DNA of 47,653 nucleotides from positions 1-47,653 of the forward strand of contig JAQBZB010000031.1 in assembly GCA_027622275.1 (NCBI GenBank), given 5' to 3'. A program made the position numbers and the translations under genes. This document shows, one piece after another, positions 1-47,653 of the stretch. Origin of the DNA: Planctomycetota bacterium (GTDB taxonomy: Bacteria > Planctomycetota > Planctomycetia > Pirellulales > Pirellulaceae). A model generated the notes under the pieces. The model did not search any database and was not told the origin of the DNA. It saw only the letters and a list, made by a program, of their open reading frames with translations. The first letter of the stretch is position 1, and every line of letters starts with the position of its first letter.

Positions 1-1
1 C

Positions 2-689
2 ACACAGTACATTCGACCGGGCGTTGTGTGCGAGAACATGGCCCGCAAGCCGGTGGTTCTAGTGCTAGGCAACCAGTTGCTCTTGGCCGTCGATCCGCAA
101 TACCCGCAAACGCAGCGGTTCAGAGTACGTGAGCATACGATTGATGCTGTTAGCGACATCGTGGCACGGTTGGCCCCGCCACCCAATGATTGGATGCGAA
201 GCGTCCCCGCTGGAATCGAATCGGCCTTGGACGTTTTTGTGGGTTACGTCATGCTAGACGCCTGGATAGCCAATCAGGATCGGCACCATGAGAACTGGGG
301 ATCGCTTTGGGATGGTACCGAGTTGCGGGTTGCCCCAACTTTCGATCATGGGGCAGCATTGGCTCGAAATCTGCTGGACGACGAGCGGGAGGAACGGCTG
401 ACGACCAAGGATCAACACCGAACAGTCGCGGCCTTCGCAGGACGCGGACGGAGCGCGTTTTATGCCTCCCCGGTCGACACCAGGCCGTTGGAATTGCGAG
501 AAGCGTTTCGGGCGTATGCCCAAAGGGTTCCCAATGCGGCGCAAGCGTGGCTTGGACGGCTTCAGGCGGTGAACCAGAGCGAAATATGGGGGTATCCTGG
601 AGAGAGTGCCTGCGGAGCGAATGTCAGAGATTTGCAAACGATTCACCTTGGAACTGTTGCTGACGAACCAACGGCGACTACTGGAGTAG
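2..689 (+). pseudogene. HipA-like kinase, 3' part, frameshifted
   Basis: The frame is open from base 2 with no clear start, so the gene continues left of the window. The visible part carries kinase-like motifs of the HipA / PI3-4-kinase-like fold: NQDRHHENW (catalytic loop with its Asp) and, about 20 residues later, FDHG in the place of the metal-binding DFG-like motif. In the uninterrupted frame the last 30 or so residues look random and run to 697. Dropping one G from the five-G run at 588-592 instead gives a plausible helical tail (ILERVPAERMSEIC...) ending in TAG at 687-689. That stop sits 8 bases before the next ATG, as expected for an operon. It is therefore either a real frameshift or an assembly error. 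The HipA-like assignment is from motifs only. No HipB-like partner is visible, but the following HIRAN gene is a plausible one. Confidence 0.6.
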
Positions 690-696
690 CGTATTG

Positions 697-1458
697 ATGA
701 ATTCATTATTTGTTGCCTGGCGTCCCCCCATGCCCGACCAAACTGGTTGGCGGCCCGTTGGTCGGTTGGAGCGCGACGGTGAGTTGTACCGGTTTTGCTA
801 CACCCAAGGCGCTAAAAAGCCCGGCTTCCGCGCGTTTGCCCAAATGGAACAACTGGATCAAGTGTACGAGTCGGAAGAACTGTTTCCGCTTTTCGCCAAC
901 CGGTTGCTTTCTGAATCGCGGCCGGAATATGAGGCATACATGCGTTGGAGTGGATTCGACATCGACAATCCGCCCGACCCTATTTTGGTCTTGGGAGTGA
1001 CTGAGGGGATTCGGCAGACGGATGCCGTCGAAGTGTTCCCATGTCCCGTTCCTGACGTCGAACGATGTTACTTCAACAAGTTCTTCCTGCACGGCATTCG
1101 ATGGCTACCGGATGCAGTCTTAGAGCGGATCGAGAAGCTAGAGGTAGATGAACCGATCAAGTTGATGTTGGACCTGCAAAACAAGGTCGATCCTCAAGCA
1201 GTCGCTGTGCGCACCGAAGCTGAGCAAATGCAGATTGGGTACGTTCCACGCTACTTGGCGTACGACGTTTGGCACCTGGTTCAACGCTGCGACATTGACT
1301 TCATCGAGTTGTACGTCGCTCGTGTTAATAAGGATGCTCCGCTGCAAAACCGGGTGCTTTGCCGGATGCACGCTTGCTGGCCGGACGGATTCCAGCCGTG
1401 CAGTAGCGAGGACTTCGCGCCGATTCCAGCCGGTGTACCGTCCCGATGCGTCGGCTAA
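697..1458 (+). CDS. HIRAN-domain protein
   Basis: This 253-residue protein has a C-terminal half that matches the HIRAN domain: YFNKFFLHGIRW, then a stretch of small and hydrophobic residues, then NKVDPQAVAV and IGYVPRYLA. The N-terminal half resembles the short conserved region often found before HIRAN in bacterial stand-alone proteins (YRFCYTQGAKKPGF, LFPLFANRL). HIRAN domains are known to bind DNA ends or 3' hydroxyls in helicase-like proteins. The role of solo bacterial HIRAN proteins next to HipA-like kinases is not established. The start chosen is ATG 697, a few bases after the repaired stop of the kinase frame. A TTG at 694 would add one residue. The pair probably forms one transcription unit and may be a toxin-antitoxin-like or defence module, which is inference. 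Confidence 0.75.
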   Translation: MNSLFVAWRPPMPDQTGWRPVGRLERDGELYRFCYTQGAKKPGFRAFAQMEQLDQVYESEELFPLFANRLLSESRPEYEAYMRWSGFDIDNPPDPILVLGVTEGIRQTDAVEVFPCPVPDVERCYFNKFFLHGIRWLPDAVLERIEKLEVDEPIKLMLDLQNKVDPQAVAVRTEAEQMQIGYVPRYLAYDVWHLVQRCDIDFIELYVARVNKDAPLQNRVLCRMHACWPDGFQPCSSEDFAPIPAGVPSRCVG

Positions 1459-1612
1459 CCGATCATCTCTCGAATTGGCAGCGAACGCAACAACCGGTGT
1501 GGACATCTTGCAAGCAAACTCGGCCGATCCCGTAGAATTGCAGTCAGAATTGCGCTGTAGGAAGCGCTGTTTCCGCGAAACCCGGCGACTCGTTACTAAA
1601 TGCGAAATAAAA

Positions 1613-1712
1613 TGGCGGAAGTGCATGGGAATCGAACCCACCGGAGCCGCGTTTATCGCAACTCCCAACGGTTTTGAAAACCGGGGCCACCACCAGGTGT
1701 GCAAGCACTTCC
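1613..1712 (-). tRNA. selC: Selenocysteine tRNA (tRNA-Sec, anticodon UCA)
   Basis: Read on the minus strand, this 100 nt gene starts GGAAGTGC and ends GCACTTCCGCCA with an encoded CCA. The acceptor stem has 8 pairs (GGAAGTGC/GCACTTCC) and the T stem 5 pairs around TTCGATT, the 8/5 arrangement of bacterial tRNA-Sec. The D arm has a small TGGT loop. The anticodon loop TTTCAAA puts UCA at 1675-1677. The extra arm is very long, with a 9-pair stem GGAGTTGCG/CGCGGCTCC and an ATAAA loop. All of these are specific for selC and rule out a normal tRNA-Ser. The gene appears intact. It implies that the organism decodes UGA as selenocysteine with SelA, SelB and SelD encoded elsewhere. A candidate substrate gene is in this window at 39390-39944. 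Confidence 0.95.
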
Positions 1713-1850
1713 AGCCTTGTTTCTACAGCATCTCGCAATCATCTCGGAGCGTCGCAGAACATTGACGACTACCCTGATTACCTCGTTCCTTTGGTCGCCG
1801 TCGCTGGAGCGGTGGTTGAGACCGCCCAGCCAGCGACACGACGTGTCACG

Positions 1851-2066
1851 ATGGAGACCAGCGTCACGCCGGGAGCCAAGTCTACTCGCGCCAAGCTGTC
1901 AAAGCCATCCCCGGATTTCCCGCTGAATACGCACAACTCTCGCCAGTGGACCAAAAGGATTCTTGGCAAGATCGAAGGCTTTGGATTGTGGGATAATCCT
2001 AGACAGGCGTTCAAAAGTACCTGCAAGTCAAAGGGTGATCTGCCGACGAATCCAGAGGTCGCGGGC
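1851..2066 (+). pseudogene. Remnant of planctomycete-type integrase, N-terminal region
   Basis: A short open frame encodes a segment reading KPSPDFPLNTHNSRQW followed by TKRILGKIEGFGLWDNP and an A-F pair. This resembles the N-terminal arm-binding region I know from planctomycete site-specific integrases (pattern P-x-FPLxxHxxxxWxKKIxGKxxxFGxWxxPxxA). The rest of the integrase, including the core and the R-H-R-Y catalytic domain, is absent, and downstream codons lose any similarity before the nitrilase gene. The fragment lies about 140 bases from the 5' end of the tRNA-Sec gene. It is probably the leftover of an element that used this tRNA region. Recognition is by memory of the motif, so a homology search would be decisive. 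Confidence 0.55.
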
Positions 2067-2112
2067 GGGCTCGTTCGACTAGAATGCAAAGTCCGAATAA
2101 GGAGACCATTTA

Positions 2113-3006
2113 ATGCAAACGATTCGAGTGGCCGCGGTCAGCATGAATAGCCCACTGGGCCAACAAGAAAAGACGCTTCAGCGGATTCGTGATTTCTGCG
2201 AACGTGCGGCGAGCGAACAAGCCGAACTCGTGCTCTTTCCAGAACTCGTCATCCACGGACACTGTACGCCGAATACGTGGGAAGTTGCGGAATCTATTCC
2301 GGATGGACCCAGTGTTCGACGACTCGCCGAGTTCGCCAAACAATTCGGGCTCTTCCTCTCAGCCGGCATGAGCGAAAAGGAACATGACATCGTTTTCAAC
2401 ACACAAGTCCTGGTTGGCCCGGACGGCTACATTGGCCGACAACGCAAGCTGCACACGTCGCGTGATGAATCGTTTTTCTACAAAGGCGGGCGCGATATCG
2501 AAGTATTCGACATCGGAAAGTGCAAGGTCGCCAGCGTCATTTGCTACGACAACCAGTTTCCCGAGATCGCCCGTATCGCGGCGCTCAAAGGGGCGGACGT
2601 CATCCTCATGCCGCACGCGGCGCGTGAAGGACGCTGGGACGATACGCCTGAATCCGAAGCCGCGGCGCGGCGTCACGTCTTCGATTTCTTCAGCGGGTAT
2701 CGGATGCGGGCACGAGAGAACGCGTGCTTTTGCGTCTATGCGGATCAGGCGGGCGTCGCCGGCTATGTCGATTCGCTGCCGCGAGATCATGTCAATCAGC
2801 CGCTACATCCTGGCGGCGCAATGATCATTGGCCCCGATGGCACCATTCTGAAACACGCGCAGCTCGACAGAATCCGCGACGAGATGATCGTCGAACAGCT
2901 CGAATCCTCGCAACTCGCCAAGTTCCGCGGTCACCCGAACTACACCCTTCGCACGCGCCGACCAGAGTTGTTTGGCGAACTCGTCCGCGACCAACTGACC
3001 GGTTGA
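2113..3006 (+). CDS. Carbon-nitrogen hydrolase (nitrilase superfamily)
   Basis: This 297-residue protein shows the nitrilase-superfamily Glu-Lys-Cys triad: E44 in LFPEL, K112 in GRQRKLH and C144 in VICYDNQFPE. Spacing and length are normal for the family. Members hydrolyse amides or nitriles in the cytoplasm, for example carbamoylputrescine, omega-amides or beta-ureidopropionate. The sequence does not fix the substrate. The insertion around residues 170-195 (HAAREGRWDD and an FFSGYRMRARENACF stretch) resembles amidohydrolases that act on small carbamoyl or aliphatic amide substrates. The start ATG at 2113 is preceded by AATAAGGAGACC with a good spacing. No signal peptide is seen. It appears to stand alone between the integrase remnant and the ExbD-like gene. 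Confidence 0.85.
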   Translation: MQTIRVAAVSMNSPLGQQEKTLQRIRDFCERAASEQAELVLFPELVIHGHCTPNTWEVAESIPDGPSVRRLAEFAKQFGLFLSAGMSEKEHDIVFNTQVLVGPDGYIGRQRKLHTSRDESFFYKGGRDIEVFDIGKCKVASVICYDNQFPEIARIAALKGADVILMPHAAREGRWDDTPESEAAARRHVFDFFSGYRMRARENACFCVYADQAGVAGYVDSLPRDHVNQPLHPGGAMIIGPDGTILKHAQLDRIRDEMIVEQLESSQLAKFRGHPNYTLRTRRPELFGELVRDQLTG

Positions 3007-3207
3007 ATCCAACTCAGGTCGTCGTGGACGGCGGCCAAGACGCGTGGCTTCCCTTCCGCGAATGGCGACAAACCATCATGGCCTCCGGCTCGCTCTCGCT
3101 TGTTCGCAACCGCAGTTGCGTGGGAATAAACGCCGCGACGAGCAGCGAATCGTCCTGCTGGGAAGGTTGTCCGAACGTCTGAGTTGATTCCGAATGGGAG
3201 GTCTGAC

Positions 3208-3681
3208 GTGGTCCTGCGTTTTGTGAAAGAATCACCGCGGCAAGAGACTGAGCATCGTCTGCAGATGTCGTCGATGATCGATATCGTGTTTCTGTTACTC
3301 GTGTTCTTTGTGATGACGTTCCGAATCACGTCGCAGGAAGGCGACTTTGTGATGGATGGAACGGAGGTAACGGTGCCCGCTGAGAATGTCATTTCGACGA
3401 ACTTGCCACTGCGTCTGCAATTGAATGCGACGCCGGAAGGAGGGGTGTTGGCGATGAGCTTGAACGGTGAGCGTGTTGAGGATTTGGACGAGTTGCAAAC
3501 GCGGCTCATCGGCTTGGACAGGGATGAAGCGTTGCGAGACGTTGTGATGACGCTCGACTGCGACGCGAATTTGCAGTACGAGAATCTGATTGCGGTGCTC
3601 GACCACGTGACCGCGTATCGTGATGCGATCGGTCAGCTGAAGCCGCTGGTGACTTCGACGAGATTGGCGATTCGACGTTAG
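3208..3681 (+). CDS. ExbD/TolR-family energy-transducing protein
   Basis: The 157-residue product has the ExbD/TolR layout: a short cytoplasmic start, one membrane helix at about residues 23-40 (MIDIVFLLLVFFVMTF) with the conserved Asp at 25, and a periplasmic domain ending in a segment like QYENLIAVLDHVTAYRDAIGQL. Such proteins use the proton motive force with an ExbB/TolQ partner. No ExbB gene is nearby, so this one is an orphan whose partner must be elsewhere. The start chosen is GTG 3208, because GGGAGG lies just 6 bases upstream. A TTG at 3184 would extend the frame without a ribosome site. The TAG stop uses TA plus the first base of a MITE-like element, so the natural C-terminus may have changed. 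Confidence 0.85.
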   Translation: MVLRFVKESPRQETEHRLQMSSMIDIVFLLLVFFVMTFRITSQEGDFVMDGTEVTVPAENVISTNLPLRLQLNATPEGGVLAMSLNGERVEDLDELQTRLIGLDRDEALRDVVMTLDCDANLQYENLIAVLDHVTAYRDAIGQLKPLVTSTRLAIRR

Positions 3682-3856
3682 CCCGGATTATTCATGAACC
3701 GGTCAGCATTCTTAAAAACATACGTTTGTAAAAAGAGTTACGGCTCTCTTGCCCAAAACACCGCGCAAATCAGCCGCCTCGCGATAGCGTGCGGTTCTCT
3801 CGAAGTTCGCGAGAACCGCAGGCTATCGCCTAGCGGCTGATGAATAATCCGGGTTA
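3679..3856 (+). mobile_element. MITE-like element, family A, copy 1
   Basis: The element is a 178 bp unit bounded by TA on both sides, with terminal inverted repeats (GCCCGGATTATTCAT at left, ATGAATAATCCGGGT at right). Its right half (3769-3842) is a long imperfect hairpin running ATCAGCCGC...GCGGCTGAT that contains GCGATAGC/GCTATCGC and GCGGTTCTC/GAGAACCGC arms. It has no coding capacity. A second copy lies at 9102-9278 in inverted orientation, so it is a dispersed non-autonomous element, probably moved by a TA-targeting transposase in trans (inference from the TA flanks). Confidence 0.8.
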
Positions 3857-3903
3857 GATCCGAGTCCAGATATCCTGACATACCCTAATAGGCTTTGTCC
3901 TAC

Positions 3904-6321
3904 TCACTCCCCGACAGAGCGAGGCTTGACGAAGAAGTGGAGGCGGTGGCTCGTTTCGGGAAGACGCGGGGATAACGCGTTCATCTGCGCGCACAAGCTT
4001 TGCATCGCCTGTGTGTATCGCGGGGCACTCAATTGATCTAAGTGGACCTCGATCGTCCCAGATTCCAAGCGGATGTCACCACTTCCCTCGAGGATCGCTC
4101 GGATCAGCCCGCGCCCCTCCGTCTCGCTGTTGCGATACGTCACGCCAAGCATCTCACACAGGCGCGTCTCAATCTCGTACGCACCCAGTTTGATCGTGTC
4201 TGTGAATAGCTTGCGCTCGTAACTCAATTTCACCGCGTCCCGATCCGACGCCTCAGCCAACCGAATCTTTCGCGGCGTCGCGCCCCGTTCCACTCGGATA
4301 GCGTCATACTCCGTCGATAACTTCGCCACCTCACGGGCTTGCACACGACCGCAGCAAGTGAGACATTCGCAACCCGACTGCTCGCAGGGAGACGGCGACG
4401 TAGCTGACGACTTACTCTCCGTAGAATCGGTCGTGGCCTTCTCGTTGGTTGCCTTCTCCTCCGACTTCAAAACCAAGCGGGCGTACTTCGCTTGAGCACG
4501 CTCTAAGTTGCTGCGCGCCGAGGCCACTTGGCGATCCAGTTCTCGCCACTGCGGATTCACCACCAAACGATCCGCATCGTCCAACTCCACCGAGTAATCG
4601 ACTAACACATCCAACGCATATTCCGTGCGCATGTACTTGAACCAATTCTCTTGGCTCCAGCGGTGGAACATCCACCACGCTAACTCCGCCGCCGGCAGGT
4701 CCGCCGCGCCGGTGTCTTGATCCAACGCTTCCCATGTCAACCGGCCCGACGCCAGCACGTGCGTTTGGCCGCCGTTCTGTTTCTTCACTGCCACCAACCG
4801 CAGACGCGGCCAACCTGCCTGCTCAAAGACCGTCTCCGCCAACTCGTAATGCACCGCCGGCTGACCGGGAACGCTGAACGTGGCTTCCGCGAATTCGCTG
4901 TCCGCCAACGGCTCGTACGGCCCCTTGCGATACGTTATGAAGTCAAAGTTCAAACGCAACAAATCGTCGAACAACTCGCGGCTCCAACCTTCGCGGTCGA
5001 ACACGATCCGCACGCGGCGGTCGCCAATCAAGCGGCGGATTTCAGGCAGCACGCCGTCGCGCAACGTCTCGCGGAAACTGCTATCGACCGACTCGTGAAC
5101 CACCAACAGGGGCTGACCGTGGGCCTGATGCACCCAGTCATCCGTTTCGGCCCGCAGCACTCGTTTCAAGCGGCTGACGTGGGTTTTGCCGATCCGCTGC
5201 TGGCCGTGATAGGCTCGCACATGGCCGTCGATATAGAGCGTGACAAGAGCCGACGGTTGTTGTTCAGCGCGGCGGCGAGCCAACCGGCGATGCCACTCGA
5301 CCGCTTGGCCGCGTGGGGCGATTTCGTTCAGCTTGCGGCGGATCGTTTTGACTTCGGCGGCGCGGGGCAACCCCAGCACACAGCCTAAGCCGACCGGGTC
5401 ACGGTGCTTGATCTGTTCCGGCCGCTTGATCCGCACCAGTGCCATCACCACCAACGTCCAGACGAGACTCCGCAGACCATACCAGCCATTTTTCAACCGG
5501 CCATAGACGGCTCGTGCTTCTTCCAGCAGGTGCGTCTCGTCGAGCAATGCCAAGCCCAGCAACGCACCCACGTTCGGCACGCCGTCGGCGGACTGAAATT
5601 CAAGGGGTGCCTCTTCGATCAAGCCGAGTACTGTACATGCGCGGTCCAGCGGCGAGGCGTACGGAATACTGATCGCTTCGACGGTTTGTGCTTCGCTGAC
5701 TTGTGGTTCGCTGACTTGTGGTTCGCTGACTTGTGGTTCAGTGTCTGGCGGTTCAGTGTCTGGCGGTTCAGTGTCTGGCGGTTCAGTGTCTGGCGATGAG
5801 GGTTGTTGAAGTTCTCCATCATCGTCGGTCAGCGGCAAAGGTTGGTGATTGTCGAACGGAGAGCGACTTGGGACTCCTTGTTCTCTCAAGATACGTCGCA
5901 CGGTGGAGACACTGATGCCGAGTTGTGTAGCGACGTCGCCGCAACGGTTTCCCTTTCGAAAGCGTTGGACAACTCCAGCAGCGAGCGTTGGTGTTCGAAT
6001 GGTCTTGGGGCCCGCTGTTTCAGGGAACAGTCCGGCGATACCGCCTTGCAACAACTTAGTTCGCAAGCGTGAGAAGTTTCGCAGGTGGAGTTCAAAGGCG
6101 CAGCAGACGTCTTTGACTTTCGCGACTCCGGCTTCGACCAATTGGATGGCGCAAAAGCGGTGCAGGACCAGATCGTCGAGAGGGTAGCAATAGAATGGCG
6201 TTTGATCGATGAAGACAGCGCGTAGGCCATCGAGATCACGAAACCACGCGCGTCGATTGATGGAGACGGCGTCCTTGGGCAGTCCCCCACCGTCTCCGAA
6301 TTCCAATTCCGTCTGTGACAT
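3904..6321 (-). CDS. Large DDE-type transposase (805 aa)
   Basis: This is the only gene of the insertion sequence. Residues 1-165 look like a DNA-binding region with a helix-turn-helix (GDVATQLGISVSTVRRILREQG). A hydrophilic linker of pentapeptide repeats follows (PPDTE repeated four times, then PQVSE three times). The central and C-terminal part has an RNase H-like arrangement: D in LYIDGHVRAYHG, D in RIVFDREGW, and E in FHRWSQENWFKYMRTEY, the last resembling the Y/R-x-x-E motif region of IS4/IS1634-type transposases. A cysteine cluster (CEQSGCECLTCC) follows a lysine/serine-rich stretch. At 805 residues it is far longer than most IS4-like transposases. The frame is intact. The family placement is tentative, but the surrounding TIRs and target duplication make the transposase role secure. 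Confidence 0.85.
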   Translation of the reverse strand: MSQTELEFGDGGGLPKDAVSINRRAWFRDLDGLRAVFIDQTPFYCYPLDDLVLHRFCAIQLVEAGVAKVKDVCCAFELHLRNFSRLRTKLLQGGIAGLFPETAGPKTIRTPTLAAGVVQRFRKGNRCGDVATQLGISVSTVRRILREQGVPSRSPFDNHQPLPLTDDDGELQQPSSPDTEPPDTEPPDTEPPDTEPQVSEPQVSEPQVSEAQTVEAISIPYASPLDRACTVLGLIEEAPLEFQSADGVPNVGALLGLALLDETHLLEEARAVYGRLKNGWYGLRSLVWTLVVMALVRIKRPEQIKHRDPVGLGCVLGLPRAAEVKTIRRKLNEIAPRGQAVEWHRRLARRRAEQQPSALVTLYIDGHVRAYHGQQRIGKTHVSRLKRVLRAETDDWVHQAHGQPLLVVHESVDSSFRETLRDGVLPEIRRLIGDRRVRIVFDREGWSRELFDDLLRLNFDFITYRKGPYEPLADSEFAEATFSVPGQPAVHYELAETVFEQAGWPRLRLVAVKKQNGGQTHVLASGRLTWEALDQDTGAADLPAAELAWWMFHRWSQENWFKYMRTEYALDVLVDYSVELDDADRLVVNPQWRELDRQVASARSNLERAQAKYARLVLKSEEKATNEKATTDSTESKSSATSPSPCEQSGCECLTCCGRVQAREVAKLSTEYDAIRVERGATPRKIRLAEASDRDAVKLSYERKLFTDTIKLGAYEIETRLCEMLGVTYRNSETEGRGLIRAILEGSGDIRLESGTIEVHLDQLSAPRYTQAMQSLCAQMNALSPRLPETSHRLHFFVKPRSVGE
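5692..5794 (-). repeat. 15 bp tandem repeats in the transposase linker
   Basis: Two adjacent arrays of 15 bp units lie inside the transposase gene: about four copies of GGTTCAGTGTCTGGC and about three copies of CTTGTGGTTCGCTGA (plus-strand reading). They stay in frame and encode the PPDTE and PQVSE repeats of an unstructured acidic linker between the HTH and catalytic regions. Copy number is likely to vary between IS copies by slippage. Confidence 0.9.
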
Positions 6322-6443
6322 CCGTATCCCTCACGCTCCGTGGGAAACTAACAAAAAGTTCGGACATCAATCAGACCCCTTACCCCCGCCAAGAATTCCC
6401 AAAAACTCTGAAAAATGATGGGGATATGTCAGGTTATCTGGAG

Positions 6444-7385
6444 TCAGGCCCGCGGATGAAATCGATTGTGTACCTTCTTCAGTCGCGATTGGTCGACGTG
6501 CGTGTAGATCTGGGTGGTCGCAATGCTGGCGTGGCCGAGCATCTCTTGGACTTGGCGCAGGTCGGCACCGCCGGCCAGCAAATGCGTCGCGAAGCTGTGC
6601 CGCATCGTATGCGGGCTGACGGATTCCGGCGCACCAGCTCGGACAGCGTATTTCTTGACCAGCTCCCAGATAGCTTCTCGCCGCAAGCGTTTCCCGCTGC
6701 GCGAAAGCAACAGCCAAGGTGGCGGGCTCGTTGCGACAGCCGCCAACTGTGGACGCTCGTGATCGACGTAATCTTGCACCGCCGTCCTGGCGGGTCGACC
6801 GATGGGGGCCAGTCGCTGTTTGTTGCCTTTGCCGTGACAAAGACAGAAGCCTTCGGCCAGATGAACGTCGCTCGTCCGCAGGTTCGAAAGCTCCGACGCG
6901 CGGCAACCTGTCGCGTATAAGAGTTCGAGCATCGCTCGATCTCGTCGCCCATAGGCGTCGTAACTCTGTGGAGCCTGCAAGAACCGATCGATCATTTGCG
7001 GCGAGAGGATTTCGGGAACACGCTGCCACAGTTTCTGGCTGCCGAGCAACTCGGCGAGATTGTCTTTGAGCAAGCCTTCCAACTGGAGATACCGAAAGAA
7101 CATCCGCAAGGCCACGATGTGGCGTGCGATGCTTGCGGGAGCCAGCTTCAAATCGTGCAGTGTGGCCGCGAAGTCCGACAGATCGGCGATCTTCAGCTCG
7201 GTCACGCTGCGGTTTCCGAGCCAACGGCGAAACCGCTGGATGTCCCGTTGATACGCGGCAACCGTGTTATCGGCAAGACGACATTCGCCCCGCAGGTAAT
7301 CGAGAAAGGCAGCGGCCAGACGCTGTGTCGAATCGCCACGTGCCTGGGGTTGCGGCGGGACCAGTTTCCGTCGAGCGCGGGCCAT
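6444..7385 (-). CDS. xerD: Site-specific tyrosine recombinase XerC/XerD
   Basis: This 313-residue recombinase has an N-terminal SAM-like arm domain (about 20-110) and a C-terminal catalytic domain. All catalytic residues are visible: R162 in ATGCRASEL, K186 in HGKGNK, H259 and R262 in SPHTMRHSFATHLL, H285 in LGHASI, and Y294 in TTQIYTHV. This is the standard chromosome-dimer resolvase family acting at dif. Whether it is XerC or XerD cannot be settled from the sequence, and the symbol is the more likely choice. The TGA stop lies on the GAGTC target duplication of the neighbouring insertion sequence, so the insertion just spared the gene. It is divergent from the acyltransferase gene. Confidence 0.9.
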   Translation of the reverse strand: MARARRKLVPPQPQARGDSTQRLAAAFLDYLRGECRLADNTVAAYQRDIQRFRRWLGNRSVTELKIADLSDFAATLHDLKLAPASIARHIVALRMFFRYLQLEGLLKDNLAELLGSQKLWQRVPEILSPQMIDRFLQAPQSYDAYGRRDRAMLELLYATGCRASELSNLRTSDVHLAEGFCLCHGKGNKQRLAPIGRPARTAVQDYVDHERPQLAAVATSPPPWLLLSRSGKRLRREAIWELVKKYAVRAGAPESVSPHTMRHSFATHLLAGGADLRQVQEMLGHASIATTQIYTHVDQSRLKKVHNRFHPRA

Positions 7386-7757
7386 ATTTGAGATCGGGCA
7401 AACTTGACTGCGGTTGGGAACCCACGGGGAGGCGTGTATGCTATTCGTGTTTTATAAAGAGCACGGTTGCGGTCGCGATTCACCACGTGCGATGGAGTGT
7501 TCCATCATCGCGCTAACGAGGTAGATCTACCTGCCGATCACCGCCGAAGTGTCCGTGATCCTCGGCGATGCTCGGTGGCAGGCCTATGGATAATGTCGGT
7601 CGTTCCGGTCGATCGACTTCATCAGACGCCTGCGGTCGGCCAAGTCACGCTCAGCCGGAACGGCTTTCATGCCGATCGTACTGATTATGAAGGTTGTTAC
7701 GTCGCGGAATCACATTCTGTAGATTCAGCGGCCCTGCGATCCGACTTCAAAACTAAC
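7386..7757. other. Intergenic region, divergent promoters expected
   Basis: These 372 bases separate the divergent xerD and acyltransferase genes. The acyltransferase frame is open upstream to 7467, but the extra residues are not family-like and no ribosome site marks an earlier start. I see no RNA gene or clear promoter consensus here. Confidence 0.4.
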
Positions 7758-8984
7758 ATGCAAAACATCGTTAACGAAAAACCGTACGAGTTTGTTCCAC
7801 CTCACCGCGGTACTTGGTGGCCGAACTTCATTCAACGCTTCGACCTGTACGGACGTTGGCTCCGAAAGAGCGAGGGCGTCGTTAGTTACGAGTTGCGCAA
7901 CACCGAACGGCTGAAAGAGTCGCTCGAAGCTGGGCACGGCATTATGCTCGCTCCGAATCATTGCCGGCCGGGGGATCCGTTGGTGTTGGGGTGGTTGGCC
8001 AGGCATGTGGGCACCCATGTCTATGGGATGGCGAGTTGGCATCTGTTCAATCAAGGCTGGTTCACGGCCTGGGCGATTCGCAAGATGGGCGGGTTCAGCG
8101 TCTATCGCGAAGGAGTCGACCGGCAGGCGATCAACACGGCGATCGAGATTCTCGAGACGGCCGAACGACCGCTCGTCCTGTTTCCGGAAGGAGCCGTCAG
8201 TCGGACGAACGACCGGTTGCATGCGTTGTTGGACGGCGTCGCGTTCATCGCCCGAACTGCGGCCAAACGCCGCGCGAAGCATACCGCAGAGGGCAGCGTG
8301 GTTGTTCATCCGGTCGGCATCAAGTATCTGTTTCGCGGTGACTTGGCAAACGTCGCTGACGAAGTTCTGACAGACATTGAACGCCGCTTCTCGTGGCTCC
8401 CACAAAGGCATTTGAGTGTCTACGACCGCATCGTGAAACTCGGTCGAGGCCTGCTTTGTCTCAAGGAAATCGAGCACTTTGGACAGGAACAATCGGGGCG
8501 ATTCGCAGATCGCGTGACAGGACTGATCGATCGCTTGCTTCAGCCGCTTGAGGAAGAATGGGTCGGTCGCGCGCAAACTGGATCGGTCGTACCGCGTGTC
8601 AAAGCGTTGCGGATGAAGCTGTTGCCTGACATGGTAAACGGCGAGTTGACGGAGGACGAAAGGCAACGCCGCTGGCAGCAGCTGGCCGACATCTATCTGG
8701 CACAGCAAGTATCGTGCTATCCGTCCGACTACCTGGCGAGGCCGTCGGTGGACCGTTTATTGGAGACGCTGGAGCGTTACGAAGAGGACTTAACCGACAA
8801 GGTGCGTGTTCACGGATCATTGCACGTGATCATTCAAGTTGGCGAGGCGATCGACGTCAGTCCGAATCGCGATCGCAAGGCCAAGGTTGATCCGCTCATG
8901 GCGCGTATTGAACGCGACCTGCAATCGATGCTCGATCAGCTGGCCGAGGAGTCGCCGCTGTATCATTCGCCGTTGCCAAAATGA
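7758..8984 (+). CDS. PlsC-like 1-acyl-glycerol-phosphate acyltransferase
   Basis: The 408-residue protein contains the acyltransferase signature NHCRPGD (H68-x4-D73) and, 70 residues later, LFPEGAVSR (FPEG, 142-145), the acyl-acceptor binding block. The first 280 residues form the catalytic domain. The C-terminal 130 residues are hydrophilic, with an alpha-helical look, and are an extension beyond the usual PlsC length of about 240. The expected role is acylation of a phospholipid or related lipid at the inner membrane, with the acceptor unknown. The start is uncertain. ATG 7758 was chosen because homology-like sequence begins right after it (YEFVPPHRGTWWPNFI). Upstream in-frame ATGs exist and none has a clear Shine-Dalgarno. 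Confidence 0.8.
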   Translation: MQNIVNEKPYEFVPPHRGTWWPNFIQRFDLYGRWLRKSEGVVSYELRNTERLKESLEAGHGIMLAPNHCRPGDPLVLGWLARHVGTHVYGMASWHLFNQGWFTAWAIRKMGGFSVYREGVDRQAINTAIEILETAERPLVLFPEGAVSRTNDRLHALLDGVAFIARTAAKRRAKHTAEGSVVVHPVGIKYLFRGDLANVADEVLTDIERRFSWLPQRHLSVYDRIVKLGRGLLCLKEIEHFGQEQSGRFADRVTGLIDRLLQPLEEEWVGRAQTGSVVPRVKALRMKLLPDMVNGELTEDERQRRWQQLADIYLAQQVSCYPSDYLARPSVDRLLETLERYEEDLTDKVRVHGSLHVIIQVGEAIDVSPNRDRKAKVDPLMARIERDLQSMLDQLAEESPLYHSPLPK

Positions 8985-9101
8985 ATTCTTGTCGTCCGGC
9001 GCAATCCGCATCATCACTACGACCGCCTGGGTGACCTGCCAGCCGGCAATAGTGCGTAACCTACGCTTTCGAAGTCCTTGTTTGCGCCATTGCCGCGCAC
9101 C

Positions 9102-9278
9102 AATCCGGATTATTCATCAGCCGCCTGGCGATAGCCTGCGGTTCTCGTGAACTTCGAGAGAACCGCAGGCTATCGCGTGGCGGCTGATTTGCGACGTGTT
9201 TTGGACAGGATAGCTGCATCTCCTCTTACAAACGTGTGTTTTGAAGAATGTTGACCGGTTCATGAATAATCCTGGCTA
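9102..9278 (-). mobile_element. MITE-like element, family A, copy 2 (inverted)
   Basis: The reverse complement of this segment matches 3679-3856 along its whole length, with scattered substitutions (my estimate about 85 percent identity). It has the same terminal repeats (TCCGGATTATTCAT ... ATGAATAATCCTGG) and the same hairpin, here at 9116-9188. It ends only 28 bases before the GTG of the GGDEF-like gene, so it may influence that gene's transcription. The remainder of the 8985-9305 gap holds nothing else recognisable. Confidence 0.8.
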
Positions 9279-9305
9279 ACGAGTTGATTTCGAGGGGACA
9301 CATCC

Positions 9306-10523
9306 GTGGTTACGATCGTTCTTGCACTCGCTGTCGCCAATCTGGGGCTAGGATTTGCGCTGGCGGTAGCTCTCGATCGTCTTCCCGTTTTGTCGATGCC
9401 ACACTTCAAGCGAAGTTCAAAAACGGGCTTGCCGGTTGGTGGTGACACAACCGAGCAGGGCGATGGGCTTCCCGGAAACTCACCGGGCGATGGCTGGTCC
9501 CAGAAGCTCCAGGATGCGGAAGTCGACCCGCAGTCCATGACCGAAAGGTTGCTGTGGATCGTCAAGTTGGAGACGAGTTTGCGTCGCGAGCAACTGCTTG
9601 AGCTTGACCGGGTGTTCTTCGATTTGCATTCGCCGCAGCCGATCGTCGGTGAGTTGAAGCAGGAACTCGAGTCGTTTCATCAGCTGCTGGAGTCGTGGAT
9701 CGCCCAATCGGTTATGGAGAAGGAACAAGCGAGCCCGCTCGGCGAAGCGCTGGACGAGTTGCTGCTCGATCAAACACTTCAGTTACGGTCGTGTATCGAC
9801 GGTCTGGCGGAAGCTGGCCGTGATGACGTGGCCCGGCAACTCGCAACCGCCATGACCGCCGTCAATGTTTTGCGCGACCGGGCAGACGCGATCTTGTGTC
9901 ATCTATTGACGGCGGAAGATCGATTGCACTGTGTCGCCGACCGTTATCGGACCTTCGGCGAGCACGGCACGCTGACGCACCTCGGACTGGCGGCTCTGTT
10001 CGACGAGTGGTGGGCGGACGATCCAGATCACGTCCGTCTCGTGAGCATTGTCATGCTCGACTTGGACCGCTTTGACTCCTTCACGCAGCAAGTCGGTGCC
10101 GCGCGAGGTGATATCGCGCTGCTTCGTGTTGGCGACGTGTTACATGATCTGTTACGCAAGGATCGGGGCTTCGATCGAGTTGCGCGGTACAGTGGCCAGC
10201 GATTTATCATGTTCCTGGGAGATACTTCTTCCAAGAATGCGGCCAAAGGAGCCGAACGAATCCGGCAGACCATCGAAGCGACCTCCTTCAAGCTGGGAGA
10301 AGAAACTTCGGAAGTTACCGCCAGTCTCGCGGTGATCGAGGTCGGCAAAACGGAAGGGCCAGACGCATTCATCCCGCGACTGGAAGCAACATTGAACGAA
10401 TGTAAGAAGGCAGGCCGGAACTGCGGATATGTCGATGCCGGTGATGGTCCAGCTCCCATCAGATTGCCACAGTATCAGATCAGCGTCCGTGTCATCGAAT
10501 TGGACGAGCGAGAGGCCGGCTAA
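9306..10523 (+). CDS. Membrane-anchored degenerate GGDEF protein
   Basis: The 405-residue product starts with one membrane helix (about residues 3-25) and has a helical middle region rich in Leu, Glu and Arg. It ends in a GGDEF-fold domain from about residue 245: MLDLDRFDSFTQQVG, then LLRVGDVLHDLLRKDRGFDRVARYSGQRFIMFLGDTS. Active diguanylate cyclases have GG[DE]EF where this protein has SGQRF, so cyclic-di-GMP synthesis is very unlikely. A regulatory or scaffold role fits better. The start is GTG 9306 with GAGGGG about 10 bases upstream. The gene is convergent with prmC, with only 6 bases between them. No EAL or PilZ partner is adjacent. Confidence 0.8.
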   Translation: MVTIVLALAVANLGLGFALAVALDRLPVLSMPHFKRSSKTGLPVGGDTTEQGDGLPGNSPGDGWSQKLQDAEVDPQSMTERLLWIVKLETSLRREQLLELDRVFFDLHSPQPIVGELKQELESFHQLLESWIAQSVMEKEQASPLGEALDELLLDQTLQLRSCIDGLAEAGRDDVARQLATAMTAVNVLRDRADAILCHLLTAEDRLHCVADRYRTFGEHGTLTHLGLAALFDEWWADDPDHVRLVSIVMLDLDRFDSFTQQVGAARGDIALLRVGDVLHDLLRKDRGFDRVARYSGQRFIMFLGDTSSKNAAKGAERIRQTIEATSFKLGEETSEVTASLAVIEVGKTEGPDAFIPRLEATLNECKKAGRNCGYVDAGDGPAPIRLPQYQISVRVIELDEREAG

Positions 10524-10529
10524 CGCGGA

Positions 10530-11429
10530 TCATTCCCGTACGAATTGGGCCGCGCAGCGTTTCGCCACCACCACCCGCGCCAGACCCGCCATATCCTTGA
10601 GCGTTCGTGCCGTTTCGTAGCCGCTGTGTGCCCTGATAATCTCATGTGTTTGCTGTTCGATCATGGGACTTACTTCCAGCAGCAAGCAACCCCCGATCGC
10701 GAGCCGTTCGGCGGCAGCTGGGACCAACCGCTGGATAATCTCAGTACCGGCTGATCCACCGCAGAGTGCGAGATGTGGTTCGTAGCCGGACACTTCTGGG
10801 CGAAGTTCCCGCATCTCCGATTCGCTCACGTACGGCGGGTTACTCGCGATCAGATCGAACTGGCGGTCGTCGACCTGCGAGAACAGATCGCTCTCAATCA
10901 ACTCGATGCGACCAGCGACGCCATGTGCTTCGACGTTTGCTCTCGCGACATCGAGAGCTTTCGAGCTGACGTCGATGGCAGTGATGTGGGCCCGTGGAAG
11001 ATTCTTGGCGGCACAAACCGCGACAACGCCGCTGCCCGTTCCAACATCGGCAATCGCGAGCGCAGGCTTGCGAACGCCAAGTTCCTTGGCGGCATCGAGC
11101 AACGCGACGACGAGAAGTTCTGTTTCTGGACGCGGAATCAACACGTCGCGCGTCACCTTGAACGTGAGCGAATAAAACTCCCGATGTCCGACGAGGTAGG
11201 CCACCGGTTCGCCTTCCGCGCGCCGCCTCACGAGTTCGCGAAATCTGCCGCGGATCGCTTCGGGCGGCTCTTCATCAAACGCGGTGTACAGTTCGATGCG
11301 TTCGCAGTTGCGCGCCGCTGCCAGTAGAACTTCCGCATCGAGCCGCGGACTGGTCGAATCCTTTTGCTTGAGAAAGTCCGCCGTCCATGTGAGCAGCCGG
11401 CCAATCGTCCAAGCTTCTGTTTCCGACAT
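10530..11429 (-). CDS. prmC: Release factor glutamine methyltransferase PrmC
   Basis: This 299-residue protein methylates the GGQ glutamine of class I release factors using S-adenosylmethionine. It has the N-terminal helical domain that binds the release factor (1-90), the SAM-binding loop DVGTGSG at 128-134, and the substrate motif NPPY at 197-200, all as in HemK/PrmC. The gene lies 17 bases downstream of prfA, which encodes its substrate, in the usual prfA-prmC order. It is cytoplasmic. The length is normal and the start ATG fits the alignment (RLLTWTADFLKQKDSTSPRLDAE region). Confidence 0.95.
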   Translation of the reverse strand: MSETEAWTIGRLLTWTADFLKQKDSTSPRLDAEVLLAAARNCERIELYTAFDEEPPEAIRGRFRELVRRRAEGEPVAYLVGHREFYSLTFKVTRDVLIPRPETELLVVALLDAAKELGVRKPALAIADVGTGSGVVAVCAAKNLPRAHITAIDVSSKALDVARANVEAHGVAGRIELIESDLFSQVDDRQFDLIASNPPYVSESEMRELRPEVSGYEPHLALCGGSAGTEIIQRLVPAAAERLAIGGCLLLEVSPMIEQQTHEIIRAHSGYETARTLKDMAGLARVVVAKRCAAQFVRE

Positions 11430-11446
11430 CTGGGCAGCTCTCGCGA

Positions 11447-12523
11447 TCAGGCCGGTTCGTCCATCGAGCCACGAAGCAAGTCGCGATCATGATCGATGAG
11501 GGCGTCGGTCACCGGTTGAAGATCGCCGGCGATAACCTGATCCAGCTTATACAGCGTGAAATTGATGCGATGATCGGTAACACGATTCTCTGGGAAGTTG
11601 TAGGTGCGGATGCGTTGGCTGCGATCCCCGGAGCCGACCAGCGTCTTACGATGATCGGATCGTTTCTGGGCTTCTTCCGCCCGCTTTGCATCGTAAAGCT
11701 TGGACTTTAGTAATCGGAGCGCGATCGAAAGATTTTTGTGTTGGCTGCGTTCGTCGGAACATTGCACGATGAGGCCCGATTCGTGATGGAACAGTCGCAC
11801 GGCCGACGCTGTCTTGTTGACGTGTTGACCCCCTGGGCCGGCACTTGCCGCGTAGCGTTGAACTTCGTAGTCGTCCGGTTTGAGGTCGATCTCAACGTCT
11901 TCCGGCTCCGGCAACACGGCGACCGTTGCAGCGGAGGTGTGAATGCGGCCTTTGGCTTCGGTTTCGGGAACGCGTTGCACGCGGTGCCCGCCGCTCTCGT
12001 ATTGCAACTCGCGATACACGCATTCGCCTTCGAACGCGAGCGAGATTTCCTTAAAGCCACCCAATTCAGTCACGCTCGAATAGAGAGCCTGGACCTTCCA
12101 GCCCTTCTTCTCGGCGTGCCTCTTGTACATTTCGTAGAGGTCACGCGCGAACAACGCGGCTTCGTCGCCGCCCGTTCCGCCGCGAATCTCCATCACGCAT
12201 CGAGTTCGATTGGCATCCTCGCCGCCGATCGTGGCTTCGAGCAGTTCGTCCCAGAGACGTTCGTTCTTTTCATCCAGGTTCGCCAACTCGTCGTGCGCCA
12301 TTTGCCGTTCTTCTTTGTCGTCGCTCTCCGCCATCTCGCGCAACTCGGCCATCTCGTTGCGAAGTTTCTGGAAGTTGCGGTACTTTGTCGCGAGTTTGGC
12401 GAGCGAGCCATGCTCGCGCGCAACCGCCGCCATGCGGTTCGAATCGACTTGCACCGCCGGGTCGGACATCATCCGCTCGAGTTCTTCGAAGCGGTGCAGT
12501 TTTTCGTCGAGCATCTTGCGCAT
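11447..12523 (-). CDS. prfA: Peptide chain release factor 1
   Basis: RF1 (358 residues) terminates translation at UAA and UAG. The GGQ motif is at 231-233 in [16 protein letters not shown]. The stop-codon recognition tripeptide is of the P-x-T type (PET, 186-188), which marks RF1 rather than the RF2 type (SPF). Other family hallmarks include [22 protein letters not shown]. The gene sits between rpmE and prmC on the same strand, a conserved translation operon. UGA, the codon relevant to the selenoprotein in this window, is read by RF2, which is not encoded here. Confidence 0.97.
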
Positions 12524-12631
12524 GGGGAAAGCGACTTATCCGCAACGATTGGACGGGGGCGTAGGACATCGGCGCTTCATGCCAGCCGGGACTAGGCCAA
12601 TGGTGCGCCGATCACGGTAGATGCCAACAGG

Positions 12632-12892
12632 CTAGGATTCGGCCTTGGCCTTTGCCGGTTTCTTCTTGCCAGCCTTTTGAAGGCTTGCGTAGCTGCCCGC
12701 TGCGAACTTCGTCTGGAATTTCTCGATGCGGCCAGCCGTGTCGATATACTTCAACTTCCCAGTGAAGAATGGGTGGCACATGTTGCATATGTCCACCTTC
12801 AACTCACTACGGACGCTCCGCGTGGTGAAGGTGTTACCACAACCACAGGTCACAGCGGTTTCGACGTATTTTGGGTGAATGGCGTCCTTCAT
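12632..12892 (-). CDS. rpmE: 50S ribosomal protein L31
   Basis: This 86-residue protein has the L31 pattern [35 protein letters not shown] and a lysine/alanine tail. The cysteines (CGC ... CNMC) form the zinc-binding C+ version of L31. The start ATG at 12892 was chosen because the upstream in-frame extension to 13390 is not L31-like and overlaps a terminator and another gene. It is the first gene of rpmE-prfA-prmC, with a 108-base gap before prfA. Confidence 0.95.
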
Positions 12893-13001
12893 GTCCCAAG
12901 TCCTTGCGGGCGAATATTTACCAAGCTCAGCATCTGTCGCGTTTGGCGAAACCGCAATAATATCATCCGACCCAAAACACCACAAGCCGCAGCAATTGAA
13001 C

Positions 13002-13030
13002 GAAAAAAGGGCCAGCCGAAGCTCGCCCTT
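13002..13030 (-). terminator. Rho-independent terminator after the acidic hypothetical gene
   Basis: On the minus strand the sequence AAGGGC-G-AGC-TTCG-GCT-G-GCCCTT is followed by TTTTCG. This gives a stem with a UUCG tetraloop, one G-G mismatch and a U run. It lies 35 bases after the stop of the gene at 13065-13454 and upstream of rpmE. Confidence 0.75.
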
Positions 13031-13064
13031 GGTTTCCTTGCGGACTGTCCGGGAACATTGCGGA

Positions 13065-13454
13065 TCAGATTTCCTCGGCTTCCTCCGACTCCGACTCGGT
13101 GTCCGACTCGGCATTGATTTCCGATTCGGCGGCATCCGCAGTCTCAGCCGGCTTGCCAATTTGCTGATATCCGAGATCTCGGAGAACCTCCAGAATCTCG
13201 CTGCAAGTCGGGAACATGCGACCACTGGAACGCTTGTAAGCGTCCATTGCTTGCATGAATTCGATCTCTTGATCCGAGTAATCACGCTCGCAAGTGGTGG
13301 GGTCGATCTGACGGCGACGCGGTACCTTGCGCCGCAGGGCTTGTCGGCGTTCTGCCGCAACTGGTTTGTCGGACGTTCGGCGATCTTCACTGTCTCGGCG
13401 ATCAGTAGGTAGGCGTCGGTCGAGAGTAACTTCTGTCTTCTTCGTGCGTGCCAC
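13065..13454 (-). CDS. Conserved planctomycete hypothetical protein
   Basis: A 129-residue soluble protein of unknown function. The N-terminal half is very basic with many Arg-Arg pairs ([15 protein letters not shown]). The middle holds the most conserved-looking block: [33 protein letters not shown] and DLGYQQ. The C-terminal 30 residues are strongly acidic (Glu/Asp/Ser/Ala). I recall this block from other planctomycete genomes, always without a function. The start is GTG 13454, supported by GGAGG six bases upstream. A longer frame to 13472 lacks this. It has its own terminator at 13002-13030. Confidence 0.75.
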
Positions 13455-13734
13455 AGTATTCCTCCAAAGCATCAGCCTGCGGAATACCCGTCCATAGGTG
13501 TACGTTTAGCGATCCGGCTATAGAACGAAGATCGGAACGAGGCGATGTGAAAGTGCAACGCTTAGGAAAAAGAAGAGGTTGTTCTGGGCCTTGCGGATTG
13601 CACGGATATTAGCGTCTGCGGGAACATTCCGGATGCACAGGCGGATTGGCGGCACAGAGGCGCGGAGGACACAGTATCGAAACTCGCGAACGCACACGGT
13701 GTTCTCCGTGCGACCGTGTTTCAAAGTCTTAAGC

Positions 13735-13853
13735 ACCGTTCGAGGAATTAGTGAGCGGAATGGCGCTAGCCACCGGTTCTTCGTGCGCCGTGAAACACCG
13801 GCGGCTAGCGCCGTGCCGCTCACCTGAATTCGGACAGGTATTTCTCGAACGGT
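13735..13853. mobile_element. MITE-like element, family B, copy 1
   Basis: A 119 bp non-coding unit starts ACCGTTCGAG and ends CTCGAACGGT. It is almost entirely one inverted repeat, with arms TGAGCGG...GGCGCTAGCC and GGCTAGCGCC...CCGCTCA around a CCGG-rich loop. It is nearly identical to 42635-42753, where I count two differences. It lies in the 410-base gap between the acidic hypothetical gene and the anti-sigma gene. The rest of that gap shows no gene. Confidence 0.85.
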
Positions 13854-13863
13854 CCTGAGTGAC

Positions 13864-14505
13864 TTAGCTAATCGGAGGCCGGACACCGTGGTATTGCGCC
13901 TGCGGTTCGACGGGCTGACGCTCTGAGTACCCGGGTAACGTGCGCCACAACGTGTCGAGAGCGAGGTTGAAGGTGACTGCCAGAGGTCGAATACCGCTCG
14001 CGAGTTCATCGACCGGTTCAAAGATGCCGAACCGATGTTCCGAGAGTCGAACCATCAGCTGATGCATCAGCACACGCAAGTCTTCGGACTCTTGCGCGGT
14101 GAGCGTTCTCACGGCAATTTGTCGAGGTGCTGGTGTCACGAGCGCGAGTCCGCCGCCGCTCCGTCCATCCTTTGGCCGGAATCGAACACGGTCCCCGGCG
14201 AAAGGAAGCAGAGCGATCATGATCGTCGCTGCCGTAGCAAGTGCGACCATCATATAGCGCCTGTTGCTCCGCCGGCGCCGGTCGATTCGCATTTGATCGA
14301 GGACGCGATGCCCCATCTCCTTCGGGCACAGTGGCTGCGGAAGCGGATGCAATCGTAGTCCCGCGAACAACCGGCTCTGTGCATGCAAGACCTTGCCACA
14401 GGCGTCACAATCTCGCGCATGCCCACGAAGCATTTCGTCCTGCTCGACGTTCTTGCGGTCGTCGAGCAGTTGTTGGAGTCGTTGTTCAAACTTTGCGCAC
14501 TGCAT
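13864..14505 (-). CDS. Anti-sigma factor with zinc-finger-like N-terminus
   Basis: The 213-residue protein begins with a zf-HC2-like motif typical of anti-sigma factors (a His-x3-Cys-x2-Cys arrangement: GHARDCDACGK, with C3 upstream). One membrane helix follows at about residues 84-102 (YMMVALATAATIMIALLPF), then a periplasmic tail with no recognisable domain. It overlaps the ECF sigma gene by 20 bases, so the two are translationally coupled and very probably form a sigma/anti-sigma pair. The anti-sigma would hold the sigma factor at the membrane and release it on an envelope signal that cannot be predicted from the sequence. Confidence 0.8.
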   Translation of the reverse strand: MQCAKFEQRLQQLLDDRKNVEQDEMLRGHARDCDACGKVLHAQSRLFAGLRLHPLPQPLCPKEMGHRVLDQMRIDRRRRSNRRYMMVALATAATIMIALLPFAGDRVRFRPKDGRSGGGLALVTPAPRQIAVRTLTAQESEDLRVLMHQLMVRLSEHRFGIFEPVDELASGIRPLAVTFNLALDTLWRTLPGYSERQPVEPQAQYHGVRPPIS

Positions 14506-15052
14506 AACTCGAATCCTCGATCACTTCGCGCTGTTGAAGGAAGCGGATCAGCTCCAATCGCGCGCGGTGTATCCATGTTTTGACGGTTCCCAATGGCCGA
14601 CTCATGGCGTTGGCGATCTGCTCGTAGCTCAACTCGTGCTGGTGAAACAAGACGAAGGCCTGCCGATAATCCGCTCGAAGCTGTTCGAGGCCAAGTGCTA
14701 CTTCTTCTGCCAGATGCTTCGCCGGCATAGTGTCTGGACGATGGTCGGGGACCGGTTCAATGAACGCTTGGCTGGTCGGACGTCGCCGTCGCGACGCGAG
14801 TGCCGTACGACATCGGTTTCCGGCGATCGCGAACAGCCAAGGCTCGAAATCGCGCTCATGATCCCACTTCGCGAGATTCTTTAGCACACGAACGAACGTC
14901 TCCTGAACAGCATCCTCGGCGTCTTCACGGCTGCCCAACATGCGATAACAGAGTCCAAACACTTGTCCCTGAAACCTCTCGACCAGCGCTAACATGGCAG
15001 ACTGCTCCCCTGCCAGGCAGCGATTGACCAGTATTCGGAGATCTTCCATCAA
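14486..15052 (-). CDS. ECF-family RNA polymerase sigma factor
   Basis: This 188-residue sigma-70 family factor has region 2 (about 20-90: FGLCYRMLGSREDAEDAVQETFVRVL, then WLFAIAGNRCR) and region 4 (about 125-175: FVLFHQHELSYEQIANAMSRPLGTVKTWIHRARLEL) with a clear helix-turn-helix. The linker between them is short, as in extracytoplasmic-function factors. It is followed, with a 20-base overlap, by its presumed membrane anti-sigma factor. The start is ATG 15052, with an alternative ATG one codon later. The regulon is unknown. Confidence 0.9.
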   Translation of the reverse strand: MMEDLRILVNRCLAGEQSAMLALVERFQGQVFGLCYRMLGSREDAEDAVQETFVRVLKNLAKWDHERDFEPWLFAIAGNRCRTALASRRRRPTSQAFIEPVPDHRPDTMPAKHLAEEVALGLEQLRADYRQAFVLFHQHELSYEQIANAMSRPLGTVKTWIHRARLELIRFLQQREVIEDSSYAVRKV

Positions 15053-15181
15053 GCCATTCTCTCCGGCTCACGGTGCCGGTTATGGGACGATACCCCAACT
15101 TGAAACGTATGGTTTCAGCAACCATTCGGAATTCGAGTCGCCGGTGTATTCTAGTTGCCGTTGAAGATATTGGATTCCCAC

Positions 15182-15215
15182 AAAAAGAAAAACGCCTGTA
15201 GCGGCGACAGGCGTT
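15182..15215 (-). terminator. Rho-independent terminator after the FHA gene
   Basis: The minus strand reads AACGCCTGT, a short CGCCGCT loop, ACAGGCGTT and then TTTCTTTTT. This is a perfect 9-pair stem with a U-rich tail, 30 bases after the FHA gene stop. Confidence 0.85.
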
Positions 15216-15246
15216 GGTGAACGGTCGTGGTTGGTGCGCATCACGA

Positions 15247-15921
15247 CTAACGGTTGTTGAAGAACTTCTTCAACATGTCAGCTGCCGCGTCGCGTGACGA
15301 GGCCGCATCGGCCTTCTCCATTTCAGGCAACTTTCCGGGGGCTTGCTTCTTGGGGCGTTCGAGTTTCTTCGTGCCCGATTCACTTGTGTCCGCAGCCGGC
15401 AATTCGACGTCATCAACACTATCGAGCGTTCTCTTGGCAGCTTCGAGTGCGATTCGATCGGTTTCATCCAGCTTGAATTGCCGCGTGTCCGGGTCCGACT
15501 TCTTCTGGGACTTCTCGGCCGTATCGGATTCATGCAGCCATTCGCTGATGTCAAAGTCGAGCGACGCGCTATCGGCATCGCGTTGTGCAGGGGCCGCCGC
15601 TGGCTCGGGAACTCGCTTGCGGTCCTTGATCATCACCTCGAACTCAAGCCGCCCAATCTGTAGGTGATCGCCGGATTCGAGTGATTGATCGGCGGCGAGC
15701 CGCTCGCCGTTCAGGTAAGTCCCGTTACGACTATTCAAGTCGCGGATCACGACCTCGTCGTCGTCATCGTTGATTAGGATCGCGCAGTGATTGCGGCTGA
15801 TTGCTTCGCTCTTGGGACGCATGTGGCAATCGTCACCTCGCCCAATCAAGAACCGCTTCACCGGAACAGCCAGTTCCTTGCCCGAGTTCTTTCCTGCCAG
15901 AACCTTTAACTTGACTTGCAT
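15247..15921 (-). CDS. FHA-domain protein
   Basis: The 224-residue protein has an N-terminal forkhead-associated domain (about 5-95) with the usual signature blocks: FLIGRGDDCHMR, AISRNHCAIL and DLNSRNGTYLNGERL. These residues bind phosphothreonine peptides, so it is probably a reader of Ser/Thr kinase signalling. The C-terminal half is charged, probably disordered, and rich in Lys, Asp and Ala. It ends in a short hydrophobic/basic motif (DMLKKFFNNR). No kinase gene is adjacent. The start is ATG 15921 with GAAAGGTG just upstream, because the longer frame to 15975 has no ribosome site. The gene has its own terminator. Confidence 0.9.
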   Translation of the reverse strand: MQVKLKVLAGKNSGKELAVPVKRFLIGRGDDCHMRPKSEAISRNHCAILINDDDDEVVIRDLNSRNGTYLNGERLAADQSLESGDHLQIGRLEFEVMIKDRKRVPEPAAAPAQRDADSASLDFDISEWLHESDTAEKSQKKSDPDTRQFKLDETDRIALEAAKRTLDSVDDVELPAADTSESGTKKLERPKKQAPGKLPEMEKADAASSRDAAADMLKKFFNNR

Positions 15922-16109
15922 ATGCACCTTTCTACACGATGGCGCGAGCCGAGAAGAATTTTGTCTGCACGGCATTGCGAGTGTCGAGTATCAGTCGCCT
16001 CTTAACTCATTCGCCCAGTTCGGTGCGGCGGCTTTACCTTGCAACAAAGAAGCTTAATGAAAAAGAGTGTGAACGTCAAATATCGTAACACTTACGGGGG
16101 AACCAAAGG

Positions 16110-16847
16110 TTAGCGTTTGCGGGTCCACAGCTGGTGAGAAAAACGCGCTCGCTCGATGCTCGTGGCGACCGAGGACTCAGCTTCCGTTAGCGCGGACGGT
16201 GCGAACTCGAAACCGAATTGCTTGCCTAAACTTTGTGACCACTCTTCGACTAGTTCGCGTACGCTAACGGTCGTCCCGGCTAGTTCAGCCAGTCCGGGGA
16301 GTGCCGCGGCGTTCGGCGAACGTGCGAGAAGGATACTTCCGTGTTGTAGCAATGCTGCTTGATGGCGTCGTTGCGCGCTGCCGGCGACTTTTGCGTCCCC
16401 AACGAGGATATCAAGCGAGCTTCGTCGCTGAAAGCAAAGGAAAGGCTCGGGTTTTGTTTCGACGACAGCATCGCCCCACAGCGTTGCTTCGATGCCGTAC
16501 GCCGCCAAAGTCGCGATCAATGACTCGTGGAACTGCTTCACGAAGTCTTGGGCCGAGGATGAGAAGCGGTTGCGGGTCGGCGTGACAAAGCTGTAGGTCA
16601 ACTCGCGATCATGAACGATCGCCCCTCCGCCGGTGGTTCGTCGGACAACCGGCAAAGTCGCACTCGGCGGGTGCGCGCCGCGAGCTTCTAGTTGCTGGAA
16701 GTACCCCAATGACAAGGTCGGCTGATCCCATTGATAGAACCGCAGGGCCGAGCCACGGTGCTGCCCCGCCCATTGAAGTAGCGTTTCATCGACGGCCATG
16801 TTCCACGAGCCCCGAGCCGGCTCGTCGATAATTAGGCGGGTGTCCAT
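16110..16847 (-). CDS. LipM-like octanoyltransferase / lipoate-protein ligase family
   Basis: The 245-residue protein belongs to the BirA-LplA-LipB cofactor transferase fold: RRTTGGGAIVHDRELTYS (69-86) and the catalytic Lys K153 in DAKVAGSAQRR. Cys138 in FLCFQRRSSLD sits where octanoyltransferase LipM has its nucleophilic cysteine, which favours octanoyl transfer to GcvH over ATP-dependent lipoate ligation. It follows gcvPB directly, so its job is most likely to start lipoylation of the GcvH protein encoded in the same operon. The start is uncertain: ATG 16847 or GTG 16865, both inside a small tandem repeat. LipA (lipoyl synthase) is not in the window. Confidence 0.85.
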   Translation of the reverse strand: MDTRLIIDEPARGSWNMAVDETLLQWAGQHRGSALRFYQWDQPTLSLGYFQQLEARGAHPPSATLPVVRRTTGGGAIVHDRELTYSFVTPTRNRFSSSAQDFVKQFHESLIATLAAYGIEATLWGDAVVETKPEPFLCFQRRSSLDILVGDAKVAGSAQRRHQAALLQHGSILLARSPNAAALPGLAELAGTTVSVRELVEEWSQSLGKQFGFEFAPSALTEAESSVATSIERARFSHQLWTRKR

Positions 16848-16894
16848 TTCAACACGGGGGTCCACTTCAACACGAGGTCCATTTCAACACAGGG
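16843..16894. repeat. Triple 17-18 bp tandem repeat at the gcvPB / lipM junction
   Basis: Three tandem units of TCCAYTTCAACACRRGG (16843-16860, 16861-16877, 16878-16894) cover the end of gcvPB and the start of the LipM-like gene. Because two units are 17 bp, the reading frame shifts from unit to unit. gcvPB reads unit one as PVLKWT and stops with TGA in unit two. The downstream gene can start with GTG or ATG in units two and three. Confidence 0.85.
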
Positions 16895-18327
16895 TTGCGA
16901 GCAGCTTGGACTTCGTTGGGGCGGCTGATCGGAGTCGTATGCGGGGCCTCGTGTAACAGATCCGCCGCTTCGTCCGTGATGCGGAACAACGCTTCGGCAA
17001 AAGCGTCGAGCGTTTCCTTACTCTCCGACTCGGTGGGCTCGATCATCATCGATTCGGAAACCGTGAGCGGGAAATAAACGGTCGGTGCATGGTAGCCAAA
17101 ATCGAGCAGTCGTTTGGCGATGTCCATCGCGCTGATTCCTTTGGTCTTCTTTAGCTCGCTCGCAGTCGCCACGAACTCGTGCATACACCGCTCGCCGTGA
17201 GGAACTGGCAAAAAATGCTTGACGCGACTGAGCAGATAGTTCGCGTTCAATACCGCATTCTCGGAGGCTCGGCGGAGACCATCTGGCCCGTGCGTGCGGA
17301 TGTAGCAGTACGCGCGAACAAGAACCCCGACGTTCCCGAAGAACGCTCGCACGCGACCGATCGACTTGGCTCGCTCGTAGTCGAGTGCGAAACGGCCATC
17401 ACGTTGGCAGACGACAGGTGACGGGAGATAAGGCCCAAGCTTATCGGTGACGCAGATCGGCCCCGCGCCTGGTCCGCCGCCGCCATGTGGTCCGCTGAAG
17501 GTCTTGTGTGGGTTGTAGTGCATCATGTCCGCACCAAAATCGCCGGGGCGAGCGATGCCGAGGATGGCGTTCATGTTGGCGCCGTCGAGATAGATCAGCC
17601 CGCCCTCTTTGTGAACGCGATCGGCGATTTCAGCGACTTGATCGTCAAAGATGCCGAGCGTACTCGGGTTCGTGATCATGAAGACGCCGACTTGCTCATC
17701 CAACTTGGAACGCAAGTCGTCGAGGTCGACCAAGCCACGCGGGTCGCTCTTGATCGTGACCGCGTCGAAGCCTGCCATGCGAGCACTCGCCGGGTTGGTG
17801 CCGTGTGCGCTGTCCGGCACCAGTACTTTCGTACGCTTCTCGCCCAGATCGTCGAAGTAGGCGGCCGCGACCATCAAGGCTGTCAATTCGCCGTGTGCTC
17901 CGGCAGCAGGCTGCAACGACACTGCCGGCAACCCCGAGATCTCGGCGAACATATCTTGCAATTCGTACAACAGCTGCAGCAGACCCTGCACGGTCTCGTC
18001 CGGTTGATACGGGTGGAGATCGGCGATGCCGGGAAGGTTGGCGAGCCGCTCGTTCCGCTTGGGGTTGTGCTTCATGGTACACGAGCCCAGCGGGTAGAAG
18101 TGCGTATCGACCGACATGTTGAGCGTCGAGAGATTCGTGAAGTGACGAACGACGTCCGGCTCGGTCAACTCGGGCAGCGGCGGAGGTGCCGCCGCGCGAC
18201 AATGCTCTGGTAGAAGATCCTCGATTGGCCGCGCGGGCACATCGGGCCGCGGAAACCGAGTCGCACGGCGACCGGGCTTCGATAGTTCAAAGATTGGTTG
18301 CGTCGCGCGCGTGTTTCGCATGGGCAT
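16867..18327 (-). CDS. gcvPB: Glycine dehydrogenase (decarboxylating) subunit 2
   Basis: This is the C-terminal-type subunit of the split P-protein (486 residues). With subunit 1 it decarboxylates glycine and passes the aminomethyl group to lipoyl-GcvH. The pyridoxal-phosphate lysine is K275 in NPHKTFSGPHGGGGPG, with the family glycine-rich loop after it. Other hallmarks are FYPLGSCTMKHNPKRNE and PDSAHGTNPASA. The start is ATG 18327 or ATG 18321, 7 to 13 bases after the gcvPA stop, which indicates translational coupling. Its last codons lie in a 17 bp tandem repeat, so the C-terminus (VLKWTSC) may be a recent change. Confidence 0.95.
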   Translation of the reverse strand: MPMRNTRATQPIFELSKPGRRATRFPRPDVPARPIEDLLPEHCRAAAPPPLPELTEPDVVRHFTNLSTLNMSVDTHFYPLGSCTMKHNPKRNERLANLPGIADLHPYQPDETVQGLLQLLYELQDMFAEISGLPAVSLQPAAGAHGELTALMVAAAYFDDLGEKRTKVLVPDSAHGTNPASARMAGFDAVTIKSDPRGLVDLDDLRSKLDEQVGVFMITNPSTLGIFDDQVAEIADRVHKEGGLIYLDGANMNAILGIARPGDFGADMMHYNPHKTFSGPHGGGGPGAGPICVTDKLGPYLPSPVVCQRDGRFALDYERAKSIGRVRAFFGNVGVLVRAYCYIRTHGPDGLRRASENAVLNANYLLSRVKHFLPVPHGERCMHEFVATASELKKTKGISAMDIAKRLLDFGYHAPTVYFPLTVSESMMIEPTESESKETLDAFAEALFRITDEAADLLHEAPHTTPISRPNEVQAARNPVLKWTSC

Positions 18328-18334
18328 CCGGGCC

Positions 18335-19702
18335 TTATACCGAGACCACTGAGTCGGTGACGGACGCACGAGTCAGGCTGTCCGCCAACTGGTCGATTTC
18401 GTGTTTCGTTCGCTTCTCGGTGACCGTGACGAGGAAGCAGTCGGCGAGATCGGGATACCATTTCGCGAGCGGAATGCCTGCCAGAATTCCCAATTCGTGA
18501 CACTCGGCCAACACTTCAGCCACTTTACCTTTGGTATCGCGGATCACGAACTCCTTGAAGACTGGCTGTGGGAAGGCCAGCTCGAAGCGATCGTCCGCGA
18601 CGATTTGCTCGATCGCGTAGTGTGCTTTTTGAAGGCACAACTCGGATACCTCACGCAGGCCCTGCGGACCCAGGGCCGATAAGTAGATCGCGGCTCGCAG
18701 CGCAAACAACCCTTGATTCGTGCAGATGTTACTGGTGGCTTTTTCGCGACGAATATGCTGCTCCCTTGTTTGCAGCGTCAGCACCCAACAGCGTGTTCCA
18801 CGGCGGTCGACCGTTTGTCCGGCGATTCGTCCCGGCATTCGCCGCACGAACTGTTCGCGACATGCCATGATCCCGAGGTACGGGCCGCCGTATTGCATCG
18901 GCGTGCCGAGCGATTGGCCCTCGGCGACAACCACGTCCGCGCCAGCGTCGCCGGGACGTTTCATCACGCCAAGACTGATCGGATCGCAGGAGACGACCAG
19001 CAGCGCCCCGCGGTCGTGAGCGATCCGCGCGACTCGCTCGGCTTCTTCGACACAGCCGAAGAAGTTCGGTTGCTGCAATAAAACGCAGGCCGTGTTGTCA
19101 TCGACTGCGTTCGCCAATTCTTCGACCGAGACGACTCCGTCGGGCGACCCGACGGTGACCAATTCGGCATTGAGATGGGTGAAGTAAGTCTCGATGATCT
19201 GGCGATACTCCGGGTGGACACTCGCTGTCGTCACAACCCTGGAACGCTTTGTCACACTCATGCACAACAGCGCGGCTTCAACCGCCGCGCTGCCGCCGTC
19301 GTACAGGCTGGCGTTCGAGACGTCCATGCCGGTCAACTGGCAGATCAGCGTTTGGTACTCGAACGTAACTTGCAGGTTGCCCTGGCTGACTTCCGGTTGA
19401 TACGGCGTGTAGGACGTATAGAACTCGCCGCGGGAAGCGATCGCATCAACCACCGCGGGCACGAAGTGGTCATAGCTGCCGCCGCCCAGGAAACAGATCT
19501 TCTGCCCCGCATGTTCGTTCTTGGCGGCCAATGTCTGAATATGCTGCGTCAGTTCCAATTCGCCCATCGCGGCTGGGATATCGAGAGGCCGCTTTAATCG
19601 TAGCGAGCTTGGAATCGGGGCAAACAGCTCTTCGATCGATGCCGCTCCGATGGCGTCGAGCATCGCCTGCTGATCTTCGGGGGTGTTGAATGTGTAAGGC
19701 AT
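18335..19702 (-). CDS. gcvPA: Glycine dehydrogenase (decarboxylating) subunit 1
   Basis: This is the N-terminal-type subunit of the split glycine decarboxylase (455 residues). Family signatures are MPYTFNTPEDQQAMLDAIG, FLGGGSYDHFVPAVVD, FYTSYTPYQPEVSQG and the R-x-A-GQTVD stretch, followed by REQHIRREKATSNICTNQ. It is cytoplasmic and is the third gene of gcvT-gcvH-gcvPA-gcvPB. A split P-protein is common in Gram-positive bacteria, thermophiles and planctomycetes, while proteobacteria usually have a fused GcvP. Confidence 0.95.
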   Translation of the reverse strand: MPYTFNTPEDQQAMLDAIGAASIEELFAPIPSSLRLKRPLDIPAAMGELELTQHIQTLAAKNEHAGQKICFLGGGSYDHFVPAVVDAIASRGEFYTSYTPYQPEVSQGNLQVTFEYQTLICQLTGMDVSNASLYDGGSAAVEAALLCMSVTKRSRVVTTASVHPEYRQIIETYFTHLNAELVTVGSPDGVVSVEELANAVDDNTACVLLQQPNFFGCVEEAERVARIAHDRGALLVVSCDPISLGVMKRPGDAGADVVVAEGQSLGTPMQYGGPYLGIMACREQFVRRMPGRIAGQTVDRRGTRCWVLTLQTREQHIRREKATSNICTNQGLFALRAAIYLSALGPQGLREVSELCLQKAHYAIEQIVADDRFELAFPQPVFKEFVIRDTKGKVAEVLAECHELGILAGIPLAKWYPDLADCFLVTVTEKRTKHEIDQLADSLTRASVTDSVVSV

Positions 19703-19748
19703 TGGGAGGGGCAGAGGTCAGGGGTCAGAGGTCGGGGGTCAGGGTTCC

Positions 19749-20144
19749 TTAGCCTTCCTCGGCACACTGTTTTTGATAGGCGGCGTAGTCGAGTAGTTTG
19801 GCCAGCGAACTCTCGTTCGTGAGCTTCACCTTGATGATCCAGCCGGCGTTGTAGGGATCGGCGTTCAGGGTTTCGAGGGAATCAGGTAGGCTTGTATTCA
19901 CGGCGATGATCTCGCCCGTAACCGGGCTGTACAGCGGGCTCACCGCCTTCACCGATTCGACCTCGCCAAACTCGCGGCCCGCCTCGACCGCGGTGCCGAC
20001 CGACGGAAGCTCCATGTAGACGAGATCGGTCAGTTGCTCGACGGCGAATGCCGAAATGCCAACCGTTGCCACCTTGGCACCATCTTCGTCTACGACCTTC
20101 GCCCATTCGTGCGTCTCGGCAAATAGCAGTTCGTCGGGGTTCAC
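19749..20144 (-). CDS. gcvH: Glycine cleavage system H protein
   Basis: The 131-residue lipoyl carrier of the glycine cleavage system. The lipoylated lysine is K66 in GEVESVKAVSPLYSP, and the start LLFAETHEWAKV is typical. It shuttles the aminomethyl group between GcvP and GcvT. It lies between gcvT and gcvPA on the same strand, and the operon also carries a LipM-like octanoyltransferase that could modify K66. The 46-base gap after it contains short GGGTCAG repeats of no obvious function. Confidence 0.97.
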   Translation of the reverse strand: MNPDELLFAETHEWAKVVDEDGAKVATVGISAFAVEQLTDLVYMELPSVGTAVEAGREFGEVESVKAVSPLYSPVTGEIIAVNTSLPDSLETLNADPYNAGWIIKVKLTNESSLAKLLDYAAYQKQCAEEG

Positions 20145-20194
20145 CGTGGATTCCTTTCGGCATTATGAGTTCAAGGCAACCGCCCACCAAGGCG

Positions 20195-21313
20195 TCAAAT
20201 ACGGAGTCGTTTGTAGAACGGCAACGGCACCACGCGTGCGGCCTCGGCGCGACCGCGAATGTCGACCGCCAGTTCGACACCTACGTCGGCGGCGTTCGGT
20301 TGAACATAAGCCATCGCAATCGGCCGCTCAAGCGTTGGCGAGAACGTACCGCTCGTAATCTCCCCGACCGCGTGGCCATTGGCCAGCACGGGATAATGCT
20401 CGCGCGGAACCCGCTTGCTGCTCAATTCCAATCCGACGCGCTGGACGCGGTTCGGCCTCTCCTGCAACTCTCGCAATGCCGCCGAGCCGATGAAGTCTCG
20501 ATCCGTCAGATGAACCGCGAACCCAAGCCCAGCTTGAAACGGGTCGATCGCTTCCGACAGTTCATGTCCGTACAGCGGCATCGCTGCTTCCAACCGCAAG
20601 GTGTCTCGCGCGCCAAGTCCGGCTGGCCGAACACCAAACGCTTCGCCTTCCGCGAACAGCCTTTCCACGACGGCGGCTGCTGACTCAGCAGCGACGATCA
20701 GTTCGCAACCATCTTCGCCGGTATAGCCGGTGCGGCTCACGATTCCCGCGTGGCCCGCAATTTGCGAGGCTTGACCCGTGTAGTATTGCATGTCGCCCAG
20801 TCGCACATCCACCAGCGGCTGAAGTGCGTTCAGCGCTTGTGGTCCTTGAACCGCGATCATGGCCGTTGCGACGGTCTGATCTCGGAACGTCACGCCGTCC
20901 GCGTCGGTCAGATGTCGTTCGATCCAGGCGACGATCTTCGCACGATTGCTGGCATTGACGACCAGCAGATGAAACGGTTTGTTGCGGACGTCGGCCTGAT
21001 GATAAACGAGCACATCGTCCAGGATGCCGCCCGCTTCATTAGTGACAAGCGAGTAGCGAATCAGTCCCCGGCCCAGCCCCACAACCCGTCGCGTCAGCAA
21101 GCGATCAAGGAACTTGGCCGCGCCCTCGCCATCGAAACGCAAACGCCCCATGTGCGAGATATCAAAGACGCCGACGGCACTGCGAGTCGCTTTGTGTTCC
21201 TCGACGATCGACGAATACTGAACCGGCATTGACCAGCCGGCGAAGTCCACCATTCGCGCGTTGCGAGCGACGTGCCAATCGTAAAGTGGCGTACGTGCGA
21301 GAGCGACATCCAT
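20195..21313 (-). CDS. gcvT: Aminomethyltransferase (glycine cleavage T protein)
   Basis: The T protein (372 residues) moves the methylene group from lipoyl-GcvH to tetrahydrofolate and releases ammonia. Recognisable blocks are LYDWHVARNARMVDFAGWSMPVQY, GVFDISHMGRLRF, a folate-binding region with VVNASNRAKI, and GYTGEDGCELI, followed by LGARDTLRLEAAMPLYGHEL. It is the first gene of the operon. I looked at the 160 bases upstream and saw no glycine riboswitch pattern, so the mode of control is unknown. Confidence 0.95.
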   Translation of the reverse strand: MDVALARTPLYDWHVARNARMVDFAGWSMPVQYSSIVEEHKATRSAVGVFDISHMGRLRFDGEGAAKFLDRLLTRRVVGLGRGLIRYSLVTNEAGGILDDVLVYHQADVRNKPFHLLVVNASNRAKIVAWIERHLTDADGVTFRDQTVATAMIAVQGPQALNALQPLVDVRLGDMQYYTGQASQIAGHAGIVSRTGYTGEDGCELIVAAESAAAVVERLFAEGEAFGVRPAGLGARDTLRLEAAMPLYGHELSEAIDPFQAGLGFAVHLTDRDFIGSAALRELQERPNRVQRVGLELSSKRVPREHYPVLANGHAVGEITSGTFSPTLERPIAMAYVQPNAADVGVELAVDIRGRAEAARVVPLPFYKRLRI

Positions 21314-21474
21314 GTAGCGATCCGTGAGCGGTGGGCCGGCAGCGGTTGGGCGGCGATGAACTCACGAATTGTAACGCAACACAGATCGGCTGCCAGCGGG
21401 GCGGCTGAGCGGCCTTTCTGGGAAAGCTTTCAAACGTGCGCCCTGCGTTGCGGGGCCGACTCGTCTGGCAGATC

Positions 21475-23814
21475 TTAGGCGTCCCGGGGGCGGCGCCGCT
21501 TTCCCTTGGCAGGCGCTTTCTTGCTCGATGCCTTCCGCCCCGTCACCTTCTTCTCGAATTCACGCCGCTTGCCACCCGACTTTTTCGCCGCTTGATGTTC
21601 TCGGTGCGGGTGTGGCAGTTGCTGGCCCACCTTTTTCGGTGGCGTGTGTTTCGTGGATGTCACGATGCGAAAATCCAGCGAGCGTCGATCGACGTCCACG
21701 TGAGCGATCTCGACTCGGATCAAATCACCCAGGCGGAACGAATTGCCGGCGCGGCGGCCAACCAGACTGTGCGTGTCGGGATCGAATTGGTAGTTGTCGT
21801 CGTGCAGCGACGAGATGTGGATCAAACCATCTGCCGGCAATTCACGACCGGTGGCGAATAAGCCAAAGCGTTCCACGCCGGTAATCACGGCATCCATCTG
21901 CTCGCCAACGCGCGAACTGAGGTACGTCAGCAGTTTTACTTTGATCAGCTCACGTTCTGCCGCAGCCGCGCGTTGCTCGCGTTCCGAGCAATGTTCGCCG
22001 AGCAAGGCTTGCTGATCGAAATCGTTCCACGGTGTCTTGCCGCGCACGATGGCCTCGATCATCCGGTGGATCGTCAGGTCCGGATAGCGGCGAATCGGCG
22101 ACGTGAAGTGACAGTAGTTGCGGCTGTTCAGTGCGTAGTGTCCTTCCGCCTCCGGGCTGTAGACCGCCTTCTTCATCGCTCGCAGCACCGCATAGTGAAC
22201 GGCGTGCTCTTCCGGTTGCCCAACGACTTGTTCGACGATCCGCTTGATTTCGAAGCGGCTTTCCAAGCTCTCGCATTCGATCCCCAGCTCACGCATGAAC
22301 TGAGCCAGATTCTTCAGCTTCAAGGGATCGGGATTCGCGTGTGTGCGTCGCAGGAAGTGCAGTTCTTTATCCGACAACAGTGTCGCCACTGCTTCGTTCG
22401 CGGCGAGCATGAACTCTTCGATGATCTGATGGCTTTCGGTGTTTTTCGAAAGATGCGCGCCGCTCACCTTGCCAGCGTCGTCCAAATCGATCTTGATCTC
22501 GGGCAAGGTCAGCTCGATGGACCCAGCGTCGAGCCGGCGCCGGCGCATGATCATCGCCAATTCGTGCATCCGGCCCACGAGATCGAACACCTTCGGCTCC
22601 AACTTCGTTCGCCAGGGCTCACGATCCGCCAGATATTCGTCGATCTCTTCGTAATTGAATCGATGGGCGCTCTTGATCACGCCGCAAAATACCTCGGTGG
22701 CCACCGGGGCCCCGCCAGGAGTGAACTCGATGATCGCCGTCTTGGTATAACGCACGCGATGCGGTTGGAGACTGGCCAGGTTGTTTGAGATCACTTCCGG
22801 AATCATCGGGATGACGCGATCCGGCAAGTAGACGCTGGTGCCGCGGTCGCGTGCTTCTCGATCCAGCGGCGAACCTAGCGGCACGAAGTGCGAGACGTCG
22901 GCGATATGCACGCCGAGTCGCCAATGTCCGTTGTCGAGTTTCTCGAGCGAGATGGCATCGTCAAAGTCCCGGGCGTCGAACGGATCGATCGTGACCACGG
23001 TTTCGTGAGTGAAGTCACGACGGTCATCGCCGATCGATTCGTCGAATTTTTCTGCTTGAAGCCGCGCCGCTTCGAGGACATCCTCTGGAAAATCGTCCGG
23101 CAAGTTGTACTCGCGGATGATTGACAGCGTGTCGACTCCGGGTGTGCCGCGAGCCCCGAGTACCTCGACGATGACGGCTTCGCCGTCGCGGGTATGCGAC
23201 GGGAAGTGAACCATCTCAATGACGACTTTGTCACCGCTGCGCGCGTTCTTCGCGCCGGCGTCGCCGACAAACGTCGGCCGCGCGAAGACTTTGCCGTCCA
23301 CCTGCACAAAGCCCATCCCGCTCCGCTCGAAGTAAACGCCGACAAACTGATTCTTATCGCGTTCCAGAATCTCGACGATCTCGCCCCGCACGCGCTCTCC
23401 AACCCCGCCGCGATTCTTCAACCGCACAGCAACCAGGTCGCCGCTGGACGCATCGAGCGTCTTGGTCTCGGAGATGTGAATGTCCTCGCCGATCCGTTTG
23501 GCAACGTCCGGATCTTGGGGGCGGACGAAGCCGAAACCGGCTGCTGCCTTGCGAAAGGTTCCCGTGACAAAACTAGTCGGTGTGGTGGTGCTGGCCTTCG
23601 CCCCCGGCAACGCCACCAAATGGCTAGCCCCATACGCCAGCAGTCCCTTCTTCGCCAGCCGCTTCACCGCTTTGCGAACTTCGGAGGCGCGCTCCTTCGG
23701 CAGCCCCAACTTCTTGGCAATGACTCGTGGCTTGACTGGTTGGTAGTTCGGTCGCGACACAAACTCCAACACCGCATCTGCTAGATCAGCAGGATCGATT
23801 TGTTGTTCTTCCAT
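21475..23814 (-). CDS. rnr: Ribonuclease R
   Basis: A 779-residue 3'-5' exoribonuclease of the RNase II/R family. The order of domains is a winged-helix N-terminus (10-70), two cold-shock-like OB folds (80-240), the RNB catalytic domain with DPFDARDFDDA (278-287, metal-binding aspartates) and the later SPIRRYPDLTIHRMI block, then an S1 domain (about 650-730). A lysine/arginine-rich tail of about 45 residues follows, typical of RNase R rather than RNase II. It degrades structured RNA in the cytoplasm. It stands alone, with 161 bases between its stop and gcvT. Confidence 0.95.
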   Translation of the reverse strand: MEEQQIDPADLADAVLEFVSRPNYQPVKPRVIAKKLGLPKERASEVRKAVKRLAKKGLLAYGASHLVALPGAKASTTTPTSFVTGTFRKAAAGFGFVRPQDPDVAKRIGEDIHISETKTLDASSGDLVAVRLKNRGGVGERVRGEIVEILERDKNQFVGVYFERSGMGFVQVDGKVFARPTFVGDAGAKNARSGDKVVIEMVHFPSHTRDGEAVIVEVLGARGTPGVDTLSIIREYNLPDDFPEDVLEAARLQAEKFDESIGDDRRDFTHETVVTIDPFDARDFDDAISLEKLDNGHWRLGVHIADVSHFVPLGSPLDREARDRGTSVYLPDRVIPMIPEVISNNLASLQPHRVRYTKTAIIEFTPGGAPVATEVFCGVIKSAHRFNYEEIDEYLADREPWRTKLEPKVFDLVGRMHELAMIMRRRRLDAGSIELTLPEIKIDLDDAGKVSGAHLSKNTESHQIIEEFMLAANEAVATLLSDKELHFLRRTHANPDPLKLKNLAQFMRELGIECESLESRFEIKRIVEQVVGQPEEHAVHYAVLRAMKKAVYSPEAEGHYALNSRNYCHFTSPIRRYPDLTIHRMIEAIVRGKTPWNDFDQQALLGEHCSEREQRAAAAERELIKVKLLTYLSSRVGEQMDAVITGVERFGLFATGRELPADGLIHISSLHDDNYQFDPDTHSLVGRRAGNSFRLGDLIRVEIAHVDVDRRSLDFRIVTSTKHTPPKKVGQQLPHPHREHQAAKKSGGKRREFEKKVTGRKASSKKAPAKGKRRRPRDA

Positions 23815-24345
23815 CGGTTCTACTGTAGTCAGTGTTTGTAGGCAGAGCTATGGGGAGGTGGCGTTGCCGACCGGCTTGATAATTTGCGCGGGCGCAAAGC
23901 GGGAACGACATGTCCCTGACCGTAAACAGGCGTTACCGTCTGGTATCTGGCTTCGAATTCCAGCAAGAAATGAAAAACGGCAAATGACCTGCGGCATCTG
24001 CCCTGCCCCGCTTGCATACCGCGCTGCCCAGGTCATTCACCGTTCCTGCCCCCGTTAGAGACACCAACTTCATCGCCCAACAACGTGTCCCTGTAATACT
24101 TATTGAAAAACGGAGACAAAACCGGGTCGGAATTCCGGCGACTATTGGGGAAAAGTTAGAAATAAATCGAAATGTTCGAAAACCGTTGGGTTTTTGCACC
24201 TTGACCTGAGATCTTTTTTGACAGCCGTCATGCGGAAAATGAGCGGCGGCAGCACTGCATGGCCGCGTGAATTTCGAAAGCTGGAAGCGAACATGAACCT
24301 TCACGGGCGAGTGGCCGTAGCGTCTCCGTCGCTCCGATCGCACAT
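23815..24345. other. Intergenic region without recognisable gene
   Basis: About 530 bases between the divergent rnr and small secreted protein genes. It is more AT-rich than its surroundings around 24080-24230. I see no convincing coding frame, RNA gene or long inverted repeat. Promoters for rnr (minus strand) are expected here but not evident. Confidence 0.4.
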
Positions 24346-24374
24346 TTGACGGTTTGGAGTCGCTCGCTTATGCT
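24346..24374 (+). promoter_or_regulatory. Sigma-70-type promoter candidate
   Basis: TTGACG at 24346-24351 and TATGCT at 24369-24374 are separated by exactly 17 bases. The pair lies 50 bases before the start of the small secreted protein gene. The match to a housekeeping consensus is good, but planctomycete promoters are poorly characterised. Confidence 0.45.
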
Positions 24375-24425
24375 GGCGTTGGTACGACTCGTCTTCGGCT
24401 TCGTTCCCAGGCGGGCTCTGACAAC

Positions 24426-24860
24426 ATGTTCCTGCGAATTGCAATCTCAATGACCGCTTTCAACCCTCGCGCGATAGGCCGTCTCGGACTTGCGGTGGCG
24501 GCATTGTTGTTCTTCAGCGTGGCCGCGACGAAAGAAACACAAGCCTCTTGCGGTGACTATCTTGTCATCGGTGGCATCAACCACACGATGAATCAAGCTG
24601 GCGAGGAGATGAGTACGAGTGCGGATGCGTCTCGGACGCCCGTTCGCTCCCCCTGCCACGGCCCGCAGTGCCGTCCATCACCGGCCATGCCGATTCCGCC
24701 CCTGCCCGTCCAAAGTGGGCCGAGTCAGCAGGAGCGAGCCCACCTTCAACGACTGAGCGATCTCAATCTCCCATCGCCGTTTTGGTATCGTGTCGTGGAA
24801 ACATCGGCGCGATCGACTCCTGGCTTTCCCTTCCGACTAGAGCGACCTCCACACGCCTAG
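24426..24860 (+). CDS. Small secreted protein with CGDYL and CxGPxC motifs
   Basis: The 144-residue product starts with a signal peptide (hydrophobic run LGLAVAALLFFSVAAT, likely cleavage near QAS-CGDYL). The mature part begins SCGDYLVIGG and carries CHGPQC at about residues 77-82, then a proline-rich stretch and a helical segment ending in FPFRLERPP. I recall similar CGDYL/CxGPxC secreted proteins in planctomycetes, all of unknown function. The two-cysteine motif might bind metal or haem or form a disulfide, which is inference. The start could also be the ATG nine residues in. A promoter-like sequence lies 50 bases upstream. It precedes a pentahaem cytochrome gene. Confidence 0.55.
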   Translation: MFLRIAISMTAFNPRAIGRLGLAVAALLFFSVAATKETQASCGDYLVIGGINHTMNQAGEEMSTSADASRTPVRSPCHGPQCRPSPAMPIPPLPVQSGPSQQERAHLQRLSDLNLPSPFWYRVVETSARSTPGFPFRLERPPHA

Positions 24861-25066
24861 GCTTGGACATTCTCGTCCAACTCGCGCACGAACATACGCT
24901 GCGTTCAATTCGCATGACGTGCGCGGCCACTTGATCGCACTTGCGTTGTCAGACTACCTGCCGCAGGCGCGAACAGTTGCATGGACTTGAACGCACCGAT
25001 CTAGCTATCGATCGAGCGTTGTCCGTGCGTGGATACTAGGCAACTTTTCACCGTGGAGTTCGTTAC

Positions 25067-27916
25067 ATGTCTGAGTCATCATCGCCCTTAGAACCTGCTG
25101 CGCTCGCGGCTCAGGGTGCGCCGAAGAAATACGTGCGGGCCGTCAGCCCACGTCTTCGCAAGCTGCTGTACTTCATTTTTGCACTCGTCGCGTTGCTCGG
25201 TGCCAACGCAGCTTATCTCGCGAGCATCACCGCCTTCGAGTGGGCTCAGCAGCGGACTTATCAGAATTACTTCTATCAGTACATGTTCCTCGCACACTTG
25301 GTGCTGGGGTTGGTCCTCGTCGTGCCGTTCGTTGTGTTCGGCGTGTTTCACATGCTCGCCGCCCGCAACCGGCGCAATCGCCGAGCCGTGCGGATCGGGT
25401 ATGTTCTGCTTGGCGCGAGCATCGTCGTTCTAGTCAGCGGCATCCTGCTGATGCGGATCGCCGGCTTTGATTTGAGGCAGCCGCTGGCTCGAAAGACGGT
25501 GTATTGGCTGCACGTGATCGTGCCGCTGGCCGTCGCTTGGTTGTACTGGCTCCACCGTCTGGCCGGGCCCCGGATCAAGTGGCGGATCGGACTGAGCTAT
25601 GCCGGATTCGTTGGCGTGGTCGTGCTCATCATGGTCGGGATGCACACGCAAGACCCGCGACAATGGTATGCCCAGGGCCCTGAATCCGGTGTGAAGTACT
25701 TCGAGCCGTCCTTGGCGCGGACGACAACGGGAAAATTCATTCCGGCGGAGAGCTTGATGAACGATGCCTACTGCAAGAAGTGCCATGCCGATGTTCACGC
25801 CGCCTGGAGCGATAGCGTCCACCGCTTCAGTTCATTTAATAATCCGCCGTATCTCGCCAGCGTCAACGGAACGCGCGAAGTCTCCTTGAAGCGGGACGGC
25901 AGCGTCCAAGCATCGCGCTGGTGCGCCGGCTGTCACGACCCGGTACCGTTTTTCAGCGGCGCGTTCGACGACCCGAAATTCGATATGGTCAATCATCCGA
26001 CTTCCCAAGCCGGCATCACTTGCACCGTCTGTCACGCGATCACCAACGTGAACAGCACACGAGGCAACGCGGACTATACGATCGAAGAGCCGCTGCATTA
26101 TCCGTTCGCGTACAGCGAGAACCCGGCCCTGCAATGGATCAACAATCAACTCGTGAAGTCCAAGCCGGAATTCCATAAACGGACCTTCCTCAAACCGTTT
26201 CATAAGACCGCCGAGTTCTGTTCGGGTTGCCATAAAGTTCACCTGCCGTTTGCGTTGAATCACTACAAGGAATTCCTGCGGGGTCAGAATCATTACGATC
26301 CGTACCTGTTGAGCGGCGTTTCCGGCCACGGTGCGCGCAGCTTCTATTACCCGCCCAAGGCGCAGGACAACTGTAACGGCTGCCACATGCCGCTGGCGGC
26401 TTCCGGCGATTTCGGTGCCAAGTTCTTTGAAGGCGCGTCCAAGCTGAGCGTTCACAATCATCTATTCCCGGCGGCAAACACCGGCATTGCCTGGCTGCGT
26501 GACAAGCCGGATGTGATTGCCGCTCATCAGAAGTTCCTTGACGGAGCGATGCGAGTCGACATCTTCGGAGTCCGCCGGGGAGGCGAGATTGACGGCGAGT
26601 TGATCGCGCCGCTGCGCCCCGAAGTACCGACACTCAAGCCGGGCGAGAAGTACTTGCTCGACGCGGTCATTCGCACGCTGAAGCTGGGACATCTCTTCAC
26701 GCAAGGCACGGTCGACTCGAACGAAGTGTGGCTCGACGTGACCGTGACTTCCGGCGACCGGATCATCGGCCGCAGCGGAGGCGTGGACTCCGATCGGCAG
26801 AACGAAGTCGACCCGTGGGCTCACTTTGTCAACGTGTTCCTGTTGGACAAGGATGGGAATCGCATCGATCGCCGTAATGCCGAAGACATCTTCACGCCGC
26901 TTTACAACCATCAGATTCCACCCGGTGCCGGGCAAACGGTTCACTACGAGTTGCAGTTGCCAGATGAACTCGCCGCTCCCGTAACGGTTGACGTGAAGCT
27001 GCAATATCGCAAGTTCGACCAGCGGTACATGGACATGGTTGCGAAGAGCAACGAGAAACGTGGCCAAATCATTCGCGGCCACGAGCCAGGCAAGCCTTAC
27101 GAGAACGAACTGCCAATCACGACGCTCGCCATCGACAGCGTGACGTTTCCGGTCGAGGGTGTCGAGGCCGACGTCACCAACGCGCCGCGCGAGATACCAC
27201 CGTGGCAGCGCTGGAACGATTACGGCATCGGCTTGCTGCTGAAAGGCAAAGGCGAACTGCGGCAGGCCGCCGAGGCGTTTACCGAAGTCGAGAAGCTGAA
27301 TCGTTGGGACGGCCCGATGAATCTGGCTCGCGTTTACAACGCGGAAGGCCGCGTCAAGGAGGAAGCAGTCGCGGCGTTGCAGCGGGCCGCTGAATATAGT
27401 GGCGAGGAGGGCTATCCGCGTTGGACGTGGGCCTGGCTCAGCGGCGTCGTCAACCGGCAGAATGGACGGTTCGACGAAGCGATCCTCAACCTCCGCAGTG
27501 TGCTCGAAGATCGCACGCCCGACATGGAGAAGCGAGGGTTCGATTTCAGCCTCGACTTCGAAGTCATCAACCTGCTTGGCCAAACGCTGTTCGATCAAGG
27601 ACGCCTTCGCGCGCGGCAAGGGCGCGACGAGGAAGCTCGCCAGTTGTGGCAAGAAGCCATCGCCATGTTCGAGAAGACACTGGTCATCGACTCGGAAGAC
27701 GTGACCGCTCATCACAACTTGCAACTCTTGTACGCCGAACTCGGTAACGACGCGAAGTCAAAAGAGCACGAGCGCCGGCACCGTCGCTATAAACCCGACG
27801 ACAATGCGCAAGGCCGCGCTGTGCGTTTGGCACGAGAAAAGTATCCAGCTGCAAATCACGCAGCCGAGGCCGTCGTCAAATATCCGCTTCAGCGCGCCGG
27901 CGCACCGGGCTTGTAA
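25067..27916 (+). CDS. Membrane pentahaem cytochrome c with C-terminal TPRs
   Basis: A 949-residue fusion. Residues 28-185 hold about five membrane helices with histidines inside or near helices (LAHLVL, VFHMLA, WLHVIVPLAVAWLYWLHR), resembling a b-type cytochrome fold. A periplasmic region then carries five CxxCH haem sites at residues 236 (CKKCH), 286 (CAGCH), 319 (CTVCH), 385 (CSGCH) and 436 (CNGCH). Residues 700-910 form TPR-like helical repeats (FDEAILNLRSVLEDR, ARQLWQEAIAMFEKTLVID). A likely role is moving electrons between the membrane quinone pool and periplasmic partners, with TPRs for docking. The donor and acceptor are unknown. The haem core is paralogous to 43844-45931. GGAG lies upstream of the ATG. 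The next gene is an FG-GAP/ASPIC protein. Confidence 0.85.
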   Translation: MSESSSPLEPAALAAQGAPKKYVRAVSPRLRKLLYFIFALVALLGANAAYLASITAFEWAQQRTYQNYFYQYMFLAHLVLGLVLVVPFVVFGVFHMLAARNRRNRRAVRIGYVLLGASIVVLVSGILLMRIAGFDLRQPLARKTVYWLHVIVPLAVAWLYWLHRLAGPRIKWRIGLSYAGFVGVVVLIMVGMHTQDPRQWYAQGPESGVKYFEPSLARTTTGKFIPAESLMNDAYCKKCHADVHAAWSDSVHRFSSFNNPPYLASVNGTREVSLKRDGSVQASRWCAGCHDPVPFFSGAFDDPKFDMVNHPTSQAGITCTVCHAITNVNSTRGNADYTIEEPLHYPFAYSENPALQWINNQLVKSKPEFHKRTFLKPFHKTAEFCSGCHKVHLPFALNHYKEFLRGQNHYDPYLLSGVSGHGARSFYYPPKAQDNCNGCHMPLAASGDFGAKFFEGASKLSVHNHLFPAANTGIAWLRDKPDVIAAHQKFLDGAMRVDIFGVRRGGEIDGELIAPLRPEVPTLKPGEKYLLDAVIRTLKLGHLFTQGTVDSNEVWLDVTVTSGDRIIGRSGGVDSDRQNEVDPWAHFVNVFLLDKDGNRIDRRNAEDIFTPLYNHQIPPGAGQTVHYELQLPDELAAPVTVDVKLQYRKFDQRYMDMVAKSNEKRGQIIRGHEPGKPYENELPITTLAIDSVTFPVEGVEADVTNAPREIPPWQRWNDYGIGLLLKGKGELRQAAEAFTEVEKLNRWDGPMNLARVYNAEGRVKEEAVAALQRAAEYSGEEGYPRWTWAWLSGVVNRQNGRFDEAILNLRSVLEDRTPDMEKRGFDFSLDFEVINLLGQTLFDQGRLRARQGRDEEARQLWQEAIAMFEKTLVIDSEDVTAHHNLQLLYAELGNDAKSKEHERRHRRYKPDDNAQGRAVRLAREKYPAANHAAEAVVKYPLQRAGAPGL

Positions 27917-27917
27917 A

Positions 27918-28033
27918 GTAGCCCTCACGCTCCGTCGTGATGAGCCTGTTCGATACGACTACCAACATGAAGAACTCCTGCCGCGATTCAAGTTCAACTC
28001 AGAAGGCTCATCACGGCGGAGCGTGATGGCTAC
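27918..28033. repeat. 29 bp inverted repeat with 58-base spacer between cytochrome and CRTAC1-like genes
   Basis: The arms GTAGCCCTCACGCTCCGTCG... (27918-27946) and ...CGGAGCGTGATGGCTAC (28005-28033) pair with two mismatches. They start one base after the cytochrome stop and end 29 bases before the next start codon. It could be a small mobile repeat or an intra-operon RNA hairpin. A half-similar string (CCCTCACGCTCCGTGGG) occurs at 6327-6343 in the insertion sequence leader. Confidence 0.8.
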
Positions 28034-28061
28034 ATTTGAAAACTAAACTGCGAGGTGGATT

Positions 28062-29951
28062 ATGAATGACAAAATACCGGCGTCGGTCAGTGAGTTCGAC
28101 GCTGAGACGGAAGAACGGGACGACGCCGTGATCGGCACGGCGCTGCGCTGGTCGCTGGCCGTGTTTGGTGTGATCGGCATCGTCGGTGGAGCGGTCGCGT
28201 TCGTGCTGACACGGCCGGAGCCACCTCCGCCGGTGATTGAAACCAAACTGGCGGCGGTAGAGAAACGCGAGGTCTCGCAAGTCGCGATTCCGCGAGTTCC
28301 CTTCACCGACGTGACCGAATCGGCCGGCATTCACTTCCAGCACGAAAATGGATCACGCGGCAAAAAGCTGCTGCCCGAAACGATGGGCGGCGGATGCGCG
28401 TTCTTCGACTTCGACGACGACGGCGACCAGGATATCCTGTTCGTCAACGGTCAGCCGTGGCCCTGGGACAACGACAGCAAGATAGACGGTGAAGAGCAGC
28501 CCGCGACATTGGCCCTGTACCAAAATGATGGTGCCGGACAATTCGAGGATGTGACGAAGGATTCGGGTCTCGACATCTCGCTCTACGGAATGGGAGCCGC
28601 CGTCGGCGACTACGATCGTGATGGCCGCATCGACGTCTTCGTTTCGGCGGTCGGAACGAATCATCTGTTCCACAACGAAGGGGCCGGCAAGTTCCGCGAT
28701 GTGACCGACGCGGCCAACATCGGCGGCGCGGCGGACGAATGGAGTTCGAGTTGCGGCTGGTTCGACTACGACTCCGACGGCGATCTCGACCTGTTCATCT
28801 GCAACTACGTGAAGTGGTCTCGCGAGTATGACGAGTCGCAAGGCTTTCAATTGGTCGGTGGCGGACGCGCTTATGGCCGACCGCAGAACTTTGAAGGGAC
28901 GTTCCCCTATCTCTATCGAAACGAGGGGAACGGCAAGTTCACGGAAGTCGCCGAAGCCGCCGGGTTGCACGTGCGGAATACGGCCACCAACGTGCCGATG
29001 GCAAAATCGCTCGGCGTCACGTTTGCAGACTTTGACGAAGATGGACGCATCGACATTATCGTCGCCAACGATACCGTCCAGAACTTGCTCTTTCATAACC
29101 AAGGCGACGGTTCATTTGCGGAAGTCGGCGCGATCGCCGGTGTGGCCTTCGACATGAGCGGCAATGCGCGCGGCGCGATGGGAATCGACGCGGCTCGCTT
29201 TCGCGACAACAACGCGATCGGCATCGCGATCGGCAACTACGCCAACGAGATGACCGCCCTGTATGTGTCGCACGGAGACCAGATGCAGTTCATGGACGAA
29301 GCGATCTCGACCGGCCTGGGGCCGAACACGCGGTTGGAGTTGACGTTCGGCGTCTTCTACTTCGACTATGACCTCGACGGCCGTCTCGACTTGTTCGCGG
29401 CCAATGGTCATTTGGAAGAAGACATCAACCGCATCCAGCCGAGCCAGCATTACAAACAGCCGCAGCAGCTGTTTTGGAACTGCGGCCGCGAGCAGGATAC
29501 CGAGTTTCTGCCGGTCCCAGCGGCGAACTGCGGCGACGATCTGCTCCAGCCAATGGTCGGCCGCGGCGCGGCTTATGCGGATATCGACGGCGACGGCGAT
29601 CTCGACGTCTTGGTGCTCGGCTGTGGCCAGGCTCCGCGGTTGCTCCGCAACGACCAGCAACTCGGTCATCACTGGCTGCGCTTCAAACTCACTGGCACTC
29701 ACTGCAATCCCAACGCCATCGGAGCCTGGATCGAAGTCCACCTCGGCGAGAACATCCTGAAACGACAAGTGATGCCGACGCGCAGCTACCTCTCCCAATC
29801 CGAATTGCCCGTCACGATTGGACTCGGCAAGTCGGATTCCGTCGACCGAGTCTCAGTCCATTGGCCCGACGGCACGACCCAAGAAATCCAGGACGTGCCG
29901 GTCGACAGGTTAATCGAGGTGCGGCAACTTGGAGCACAACTTGCGTTATGA
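28062..29951 (+). CDS. CRTAC1-like protein: FG-GAP/VCBS repeats plus ASPIC/UnbV domain
   Basis: The 629-residue protein has one N-terminal membrane helix (about residues 25-48), anchoring a periplasmic propeller. At least six Asp-rich calcium-binding loops of FG-GAP/VCBS type are visible: DFDDDGDQD, DYDRDGRID, DYDSDGDLD, DFDEDGRID, DYDLDGRLD and DIDGDGDLD. The last 100 residues form an ASPIC/UnbV domain (GAWIEVHLGE, RSYLSQSELPVTIGLG, VSVHWPDGTTQEI). Such proteins are abundant in planctomycetes and their function is unknown. Pairing with the multihaem TPR cytochrome suggests a shared periplasmic complex (inference). The start has GAGGTG eight bases upstream. Confidence 0.9.
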   Translation: MNDKIPASVSEFDAETEERDDAVIGTALRWSLAVFGVIGIVGGAVAFVLTRPEPPPPVIETKLAAVEKREVSQVAIPRVPFTDVTESAGIHFQHENGSRGKKLLPETMGGGCAFFDFDDDGDQDILFVNGQPWPWDNDSKIDGEEQPATLALYQNDGAGQFEDVTKDSGLDISLYGMGAAVGDYDRDGRIDVFVSAVGTNHLFHNEGAGKFRDVTDAANIGGAADEWSSSCGWFDYDSDGDLDLFICNYVKWSREYDESQGFQLVGGGRAYGRPQNFEGTFPYLYRNEGNGKFTEVAEAAGLHVRNTATNVPMAKSLGVTFADFDEDGRIDIIVANDTVQNLLFHNQGDGSFAEVGAIAGVAFDMSGNARGAMGIDAARFRDNNAIGIAIGNYANEMTALYVSHGDQMQFMDEAISTGLGPNTRLELTFGVFYFDYDLDGRLDLFAANGHLEEDINRIQPSQHYKQPQQLFWNCGREQDTEFLPVPAANCGDDLLQPMVGRGAAYADIDGDGDLDVLVLGCGQAPRLLRNDQQLGHHWLRFKLTGTHCNPNAIGAWIEVHLGENILKRQVMPTRSYLSQSELPVTIGLGKSDSVDRVSVHWPDGTTQEIQDVPVDRLIEVRQLGAQLAL

Positions 29952-30036
29952 GCCCCATTGGACCCATAATGGTAAACGCAAGGCGCTGTGTAACACGAGA
30001 CGATGTGCCACACGACGCGATTCATGAGGGAACCTG

Positions 30037-33000
30037 ATGTTGATACGACAGTACGCAACGGCAGCGGCAGGATTTTGCGCGCTGACTTTTCTTTGTCCGT
30101 TCGATGCGGCGGGGCAATTCGATGTGGAGGTGCAAGAAGCTCCTGCCGTCGCCGCGCCCGCGCCCGCGGCTGGACCGCAGCGGATTATTCGTGGGCCGGA
30201 TGGAAAGCCAATGGTCGTGCAACCCGGTCAGCAGCCGATGCCGCCGGGCGAGGCGAAACCGGGTGGCGATCCGTCGAAGCCGGACGAGAAGAAAGACGGA
30301 AAGCCGGGGGAACCGAAAGTTGTCGCGCGTCCGACCGAGCCGCCCGAGAAACCGGACCCGGATGAACTAAAAGTCGACCCGGACGGCGACGGCATGTTGC
30401 GGTTTAACTTTCGCAACCAGCCGTGGGTGGAAGTCCTCGAATGGCTGGCGCGCGTGTCCGACAAGAGCCTCGATTGGTTGGAGGTGCCCGGCGGGTTCTT
30501 GAACCTGTCGACGCAGCGGGCTTACACGGTCGAGGAGACTCGCGATCTGATCAACCGGCACTTGCTGGCGCGCGGCTACACGATGCTGCAGAACGGCGAA
30601 GTTCTGTCCATTGCCAAGATCAGCGAAATCAATTCCGGCATGGTGCCGCGCGTCTCGGCGGATGAGCTGGAAACGCTGATGCCGCATCAGTTCGCCAAAG
30701 TGTCTTTCAAGCTGGAGTGGCTGCTCGCCGAGGAGGCGGTGGAAGAGTTGAAGCCGATGAAGAGTCCCAACGGAACTCTCACGGCACTCAAGAATACAAA
30801 TCGCATCGAAGCGATGGACGCCGTGATCAACTTGCGGGAGATCTATCACCTGCTGGAGCAAGAGCAGTCGGAGTCAGGGCAAGACAATCTGATTCAAGAG
30901 TTCGTGCTCGAACATGCCCGAGCGACGGATGTGTTGGCATCGCTGGAGGAACTGCTGGGGTTGGAGTCGAAACAGGCGGCGGCGGCACCGATGAATCCGC
31001 AGCAAATGCAGCAGATGCAGCAGATGATGCAGCAGCAGCAGCAGCAGATGCAGCAACGCGGCGGCGCACAGCCGGGAGCGGCTCCGAAGAAACCGGGCGA
31101 AGTCCATCTGATCGTCAACTCCCGCAAGAACAGCGTCGTGGCCCACGCGCCGCCCGACAAGATGGCGCTTATCGAACGGGCCGTCCAGGCGCTGGACGTC
31201 GCCACCTCGCATCGCGATGGCTTGCTGAACAAGCCGTTTCAGATTCATGCCTATCGATTGCATTCGCTCTCGCCGGGCCCGCTGGTCAAGACGCTGCAAG
31301 ATGTCGGCGATCTCGATCCGAACACGCGACTGGAGGCGGACGAGAAGAGCAAGTCGATCGTGGCTTACGCCTCGCTCGTCGACCATGCGACGATTCAGCA
31401 ATTGATCGACAACCTCGACGGCAGCGGACGTCAGTTTGAGGTCCTCCAACTGCGGCGACTGGCGGCCGATTACGTGGCAGGCACGATCGAATTCATGATG
31501 ATCGGCGAGAAGGAAGAGCAGCAACAGCCTCGCTACTACAGCTACTACTCGGGCCGTTCAGAGAGCGAACAAACAACGGACGGCGACGAGTTCCGAGTCG
31601 ACGCCGACGTCGAGAACAACATGCTCTTGTTGTGGGCGAACGCCATTGAAATCGAGGCCGTTCGCAATCTGCTCGTCAAGCTCGGCGAGATTCCACCGGA
31701 AGGCGGGCGGACGAGCACAATGCGAGTGCTAAACGTCGTGCCACCTGAAGAAGCGGCCAAGTTCCTGGAGCGTCTTCGTCAAGCGTGGCCGTCACTCGCG
31801 CCGAATGATTTGAACCTACCAACGCTCCCGGAAGAGAAGGAGCAAACTGAGCCCAAGCCCTCGGCAAAGCCAAGCGAGCCGGAGGCGAAGGAAGCTCGCC
31901 ATCGTGGTAACCACCTGACGCTGACCGTCCTTGATGCGAGCGAGCAGGATGGCGAAGAGACGGTGGAACCAGACGACTCGAATGCCGAACCACCACAGCC
32001 GCCGGAGCGAGCCGCGCCACCGACGCGCGAAGAACTCCGCCGCCTGCTGTTCGAAGGGCAACGCGAGCGATCCGCGACACCGCCGCCGGTGAGCGTTTCG
32101 ATTGATCCCGCGGGACGTCTGATTATCACCTCGCAAGATACGAATGCACTCGATCTCCTCGAGGAATTGGTCAGCCAACTCGCGCCGCCGGCCGCAGACT
32201 ATAAGATCTTCAAGCTCTTGCACGTCGACGCCTATTACGTCAAGGATAACCTCGAAGACTTCTTTAAGGAGGAAGACGACGACAAGGCGAAGAACTCGAA
32301 CCGCCGCTACTACTACTACGACTACTACTCACCACAAAAGGAAGAAAAATCTCGTTCTCGTCTGTCGCAACGCCCAAAGCTCAAGTTTATCTACGATTAC
32401 GATTCCAACACGATTCTGGTCCAGGGGGCTAGCGCGGAACAGTTGGCAACCATCGAAGAATTGATCGCTATCTACGACAAGCCGGAAACAGACGATTCCC
32501 AATCGGCGCGTCTGTCAGCGGTCTTTCAGATCGAGTATTCGAAAGCGACCGTCATCGCCGAGGCGATCAAAGATGTCTATCGCGACCTGCTCAGTGACAA
32601 CGACAAATCGTTACAACAGCAAGGCAACCCGGAAGCCAAGAACCGTCAGCCAAGCGGTTCGACTTATATCTTCAACGACGGAGAATCAGACGATAAGCCA
32701 GATCGGACTCACCTCTCCTTCAAAGGCAAGTTGTCGATTGGAATCGATGAGGTTTCAAACGTGCTGCTTGTGTCCGCCGAAGGTGAACAGCTGATGAAGA
32801 GCGTCGAGGTGATGATCGAAACGCTGGACAAGGCCGCCAGGCCGGTCTCGACCGTCTCGGTCGTTCAACTCGGTGGGAATCTGAATGCGCAAAAAGTTCG
32901 CGAGGTGCTCGCCGGGTTGCTCGGCGACAAGCAAGCACCGGCACAGCCGGCGGGCGAAAATGCTCAAGCGAACGCACAACGCGGCAACCCACCGCGCGGT

Positions 33001-33048
33001 AACAACCCGCAGAATAATGCGGCCGCTCCGACAGTCACCTTGCCGTAG
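30037..33048 (+). CDS. Large exported protein with secretin N-domain-like repeats
   Basis: The 1003-residue product begins with a signal peptide and a Pro/Ala/Lys/Glu-rich linker to about residue 110. Several secretin N0/N1 (NolW-like) modules follow: LIVNSRKNSVVAHAPPDKM, FEVLQLRRLAADYVAG, YKIFKLLHVDAYYVKDNLEDF, IEYSKATVIAEAIKDVY and EVSNVLLVSAEGEQLM. The pore-forming C-terminal secretin domain is missing, and the protein ends in a low-complexity Asn/Gln/Pro tail. Low-complexity inserts include a Gln/Met run at about 322-341 and two tyrosine-rich patches. It is most likely a periplasmic scaffold unique to planctomycetes rather than a secretion channel. It follows the CRTAC1-like gene by 85 bases. 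Confidence 0.75.
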   Translation: MLIRQYATAAAGFCALTFLCPFDAAGQFDVEVQEAPAVAAPAPAAGPQRIIRGPDGKPMVVQPGQQPMPPGEAKPGGDPSKPDEKKDGKPGEPKVVARPTEPPEKPDPDELKVDPDGDGMLRFNFRNQPWVEVLEWLARVSDKSLDWLEVPGGFLNLSTQRAYTVEETRDLINRHLLARGYTMLQNGEVLSIAKISEINSGMVPRVSADELETLMPHQFAKVSFKLEWLLAEEAVEELKPMKSPNGTLTALKNTNRIEAMDAVINLREIYHLLEQEQSESGQDNLIQEFVLEHARATDVLASLEELLGLESKQAAAAPMNPQQMQQMQQMMQQQQQQMQQRGGAQPGAAPKKPGEVHLIVNSRKNSVVAHAPPDKMALIERAVQALDVATSHRDGLLNKPFQIHAYRLHSLSPGPLVKTLQDVGDLDPNTRLEADEKSKSIVAYASLVDHATIQQLIDNLDGSGRQFEVLQLRRLAADYVAGTIEFMMIGEKEEQQQPRYYSYYSGRSESEQTTDGDEFRVDADVENNMLLLWANAIEIEAVRNLLVKLGEIPPEGGRTSTMRVLNVVPPEEAAKFLERLRQAWPSLAPNDLNLPTLPEEKEQTEPKPSAKPSEPEAKEARHRGNHLTLTVLDASEQDGEETVEPDDSNAEPPQPPERAAPPTREELRRLLFEGQRERSATPPPVSVSIDPAGRLIITSQDTNALDLLEELVSQLAPPAADYKIFKLLHVDAYYVKDNLEDFFKEEDDDKAKNSNRRYYYYDYYSPQKEEKSRSRLSQRPKLKFIYDYDSNTILVQGASAEQLATIEELIAIYDKPETDDSQSARLSAVFQIEYSKATVIAEAIKDVYRDLLSDNDKSLQQQGNPEAKNRQPSGSTYIFNDGESDDKPDRTHLSFKGKLSIGIDEVSNVLLVSAEGEQLMKSVEVMIETLDKAARPVSTVSVVQLGGNLNAQKVREVLAGLLGDKQAPAQPAGENAQANAQRGNPPRGNNPQNNAAAPTVTLP

Positions 33049-33053
33049 CCGGA

Positions 33054-34052
33054 TCAGAACCAGATGCACGCCTTTGGCAACGCCTGCTGAAGTCGCTGAA
33101 CGCCCGCCACGGTGACGTTCGTGCGACGAACGATGAGGTAACGAAGTTGCTTCATGTTTTCTAGCTGCTGGAGCCCGGCATTCGAAAGCTGCGTTCCTTC
33201 CAAATCGAGCGTTTCGTATCGCGACAGATCTTCGACACCACGCAGATCCTCATCGGTAAACGTCGAATCGTGCAGCGTCAGCGCCTTGGTCGTTGGAAAC
33301 GGCCACGCTGTAACTCGCCAGCCGATGGCTCGCTGGAAGCTCAACGTCAGCGTCCACATAAAGGTCGAGGCCACATCCCGGTTGACCGCCGACGGGTCGG
33401 CGTCGGCTGTAGTTGGTGATTGCCGCTTCTTCCGATAGACGAAGTAAGCCGCGCCAACCGCGACGGGAAGCACCGACCACCACCCCAAATAAACGAACAA
33501 GAACGCCGCGGCCATCAGTCCGCCGACAACCTTGATCATCAGCAGCGTGCTCTCCGCCGAAGTGGCGTCGGCCAATTGTCCCTTGAACAATCGCTCGAAG
33601 CCAACCGCCTTATCGGGTTTGTTGACTCCTTCACTAATATCGATCCGCCGCTTCAGCACGCGATGATATCCACACTTGTCGCACAAGTCCTCGTCGGCCG
33701 GCATTGACTGGTGGCAGTGCGGACAGGCGTAGGGAAGCTCCTCGCTGTCGTCTAAATCGTCTGCTGAATAGGCTTGACGACTCTTTGGACTGAGGGGAGC
33801 TGGTCTTCCAGGAATGGTCGGCATCGGCGGAGCGACCGGCCGCGTGAGAGTTGGCGTCGGTGCCGCCGGGGGCGAGGTAATTGGACGCGTTGATGGCGGC
33901 GATGCCGGCGTTGGTGTTCCGTCCAAAGCGTCGTTGCCCGAATGCACAACCATCTGTTGCTGGCACTTGGGGCACTTAACGGCCTTGCCGATCAAGTCGT
34001 CCCACGCCGAGAACTGTTTCCCGCAGTGTTTGCAAACAACTCGAATCGGCAT
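33054..34052 (-). CDS. Zinc-ribbon membrane protein with C-terminal leucine-rich repeats
   Basis: This 332-residue protein has a zinc ribbon at the very N-terminus (CKHCGKQF ... VKCPKCQQQM, residues 7-34), a Pro/Thr-rich linker, and a second four-cysteine ribbon at about 110-130 (CPHCHQSM ... CDKCGYHR). One or two membrane helices lie around 175-205. The last 70 residues resemble leucine-rich repeats (LRGVEDLSRYETLDLEGTQL, LQQLENMKQLRYL). A similar combination of zinc ribbon, membrane helix and LRR is frequent in planctomycetes without a known role. It converges on the secretin-like gene with a 5-base gap. Confidence 0.75.
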   Translation of the reverse strand: MPIRVVCKHCGKQFSAWDDLIGKAVKCPKCQQQMVVHSGNDALDGTPTPASPPSTRPITSPPAAPTPTLTRPVAPPMPTIPGRPAPLSPKSRQAYSADDLDDSEELPYACPHCHQSMPADEDLCDKCGYHRVLKRRIDISEGVNKPDKAVGFERLFKGQLADATSAESTLLMIKVVGGLMAAAFLFVYLGWWSVLPVAVGAAYFVYRKKRQSPTTADADPSAVNRDVASTFMWTLTLSFQRAIGWRVTAWPFPTTKALTLHDSTFTDEDLRGVEDLSRYETLDLEGTQLSNAGLQQLENMKQLRYLIVRRTNVTVAGVQRLQQALPKACIWF

Positions 34053-34164
34053 CGTTCATCAATCTCCAAACGCCGGCGACCGCCTTGCGGGCAACCACCA
34101 ATTTGATACGCAACAAGCCACGATTCTAATTGCCCGAAGCGGCAGCGCGAACAGTACGCCAGCC

Positions 34165-35010
34165 TTATCTGGAATCCTCGGCCACGAGCAATTCAACGGC
34201 TTCTTCGAGCCAACCGCTCTCCCAGACGTGTTTCCGTTCTGGACCGTCGCGATAAAGGTGTGCGATGTTCTGGGCTGCCAACAGGGCTTCGATCGCCTCG
34301 TGATGTTCGCGGAAGTTGCCGTAGCCCAATTGAATCAGCCGCGGTGCCGTTCGCAACTCGTCCGCACGCTCGGCGATCAGCCGCGTGATTTGATACCGCT
34401 CGAAATTCTCCTGCGTCCCGAAGATCGGCCCCGAGCCGTACTTGCCCGAAGCCTGCATGTTCAGCGGTGCGTCCCAGGCCGCGGCCTTCGAAAACACGCC
34501 CGGGTTTCGGAGCAATAGGCTGAAGGCACCCCAACCCGATTTGCTGAATCCAACCAGCAATCGCCCACTCGCATCCGGCACGACGGGATAGTTCGCGTCG
34601 ACAAACGGCACGACGTCGCGCAGCAAGTAGCTCTCTTGCCGTAGCAACTCGTCCGTCGGATGGTCGGCATACCAAGGCAAGTCCGCGAAAGTTGGTGCGA
34701 TGCAGATCAATTGAAAGCGATTGTGCAAGTCGAGCCGCTTGACCTCGCGCAGTCCATCTCCGTAGCGAGTTCCGCGGGCGGCTTCGACGGGCAGAACGTA
34801 CAACACGCGATATCGCTTCGCCGCATCAAAGTCATCGGGACGTAACACGCGGATTTCCGTCGCCGTCCGCTGGCGAGGGCTCCGCACAGCATGGCTCAGC
34901 ATCCCGTCCGAGCCGAGGGCCGCGTCGGCGATCAACGCCTGATCTGCCTGCTGCGCCCGCGCCGCTAACCCCACCAGAATCGCCGCCACAAGCAATCCAA
35001 CACGAATCAT
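34165..35010 (-). CDS. Secreted alpha/beta-hydrolase (esterase-like)
   Basis: The 281-residue protein starts with a signal peptide (MIRVGLLVAAILVGLAARAQQ). It shows an esterase-type fold with the nucleophile elbow LLVGFSKSGWGAFSLLL, the pattern RYRVLYVLPVEA near the start of the fold, and a late His (ERKHVWESGW) as the likely triad histidine. The closest general type is the esterase D / enterochelin-esterase-like group. The substrate is unknown. The start ATG 35010 overlaps the stop of the metallophosphoesterase gene by four bases (ATGA), so the two are co-translated and probably act in the same pathway outside the cytoplasm. Confidence 0.8.
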   Translation of the reverse strand: MIRVGLLVAAILVGLAARAQQADQALIADAALGSDGMLSHAVRSPRQRTATEIRVLRPDDFDAAKRYRVLYVLPVEAARGTRYGDGLREVKRLDLHNRFQLICIAPTFADLPWYADHPTDELLRQESYLLRDVVPFVDANYPVVPDASGRLLVGFSKSGWGAFSLLLRNPGVFSKAAAWDAPLNMQASGKYGSGPIFGTQENFERYQITRLIAERADELRTAPRLIQLGYGNFREHHEAIEALLAAQNIAHLYRDGPERKHVWESGWLEEAVELLVAEDSR

Positions 35011-35915
35011 GTTGTCTTCCCGATCACGCATTCTTTCTCGACGCTCAACTCGCTTGCCGTTGGTTTGTACTGCAGCTTCATCGCGCCGTCGCGCAGCGTG
35101 ACAAGCGTATATCCCGCACGGAACTCCAGCGGGTTGAAGCCGGGAGCGGACTGCTTCTCAAGACCACGATCCAGGTTGTATAACGCTGAAGGGAAACAGA
35201 TTTCATGGACGCCATGCCGATCGTTCCAACCACGGATGCCGTTGTGGAAGTGGCCGTGCATCACCGTCACGATCCGAGTTTGAAAACGGCGCAGCAATTC
35301 GTTGAATTCGTTGTGCCCGTGTTCCGGTTTGACGTACCAACCGCGATCCGGATGCCGATTGGGATGTGCGGGAACGTGCATGCAGAGGCAGACAAATCGA
35401 TCATCGCGTTCGGCCTGGCCGCATTGCGATTCCAGCCACGTGAGCTGTTCTGCCGAGAGAAAACCGTCGTGCGAATCGCGGCGTGCGTTGTTAAGCAACA
35501 GCAACCGCAGCCAGCCGTGTTCGACCACCGTCGAAGGATTCTCGCGGATATGTTTCCGAAACAGATCTTCCGGATCGTGATTGCCGGGAATCTCGTGGAC
35601 CGGTTTCTGGATAAGTCTTCGACTCTCTAAATAAATCGGATACTGCTCCTCGCGGCCGCCGTCCACGATATCGCCGAGATGCAGCACGAGGTTACCTGGC
35701 GACTGATTGATTTCCGTGGCCGTCTTCTGCCAAAGTTTCGCCGCGGAGTCTTGGTCGCGGTAACCGAGGTGCGTGTCAGTCACGATCACGAACGAAAGCT
35801 CTTCGCGTGATGCCGCGCTGGCCTGCAAGCAAGTTGGCCACAAGATCGCCGAAGCAACTCCGCACTTCAGGGTTGCCCGACGAGAAAGCGTCCGCGGTTC
35901 ACGCGAGCGACTCAT
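35007..35915 (-). CDS. Tat-exported metallophosphoesterase
   Basis: The 302-residue protein has a twin-arginine signal (RTLSRRATLKCG, followed by a hydrophobic stretch) and a calcineurin-type phosphoesterase domain with all metal-ligand motifs: TDTHLGY, GDIVDGG, GNHDPED, MHVPAHPN and HGHFHNG. It probably hydrolyses a phosphate ester in the periplasm, with the substrate unknown. AAGGAG precedes ATG 35915 by eight bases. A longer frame to 35942 is not needed. The following esterase gene overlaps by four bases. Confidence 0.9.
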   Translation of the reverse strand: MSRSREPRTLSRRATLKCGVASAILWPTCLQASAASREELSFVIVTDTHLGYRDQDSAAKLWQKTATEINQSPGNLVLHLGDIVDGGREEQYPIYLESRRLIQKPVHEIPGNHDPEDLFRKHIRENPSTVVEHGWLRLLLLNNARRDSHDGFLSAEQLTWLESQCGQAERDDRFVCLCMHVPAHPNRHPDRGWYVKPEHGHNEFNELLRRFQTRIVTVMHGHFHNGIRGWNDRHGVHEICFPSALYNLDRGLEKQSAPGFNPLEFRAGYTLVTLRDGAMKLQYKPTASELSVEKECVIGKTT

Positions 35916-36081
35916 GTTCGTGTCTCCTTGGGACAGCGGCACTTTGCCACGACGCTGACATGCTTGAGTTCACGCCAACGATGACGCGACAACGATGCGG
36001 CAACGCTATCCGTGAACGAAGTGGGACTTTCCAGCTAGGATCGCACAAACTTCAGCACAAAGAAAGCGGTGCAGGCTTCTC

Positions 36082-36417
36082 TTATTGCGCGTAGACTTTC
36101 TTCCATTGGAGTCCAACCAAGAATCCATTCTCGTTTTCGGTGATATGCCGGATTTCCGCTGTGTGCCGCTGGCCGTGATAGATGACATCGATCGATCGCC
36201 CGACAGCGGCAGTGCTTTCCAGCTCCCGCACTTGGATCGCGATGCCATTGTCCGACTCGTTTATCAACTCGGCACGACAGACCGGCCCGAGGTTAAGGAC
36301 GACGACGTAGCGAGTCACGACGAAGTCTGTGTTCCAGTGGCGTTCGCTGCTGCGATGATCCGCGGTCGTTGTCGCGGCGGCGCGCTTGCGACTGTTGTCA
36401 GCGAGGTGCGGTTGCAT
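36082..36417 (-). CDS. PilZ-like small protein
   Basis: The 111-residue protein has a C-terminal 75 residues resembling a PilZ beta-barrel: VVLNLGPVCRAELINESDNGIAIQV, where N-x-S-x-x-G corresponds to the (D/N)xSxxG part of the cyclic-di-GMP binding motif. The usual RxxxR part is not clear, so ligand binding is uncertain. The first 30 residues are polar and probably disordered. AGGGAG lies upstream of the ATG. It stands alone, divergent from nagA. Confidence 0.65.
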   Translation of the reverse strand: MQPHLADNSRKRAAATTTADHRSSERHWNTDFVVTRYVVVLNLGPVCRAELINESDNGIAIQVRELESTAAVGRSIDVIYHGQRHTAEIRHITENENGFLVGLQWKKVYAQ

Positions 36418-36663
36418 CGATCTTTCTCCCTATCTGAAGTGTCACACATCCCGATAGCTGCCTTGAAGGATGTGACTGGGCTCGATGCGATTGTCGCAAG
36501 GCGGTTGTGCCAGTGGAGGTCAGCAACTCGGCCCGTGAGCAAATATCGGTCTTGAATTGCAGTTGTCAAACGACCACGCCGGACTGGCTGGCCAGGCCGG
36601 CCACAGCACGCTACGCTAACGAACGTAGCAATCCTAAAATCTCTTGTGTCAGGAGCGTTTTCA

Positions 36664-37812
36664 ATGCGGATTCGTGGTCGCCGGTACGATGATGGAACTT
36701 CTATCACGGTTGCGATCGGCGAAGGAGTTATAACGGATATCACCCCGGTGCCGGGTGACGATCACGATCCGTGGCTCGCGCCGGGGTTTGTGGATCTCCA
36801 AATCAATGGCTATGGCGGCCAAGAGTTCAATGACTTTGAACTGACCACCGAAAAGGTGATTCACGTCAGCCAAGCGATGGACGCCGACGGCGTCACCAGC
36901 TACCTGCCGACGGCGACCACCCACAGCTTCGAGATGCTGTCGCATACCATGAAGAGCTTGGCAACCGCTTGCGAAGCATCAACCGAGGTTGCTCGGCGTG
37001 TCCCAGGCTTCCACCTCGAAGGGCCTTACATCTCGAAACAAGATGGGCCGCGCGGCGCGCATCCGGTGGAACATTGCCGGCCGCCAGACTGGGCGGAGTT
37101 TCAGCGGCTCCAAGAAGCTGCCGGCGGCCGCATTCGGATTCTAACGCTTTCGCCCGAGTACGACGGCGCGGCAGCGTTCATCGCGAAGGCCGTTGCCAGT
37201 GGCGTCTTGATCGCCATTGGTCACACTGCCGCGGATAGCGACCAAATTCGCGCCGCCGTGGATGCCGGCGCGACGATGAGCACGCATCTTGGCAACGGAG
37301 CACATGGCCAGATCCGTCGGCATCCCAATTACATCTGGGACCAACTCGCCGAGGACCGACTCGTCGCCAGTTTGATCGTCGATGGGCACCACCTTCCGGC
37401 CGCGGTGGTCAAGTCGTTTGTGCGCAGTAAGACAACGGAGCGCTGCGTATTGGTAAGCGACCTCGTCGGCATGGCCGGCATGCCTCCCGGGCAATACAGG
37501 AACACCAGCATCGGCAACATCGAGATCCTGGACGGCGGCAAGATCGTGCTGGGTGGACAGCGACAGTATCTCGCCGGAGCTGGCCTGCCGATCACTTACG
37601 GTGTGGCCAACATCATGCGGTTTACGGATTGCAACTTGCAAACGGCGATCGAGATGGCCAGCATCCGCCCTGCCGAACTGATCGGGCAGACACCCGCACA
37701 ACTAGAAGTTGGTTCGCGGGCCGACCTGGTTGCGTTTGACCTGCCGGATACCGGGCCGGCCAAGGTGCGTCAGACGATCAATCGAGGGGAAGTCGTCTTT
37801 GATGCGGCGTGA
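36664..37812 (+). CDS. nagA: N-acetylglucosamine-6-phosphate deacetylase
   Basis: NagA (382 residues) removes acetate from GlcNAc-6-phosphate in amino-sugar recycling. It is an amidohydrolase-fold enzyme with PGFVDLQINGYGG, HLEGPYISKQDGPRGAHP (metal ligand E119), GHTAADSDQI, the STHLGNGAHG histidine, and the catalytic Asp in LVSDLVGMAG. All key residues are present. The start is ATG 36664 with CAGGAG ten bases upstream. No nagB or transport genes are adjacent. It ends at a strong hairpin shared with the convergent neighbour. Confidence 0.9.
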   Translation: MRIRGRRYDDGTSITVAIGEGVITDITPVPGDDHDPWLAPGFVDLQINGYGGQEFNDFELTTEKVIHVSQAMDADGVTSYLPTATTHSFEMLSHTMKSLATACEASTEVARRVPGFHLEGPYISKQDGPRGAHPVEHCRPPDWAEFQRLQEAAGGRIRILTLSPEYDGAAAFIAKAVASGVLIAIGHTAADSDQIRAAVDAGATMSTHLGNGAHGQIRRHPNYIWDQLAEDRLVASLIVDGHHLPAAVVKSFVRSKTTERCVLVSDLVGMAGMPPGQYRNTSIGNIEILDGGKIVLGGQRQYLAGAGLPITYGVANIMRFTDCNLQTAIEMASIRPAELIGQTPAQLEVGSRADLVAFDLPDTGPAKVRQTINRGEVVFDAA

Positions 37813-37816
37813 GCGA

Positions 37817-37875
37817 GTACGATGGCCTTCCGAGGCCGTCGATTGCTTCACGACGGCCTCGGAAGGCCATCGTAC
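37817..37875. terminator. Perfect 25 bp inverted repeat between convergent genes
   Basis: The arms GTACGATGGCCTTCCGAGGC... (37817-37841) and their exact complement (37851-37875) flank a 9-base loop. The repeat fills the gap between the convergent nagA and HEAT-like genes. It has no U run but would form a very stable hairpin on both strands. Shorter related strings (GGCCATCGTAC, CCGAGGCCGTCG) occur near 42765 and 43590, so it may be a dispersed repeat used as a terminator. Confidence 0.6.
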
Positions 37876-37883
37876 GAATGCCG

Positions 37884-39146
37884 CTATCGAATCGTGCCTG
37901 TTCGCCGGTTGTTCAAGATCTGCCGAACGACCTGTAACACGTCATCGTCTGTCTCTTCACGTTCGAGTTCACGAACGCGCTGTTGCAACGACGGATCAGC
38001 ACTCGTTGCGATGACAGCAACTGCCGCCTTGCAAACCTCGGGATCTTGGTCGCGGCTGAGCCACAACAGCCACGGTCGCGAATCGATTCCGGACATCTGA
38101 GGCAAGCTCTGGACCAACTGCAAGCGGACGTTCGAGTCCGGATCGACCAGCAACTCCGCTAACCGAAAGTGTTTCGTCTGGAATCCGCGGCGGTACAATT
38201 CGTCGACCGCCTCGCGGACTAGTCTCTCGTCGTCACCGGCCAGCGTCCGCATCACGTTGAGATCCGACATCGCTGGCAGATTCGGAAGAGTCGGCGCGGC
38301 CGCGATATCTCGACGCAGGTCGAGGCTCTGTCGCGAATCGACGGCAGGCGGCTTGGATAACGACTGCTTTGTCGCTTCCCCCGACGCAACACGTTGGCGC
38401 ACATCCAGAACGCGCGGAGCTTGCACTGGGAACTGCTGCGGCTCCGTTGGGGACGGCGCAATCAACTCCGCGGCGGGATGTATCGTCTGCGGCGGCAGTG
38501 GAGGGCTCTCGACTAGCTGAACCGGCAAGCCGCCGCCAGCCAGCGGAGTCAACAACTCGGTGGACAGACGCGCTTCTTCCGACGAAGAGAAACCCTGTCG
38601 ACCTTCGACTTGGCCAGCTGATGAATCGGCGATCCGACCTTGCTGTGGCTGTTTGGCCGACCGGATGATCAACTCGCAATCAGCCACGAGCCTTTCGCCG
38701 TCAATCAACTTGCGATTAATCGGCCAAAGTAGAATTCGCGTGGCAAGCTGGGTCGAGGCGTGACCAGAGTGAGGACCGGGACGAACGCCACGGTCGGCCA
38801 GTTGCCGAGCCAAACCTGCAATGATCGGCGAGGTCTCATCCGTCGAACGCAGCTCCAACCGTGCTAACTCGCGCTGCAAAACGGAACCGGCGGTCCCCGC
38901 AACAATCTGTCGATCGCTGTGCAAAGCCGCCACAAGCGTCGGCCAACTCCGCTCGCCGATCGCGGCGATCTGCTCCAAACGGACTTCCACATCCTCGTCG
39001 GAAACCGTCGCAAGTTGACTTTCCCAGCTGCTGAGCAGGTACGCATCGAACGGCCGAAGAAAGCAAAACGCAGCCGCGCACACGCCTGCCGCGATCAACG
39101 CGCTGCCCACGGAAACCAACCGCCTGATTCGTCGCTTTTTGCTCAT
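37884..39146 (-). CDS. Membrane-anchored HEAT-like repeat protein
   Basis: The 420-residue protein has a very basic start (MSKKRRIRR) and one membrane helix at about 12-31. An N-terminal helical region (EVRLEQIAAIGERSWPTLVAALHS) is HEAT-like. A long Pro/Ser/Gln-rich linker (about 190-300) leads to a C-terminal set of HEAT-like helices (LVREAVDELYRRGF, LAELLVDPDSNVRLQLVQSLPQM, DPEVCKAAVAVIATSADP). It is probably a protein-interaction module outside or at the membrane, with no enzymatic motif. The start is ATG 39146 with CAGGAG upstream. Confidence 0.65.
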   Translation of the reverse strand: MSKKRRIRRLVSVGSALIAAGVCAAAFCFLRPFDAYLLSSWESQLATVSDEDVEVRLEQIAAIGERSWPTLVAALHSDRQIVAGTAGSVLQRELARLELRSTDETSPIIAGLARQLADRGVRPGPHSGHASTQLATRILLWPINRKLIDGERLVADCELIIRSAKQPQQGRIADSSAGQVEGRQGFSSSEEARLSTELLTPLAGGGLPVQLVESPPLPPQTIHPAAELIAPSPTEPQQFPVQAPRVLDVRQRVASGEATKQSLSKPPAVDSRQSLDLRRDIAAAPTLPNLPAMSDLNVMRTLAGDDERLVREAVDELYRRGFQTKHFRLAELLVDPDSNVRLQLVQSLPQMSGIDSRPWLLWLSRDQDPEVCKAAVAVIATSADPSLQQRVRELEREETDDDVLQVVRQILNNRRTGTIR

Positions 39147-39340
39147 GTCGCGCGAATTCTCCTGAAATCGAGCCCTGAAAGCAATATCAAAGAAGCGCCC
39201 TGCGCGAGTCGCAGGTAAGCGATTGGCACGAGACCCCAAGGGCGGTGCCGGAGCCCCTTTGAAGGACAATGTCAAAGATTCAGTGGAATTTGGTTGCCGC
39301 GGGCGGCAGTATCTAATAGATTGGCAAGTCTTGATGCGTC

Positions 39341-39376
39341 GCCAAGTGTGTACTTGGCGGCTTTCCTTTTCTTCTC
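39341..39376 (+). promoter_or_regulatory. Terminator-like hairpin in the leader of the selenoprotein gene
   Basis: GCCAAGT-GTGT-ACTTGGC is a perfect 7-pair stem with a 4-base loop, followed by GGCTTTCCTTTTCTTCTC. It lies directly before the AGGAG ribosome site of the selenoprotein gene. There is no plus-strand gene upstream that would need a terminator, so it may act as a leader attenuator or mRNA-stabilising element. This is inference. Confidence 0.45.
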
Positions 39377-39389
39377 AGGAGAAACGTCG

Positions 39390-39944
39390 ATGAGAACAAT
39401 GTTGGTCCCCTCGATCGCGATCGTGGCGCTGAGTTTCAGTGCCTTGGCCGTGGCGGCGGACTTGGAGTCTGGCTTGCAGGTCGGCGACAAAGCCGGCTAC
39501 TTCGAAGTCAAAGACTGCACAGGCCCGTCCGCCGGTAAGTCGCTCTGCTATCGCTGAAAGTTCGGCGCTCGTCCGGTAGCGAACGTGTTTGCACGTACGC
39601 TCGACGACAACTTGGCCAGTTTGGTCAAGCAGCTCGACAAGCAAGTAGCAGCGAATGAGTCGAAGAAGATGGCAGGCTTCGTTGTCTTGCTAACCGAAGA
39701 TCCAGATGCCGCCGAAAGCGAATTGAAAGCCTTCGCCGAAAAGCACGGGATCAAGAACATTCCATTGACGATCTTTGACGGCTCCGCGGGGCCCGAAAGC
39801 TATAAGATCGCCAAGGGCGCGGATGTCACGGTGAACCTGTGGGTTGGCCTAGAATCGAAAGCGAACTTCGCTTTCGCAAAAGGCAAACTCACCAAGGACA
39901 GCATCGCGGCGATCGTCGCCGACACATCGAAGATCTTAGAATAG
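39390..39944 (+). CDS. Candidate exported thioredoxin-fold selenoprotein (CxxU)
   Basis: One frame from ATG 39390 to TAG 39942-39944 is interrupted only by TGA at 39555-39557 (codon 56). Read through as selenocysteine, it gives a 184-residue protein: signal peptide (1-23), then [22 protein letters not shown], so Cys53 and Sec56 make a C-x-x-U redox motif. A thioredoxin/peroxiredoxin-like domain follows (AGFVVLLTEDPDAAESELKAF, IPLTIFDGSAGPESYKIA). I recall planctomycete homologues with CYRC at this point, which would make the UGA a true Cys-to-Sec replacement. CAGGAG precedes the ATG and a strong terminator follows. The downstream half shows no decay. An intact tRNA-Sec is in the same window. 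Likely role: periplasmic thiol or peroxide redox. Annotation pipelines would split or truncate it. Confidence 0.85.
39555..39584 (+). promoter_or_regulatory. Putative bacterial SECIS stem-loop
   Basis: Immediately after the UGA, GTTCG (39560-39564) pairs with CGAAC (39580-39584). Inside, a three-base bulge and CT/AG pairs lead to the apical loop CGTCCGGT, which contains the GGU typical of SelB-binding loops. Position and size fit a bacterial SECIS, which must lie just 3' of the UGA within the coding region. The fold was done by hand. Confidence 0.5.
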
Positions 39945-39976
39945 CCTGATGGCGAGTTCATAAGTAATCGAAACTG

Positions 39977-40017
39977 GGCCCGCTTCAATTTGAAGCGGGC
40001 CTTTCTCGTCTTTCTGG
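39977..40017 (+). terminator. Rho-independent terminator after the selenoprotein gene
   Basis: GGCCCGCTTC-AATTT-GAAGCGGGCC, a perfect 10-pair stem, is followed by TTTCTCGTCTTTCT. It lies 32 bases after the TAG stop, which supports the long reading of the gene through the TGA. Confidence 0.9.
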
Positions 40018-40034
40018 GACCTGGGATCGACATC

Positions 40035-41918
40035 ATGACCAACGGGCAACGCAACCACCACTCGCGCGGCGTTCGACTCGTCGCCGCCGTCACCAGCCTC
40101 CTCGCCTTCTCGGCGAGTCTCCCGTCGCCCGTCGTCGCGGGCACGTCGAACAGCTTGATGGACATCTCGGCGGATGGAAAGCTGTTGGCGTGCTCGAATC
40201 GAGACAGCGGGACGGTCACGATCGTCGATCTGGCGTCTCACACGAAGCTGCACGAAGTTGCCGTCGGAACGAAGCCCGAAGGCGTCACGTTTCTCGGCGA
40301 CGGCCACCGGTTCGCGGTTGCCGTGTATGGCGATGATTGCATCGTCTGTCTGGACGGCGATTCCGGCGAAGCGTTCGGCCGCTGCGACGTGTTCGATGAA
40401 CCTTACGGCATCGTGAGCGATCCGTCCGGCAAGCGGCTCTATGTGACTCTCGACTATCCCGGCCAGTTGCTGACGATCGATGTCGCCTCGCTCCAAGTCA
40501 CCCAAACATTCCAAGGAAACAACTTCTTGCGCGGCATCGCGTTGTCGCCCAGCGAAGGCCGCGCGTATCTCGCCGAGTACTACACCAGCAAAGTGCTTGC
40601 CGTTGATCTGGCGAAAGGAATTGTCGCGGACGAGTGGACTGGATCGAGCACGGATAATCTGGCGCGGCAGCTGGTGTTGAGCCCTCGTCGTGCCAAAGTC
40701 TACGTCCCACACATGCGTTCGCGCGTCACGGCCATTCATGGCGAAGGATCGATCTTTCCGTACTTGTCGGTGATCGACACGCCGGTCGGTGAGGACTTGC
40801 GTCGCAAACGCATACCGCTGGATTCGTTCGCGAGCAGTCGCATAACATCCAATCCTTGGGAAGTCGCGGTGACGCCCGATGGGCGAGGCCTGTATGTCGT
40901 CTTCGCCGGAACCGACGACATGTTCGCCTGTGAGATCCTCGACGACGACTATCGCGAAATCGCCGCGCGAAAGCTGATCGAAGTCGGCGCTAATCCTCGC
41001 GCCGTGCGAGTCGCACCGAACGGCGAAACGGTTTACGTCTACAACGCGCTGGGCTTCAATGTCGTTGGCTACGACACGGCCAAGCTCGTACCGATCGCGA
41101 ACATCCAAGTCACCGACAATCCGCTCGGCGATCAGGTGCTGCAAGGAAAGAAGCTGTTCTATTCGGCGCTTCAGCCAATGGTCGGACGGCGGTGGATCTC
41201 TTGTTCGAGCTGCCACCCCGACGGCGATCCCGATGGCCGAACCTGGCACAACCCCGAAGGTCTGCGGAACACGCAATCGTTTGCCGGCATGGCCTGGACG
41301 CATCCGATCCACTGGTCTGCCGACCGCGACGAAGTCCAGGATTTCGAACACACCATACGCGGATCGCTGATGCAAGGCCGCGGCTTGATTCGCGGCGCTG
41401 TTCGTGAATCCCTCGGCGAACCCAACGCGGGCCTTTCGGAAACACTTGATGCGTTAGCGGCTTATTCGAACTCGCACAAGTTTCCGCTCAGCCCGTACGC
41501 CAAAGACGGACTCAGCGACGCGGCCAAGCGCGGGCGGGAGGTTTTCTTCGCCGAGGCAACGCAGTGCGCGACCTGTCACTCGGGTCCGTTCTTCTGCGAC
41601 TCGCAGCCCCGCGCCGCAAGCCAGATCGTGCGCCATGATGTCGGCACCGGCGAAGACGATCCGTCGGAGAAGATGGGACCGGCGTATGACACACCGACGT
41701 TGTTGGGAGTCTATCGCACTGCACCCTACCTGCATCACGGCAAGGCAGCGACGCTGGAAGACGTTCTGACAGCCTCGAACCACAGCGGTCGCCATGGGAA
41801 AACCAGTCATCTCACGTCGCAGCAAATCGCTGATTTGGTCGACTTTCTAAAGGCGTTGCCTTACGAAGATCCGGAGCCCAGTGCAAAGGCGGCGGGCTTA
41901 ACGAAGGTGGAAAGGTAG
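40035..41918 (+). CDS. Beta-propeller / dihaem cytochrome c fusion
   Basis: The 627-residue exported protein has a signal peptide (about 1-35), then a YVTN-type beta-propeller (about 40-360) with repeats such as MDISADGKLLACSNRDSGTVTIVD and ISPSGKRLYVT-like units. A C-terminal cytochrome c peroxidase/MauG-like region has haem sites CSSCH at residue 390 and CATCH at 511, and late segments typical of the family (DTPTLLGVYRTAPYLHHGKAATLEDVL). Likely a periplasmic redox enzyme with peroxidase-type or oxidative modification chemistry, substrate unknown. The start ATG 40035 was chosen because the longer frame begins inside the upstream terminator. It follows the selenoprotein gene but is separated from it by that terminator. 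Confidence 0.85.
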   Translation: MTNGQRNHHSRGVRLVAAVTSLLAFSASLPSPVVAGTSNSLMDISADGKLLACSNRDSGTVTIVDLASHTKLHEVAVGTKPEGVTFLGDGHRFAVAVYGDDCIVCLDGDSGEAFGRCDVFDEPYGIVSDPSGKRLYVTLDYPGQLLTIDVASLQVTQTFQGNNFLRGIALSPSEGRAYLAEYYTSKVLAVDLAKGIVADEWTGSSTDNLARQLVLSPRRAKVYVPHMRSRVTAIHGEGSIFPYLSVIDTPVGEDLRRKRIPLDSFASSRITSNPWEVAVTPDGRGLYVVFAGTDDMFACEILDDDYREIAARKLIEVGANPRAVRVAPNGETVYVYNALGFNVVGYDTAKLVPIANIQVTDNPLGDQVLQGKKLFYSALQPMVGRRWISCSSCHPDGDPDGRTWHNPEGLRNTQSFAGMAWTHPIHWSADRDEVQDFEHTIRGSLMQGRGLIRGAVRESLGEPNAGLSETLDALAAYSNSHKFPLSPYAKDGLSDAAKRGREVFFAEATQCATCHSGPFFCDSQPRAASQIVRHDVGTGEDDPSEKMGPAYDTPTLLGVYRTAPYLHHGKAATLEDVLTASNHSGRHGKTSHLTSQQIADLVDFLKALPYEDPEPSAKAAGLTKVER

Positions 41919-41966
41919 CACCGGGCGGCTCGTGATCATCCAGCAGCCGTGATTCGGAGGATCGAA

Positions 41967-42611
41967 ATGGCCTTGACCCGCGCGGAACGAACGCATGCGG
42001 TGGTGCATCTTCGCGGCCAGGACCGCGTGCTTCGCAAAGTGATCGACCAGGTGGGGCCTTTTACGCTGAAGGTCGAGCGAAAACGGTTTACCATGCTCGT
42101 GCGTGCCATTATCTCGCAGCAGATCTCGACGGGTGCGGCGCGCTCGATTCGCAGGAGGCTCGAAGAATTGGTGGCTCCTCACGAACTGACCGAAGCGAGT
42201 ATCGGCCACCTTTCCAAGGACGAACTCCGAAGCGCGGGCGTTTCGCCTCAGAAGGCCGGCTATCTCCTTGATTTAGCTGAGAAAGTCTCGGGCGATTGCG
42301 TGAACTTGAACCGGATTGGACGTCTCTCCAACGAAAGCGTGATCCGTGAACTCACCCAGGTCAAAGGGATTGGACGCTGGACCGCCCAGATGTTTTTGAT
42401 CTTCTCACTCGGCAGGCTCGACGTCTTTCCGCATGACGATCTCGGCGTCCGATCCGCGATCCGCGAGCTGTACGGTTTCGCGGAATTGCCCGGCAAGGAG
42501 GAATGTTTAGAGATTGCAGCGCCTTGGTCACCGTATGAGTCGGTGGCGAGTTGGTACTGCTGGCGGTTGATTGATCTCACCCGCCAGAAGCGTGTTGCCT
42601 CCGTGAGTTAA
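41967..42611 (+). CDS. DNA-3-methyladenine glycosylase II (AlkA-like, HhH-GPD)
   Basis: This 214-residue base-excision glycosylase has the helix-hairpin-helix LTQVKGIGRWTAQMFLIFSLGR (130-150) followed by the catalytic Asp in DVFPHDDLGVR (D157/D158). The N-terminal motif FTMLVRAIISQQIS is standard for the family. It lacks the C-terminal Fe-S cluster of MutY/Nth. It removes alkylated purines from DNA in the cytoplasm. CGGAGG lies six bases before ATG 41967, which is preferred over GTG 41949. A family B MITE follows 23 bases after the stop. Confidence 0.9.
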   Translation: MALTRAERTHAVVHLRGQDRVLRKVIDQVGPFTLKVERKRFTMLVRAIISQQISTGAARSIRRRLEELVAPHELTEASIGHLSKDELRSAGVSPQKAGYLLDLAEKVSGDCVNLNRIGRLSNESVIRELTQVKGIGRWTAQMFLIFSLGRLDVFPHDDLGVRSAIRELYGFAELPGKEECLEIAAPWSPYESVASWYCWRLIDLTRQKRVASVS

Positions 42612-42634
42612 ATCGCGGCGCCGAGCTTGTAAGC

Positions 42635-42753
42635 ACCGTTCGAGGAATTAGTGAGCGGAATGGCGCTAGCCACCGGTTCTTCGTGCGCCGCGAAACACCG
42701 GCGGCTAGCGCCGTGCCGCTCACCTGAATTCGGACAGGTATTTCTCGAACGGC
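42635..42753. mobile_element. MITE-like element, family B, copy 2
   Basis: The same 119 bp unit as 13735-13853, in the same orientation, differing at only two positions by my count. It ends ...CTCGAACGGC. Left flanks of both copies read TAAGC. The near identity at 29 kb distance suggests recent movement. Confidence 0.85.
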
Positions 42754-42865
42754 CCTAAGATGGCTCTCCGAGGCCGTCGTGTCCGCCATACATTCAAGAA
42801 TTCGACGGACTCGTCCTCCCGTCGTAGGCGTAAGTTGTTGGGTCCGATTTCCACTCGGACGAACC

Positions 42866-43405
42866 TCACGACAATGACTTGCGATGGAGCCTCGCTCGGA
42901 TGTAAACACCTGTGAAGGTGATGCCGACAATCAGCGCGACCCATTTCCAGATGGGCGGCCCGAAGACAACCGTCGCGTTCACGACCATAAACGCAAAGAT
43001 GCCGTGCAAGGTCCAAAAGTATCCTCGCCGACGGTTGTGCGTACTCGCGTCGCCAACCCACCATGCGAAGGTATCGGCTAACCAGAGCGCTGTGAATGCA
43101 TAATTGAGAAACAAGCCTCCGCCCCATCGAATGCCGATGAGGGCCTCCGTTTGCGCGGCTGTGTGGACGAGCGCGCGTTCATGACTCCAATCATGAACAA
43201 ACTCAAACGCGCAGACAACATGCGTCAAGAACATCGCACAGCCGATCGTCCAAATCCACCGTGAGGTTTTACAGAGGGACCGCCCCTTGGAGCCGCCGGG
43301 CAAGCCGATATCGATTGCCACGCGGCCGAGATAACAAGCAATGGCGAGACGTACACTCCACCGCGTCAGCAGTTCGGCAAGATGCGGTTCAAATCCAGAC
43401 GCCAT
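42866..43405 (-). CDS. Four-helix integral membrane protein, function unknown
   Basis: A 179-residue protein with about four membrane helices: one near 15-35 (SVRLAIACYLGRVAIDI), one near 50-70 (WIWTIGCAMFLTHVVCAFEFVHDWSH), one near 95-115 and a final pair near 130-170. Histidines and tryptophans sit near helix ends (FEFVHDWSHERA). I do not recognise the family with confidence. The layout resembles small uncharacterised planctomycete membrane proteins. The start is ATG 43405. Neighbours give no functional clue. Confidence 0.6.
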   Translation of the reverse strand: MASGFEPHLAELLTRWSVRLAIACYLGRVAIDIGLPGGSKGRSLCKTSRWIWTIGCAMFLTHVVCAFEFVHDWSHERALVHTAAQTEALIGIRWGGGLFLNYAFTALWLADTFAWWVGDASTHNRRRGYFWTLHGIFAFMVVNATVVFGPPIWKWVALIVGITFTGVYIRARLHRKSLS

Positions 43406-43843
43406 GAACAAGCCGTGGGCTCTGTGAGGCTGCGATCGAGATCAATCAGGAAAGGCACTCTGCAAATTCCGGCATCGACTCGCGTTGCAGACTGTCGCCA
43501 CCAACCATACTGAAACGTCGCTCCATTGACTGCCCCAGTGCTACGCCAAGTCGAAGAGCCCGCCGTGAATTAATCGTCGGCCTTGGACGGCCATCGTACA
43601 AAAGCGTCAACGCCGTTGGCGAGCAACATGATAATCGACAGAAGCCGCAGAACCCGTACGACCGGAATAACTAAATAAGCCGGCATATCTGACCGATTCG
43701 TTATATGTGCAATGACAGACACGTCTTGCGCGAAATAGTTAACCTAACCCGCAAGGTTTAACACTCGAAGGTGAAGCGAGGATCGCCGCGAAGTATTTCC
43801 CGGCGCTTCAGGGCTTCTGCGAGACGAAAAGGGCTCAGATTCC
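43406..43843. other. Intergenic region
   Basis: About 440 bases between divergent genes. It contains a degenerate GTCGGCCTTGGACGGCCATCGTAC string (around 43575-43599) similar to one arm of the hairpin at 37817-37875, and an AT-rich stretch near 43690-43760 that could hold the cytochrome promoter. No gene is seen. Confidence 0.4.
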
Positions 43844-45931
43844 ATGGCACGGATGCGTTGGTTTATCACCTGTTTGATGGCAATTTGTTTTGCCTGCGAC
43901 TACTGCCAGACGGCCAGGGCGGAGGAACAGCCCAAGAACATTCTGCCTCCGTTTCCTTACGACTTGCTGGAGGTTGACCTAACGACCGCAGGCCGCTTCT
44001 GTGGCCCGGCTCGAACCGAGTTGGTAAGGCGACGGCTGATCACCGACGCCCCGTCGCCATCGGACGAACACTCCGGTCGGGCTCACGTTCATACGACAAA
44101 CGACAGCCACGTTCGTTCTGCGTCGAACGAACCACCACGCTCGGCGCAGGCCATCAGCATCCGCATCAGCGATGCCGCGACGCAACCCGATCAACAACAC
44201 GAGGCAGTTACCTTCGCAACCGACCAGGCACACGCCGACTGCTTCGATGGCGACCCGTTCCCGTCGGCCAAGAAGTGCCAAGCGTGCCATCCCGGACACT
44301 ATCGCGAATGGTCGGTCTCGGCACACGCGTACGCGCAGCTAAGTCCCGTCTTCAACACGATGTCCAACAGGTTGATTCAAGCCAACAATGGCACGTTGGG
44401 TGACTTCTGCATTCGCTGTCACACCCCGATCGGCATGGCATTAAACGAACCGATCGCGATGAGCAACATGGACCGGCATCCCGCGGCGCGGGAGGGCGTG
44501 ACCTGTGTTGTTTGCCATCGCATCAACCAGAACTGGGGAAAAGGTGCGGGGCGGCTGGCGCTCGTGGCTGGTGGATTGAACGCACCGATCTATGGCCCGA
44601 CAGGGAACCAGATCCTCGCCGAAGTACTGGCGGACCCTGATCGGTACGGTGTGATGAAGACCGATGATACGCCGACGTCCCGCGGCCGCGAGGTACATGC
44701 CGAAGTCGTGCCCTTCTTCGCGCTCACGACACCCTCGGTGTGCGGCTCGTGCCACGACGTGTTCGCCCCCAACGGCTTTCGACTGGAAGATGCGTTCAGC
44801 GAATTCAAGGCATCGCCTGCTGCTCGAAAGAAGTTTCTGAACTGCCAAGACTGCCACATGGGATTGTCGCCCGGCGAGGCATCCGGCTACGCGTTTGAAC
44901 CGGCTGCGAAGGTCGGAAACGTCTCGACGACGCCGCGTAAGCGAACGAACCACATGATCGCTGGTCCCGACTATTCGATCATTCACCCTGGTCTCTTCCC
45001 GCATAATCCCAATGCCGTTCGAGAAGAGCACGCCGAATTCGCGGGCGACCTGGAACCCGGTTTGGCCACGATGCGGGAGTGGCTGCAGTTTGACTACCGC
45101 GCCGGATGGGGAACTGAGCAGTTCGAGCGTAATCTGCCGGATGGTTATTCATTCCCAGCCGCTTGGGAGAGTCAGGCCCGGCGTTTTCGCGCCGCGGACG
45201 TGCTGCGAGAACAATTCGATCTGCTGAACGAAGCGGCGCAGGCGCGGCATCAGGTACTGAGTGCTGGCTACAAGCTGGGCGACATCGTTCAGGATCGGGC
45301 GGGTCATGACGGAATCCGCTTCCGAGTGAATGTTTACAACGGCACGGACGGGCATAGCGTGCCGACCGGCTTTGACGCCGAACGGCTCGTATTTCTGCGG
45401 GTCACGGTGTGGGATCGAAACGGGCAACTCGTCTTCGTGTCGGGCGACCTCGACCCCAATGGCGATGTCCGCGACAGCCATTCGCTGTACGTCCACAACG
45501 GCGAACTGCCGCTGGACCGGCAACTGTTTTCGCTGCAAACGCGGTTCCTGACCCGCAACATTCGAGGCGGCGAACGCGAGCAGATCGTGCCGGTTCCCTA
45601 CTCGCTCGACCCGCTTCCTTACACCCGCCCCGAGACACGTCCGTTCACGGTCCTCGGGCGGCCCGTAGGTGCCCGGAAACACAAACAGAGCATCGAAGTC
45701 AACGGCCAACGCTGGGCGAGATACCACATCGACCCGTCGCAGTTGACTTGTCACGGACCGTACTCCGCGCACGTCGATCTCGTTGCCGGGATGGTGCCGA
45801 TCAACCTGATCCACTTCATCGAGACCGTCGGATTCGACTACGACATGTCGGCTCGTGAAGTTGCGGACGCGATCGTCGAGGGTCACATGGTTGTGCATTC
45901 GGCTTCAACCACGTTTCACGTTGACGAGTAA
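43844..45931 (+). CDS. Exported pentahaem cytochrome c (c554-like)
   Basis: The 695-residue protein starts with a signal peptide (MARMRWFITCLMAICFACDYC..., cleavage likely after ARA). Five CxxCH haem sites are at residues 145 (CQACH), 189 (CIRCH), 221 (CVVCH), 300 (CGSCH) and 334 (CQDCH). Extra histidines for axial ligation (HYREWSVSAHAYAQ) match the cytochrome c554 family. A C-terminal beta-rich region follows from about residue 480 (RFRVNVYNGTDGHSVPTGF). Haem order and local motifs match those in 25067-27916, so the two are paralogous. The next gene encodes an outer-membrane beta-barrel, suggesting an envelope electron-transfer role (inference). Confidence 0.9.
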   Translation: MARMRWFITCLMAICFACDYCQTARAEEQPKNILPPFPYDLLEVDLTTAGRFCGPARTELVRRRLITDAPSPSDEHSGRAHVHTTNDSHVRSASNEPPRSAQAISIRISDAATQPDQQHEAVTFATDQAHADCFDGDPFPSAKKCQACHPGHYREWSVSAHAYAQLSPVFNTMSNRLIQANNGTLGDFCIRCHTPIGMALNEPIAMSNMDRHPAAREGVTCVVCHRINQNWGKGAGRLALVAGGLNAPIYGPTGNQILAEVLADPDRYGVMKTDDTPTSRGREVHAEVVPFFALTTPSVCGSCHDVFAPNGFRLEDAFSEFKASPAARKKFLNCQDCHMGLSPGEASGYAFEPAAKVGNVSTTPRKRTNHMIAGPDYSIIHPGLFPHNPNAVREEHAEFAGDLEPGLATMREWLQFDYRAGWGTEQFERNLPDGYSFPAAWESQARRFRAADVLREQFDLLNEAAQARHQVLSAGYKLGDIVQDRAGHDGIRFRVNVYNGTDGHSVPTGFDAERLVFLRVTVWDRNGQLVFVSGDLDPNGDVRDSHSLYVHNGELPLDRQLFSLQTRFLTRNIRGGEREQIVPVPYSLDPLPYTRPETRPFTVLGRPVGARKHKQSIEVNGQRWARYHIDPSQLTCHGPYSAHVDLVAGMVPINLIHFIETVGFDYDMSAREVADAIVEGHMVVHSASTTFHVDE

Positions 45932-45992
45932 CATTACGAATCGTTTGAGAAACCGAGCGAGCACAGTCGCAAGTAAGGCCGCACAACTTGCC

Positions 45993-47603
45993 ATGAGAAG
46001 ACGCATGTATCGTTTTGAGAATGTTGTGCTAAGAACGCTGCTGCTGGCGACGGCGCTGGTCGCGATTAACCTCGCTTCGCGCGGTTGGTCACAAGAAGCA
46101 TCCAATCCGTTCGTGGACGACGTTTTCGAAAACGGGGGCATCGACTCCGGAGGCGTTGAAGTTGAGTTCCCACATGCGGAGCCTCCGCTGTGGTGCGAGT
46201 TGCTGGAGGCCGGACCAACCGTGTTGAGCTGGCCCGACGAACCTCTCGGCAACTTCTTCGGCCACGTCCTGGGAGTTGAACACCTTCACATCGAGAGTGC
46301 GATTGAGGAGCACGCGATTGGAATTCAACCGCTTCCGCCGCGACCACCATTGATTGTGGAGTGGAACGAGCTGTTCCTCGGCCCGGGATCACTGGCACAA
46401 GGAATCGAGATTCCCACCGGAGCCGTCTGGCGCCCAGCGTTTTGGGTGTTCGGCGAGTATCGCGGTGCCATGCAGTACTTTGACCGAGGCGACCCGATTG
46501 CGGAATGGGCGAATCGGCTCGATCTGTTCGGCCAACTGAATCTTTCCGGGACGGAGCGGCTGCTCGTCGGTGTGCGTCCGTTGGACGAGGAGACGAGTGG
46601 GAGGCGAGACTTCACGGGCTATGACTTCAACGACGGCAATTGGACGGACGGCACGAACGCCAAGATGCAGACGTTGTTCTTTGAGGGAGACTTTGGCGAA
46701 CTCTTTCCGAATCTCGATCCCTACGACACGCGCATGCTGGACTATGGATTCTCGATCGGGCGCATGCCGCTGCTGGCTCAACAAGGATTGCTCATCAACG
46801 AAGACATGATCGACGCGGTGACGGTCACGCGAAACACGCTCAGCGGACATGGCAACTTGAACCTCCGCGCGACGGGCGTTTACTCGTGGCGTGGCATCAA
46901 CCGAAACAGTCCCGTCGGACGTCCGAACGATTTCGATCCAAATTCAAAGATGGTTGCGATTCTGACCGAAAGTGACTTTGCCAAACGCACAGTCAACCTG
47001 GATGCGACGTACGTCTACGGAGATCCCACGTTCGGCAACATGTACGCCTTTGCCGCGAGTTCAATTCGACGTCACCACGGACATCACAACACGTACAACA
47101 CTTCGGTCCATTTGCTCGCTTCGATTCCTGAAGGACCGACGACGCCCTACGCCGATCAAGGCGAGTTGTTGTTCGCACAGACTTCCTGGACACCGCATCA
47201 CACCGACGACTTGATTTACGTCAACGCCTTCTGGGCGATCGACCAGTTTACTTCTCCAACACGTGGACCCTTGATGGGAAGTCCGCTTGGGCAGACGGGC
47301 ATCTTGTTCGCCAGCGTTGCTCTGGGGCAATACACGGCCCCCATCGCCGTGCGCACGGATAACTTGGCCGGAGCGAGTCTCGGCTATCAGCTGTTCTTTA
47401 ATAACACTCGCGATCAATTGATTTTTGAGCTTGGCGGCGCGAAGGAGACGAAAGGTGTGAACCGCGGAACGCTTGGAACGGGACTGCGCTATCAAAAGGC
47501 GATCGGCCAGCATTCGATCCTCGTCGTCGAAGGCTTCGTCAGCAAACACGAGGGACAACGGGTCTCTCAAGGCGCTCGAACCGAGTGGCGCATCAAGTTC
47601 TAA
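45993..47603 (+). CDS. Outer-membrane beta-barrel protein (porin-like)
   Basis: The 536-residue protein starts with a signal peptide (VVLRTLLLATALVAINLASRGWSQ). The mature part is rich in alternating aromatic and polar residues and in Gly/Asn/Asp turns (FWVFGEYRGAMQYFDRG, LDLFGQLNLSGTERLLVG, FELGGAKETKG). It ends with Phe (EWRIKF), the usual outer-membrane barrel signature. No enzymatic motif is seen. The start is ATG 45993 or ATG 46005. The open frame to 45855 overlaps the cytochrome gene and is not likely used. It lies 61 bases after the pentahaem cytochrome gene in the same direction. Confidence 0.75.
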   Translation: MRRRMYRFENVVLRTLLLATALVAINLASRGWSQEASNPFVDDVFENGGIDSGGVEVEFPHAEPPLWCELLEAGPTVLSWPDEPLGNFFGHVLGVEHLHIESAIEEHAIGIQPLPPRPPLIVEWNELFLGPGSLAQGIEIPTGAVWRPAFWVFGEYRGAMQYFDRGDPIAEWANRLDLFGQLNLSGTERLLVGVRPLDEETSGRRDFTGYDFNDGNWTDGTNAKMQTLFFEGDFGELFPNLDPYDTRMLDYGFSIGRMPLLAQQGLLINEDMIDAVTVTRNTLSGHGNLNLRATGVYSWRGINRNSPVGRPNDFDPNSKMVAILTESDFAKRTVNLDATYVYGDPTFGNMYAFAASSIRRHHGHHNTYNTSVHLLASIPEGPTTPYADQGELLFAQTSWTPHHTDDLIYVNAFWAIDQFTSPTRGPLMGSPLGQTGILFASVALGQYTAPIAVRTDNLAGASLGYQLFFNNTRDQLIFELGGAKETKGVNRGTLGTGLRYQKAIGQHSILVVEGFVSKHEGQRVSQGARTEWRIKF

Positions 47604-47653
47604 GAAACTGTGGACAAACTAATTCCCGGAGGGCGAATTGGGAGGGCGAGGCT

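Follow-up and report, generated by a model that had tools for sequence, protein, structure and literature searches.

The window, by which we mean the whole stretch of DNA analysed, is one complete contig (C145, 47,653 bases); the genome to which it belongs measures 9.78 Mb and is spread over 555 contigs (completeness 96.2%, contamination 4.05%). On its forward strand, positions 39390-39944 hold a gene whose translation, homologues and fold model point to a CxxU selenoprotein with a thioredoxin fold, predicted to be exported and 184 amino acids long with Sec56. The frame of 184 codons starts with ATG at 39390, ends with TAG at 39942-39944 and contains one in-frame stop only, the TGA at codon 56 (39555-39557), which would be read as selenocysteine in the motif C53-Y-R-U56; the Cys53 codon is TGC at 39546-39548. 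A ribosome-binding site, AGGAGA at 39377-39382, lies 7 nucleotides (nts) 5′ of the ATG, and about 22 residues at the start of the product (1-22) resemble a signal peptide, so that the product is apparently exported. The initial annotation had described a clean frame with a single TGA, a ribosome site, a signal peptide and a terminator. The frame and the ribosome site stand as described and the signal peptide is seen by inspection, while the terminator, a 12-bp hairpin followed by a T-rich stretch at 39976-40002 (+), folds with z -6.3 but is not among the entries of a simple terminator scan. Downstream of the TGA we placed a candidate SECIS hairpin at 39569-39607 (+, -16.5 kcal/mol), whose apical loop (39588-39591) lies 30 nts after the TGA.

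The conserved 3′ neighbour on the same strand, at 40035-41918, is an apparently exported beta-propeller dihaem cytochrome c, recognised from profile matches, in which the beta-propeller is followed by two CxxCH motifs (CSSCH and CATCH). The terminator-like hairpin between the two genes counts against assuming co-transcription. The tRNA-Sec that had been noted in the same window was recovered at 1613-1712 on the reverse strand (anticodon TCA) by ARAGORN and by Rfam RF01852 (67 bits at 1617-1712). Elsewhere in the window, a terminator-like leader hairpin with 10 pairs and a T-rich tail lies at 39338-39361 (+), 28 nts before the start codon of the selenoprotein gene, and the protein encoded at 43844-45931 contains five CxxCH haem sites (Cytochrome_C554) and weakly matches the NCBIfam model of a UshA-like (seleno)protein.

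The column of the TGA in homologues

Among 196 genomes, comprising the own genome and related ones, 138 had a match to the family at E 0.001. We determined the residues aligned with Cys53 and with codon 56 in 111 homologous loci, a non-random set that includes two loci of the own genome (L001 and L002), 45 of the 46 TGA places listed and only part of the TGA-free places, and that counts near-identical copies of G007 and G072 (L019/L020 and L043/L044) separately. The pair was C/U in 44 loci, C/C in 65, R/U in one and D/T in one, the last being a distant paralogue with neither Cys nor Sec. The codon at the second column of the 110 loci with Sec or Cys was TGA in 45, TGC in 60 and TGT in 5. Among the matches listed, 46 places had an in-frame TGA, and in all 45 that were analysed it stood at the codon-56 column; the 46th (G072:C97) is a copy and was not included. 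Homologues thus align across the TGA and, that one paralogue aside, carry Cys or Sec at its column, in agreement with the earlier view that the TGA falls in a Cys-x-x-Cys-like motif with Cys in relatives. The Cys of homologues at this column led us to reject a reading of the TGA as Trp.

Across the phylum, 59 of 392 genomes searched had a family match at E 1e-6. All 20 further TGA places found were at the codon-56 column, each after a Cys, and ten other copies had Cys (9) or Ser (1) there. The nine Cys copies were the best-scoring loci, and all but one of the other 21 copies were chosen for their listed TGA, so that the 20 TGA copies in 30 do not represent a frequency. In an alignment of 64 of the 111 loci, made apart from the phylum set and hereafter called A1, the invariant columns were G45, C53, C/U56 and P62. 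A tree built by a quick method without the Sec column (110 rows, L002 omitted) required at least seven changes between Sec and Cys by parsimony, four of them forced by starred branches, and the Sec and Cys copies of G060 were sisters. A scan of contigs with the single protein returned three loci, with one relative at 83% identity, and tblastn against a plasmid collection gave no match.

Some individual loci are unusual. In L066 (G002:C11), a paralogue with TGA at the Sec column, Arg replaces the first Cys (RYYU), and L211 (G239:C214) is a tandem pair of family genes with TGA at the Sec column in both. L062 (G002:C75), a member of the Cys type, has a TAG in frame outside the motif; it lies next to a cytochrome copy with an internal TGA and TAA and to a UxxC TlpA-like gene, and this cluster is perhaps decaying or misassembled.

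The initial annotation had also stated that the sequence remains family-like after the TGA. This was borne out, as the sequence 3′ of the TGA is under purifying selection: dN/dS was 0.03-0.26 in 12 of 13 close pairs, and dS was saturated in the remaining pair.

Selenocysteine machinery and the RNA after the TGA

The presence of selA, selB and selD, which had been proposed as a check, was confirmed in the own genome: contig C170 carries both selA and selB (567.8 and 344 bits), and C340 carries selD (276.5 bits). The selD (L185, G000:C340) forms the C-terminal part of a long frame, with Cys in its active-site loop (CAGCGGK), and the N-terminal part resembles an FAD-dependent dehydrogenase by inspection. 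SelB was over the cut-off in 93 of the 196 genomes and tRNA-Sec reached at least 60 bits in 94 of the 196; this line was set by hand, as were the genome lists, and was chosen because 141 genomes pass the gathering score. Among the matches listed and for the analysed loci, 39 of the 40 genomes that carry a TGA copy had SelB or tRNA-Sec, versus 13 of 52 with Cys copies only (Fisher p 1.4e-13, kinship of the genomes ignored). Conversely, of 97 genomes with neither SelB nor tRNA-Sec, one (G102) has a TGA copy among the matches listed. G102 is 91% complete, yet has neither SelB over the cut-off nor tRNA-Sec at 60 bits, and either missing sequence or recent loss would explain the exception.

The own genome has six further redoxin-type genes (G000 C190, C335, C338, C369, C494 and C261; L178-L183) that carry TGA in frame at apparent catalytic Cys sites, e.g. 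DWUPFC and HWUGPC, and TGA is therefore probably read as Sec in several redox proteins of the organism. The gene on C369 contains two TGA codons (EFULTUR). Four glutathione-peroxidase-type matches in the own genome, one of them over the cut-off, had no in-frame stop.

When the RNA from +18 to +48 after the TGA was compared with synonymous recodings, the mean z was -1.60 for 44 Sec genes and -0.44 for 65 Cys genes (one-sided p 5.8e-7, kinship of the genes ignored; L066 was omitted from the RNA tests). Among eight other intervals, 0 to 48 (p 0.00029) and 21 to 69 (p 0.0021) also differed, both overlapping with +18 to +48, and +180 to +228 was weakly lower in Sec genes (p 0.02); the relation was reversed at +60 to +108 (Sec 0.18, Cys -0.57). 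The hairpin at 39569-39607 itself gave a z of only -1.47 against dinucleotide shuffles. With a 6-nt loop, the gene in the window falls within the published bSECIS limits (PMC13188914, section 5), but these limits also admit 48 of 65 Cys genes, compared with 25 of 44 Sec genes, and are therefore non-discriminating. Without the loop-G rule, the hairpins of Sec genes were more stable (medians -18.05 versus -13.0, p 5.5e-7).

On gapless columns, RNAalifold detected no helix between +15 and +51, whether in the close set, the all-Sec set or the Cys set; what it did return was one weak 3-bp helix outside this region, in the close set. The base pairs of the structure in the window gene were kept at 65% in 16 close relatives (slid controls 19-51%), at 54% in the 44 Sec genes (controls 30-46%) and at 42% in the Cys genes (35-45%), figures that are no more than suggestive. 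An Rfam search on the gene gave nothing above the gathering score. Judged from sequence, the hairpin downstream of the TGA is a likely but putative SECIS element. Considering conservation, machinery, selection and RNA structure together, the gene with TGA at codon 56 very probably encodes a real selenoprotein.

Fold, family identity and neighbouring genes

The predicted model of the protein (pLDDT 92.1, pTM 0.84) has a thioredoxin-like fold. Foldseek gave E 3.9e-8 with 4nmu and VIA gave Z 17.0 with 3gl3 (rmsd 2.2, 139 aligned), and the fold neighbours from Foldseek and VIA-align were ResA, a putative DsbE, Tpx and peroxiredoxins. In thioredoxin-type proteins the first core strand is followed by the first core helix, whose start holds the catalytic Cys pair. 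According to DSSP of the model, CxxU 53-56 is located at a short helix (54-58) directly ahead of strand 62-68. In a control model of the TlpA-like neighbour of L056 (12 sequences, pLDDT 82.5), on the other hand, CIPC 97-100 follows strand 87-93. In DSSP of these two predicted models, the family's redox pair thus precedes the first core strand and that of the modelled neighbour follows it, and no Cys pair was found at the position usual for TlpA, ResA, AhpC-TSA and Redoxin. The CxxU motif would therefore be distant from the usual thioredoxin active site, a displacement that the initial annotation overlooked, as it did the gene neighbourhood. The family resembles the TlpA/ResA/CcmG-type oxidoreductases (PF08534/PF00578) in the overall fold of the model, in apparent export and in having two residues between the redox pair.

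Sequence profiles assigned the protein to no family of Pfam, NCBIfam or PHROG and to no PDB sequence; its best Pfam matches, ClpB_D2-small and DUF3291 (E about 0.02), were under the cut-offs. For the 64 members, the best E was 0.0053 in Pfam and 0.0052 in NCBIfam, both with unrelated families, and the family alignment did no better. Neither the protein nor the 64 members belonged to TlpA, ResA, AhpC-TSA or Redoxin by profile: the protein had no Redoxin or AhpC/TSA match, and one of the 64 members showed Redoxin, at E 0.086. When hhalign was used to align the family profile with a TlpA domain of the own genome, the result was uninformative (probability 2.9). The selenoprotein families of Table 1 of PMC13188914 that have NCBIfam or Pfam models were not matched by these 64 of the 111 loci, the sole listed model to appear being deiodinase_rel (E 0.076, one member).

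In the accessible part of the catalogue of 119 families (PMC13188914), no entry was recognisable as the CxxU family. The CxxU selenoproteins given there (SELENOW-like, AhpD-like, GrdA, Trx7/PDZ, Prx-SUH, an FCYXU-type TonB receptor and others) share with it Cys-x-x-Sec and Cys homologues, and the context of the TonB-receptor entry (FCYxU-like) recurs in the member L061 (FCYTU), but they differ by profile, as the best NCBIfam E of 0.0052 among the 64 members indicates. The planctomycete selenoproteins P1 and P2, for which the accessible part of PMC4807772 names formate dehydrogenase and formylmethanofuran dehydrogenase, come from the same phylum with Sec machinery present; the family differs from them by these named enzymes and may be some entry in table S9 of that work. 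Literature searches found no description of the family, and motif strings occurred only accidentally, in a text on eels. The claim that the selenoprotein is undescribed therefore held within these tests of family matches, catalogue and literature, and by sequence the family is apparently new, GOS_A (PMC2398784) and table S9 of PMC4807772 lying outside the comparison.

The cytochrome shares its beta-propeller and two CxxCH motifs with hydrazine synthase beta-gamma and MauG- or MbnH-like dihaem proteins. It scored 88.4 bits against the NCBIfam model of hydrazine synthase beta-gamma (cut-off 1250), so that it is not a member by that test, and its matches to NCBIfam dihaem-protein models were far under the cut-offs. 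We examined 76 distinct family loci, on stretches that differed in length, and found the cytochrome at 21 of them, a TlpA-like gene at 22 and both at seven. Six of the 76, with less than 1 kb of flank and no match, were left unscored, while L031 and L065 were kept despite short flanks as each had a match; among the 70 scored loci, 36 have the cytochrome, the TlpA-like gene or both nearby and 34 have neither. In 12 genomes, 12 of 16 cytochrome places (E 1e-30) adjoin a family gene; these genomes, and the 11 used in a second search, were chosen mostly as carriers of the family. At E 1e-30 the cytochrome is single-copy in the own genome.

The TlpA-like neighbour resembles a lipoprotein thioredoxin, typically with W-S-T-x-C-x-P-C (12 sequences). 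The first residue of the motif was Cys in 17 of 22 such neighbours and TGA in 5, and by sequence these five are apparent UxxC selenoproteins (e.g. LWASW-U-SSC); they lie at offsets 2507 (-) of L062, 8124 of L169, 7693 (-) of L171, 7806 (-) of L172 and 8265 of L189, strand as read. The TlpA-like relative of the own genome lies elsewhere (C247) and has no TGA. An apparent preference of the partner genes for Sec over Cys loci (29 of 40 versus 5 of 28 with 1-kb flanks) was not kept, because three more TGA-free loci (G050:C51, G063:C389 and G114:C6) adjoin the cytochrome.

Possible role of the CxxU protein

The explanation that we strongly favour overall is an exported thioredoxin-fold thiol/selenol oxidoreductase containing Sec56. 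In the mechanism proposed, SelA, SelB, SelD and tRNA-Sec would insert selenocysteine at TGA codon 56 with the assistance of the RNA hairpin about 12-50 nts after the TGA. The exported product would present a thioredoxin-like domain with Cys53/Sec56 as its only invariant chemistry, in a short helix just ahead of the first core strand. The pair would most likely cycle between selenol/thiol and selenenylsulfide as an extracytoplasmic thiol-disulfide oxidoreductase, and redox catalysis by the CxxU protein is, in our estimate, highly probable. The TlpA-like lipoprotein thioredoxin would be the probable electron donor and the beta-propeller dihaem cytochrome the probable client or acceptor; these roles, and the direction of electron flow that they imply, are tentative. 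A relay of the CxxU protein with both partners, suggested by gene linkage, is an appreciable possibility.

A stop inside the frame, like the stray TAG in the relative L062, has the look of a pseudogene in which the TGA is a plain nonsense mutation or sequencing error. However, 45 of 111 loci and 20 of 20 other TGA places of the phylum have the TGA at one and the same column, dN/dS past it is 0.03-0.26 in 12 of 13 pairs, and TGA copies go with SelB or tRNA-Sec, so that we consider this origin extremely improbable. The exchange of TGA and Cys at one column, the machinery and the selection favour Sec insertion over random nonsense mutation, as the initial annotation had argued. A role as peroxidase, in which Sec56 of a peroxiredoxin relative removes peroxides independently of the cytochrome, would suit the peroxiredoxins and Tpx among the fold neighbours, but no Cys or Sec is conserved after the first strand, where peroxiredoxins usually have it, the protein has no Redoxin or AhpC-TSA match, and Redoxin reached only E 0.086 in one of 64 members; we give this role little credence.

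Sco proteins have a thioredoxin fold and deliver metal. A thioredoxin-type enzyme would not usually have its motif at this place, so that binding of a metal or a structural role is possible, and the CxxU pair might bind and deliver a metal such as copper in a Sco-like manner instead of exchanging disulfides. The adjoining haem protein and the modelled distance of the motif from the usual active site are in favour of this, but His is absent from the invariant and nearly invariant columns of A1, a TlpA-like redox protein is encoded near the family gene in 22 of 76 loci, and Sec is typical of redox sites (PMC13188914, section 7), which makes metal delivery improbable. ResA and a putative DsbE are among the best fold matches, and the adjacent cytochrome carries two CxxCH sites and occurs only once in the own genome at E 1e-30. 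ResA and CcmG reduce the cysteines of CxxCH ahead of haem attachment, and the CxxU protein could be such a dedicated reductant with the cytochrome as its one client; since the cytochrome occurs in only 21 of 76 loci and the motif position of ResA is not kept, this narrower role is unlikely, if less so than metal delivery or peroxide removal.

The oxidoreductase reading can be extended to an extracytoplasmic selenium module of Planctomycetota, in which the CxxU protein would pass electrons between a UxxC or CxxC TlpA-like lipoprotein and the dihaem cytochrome, in some cases with two selenoproteins in series; we regard this as speculative and somewhat unlikely. The family itself, which occurs in several lineages of a single phylum, appears to be absent from the selenoprotein families described so far; standard translation, in which TGA is a stop, splits such proteins in two. 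The redox pair of the family would occupy an unexpected site within a fold that is very common. The linkage of the CxxU protein with a dihaem cytochrome and, at some loci, with an apparent UxxC selenoprotein offers a testable pathway for why these planctomycetes keep selenium.
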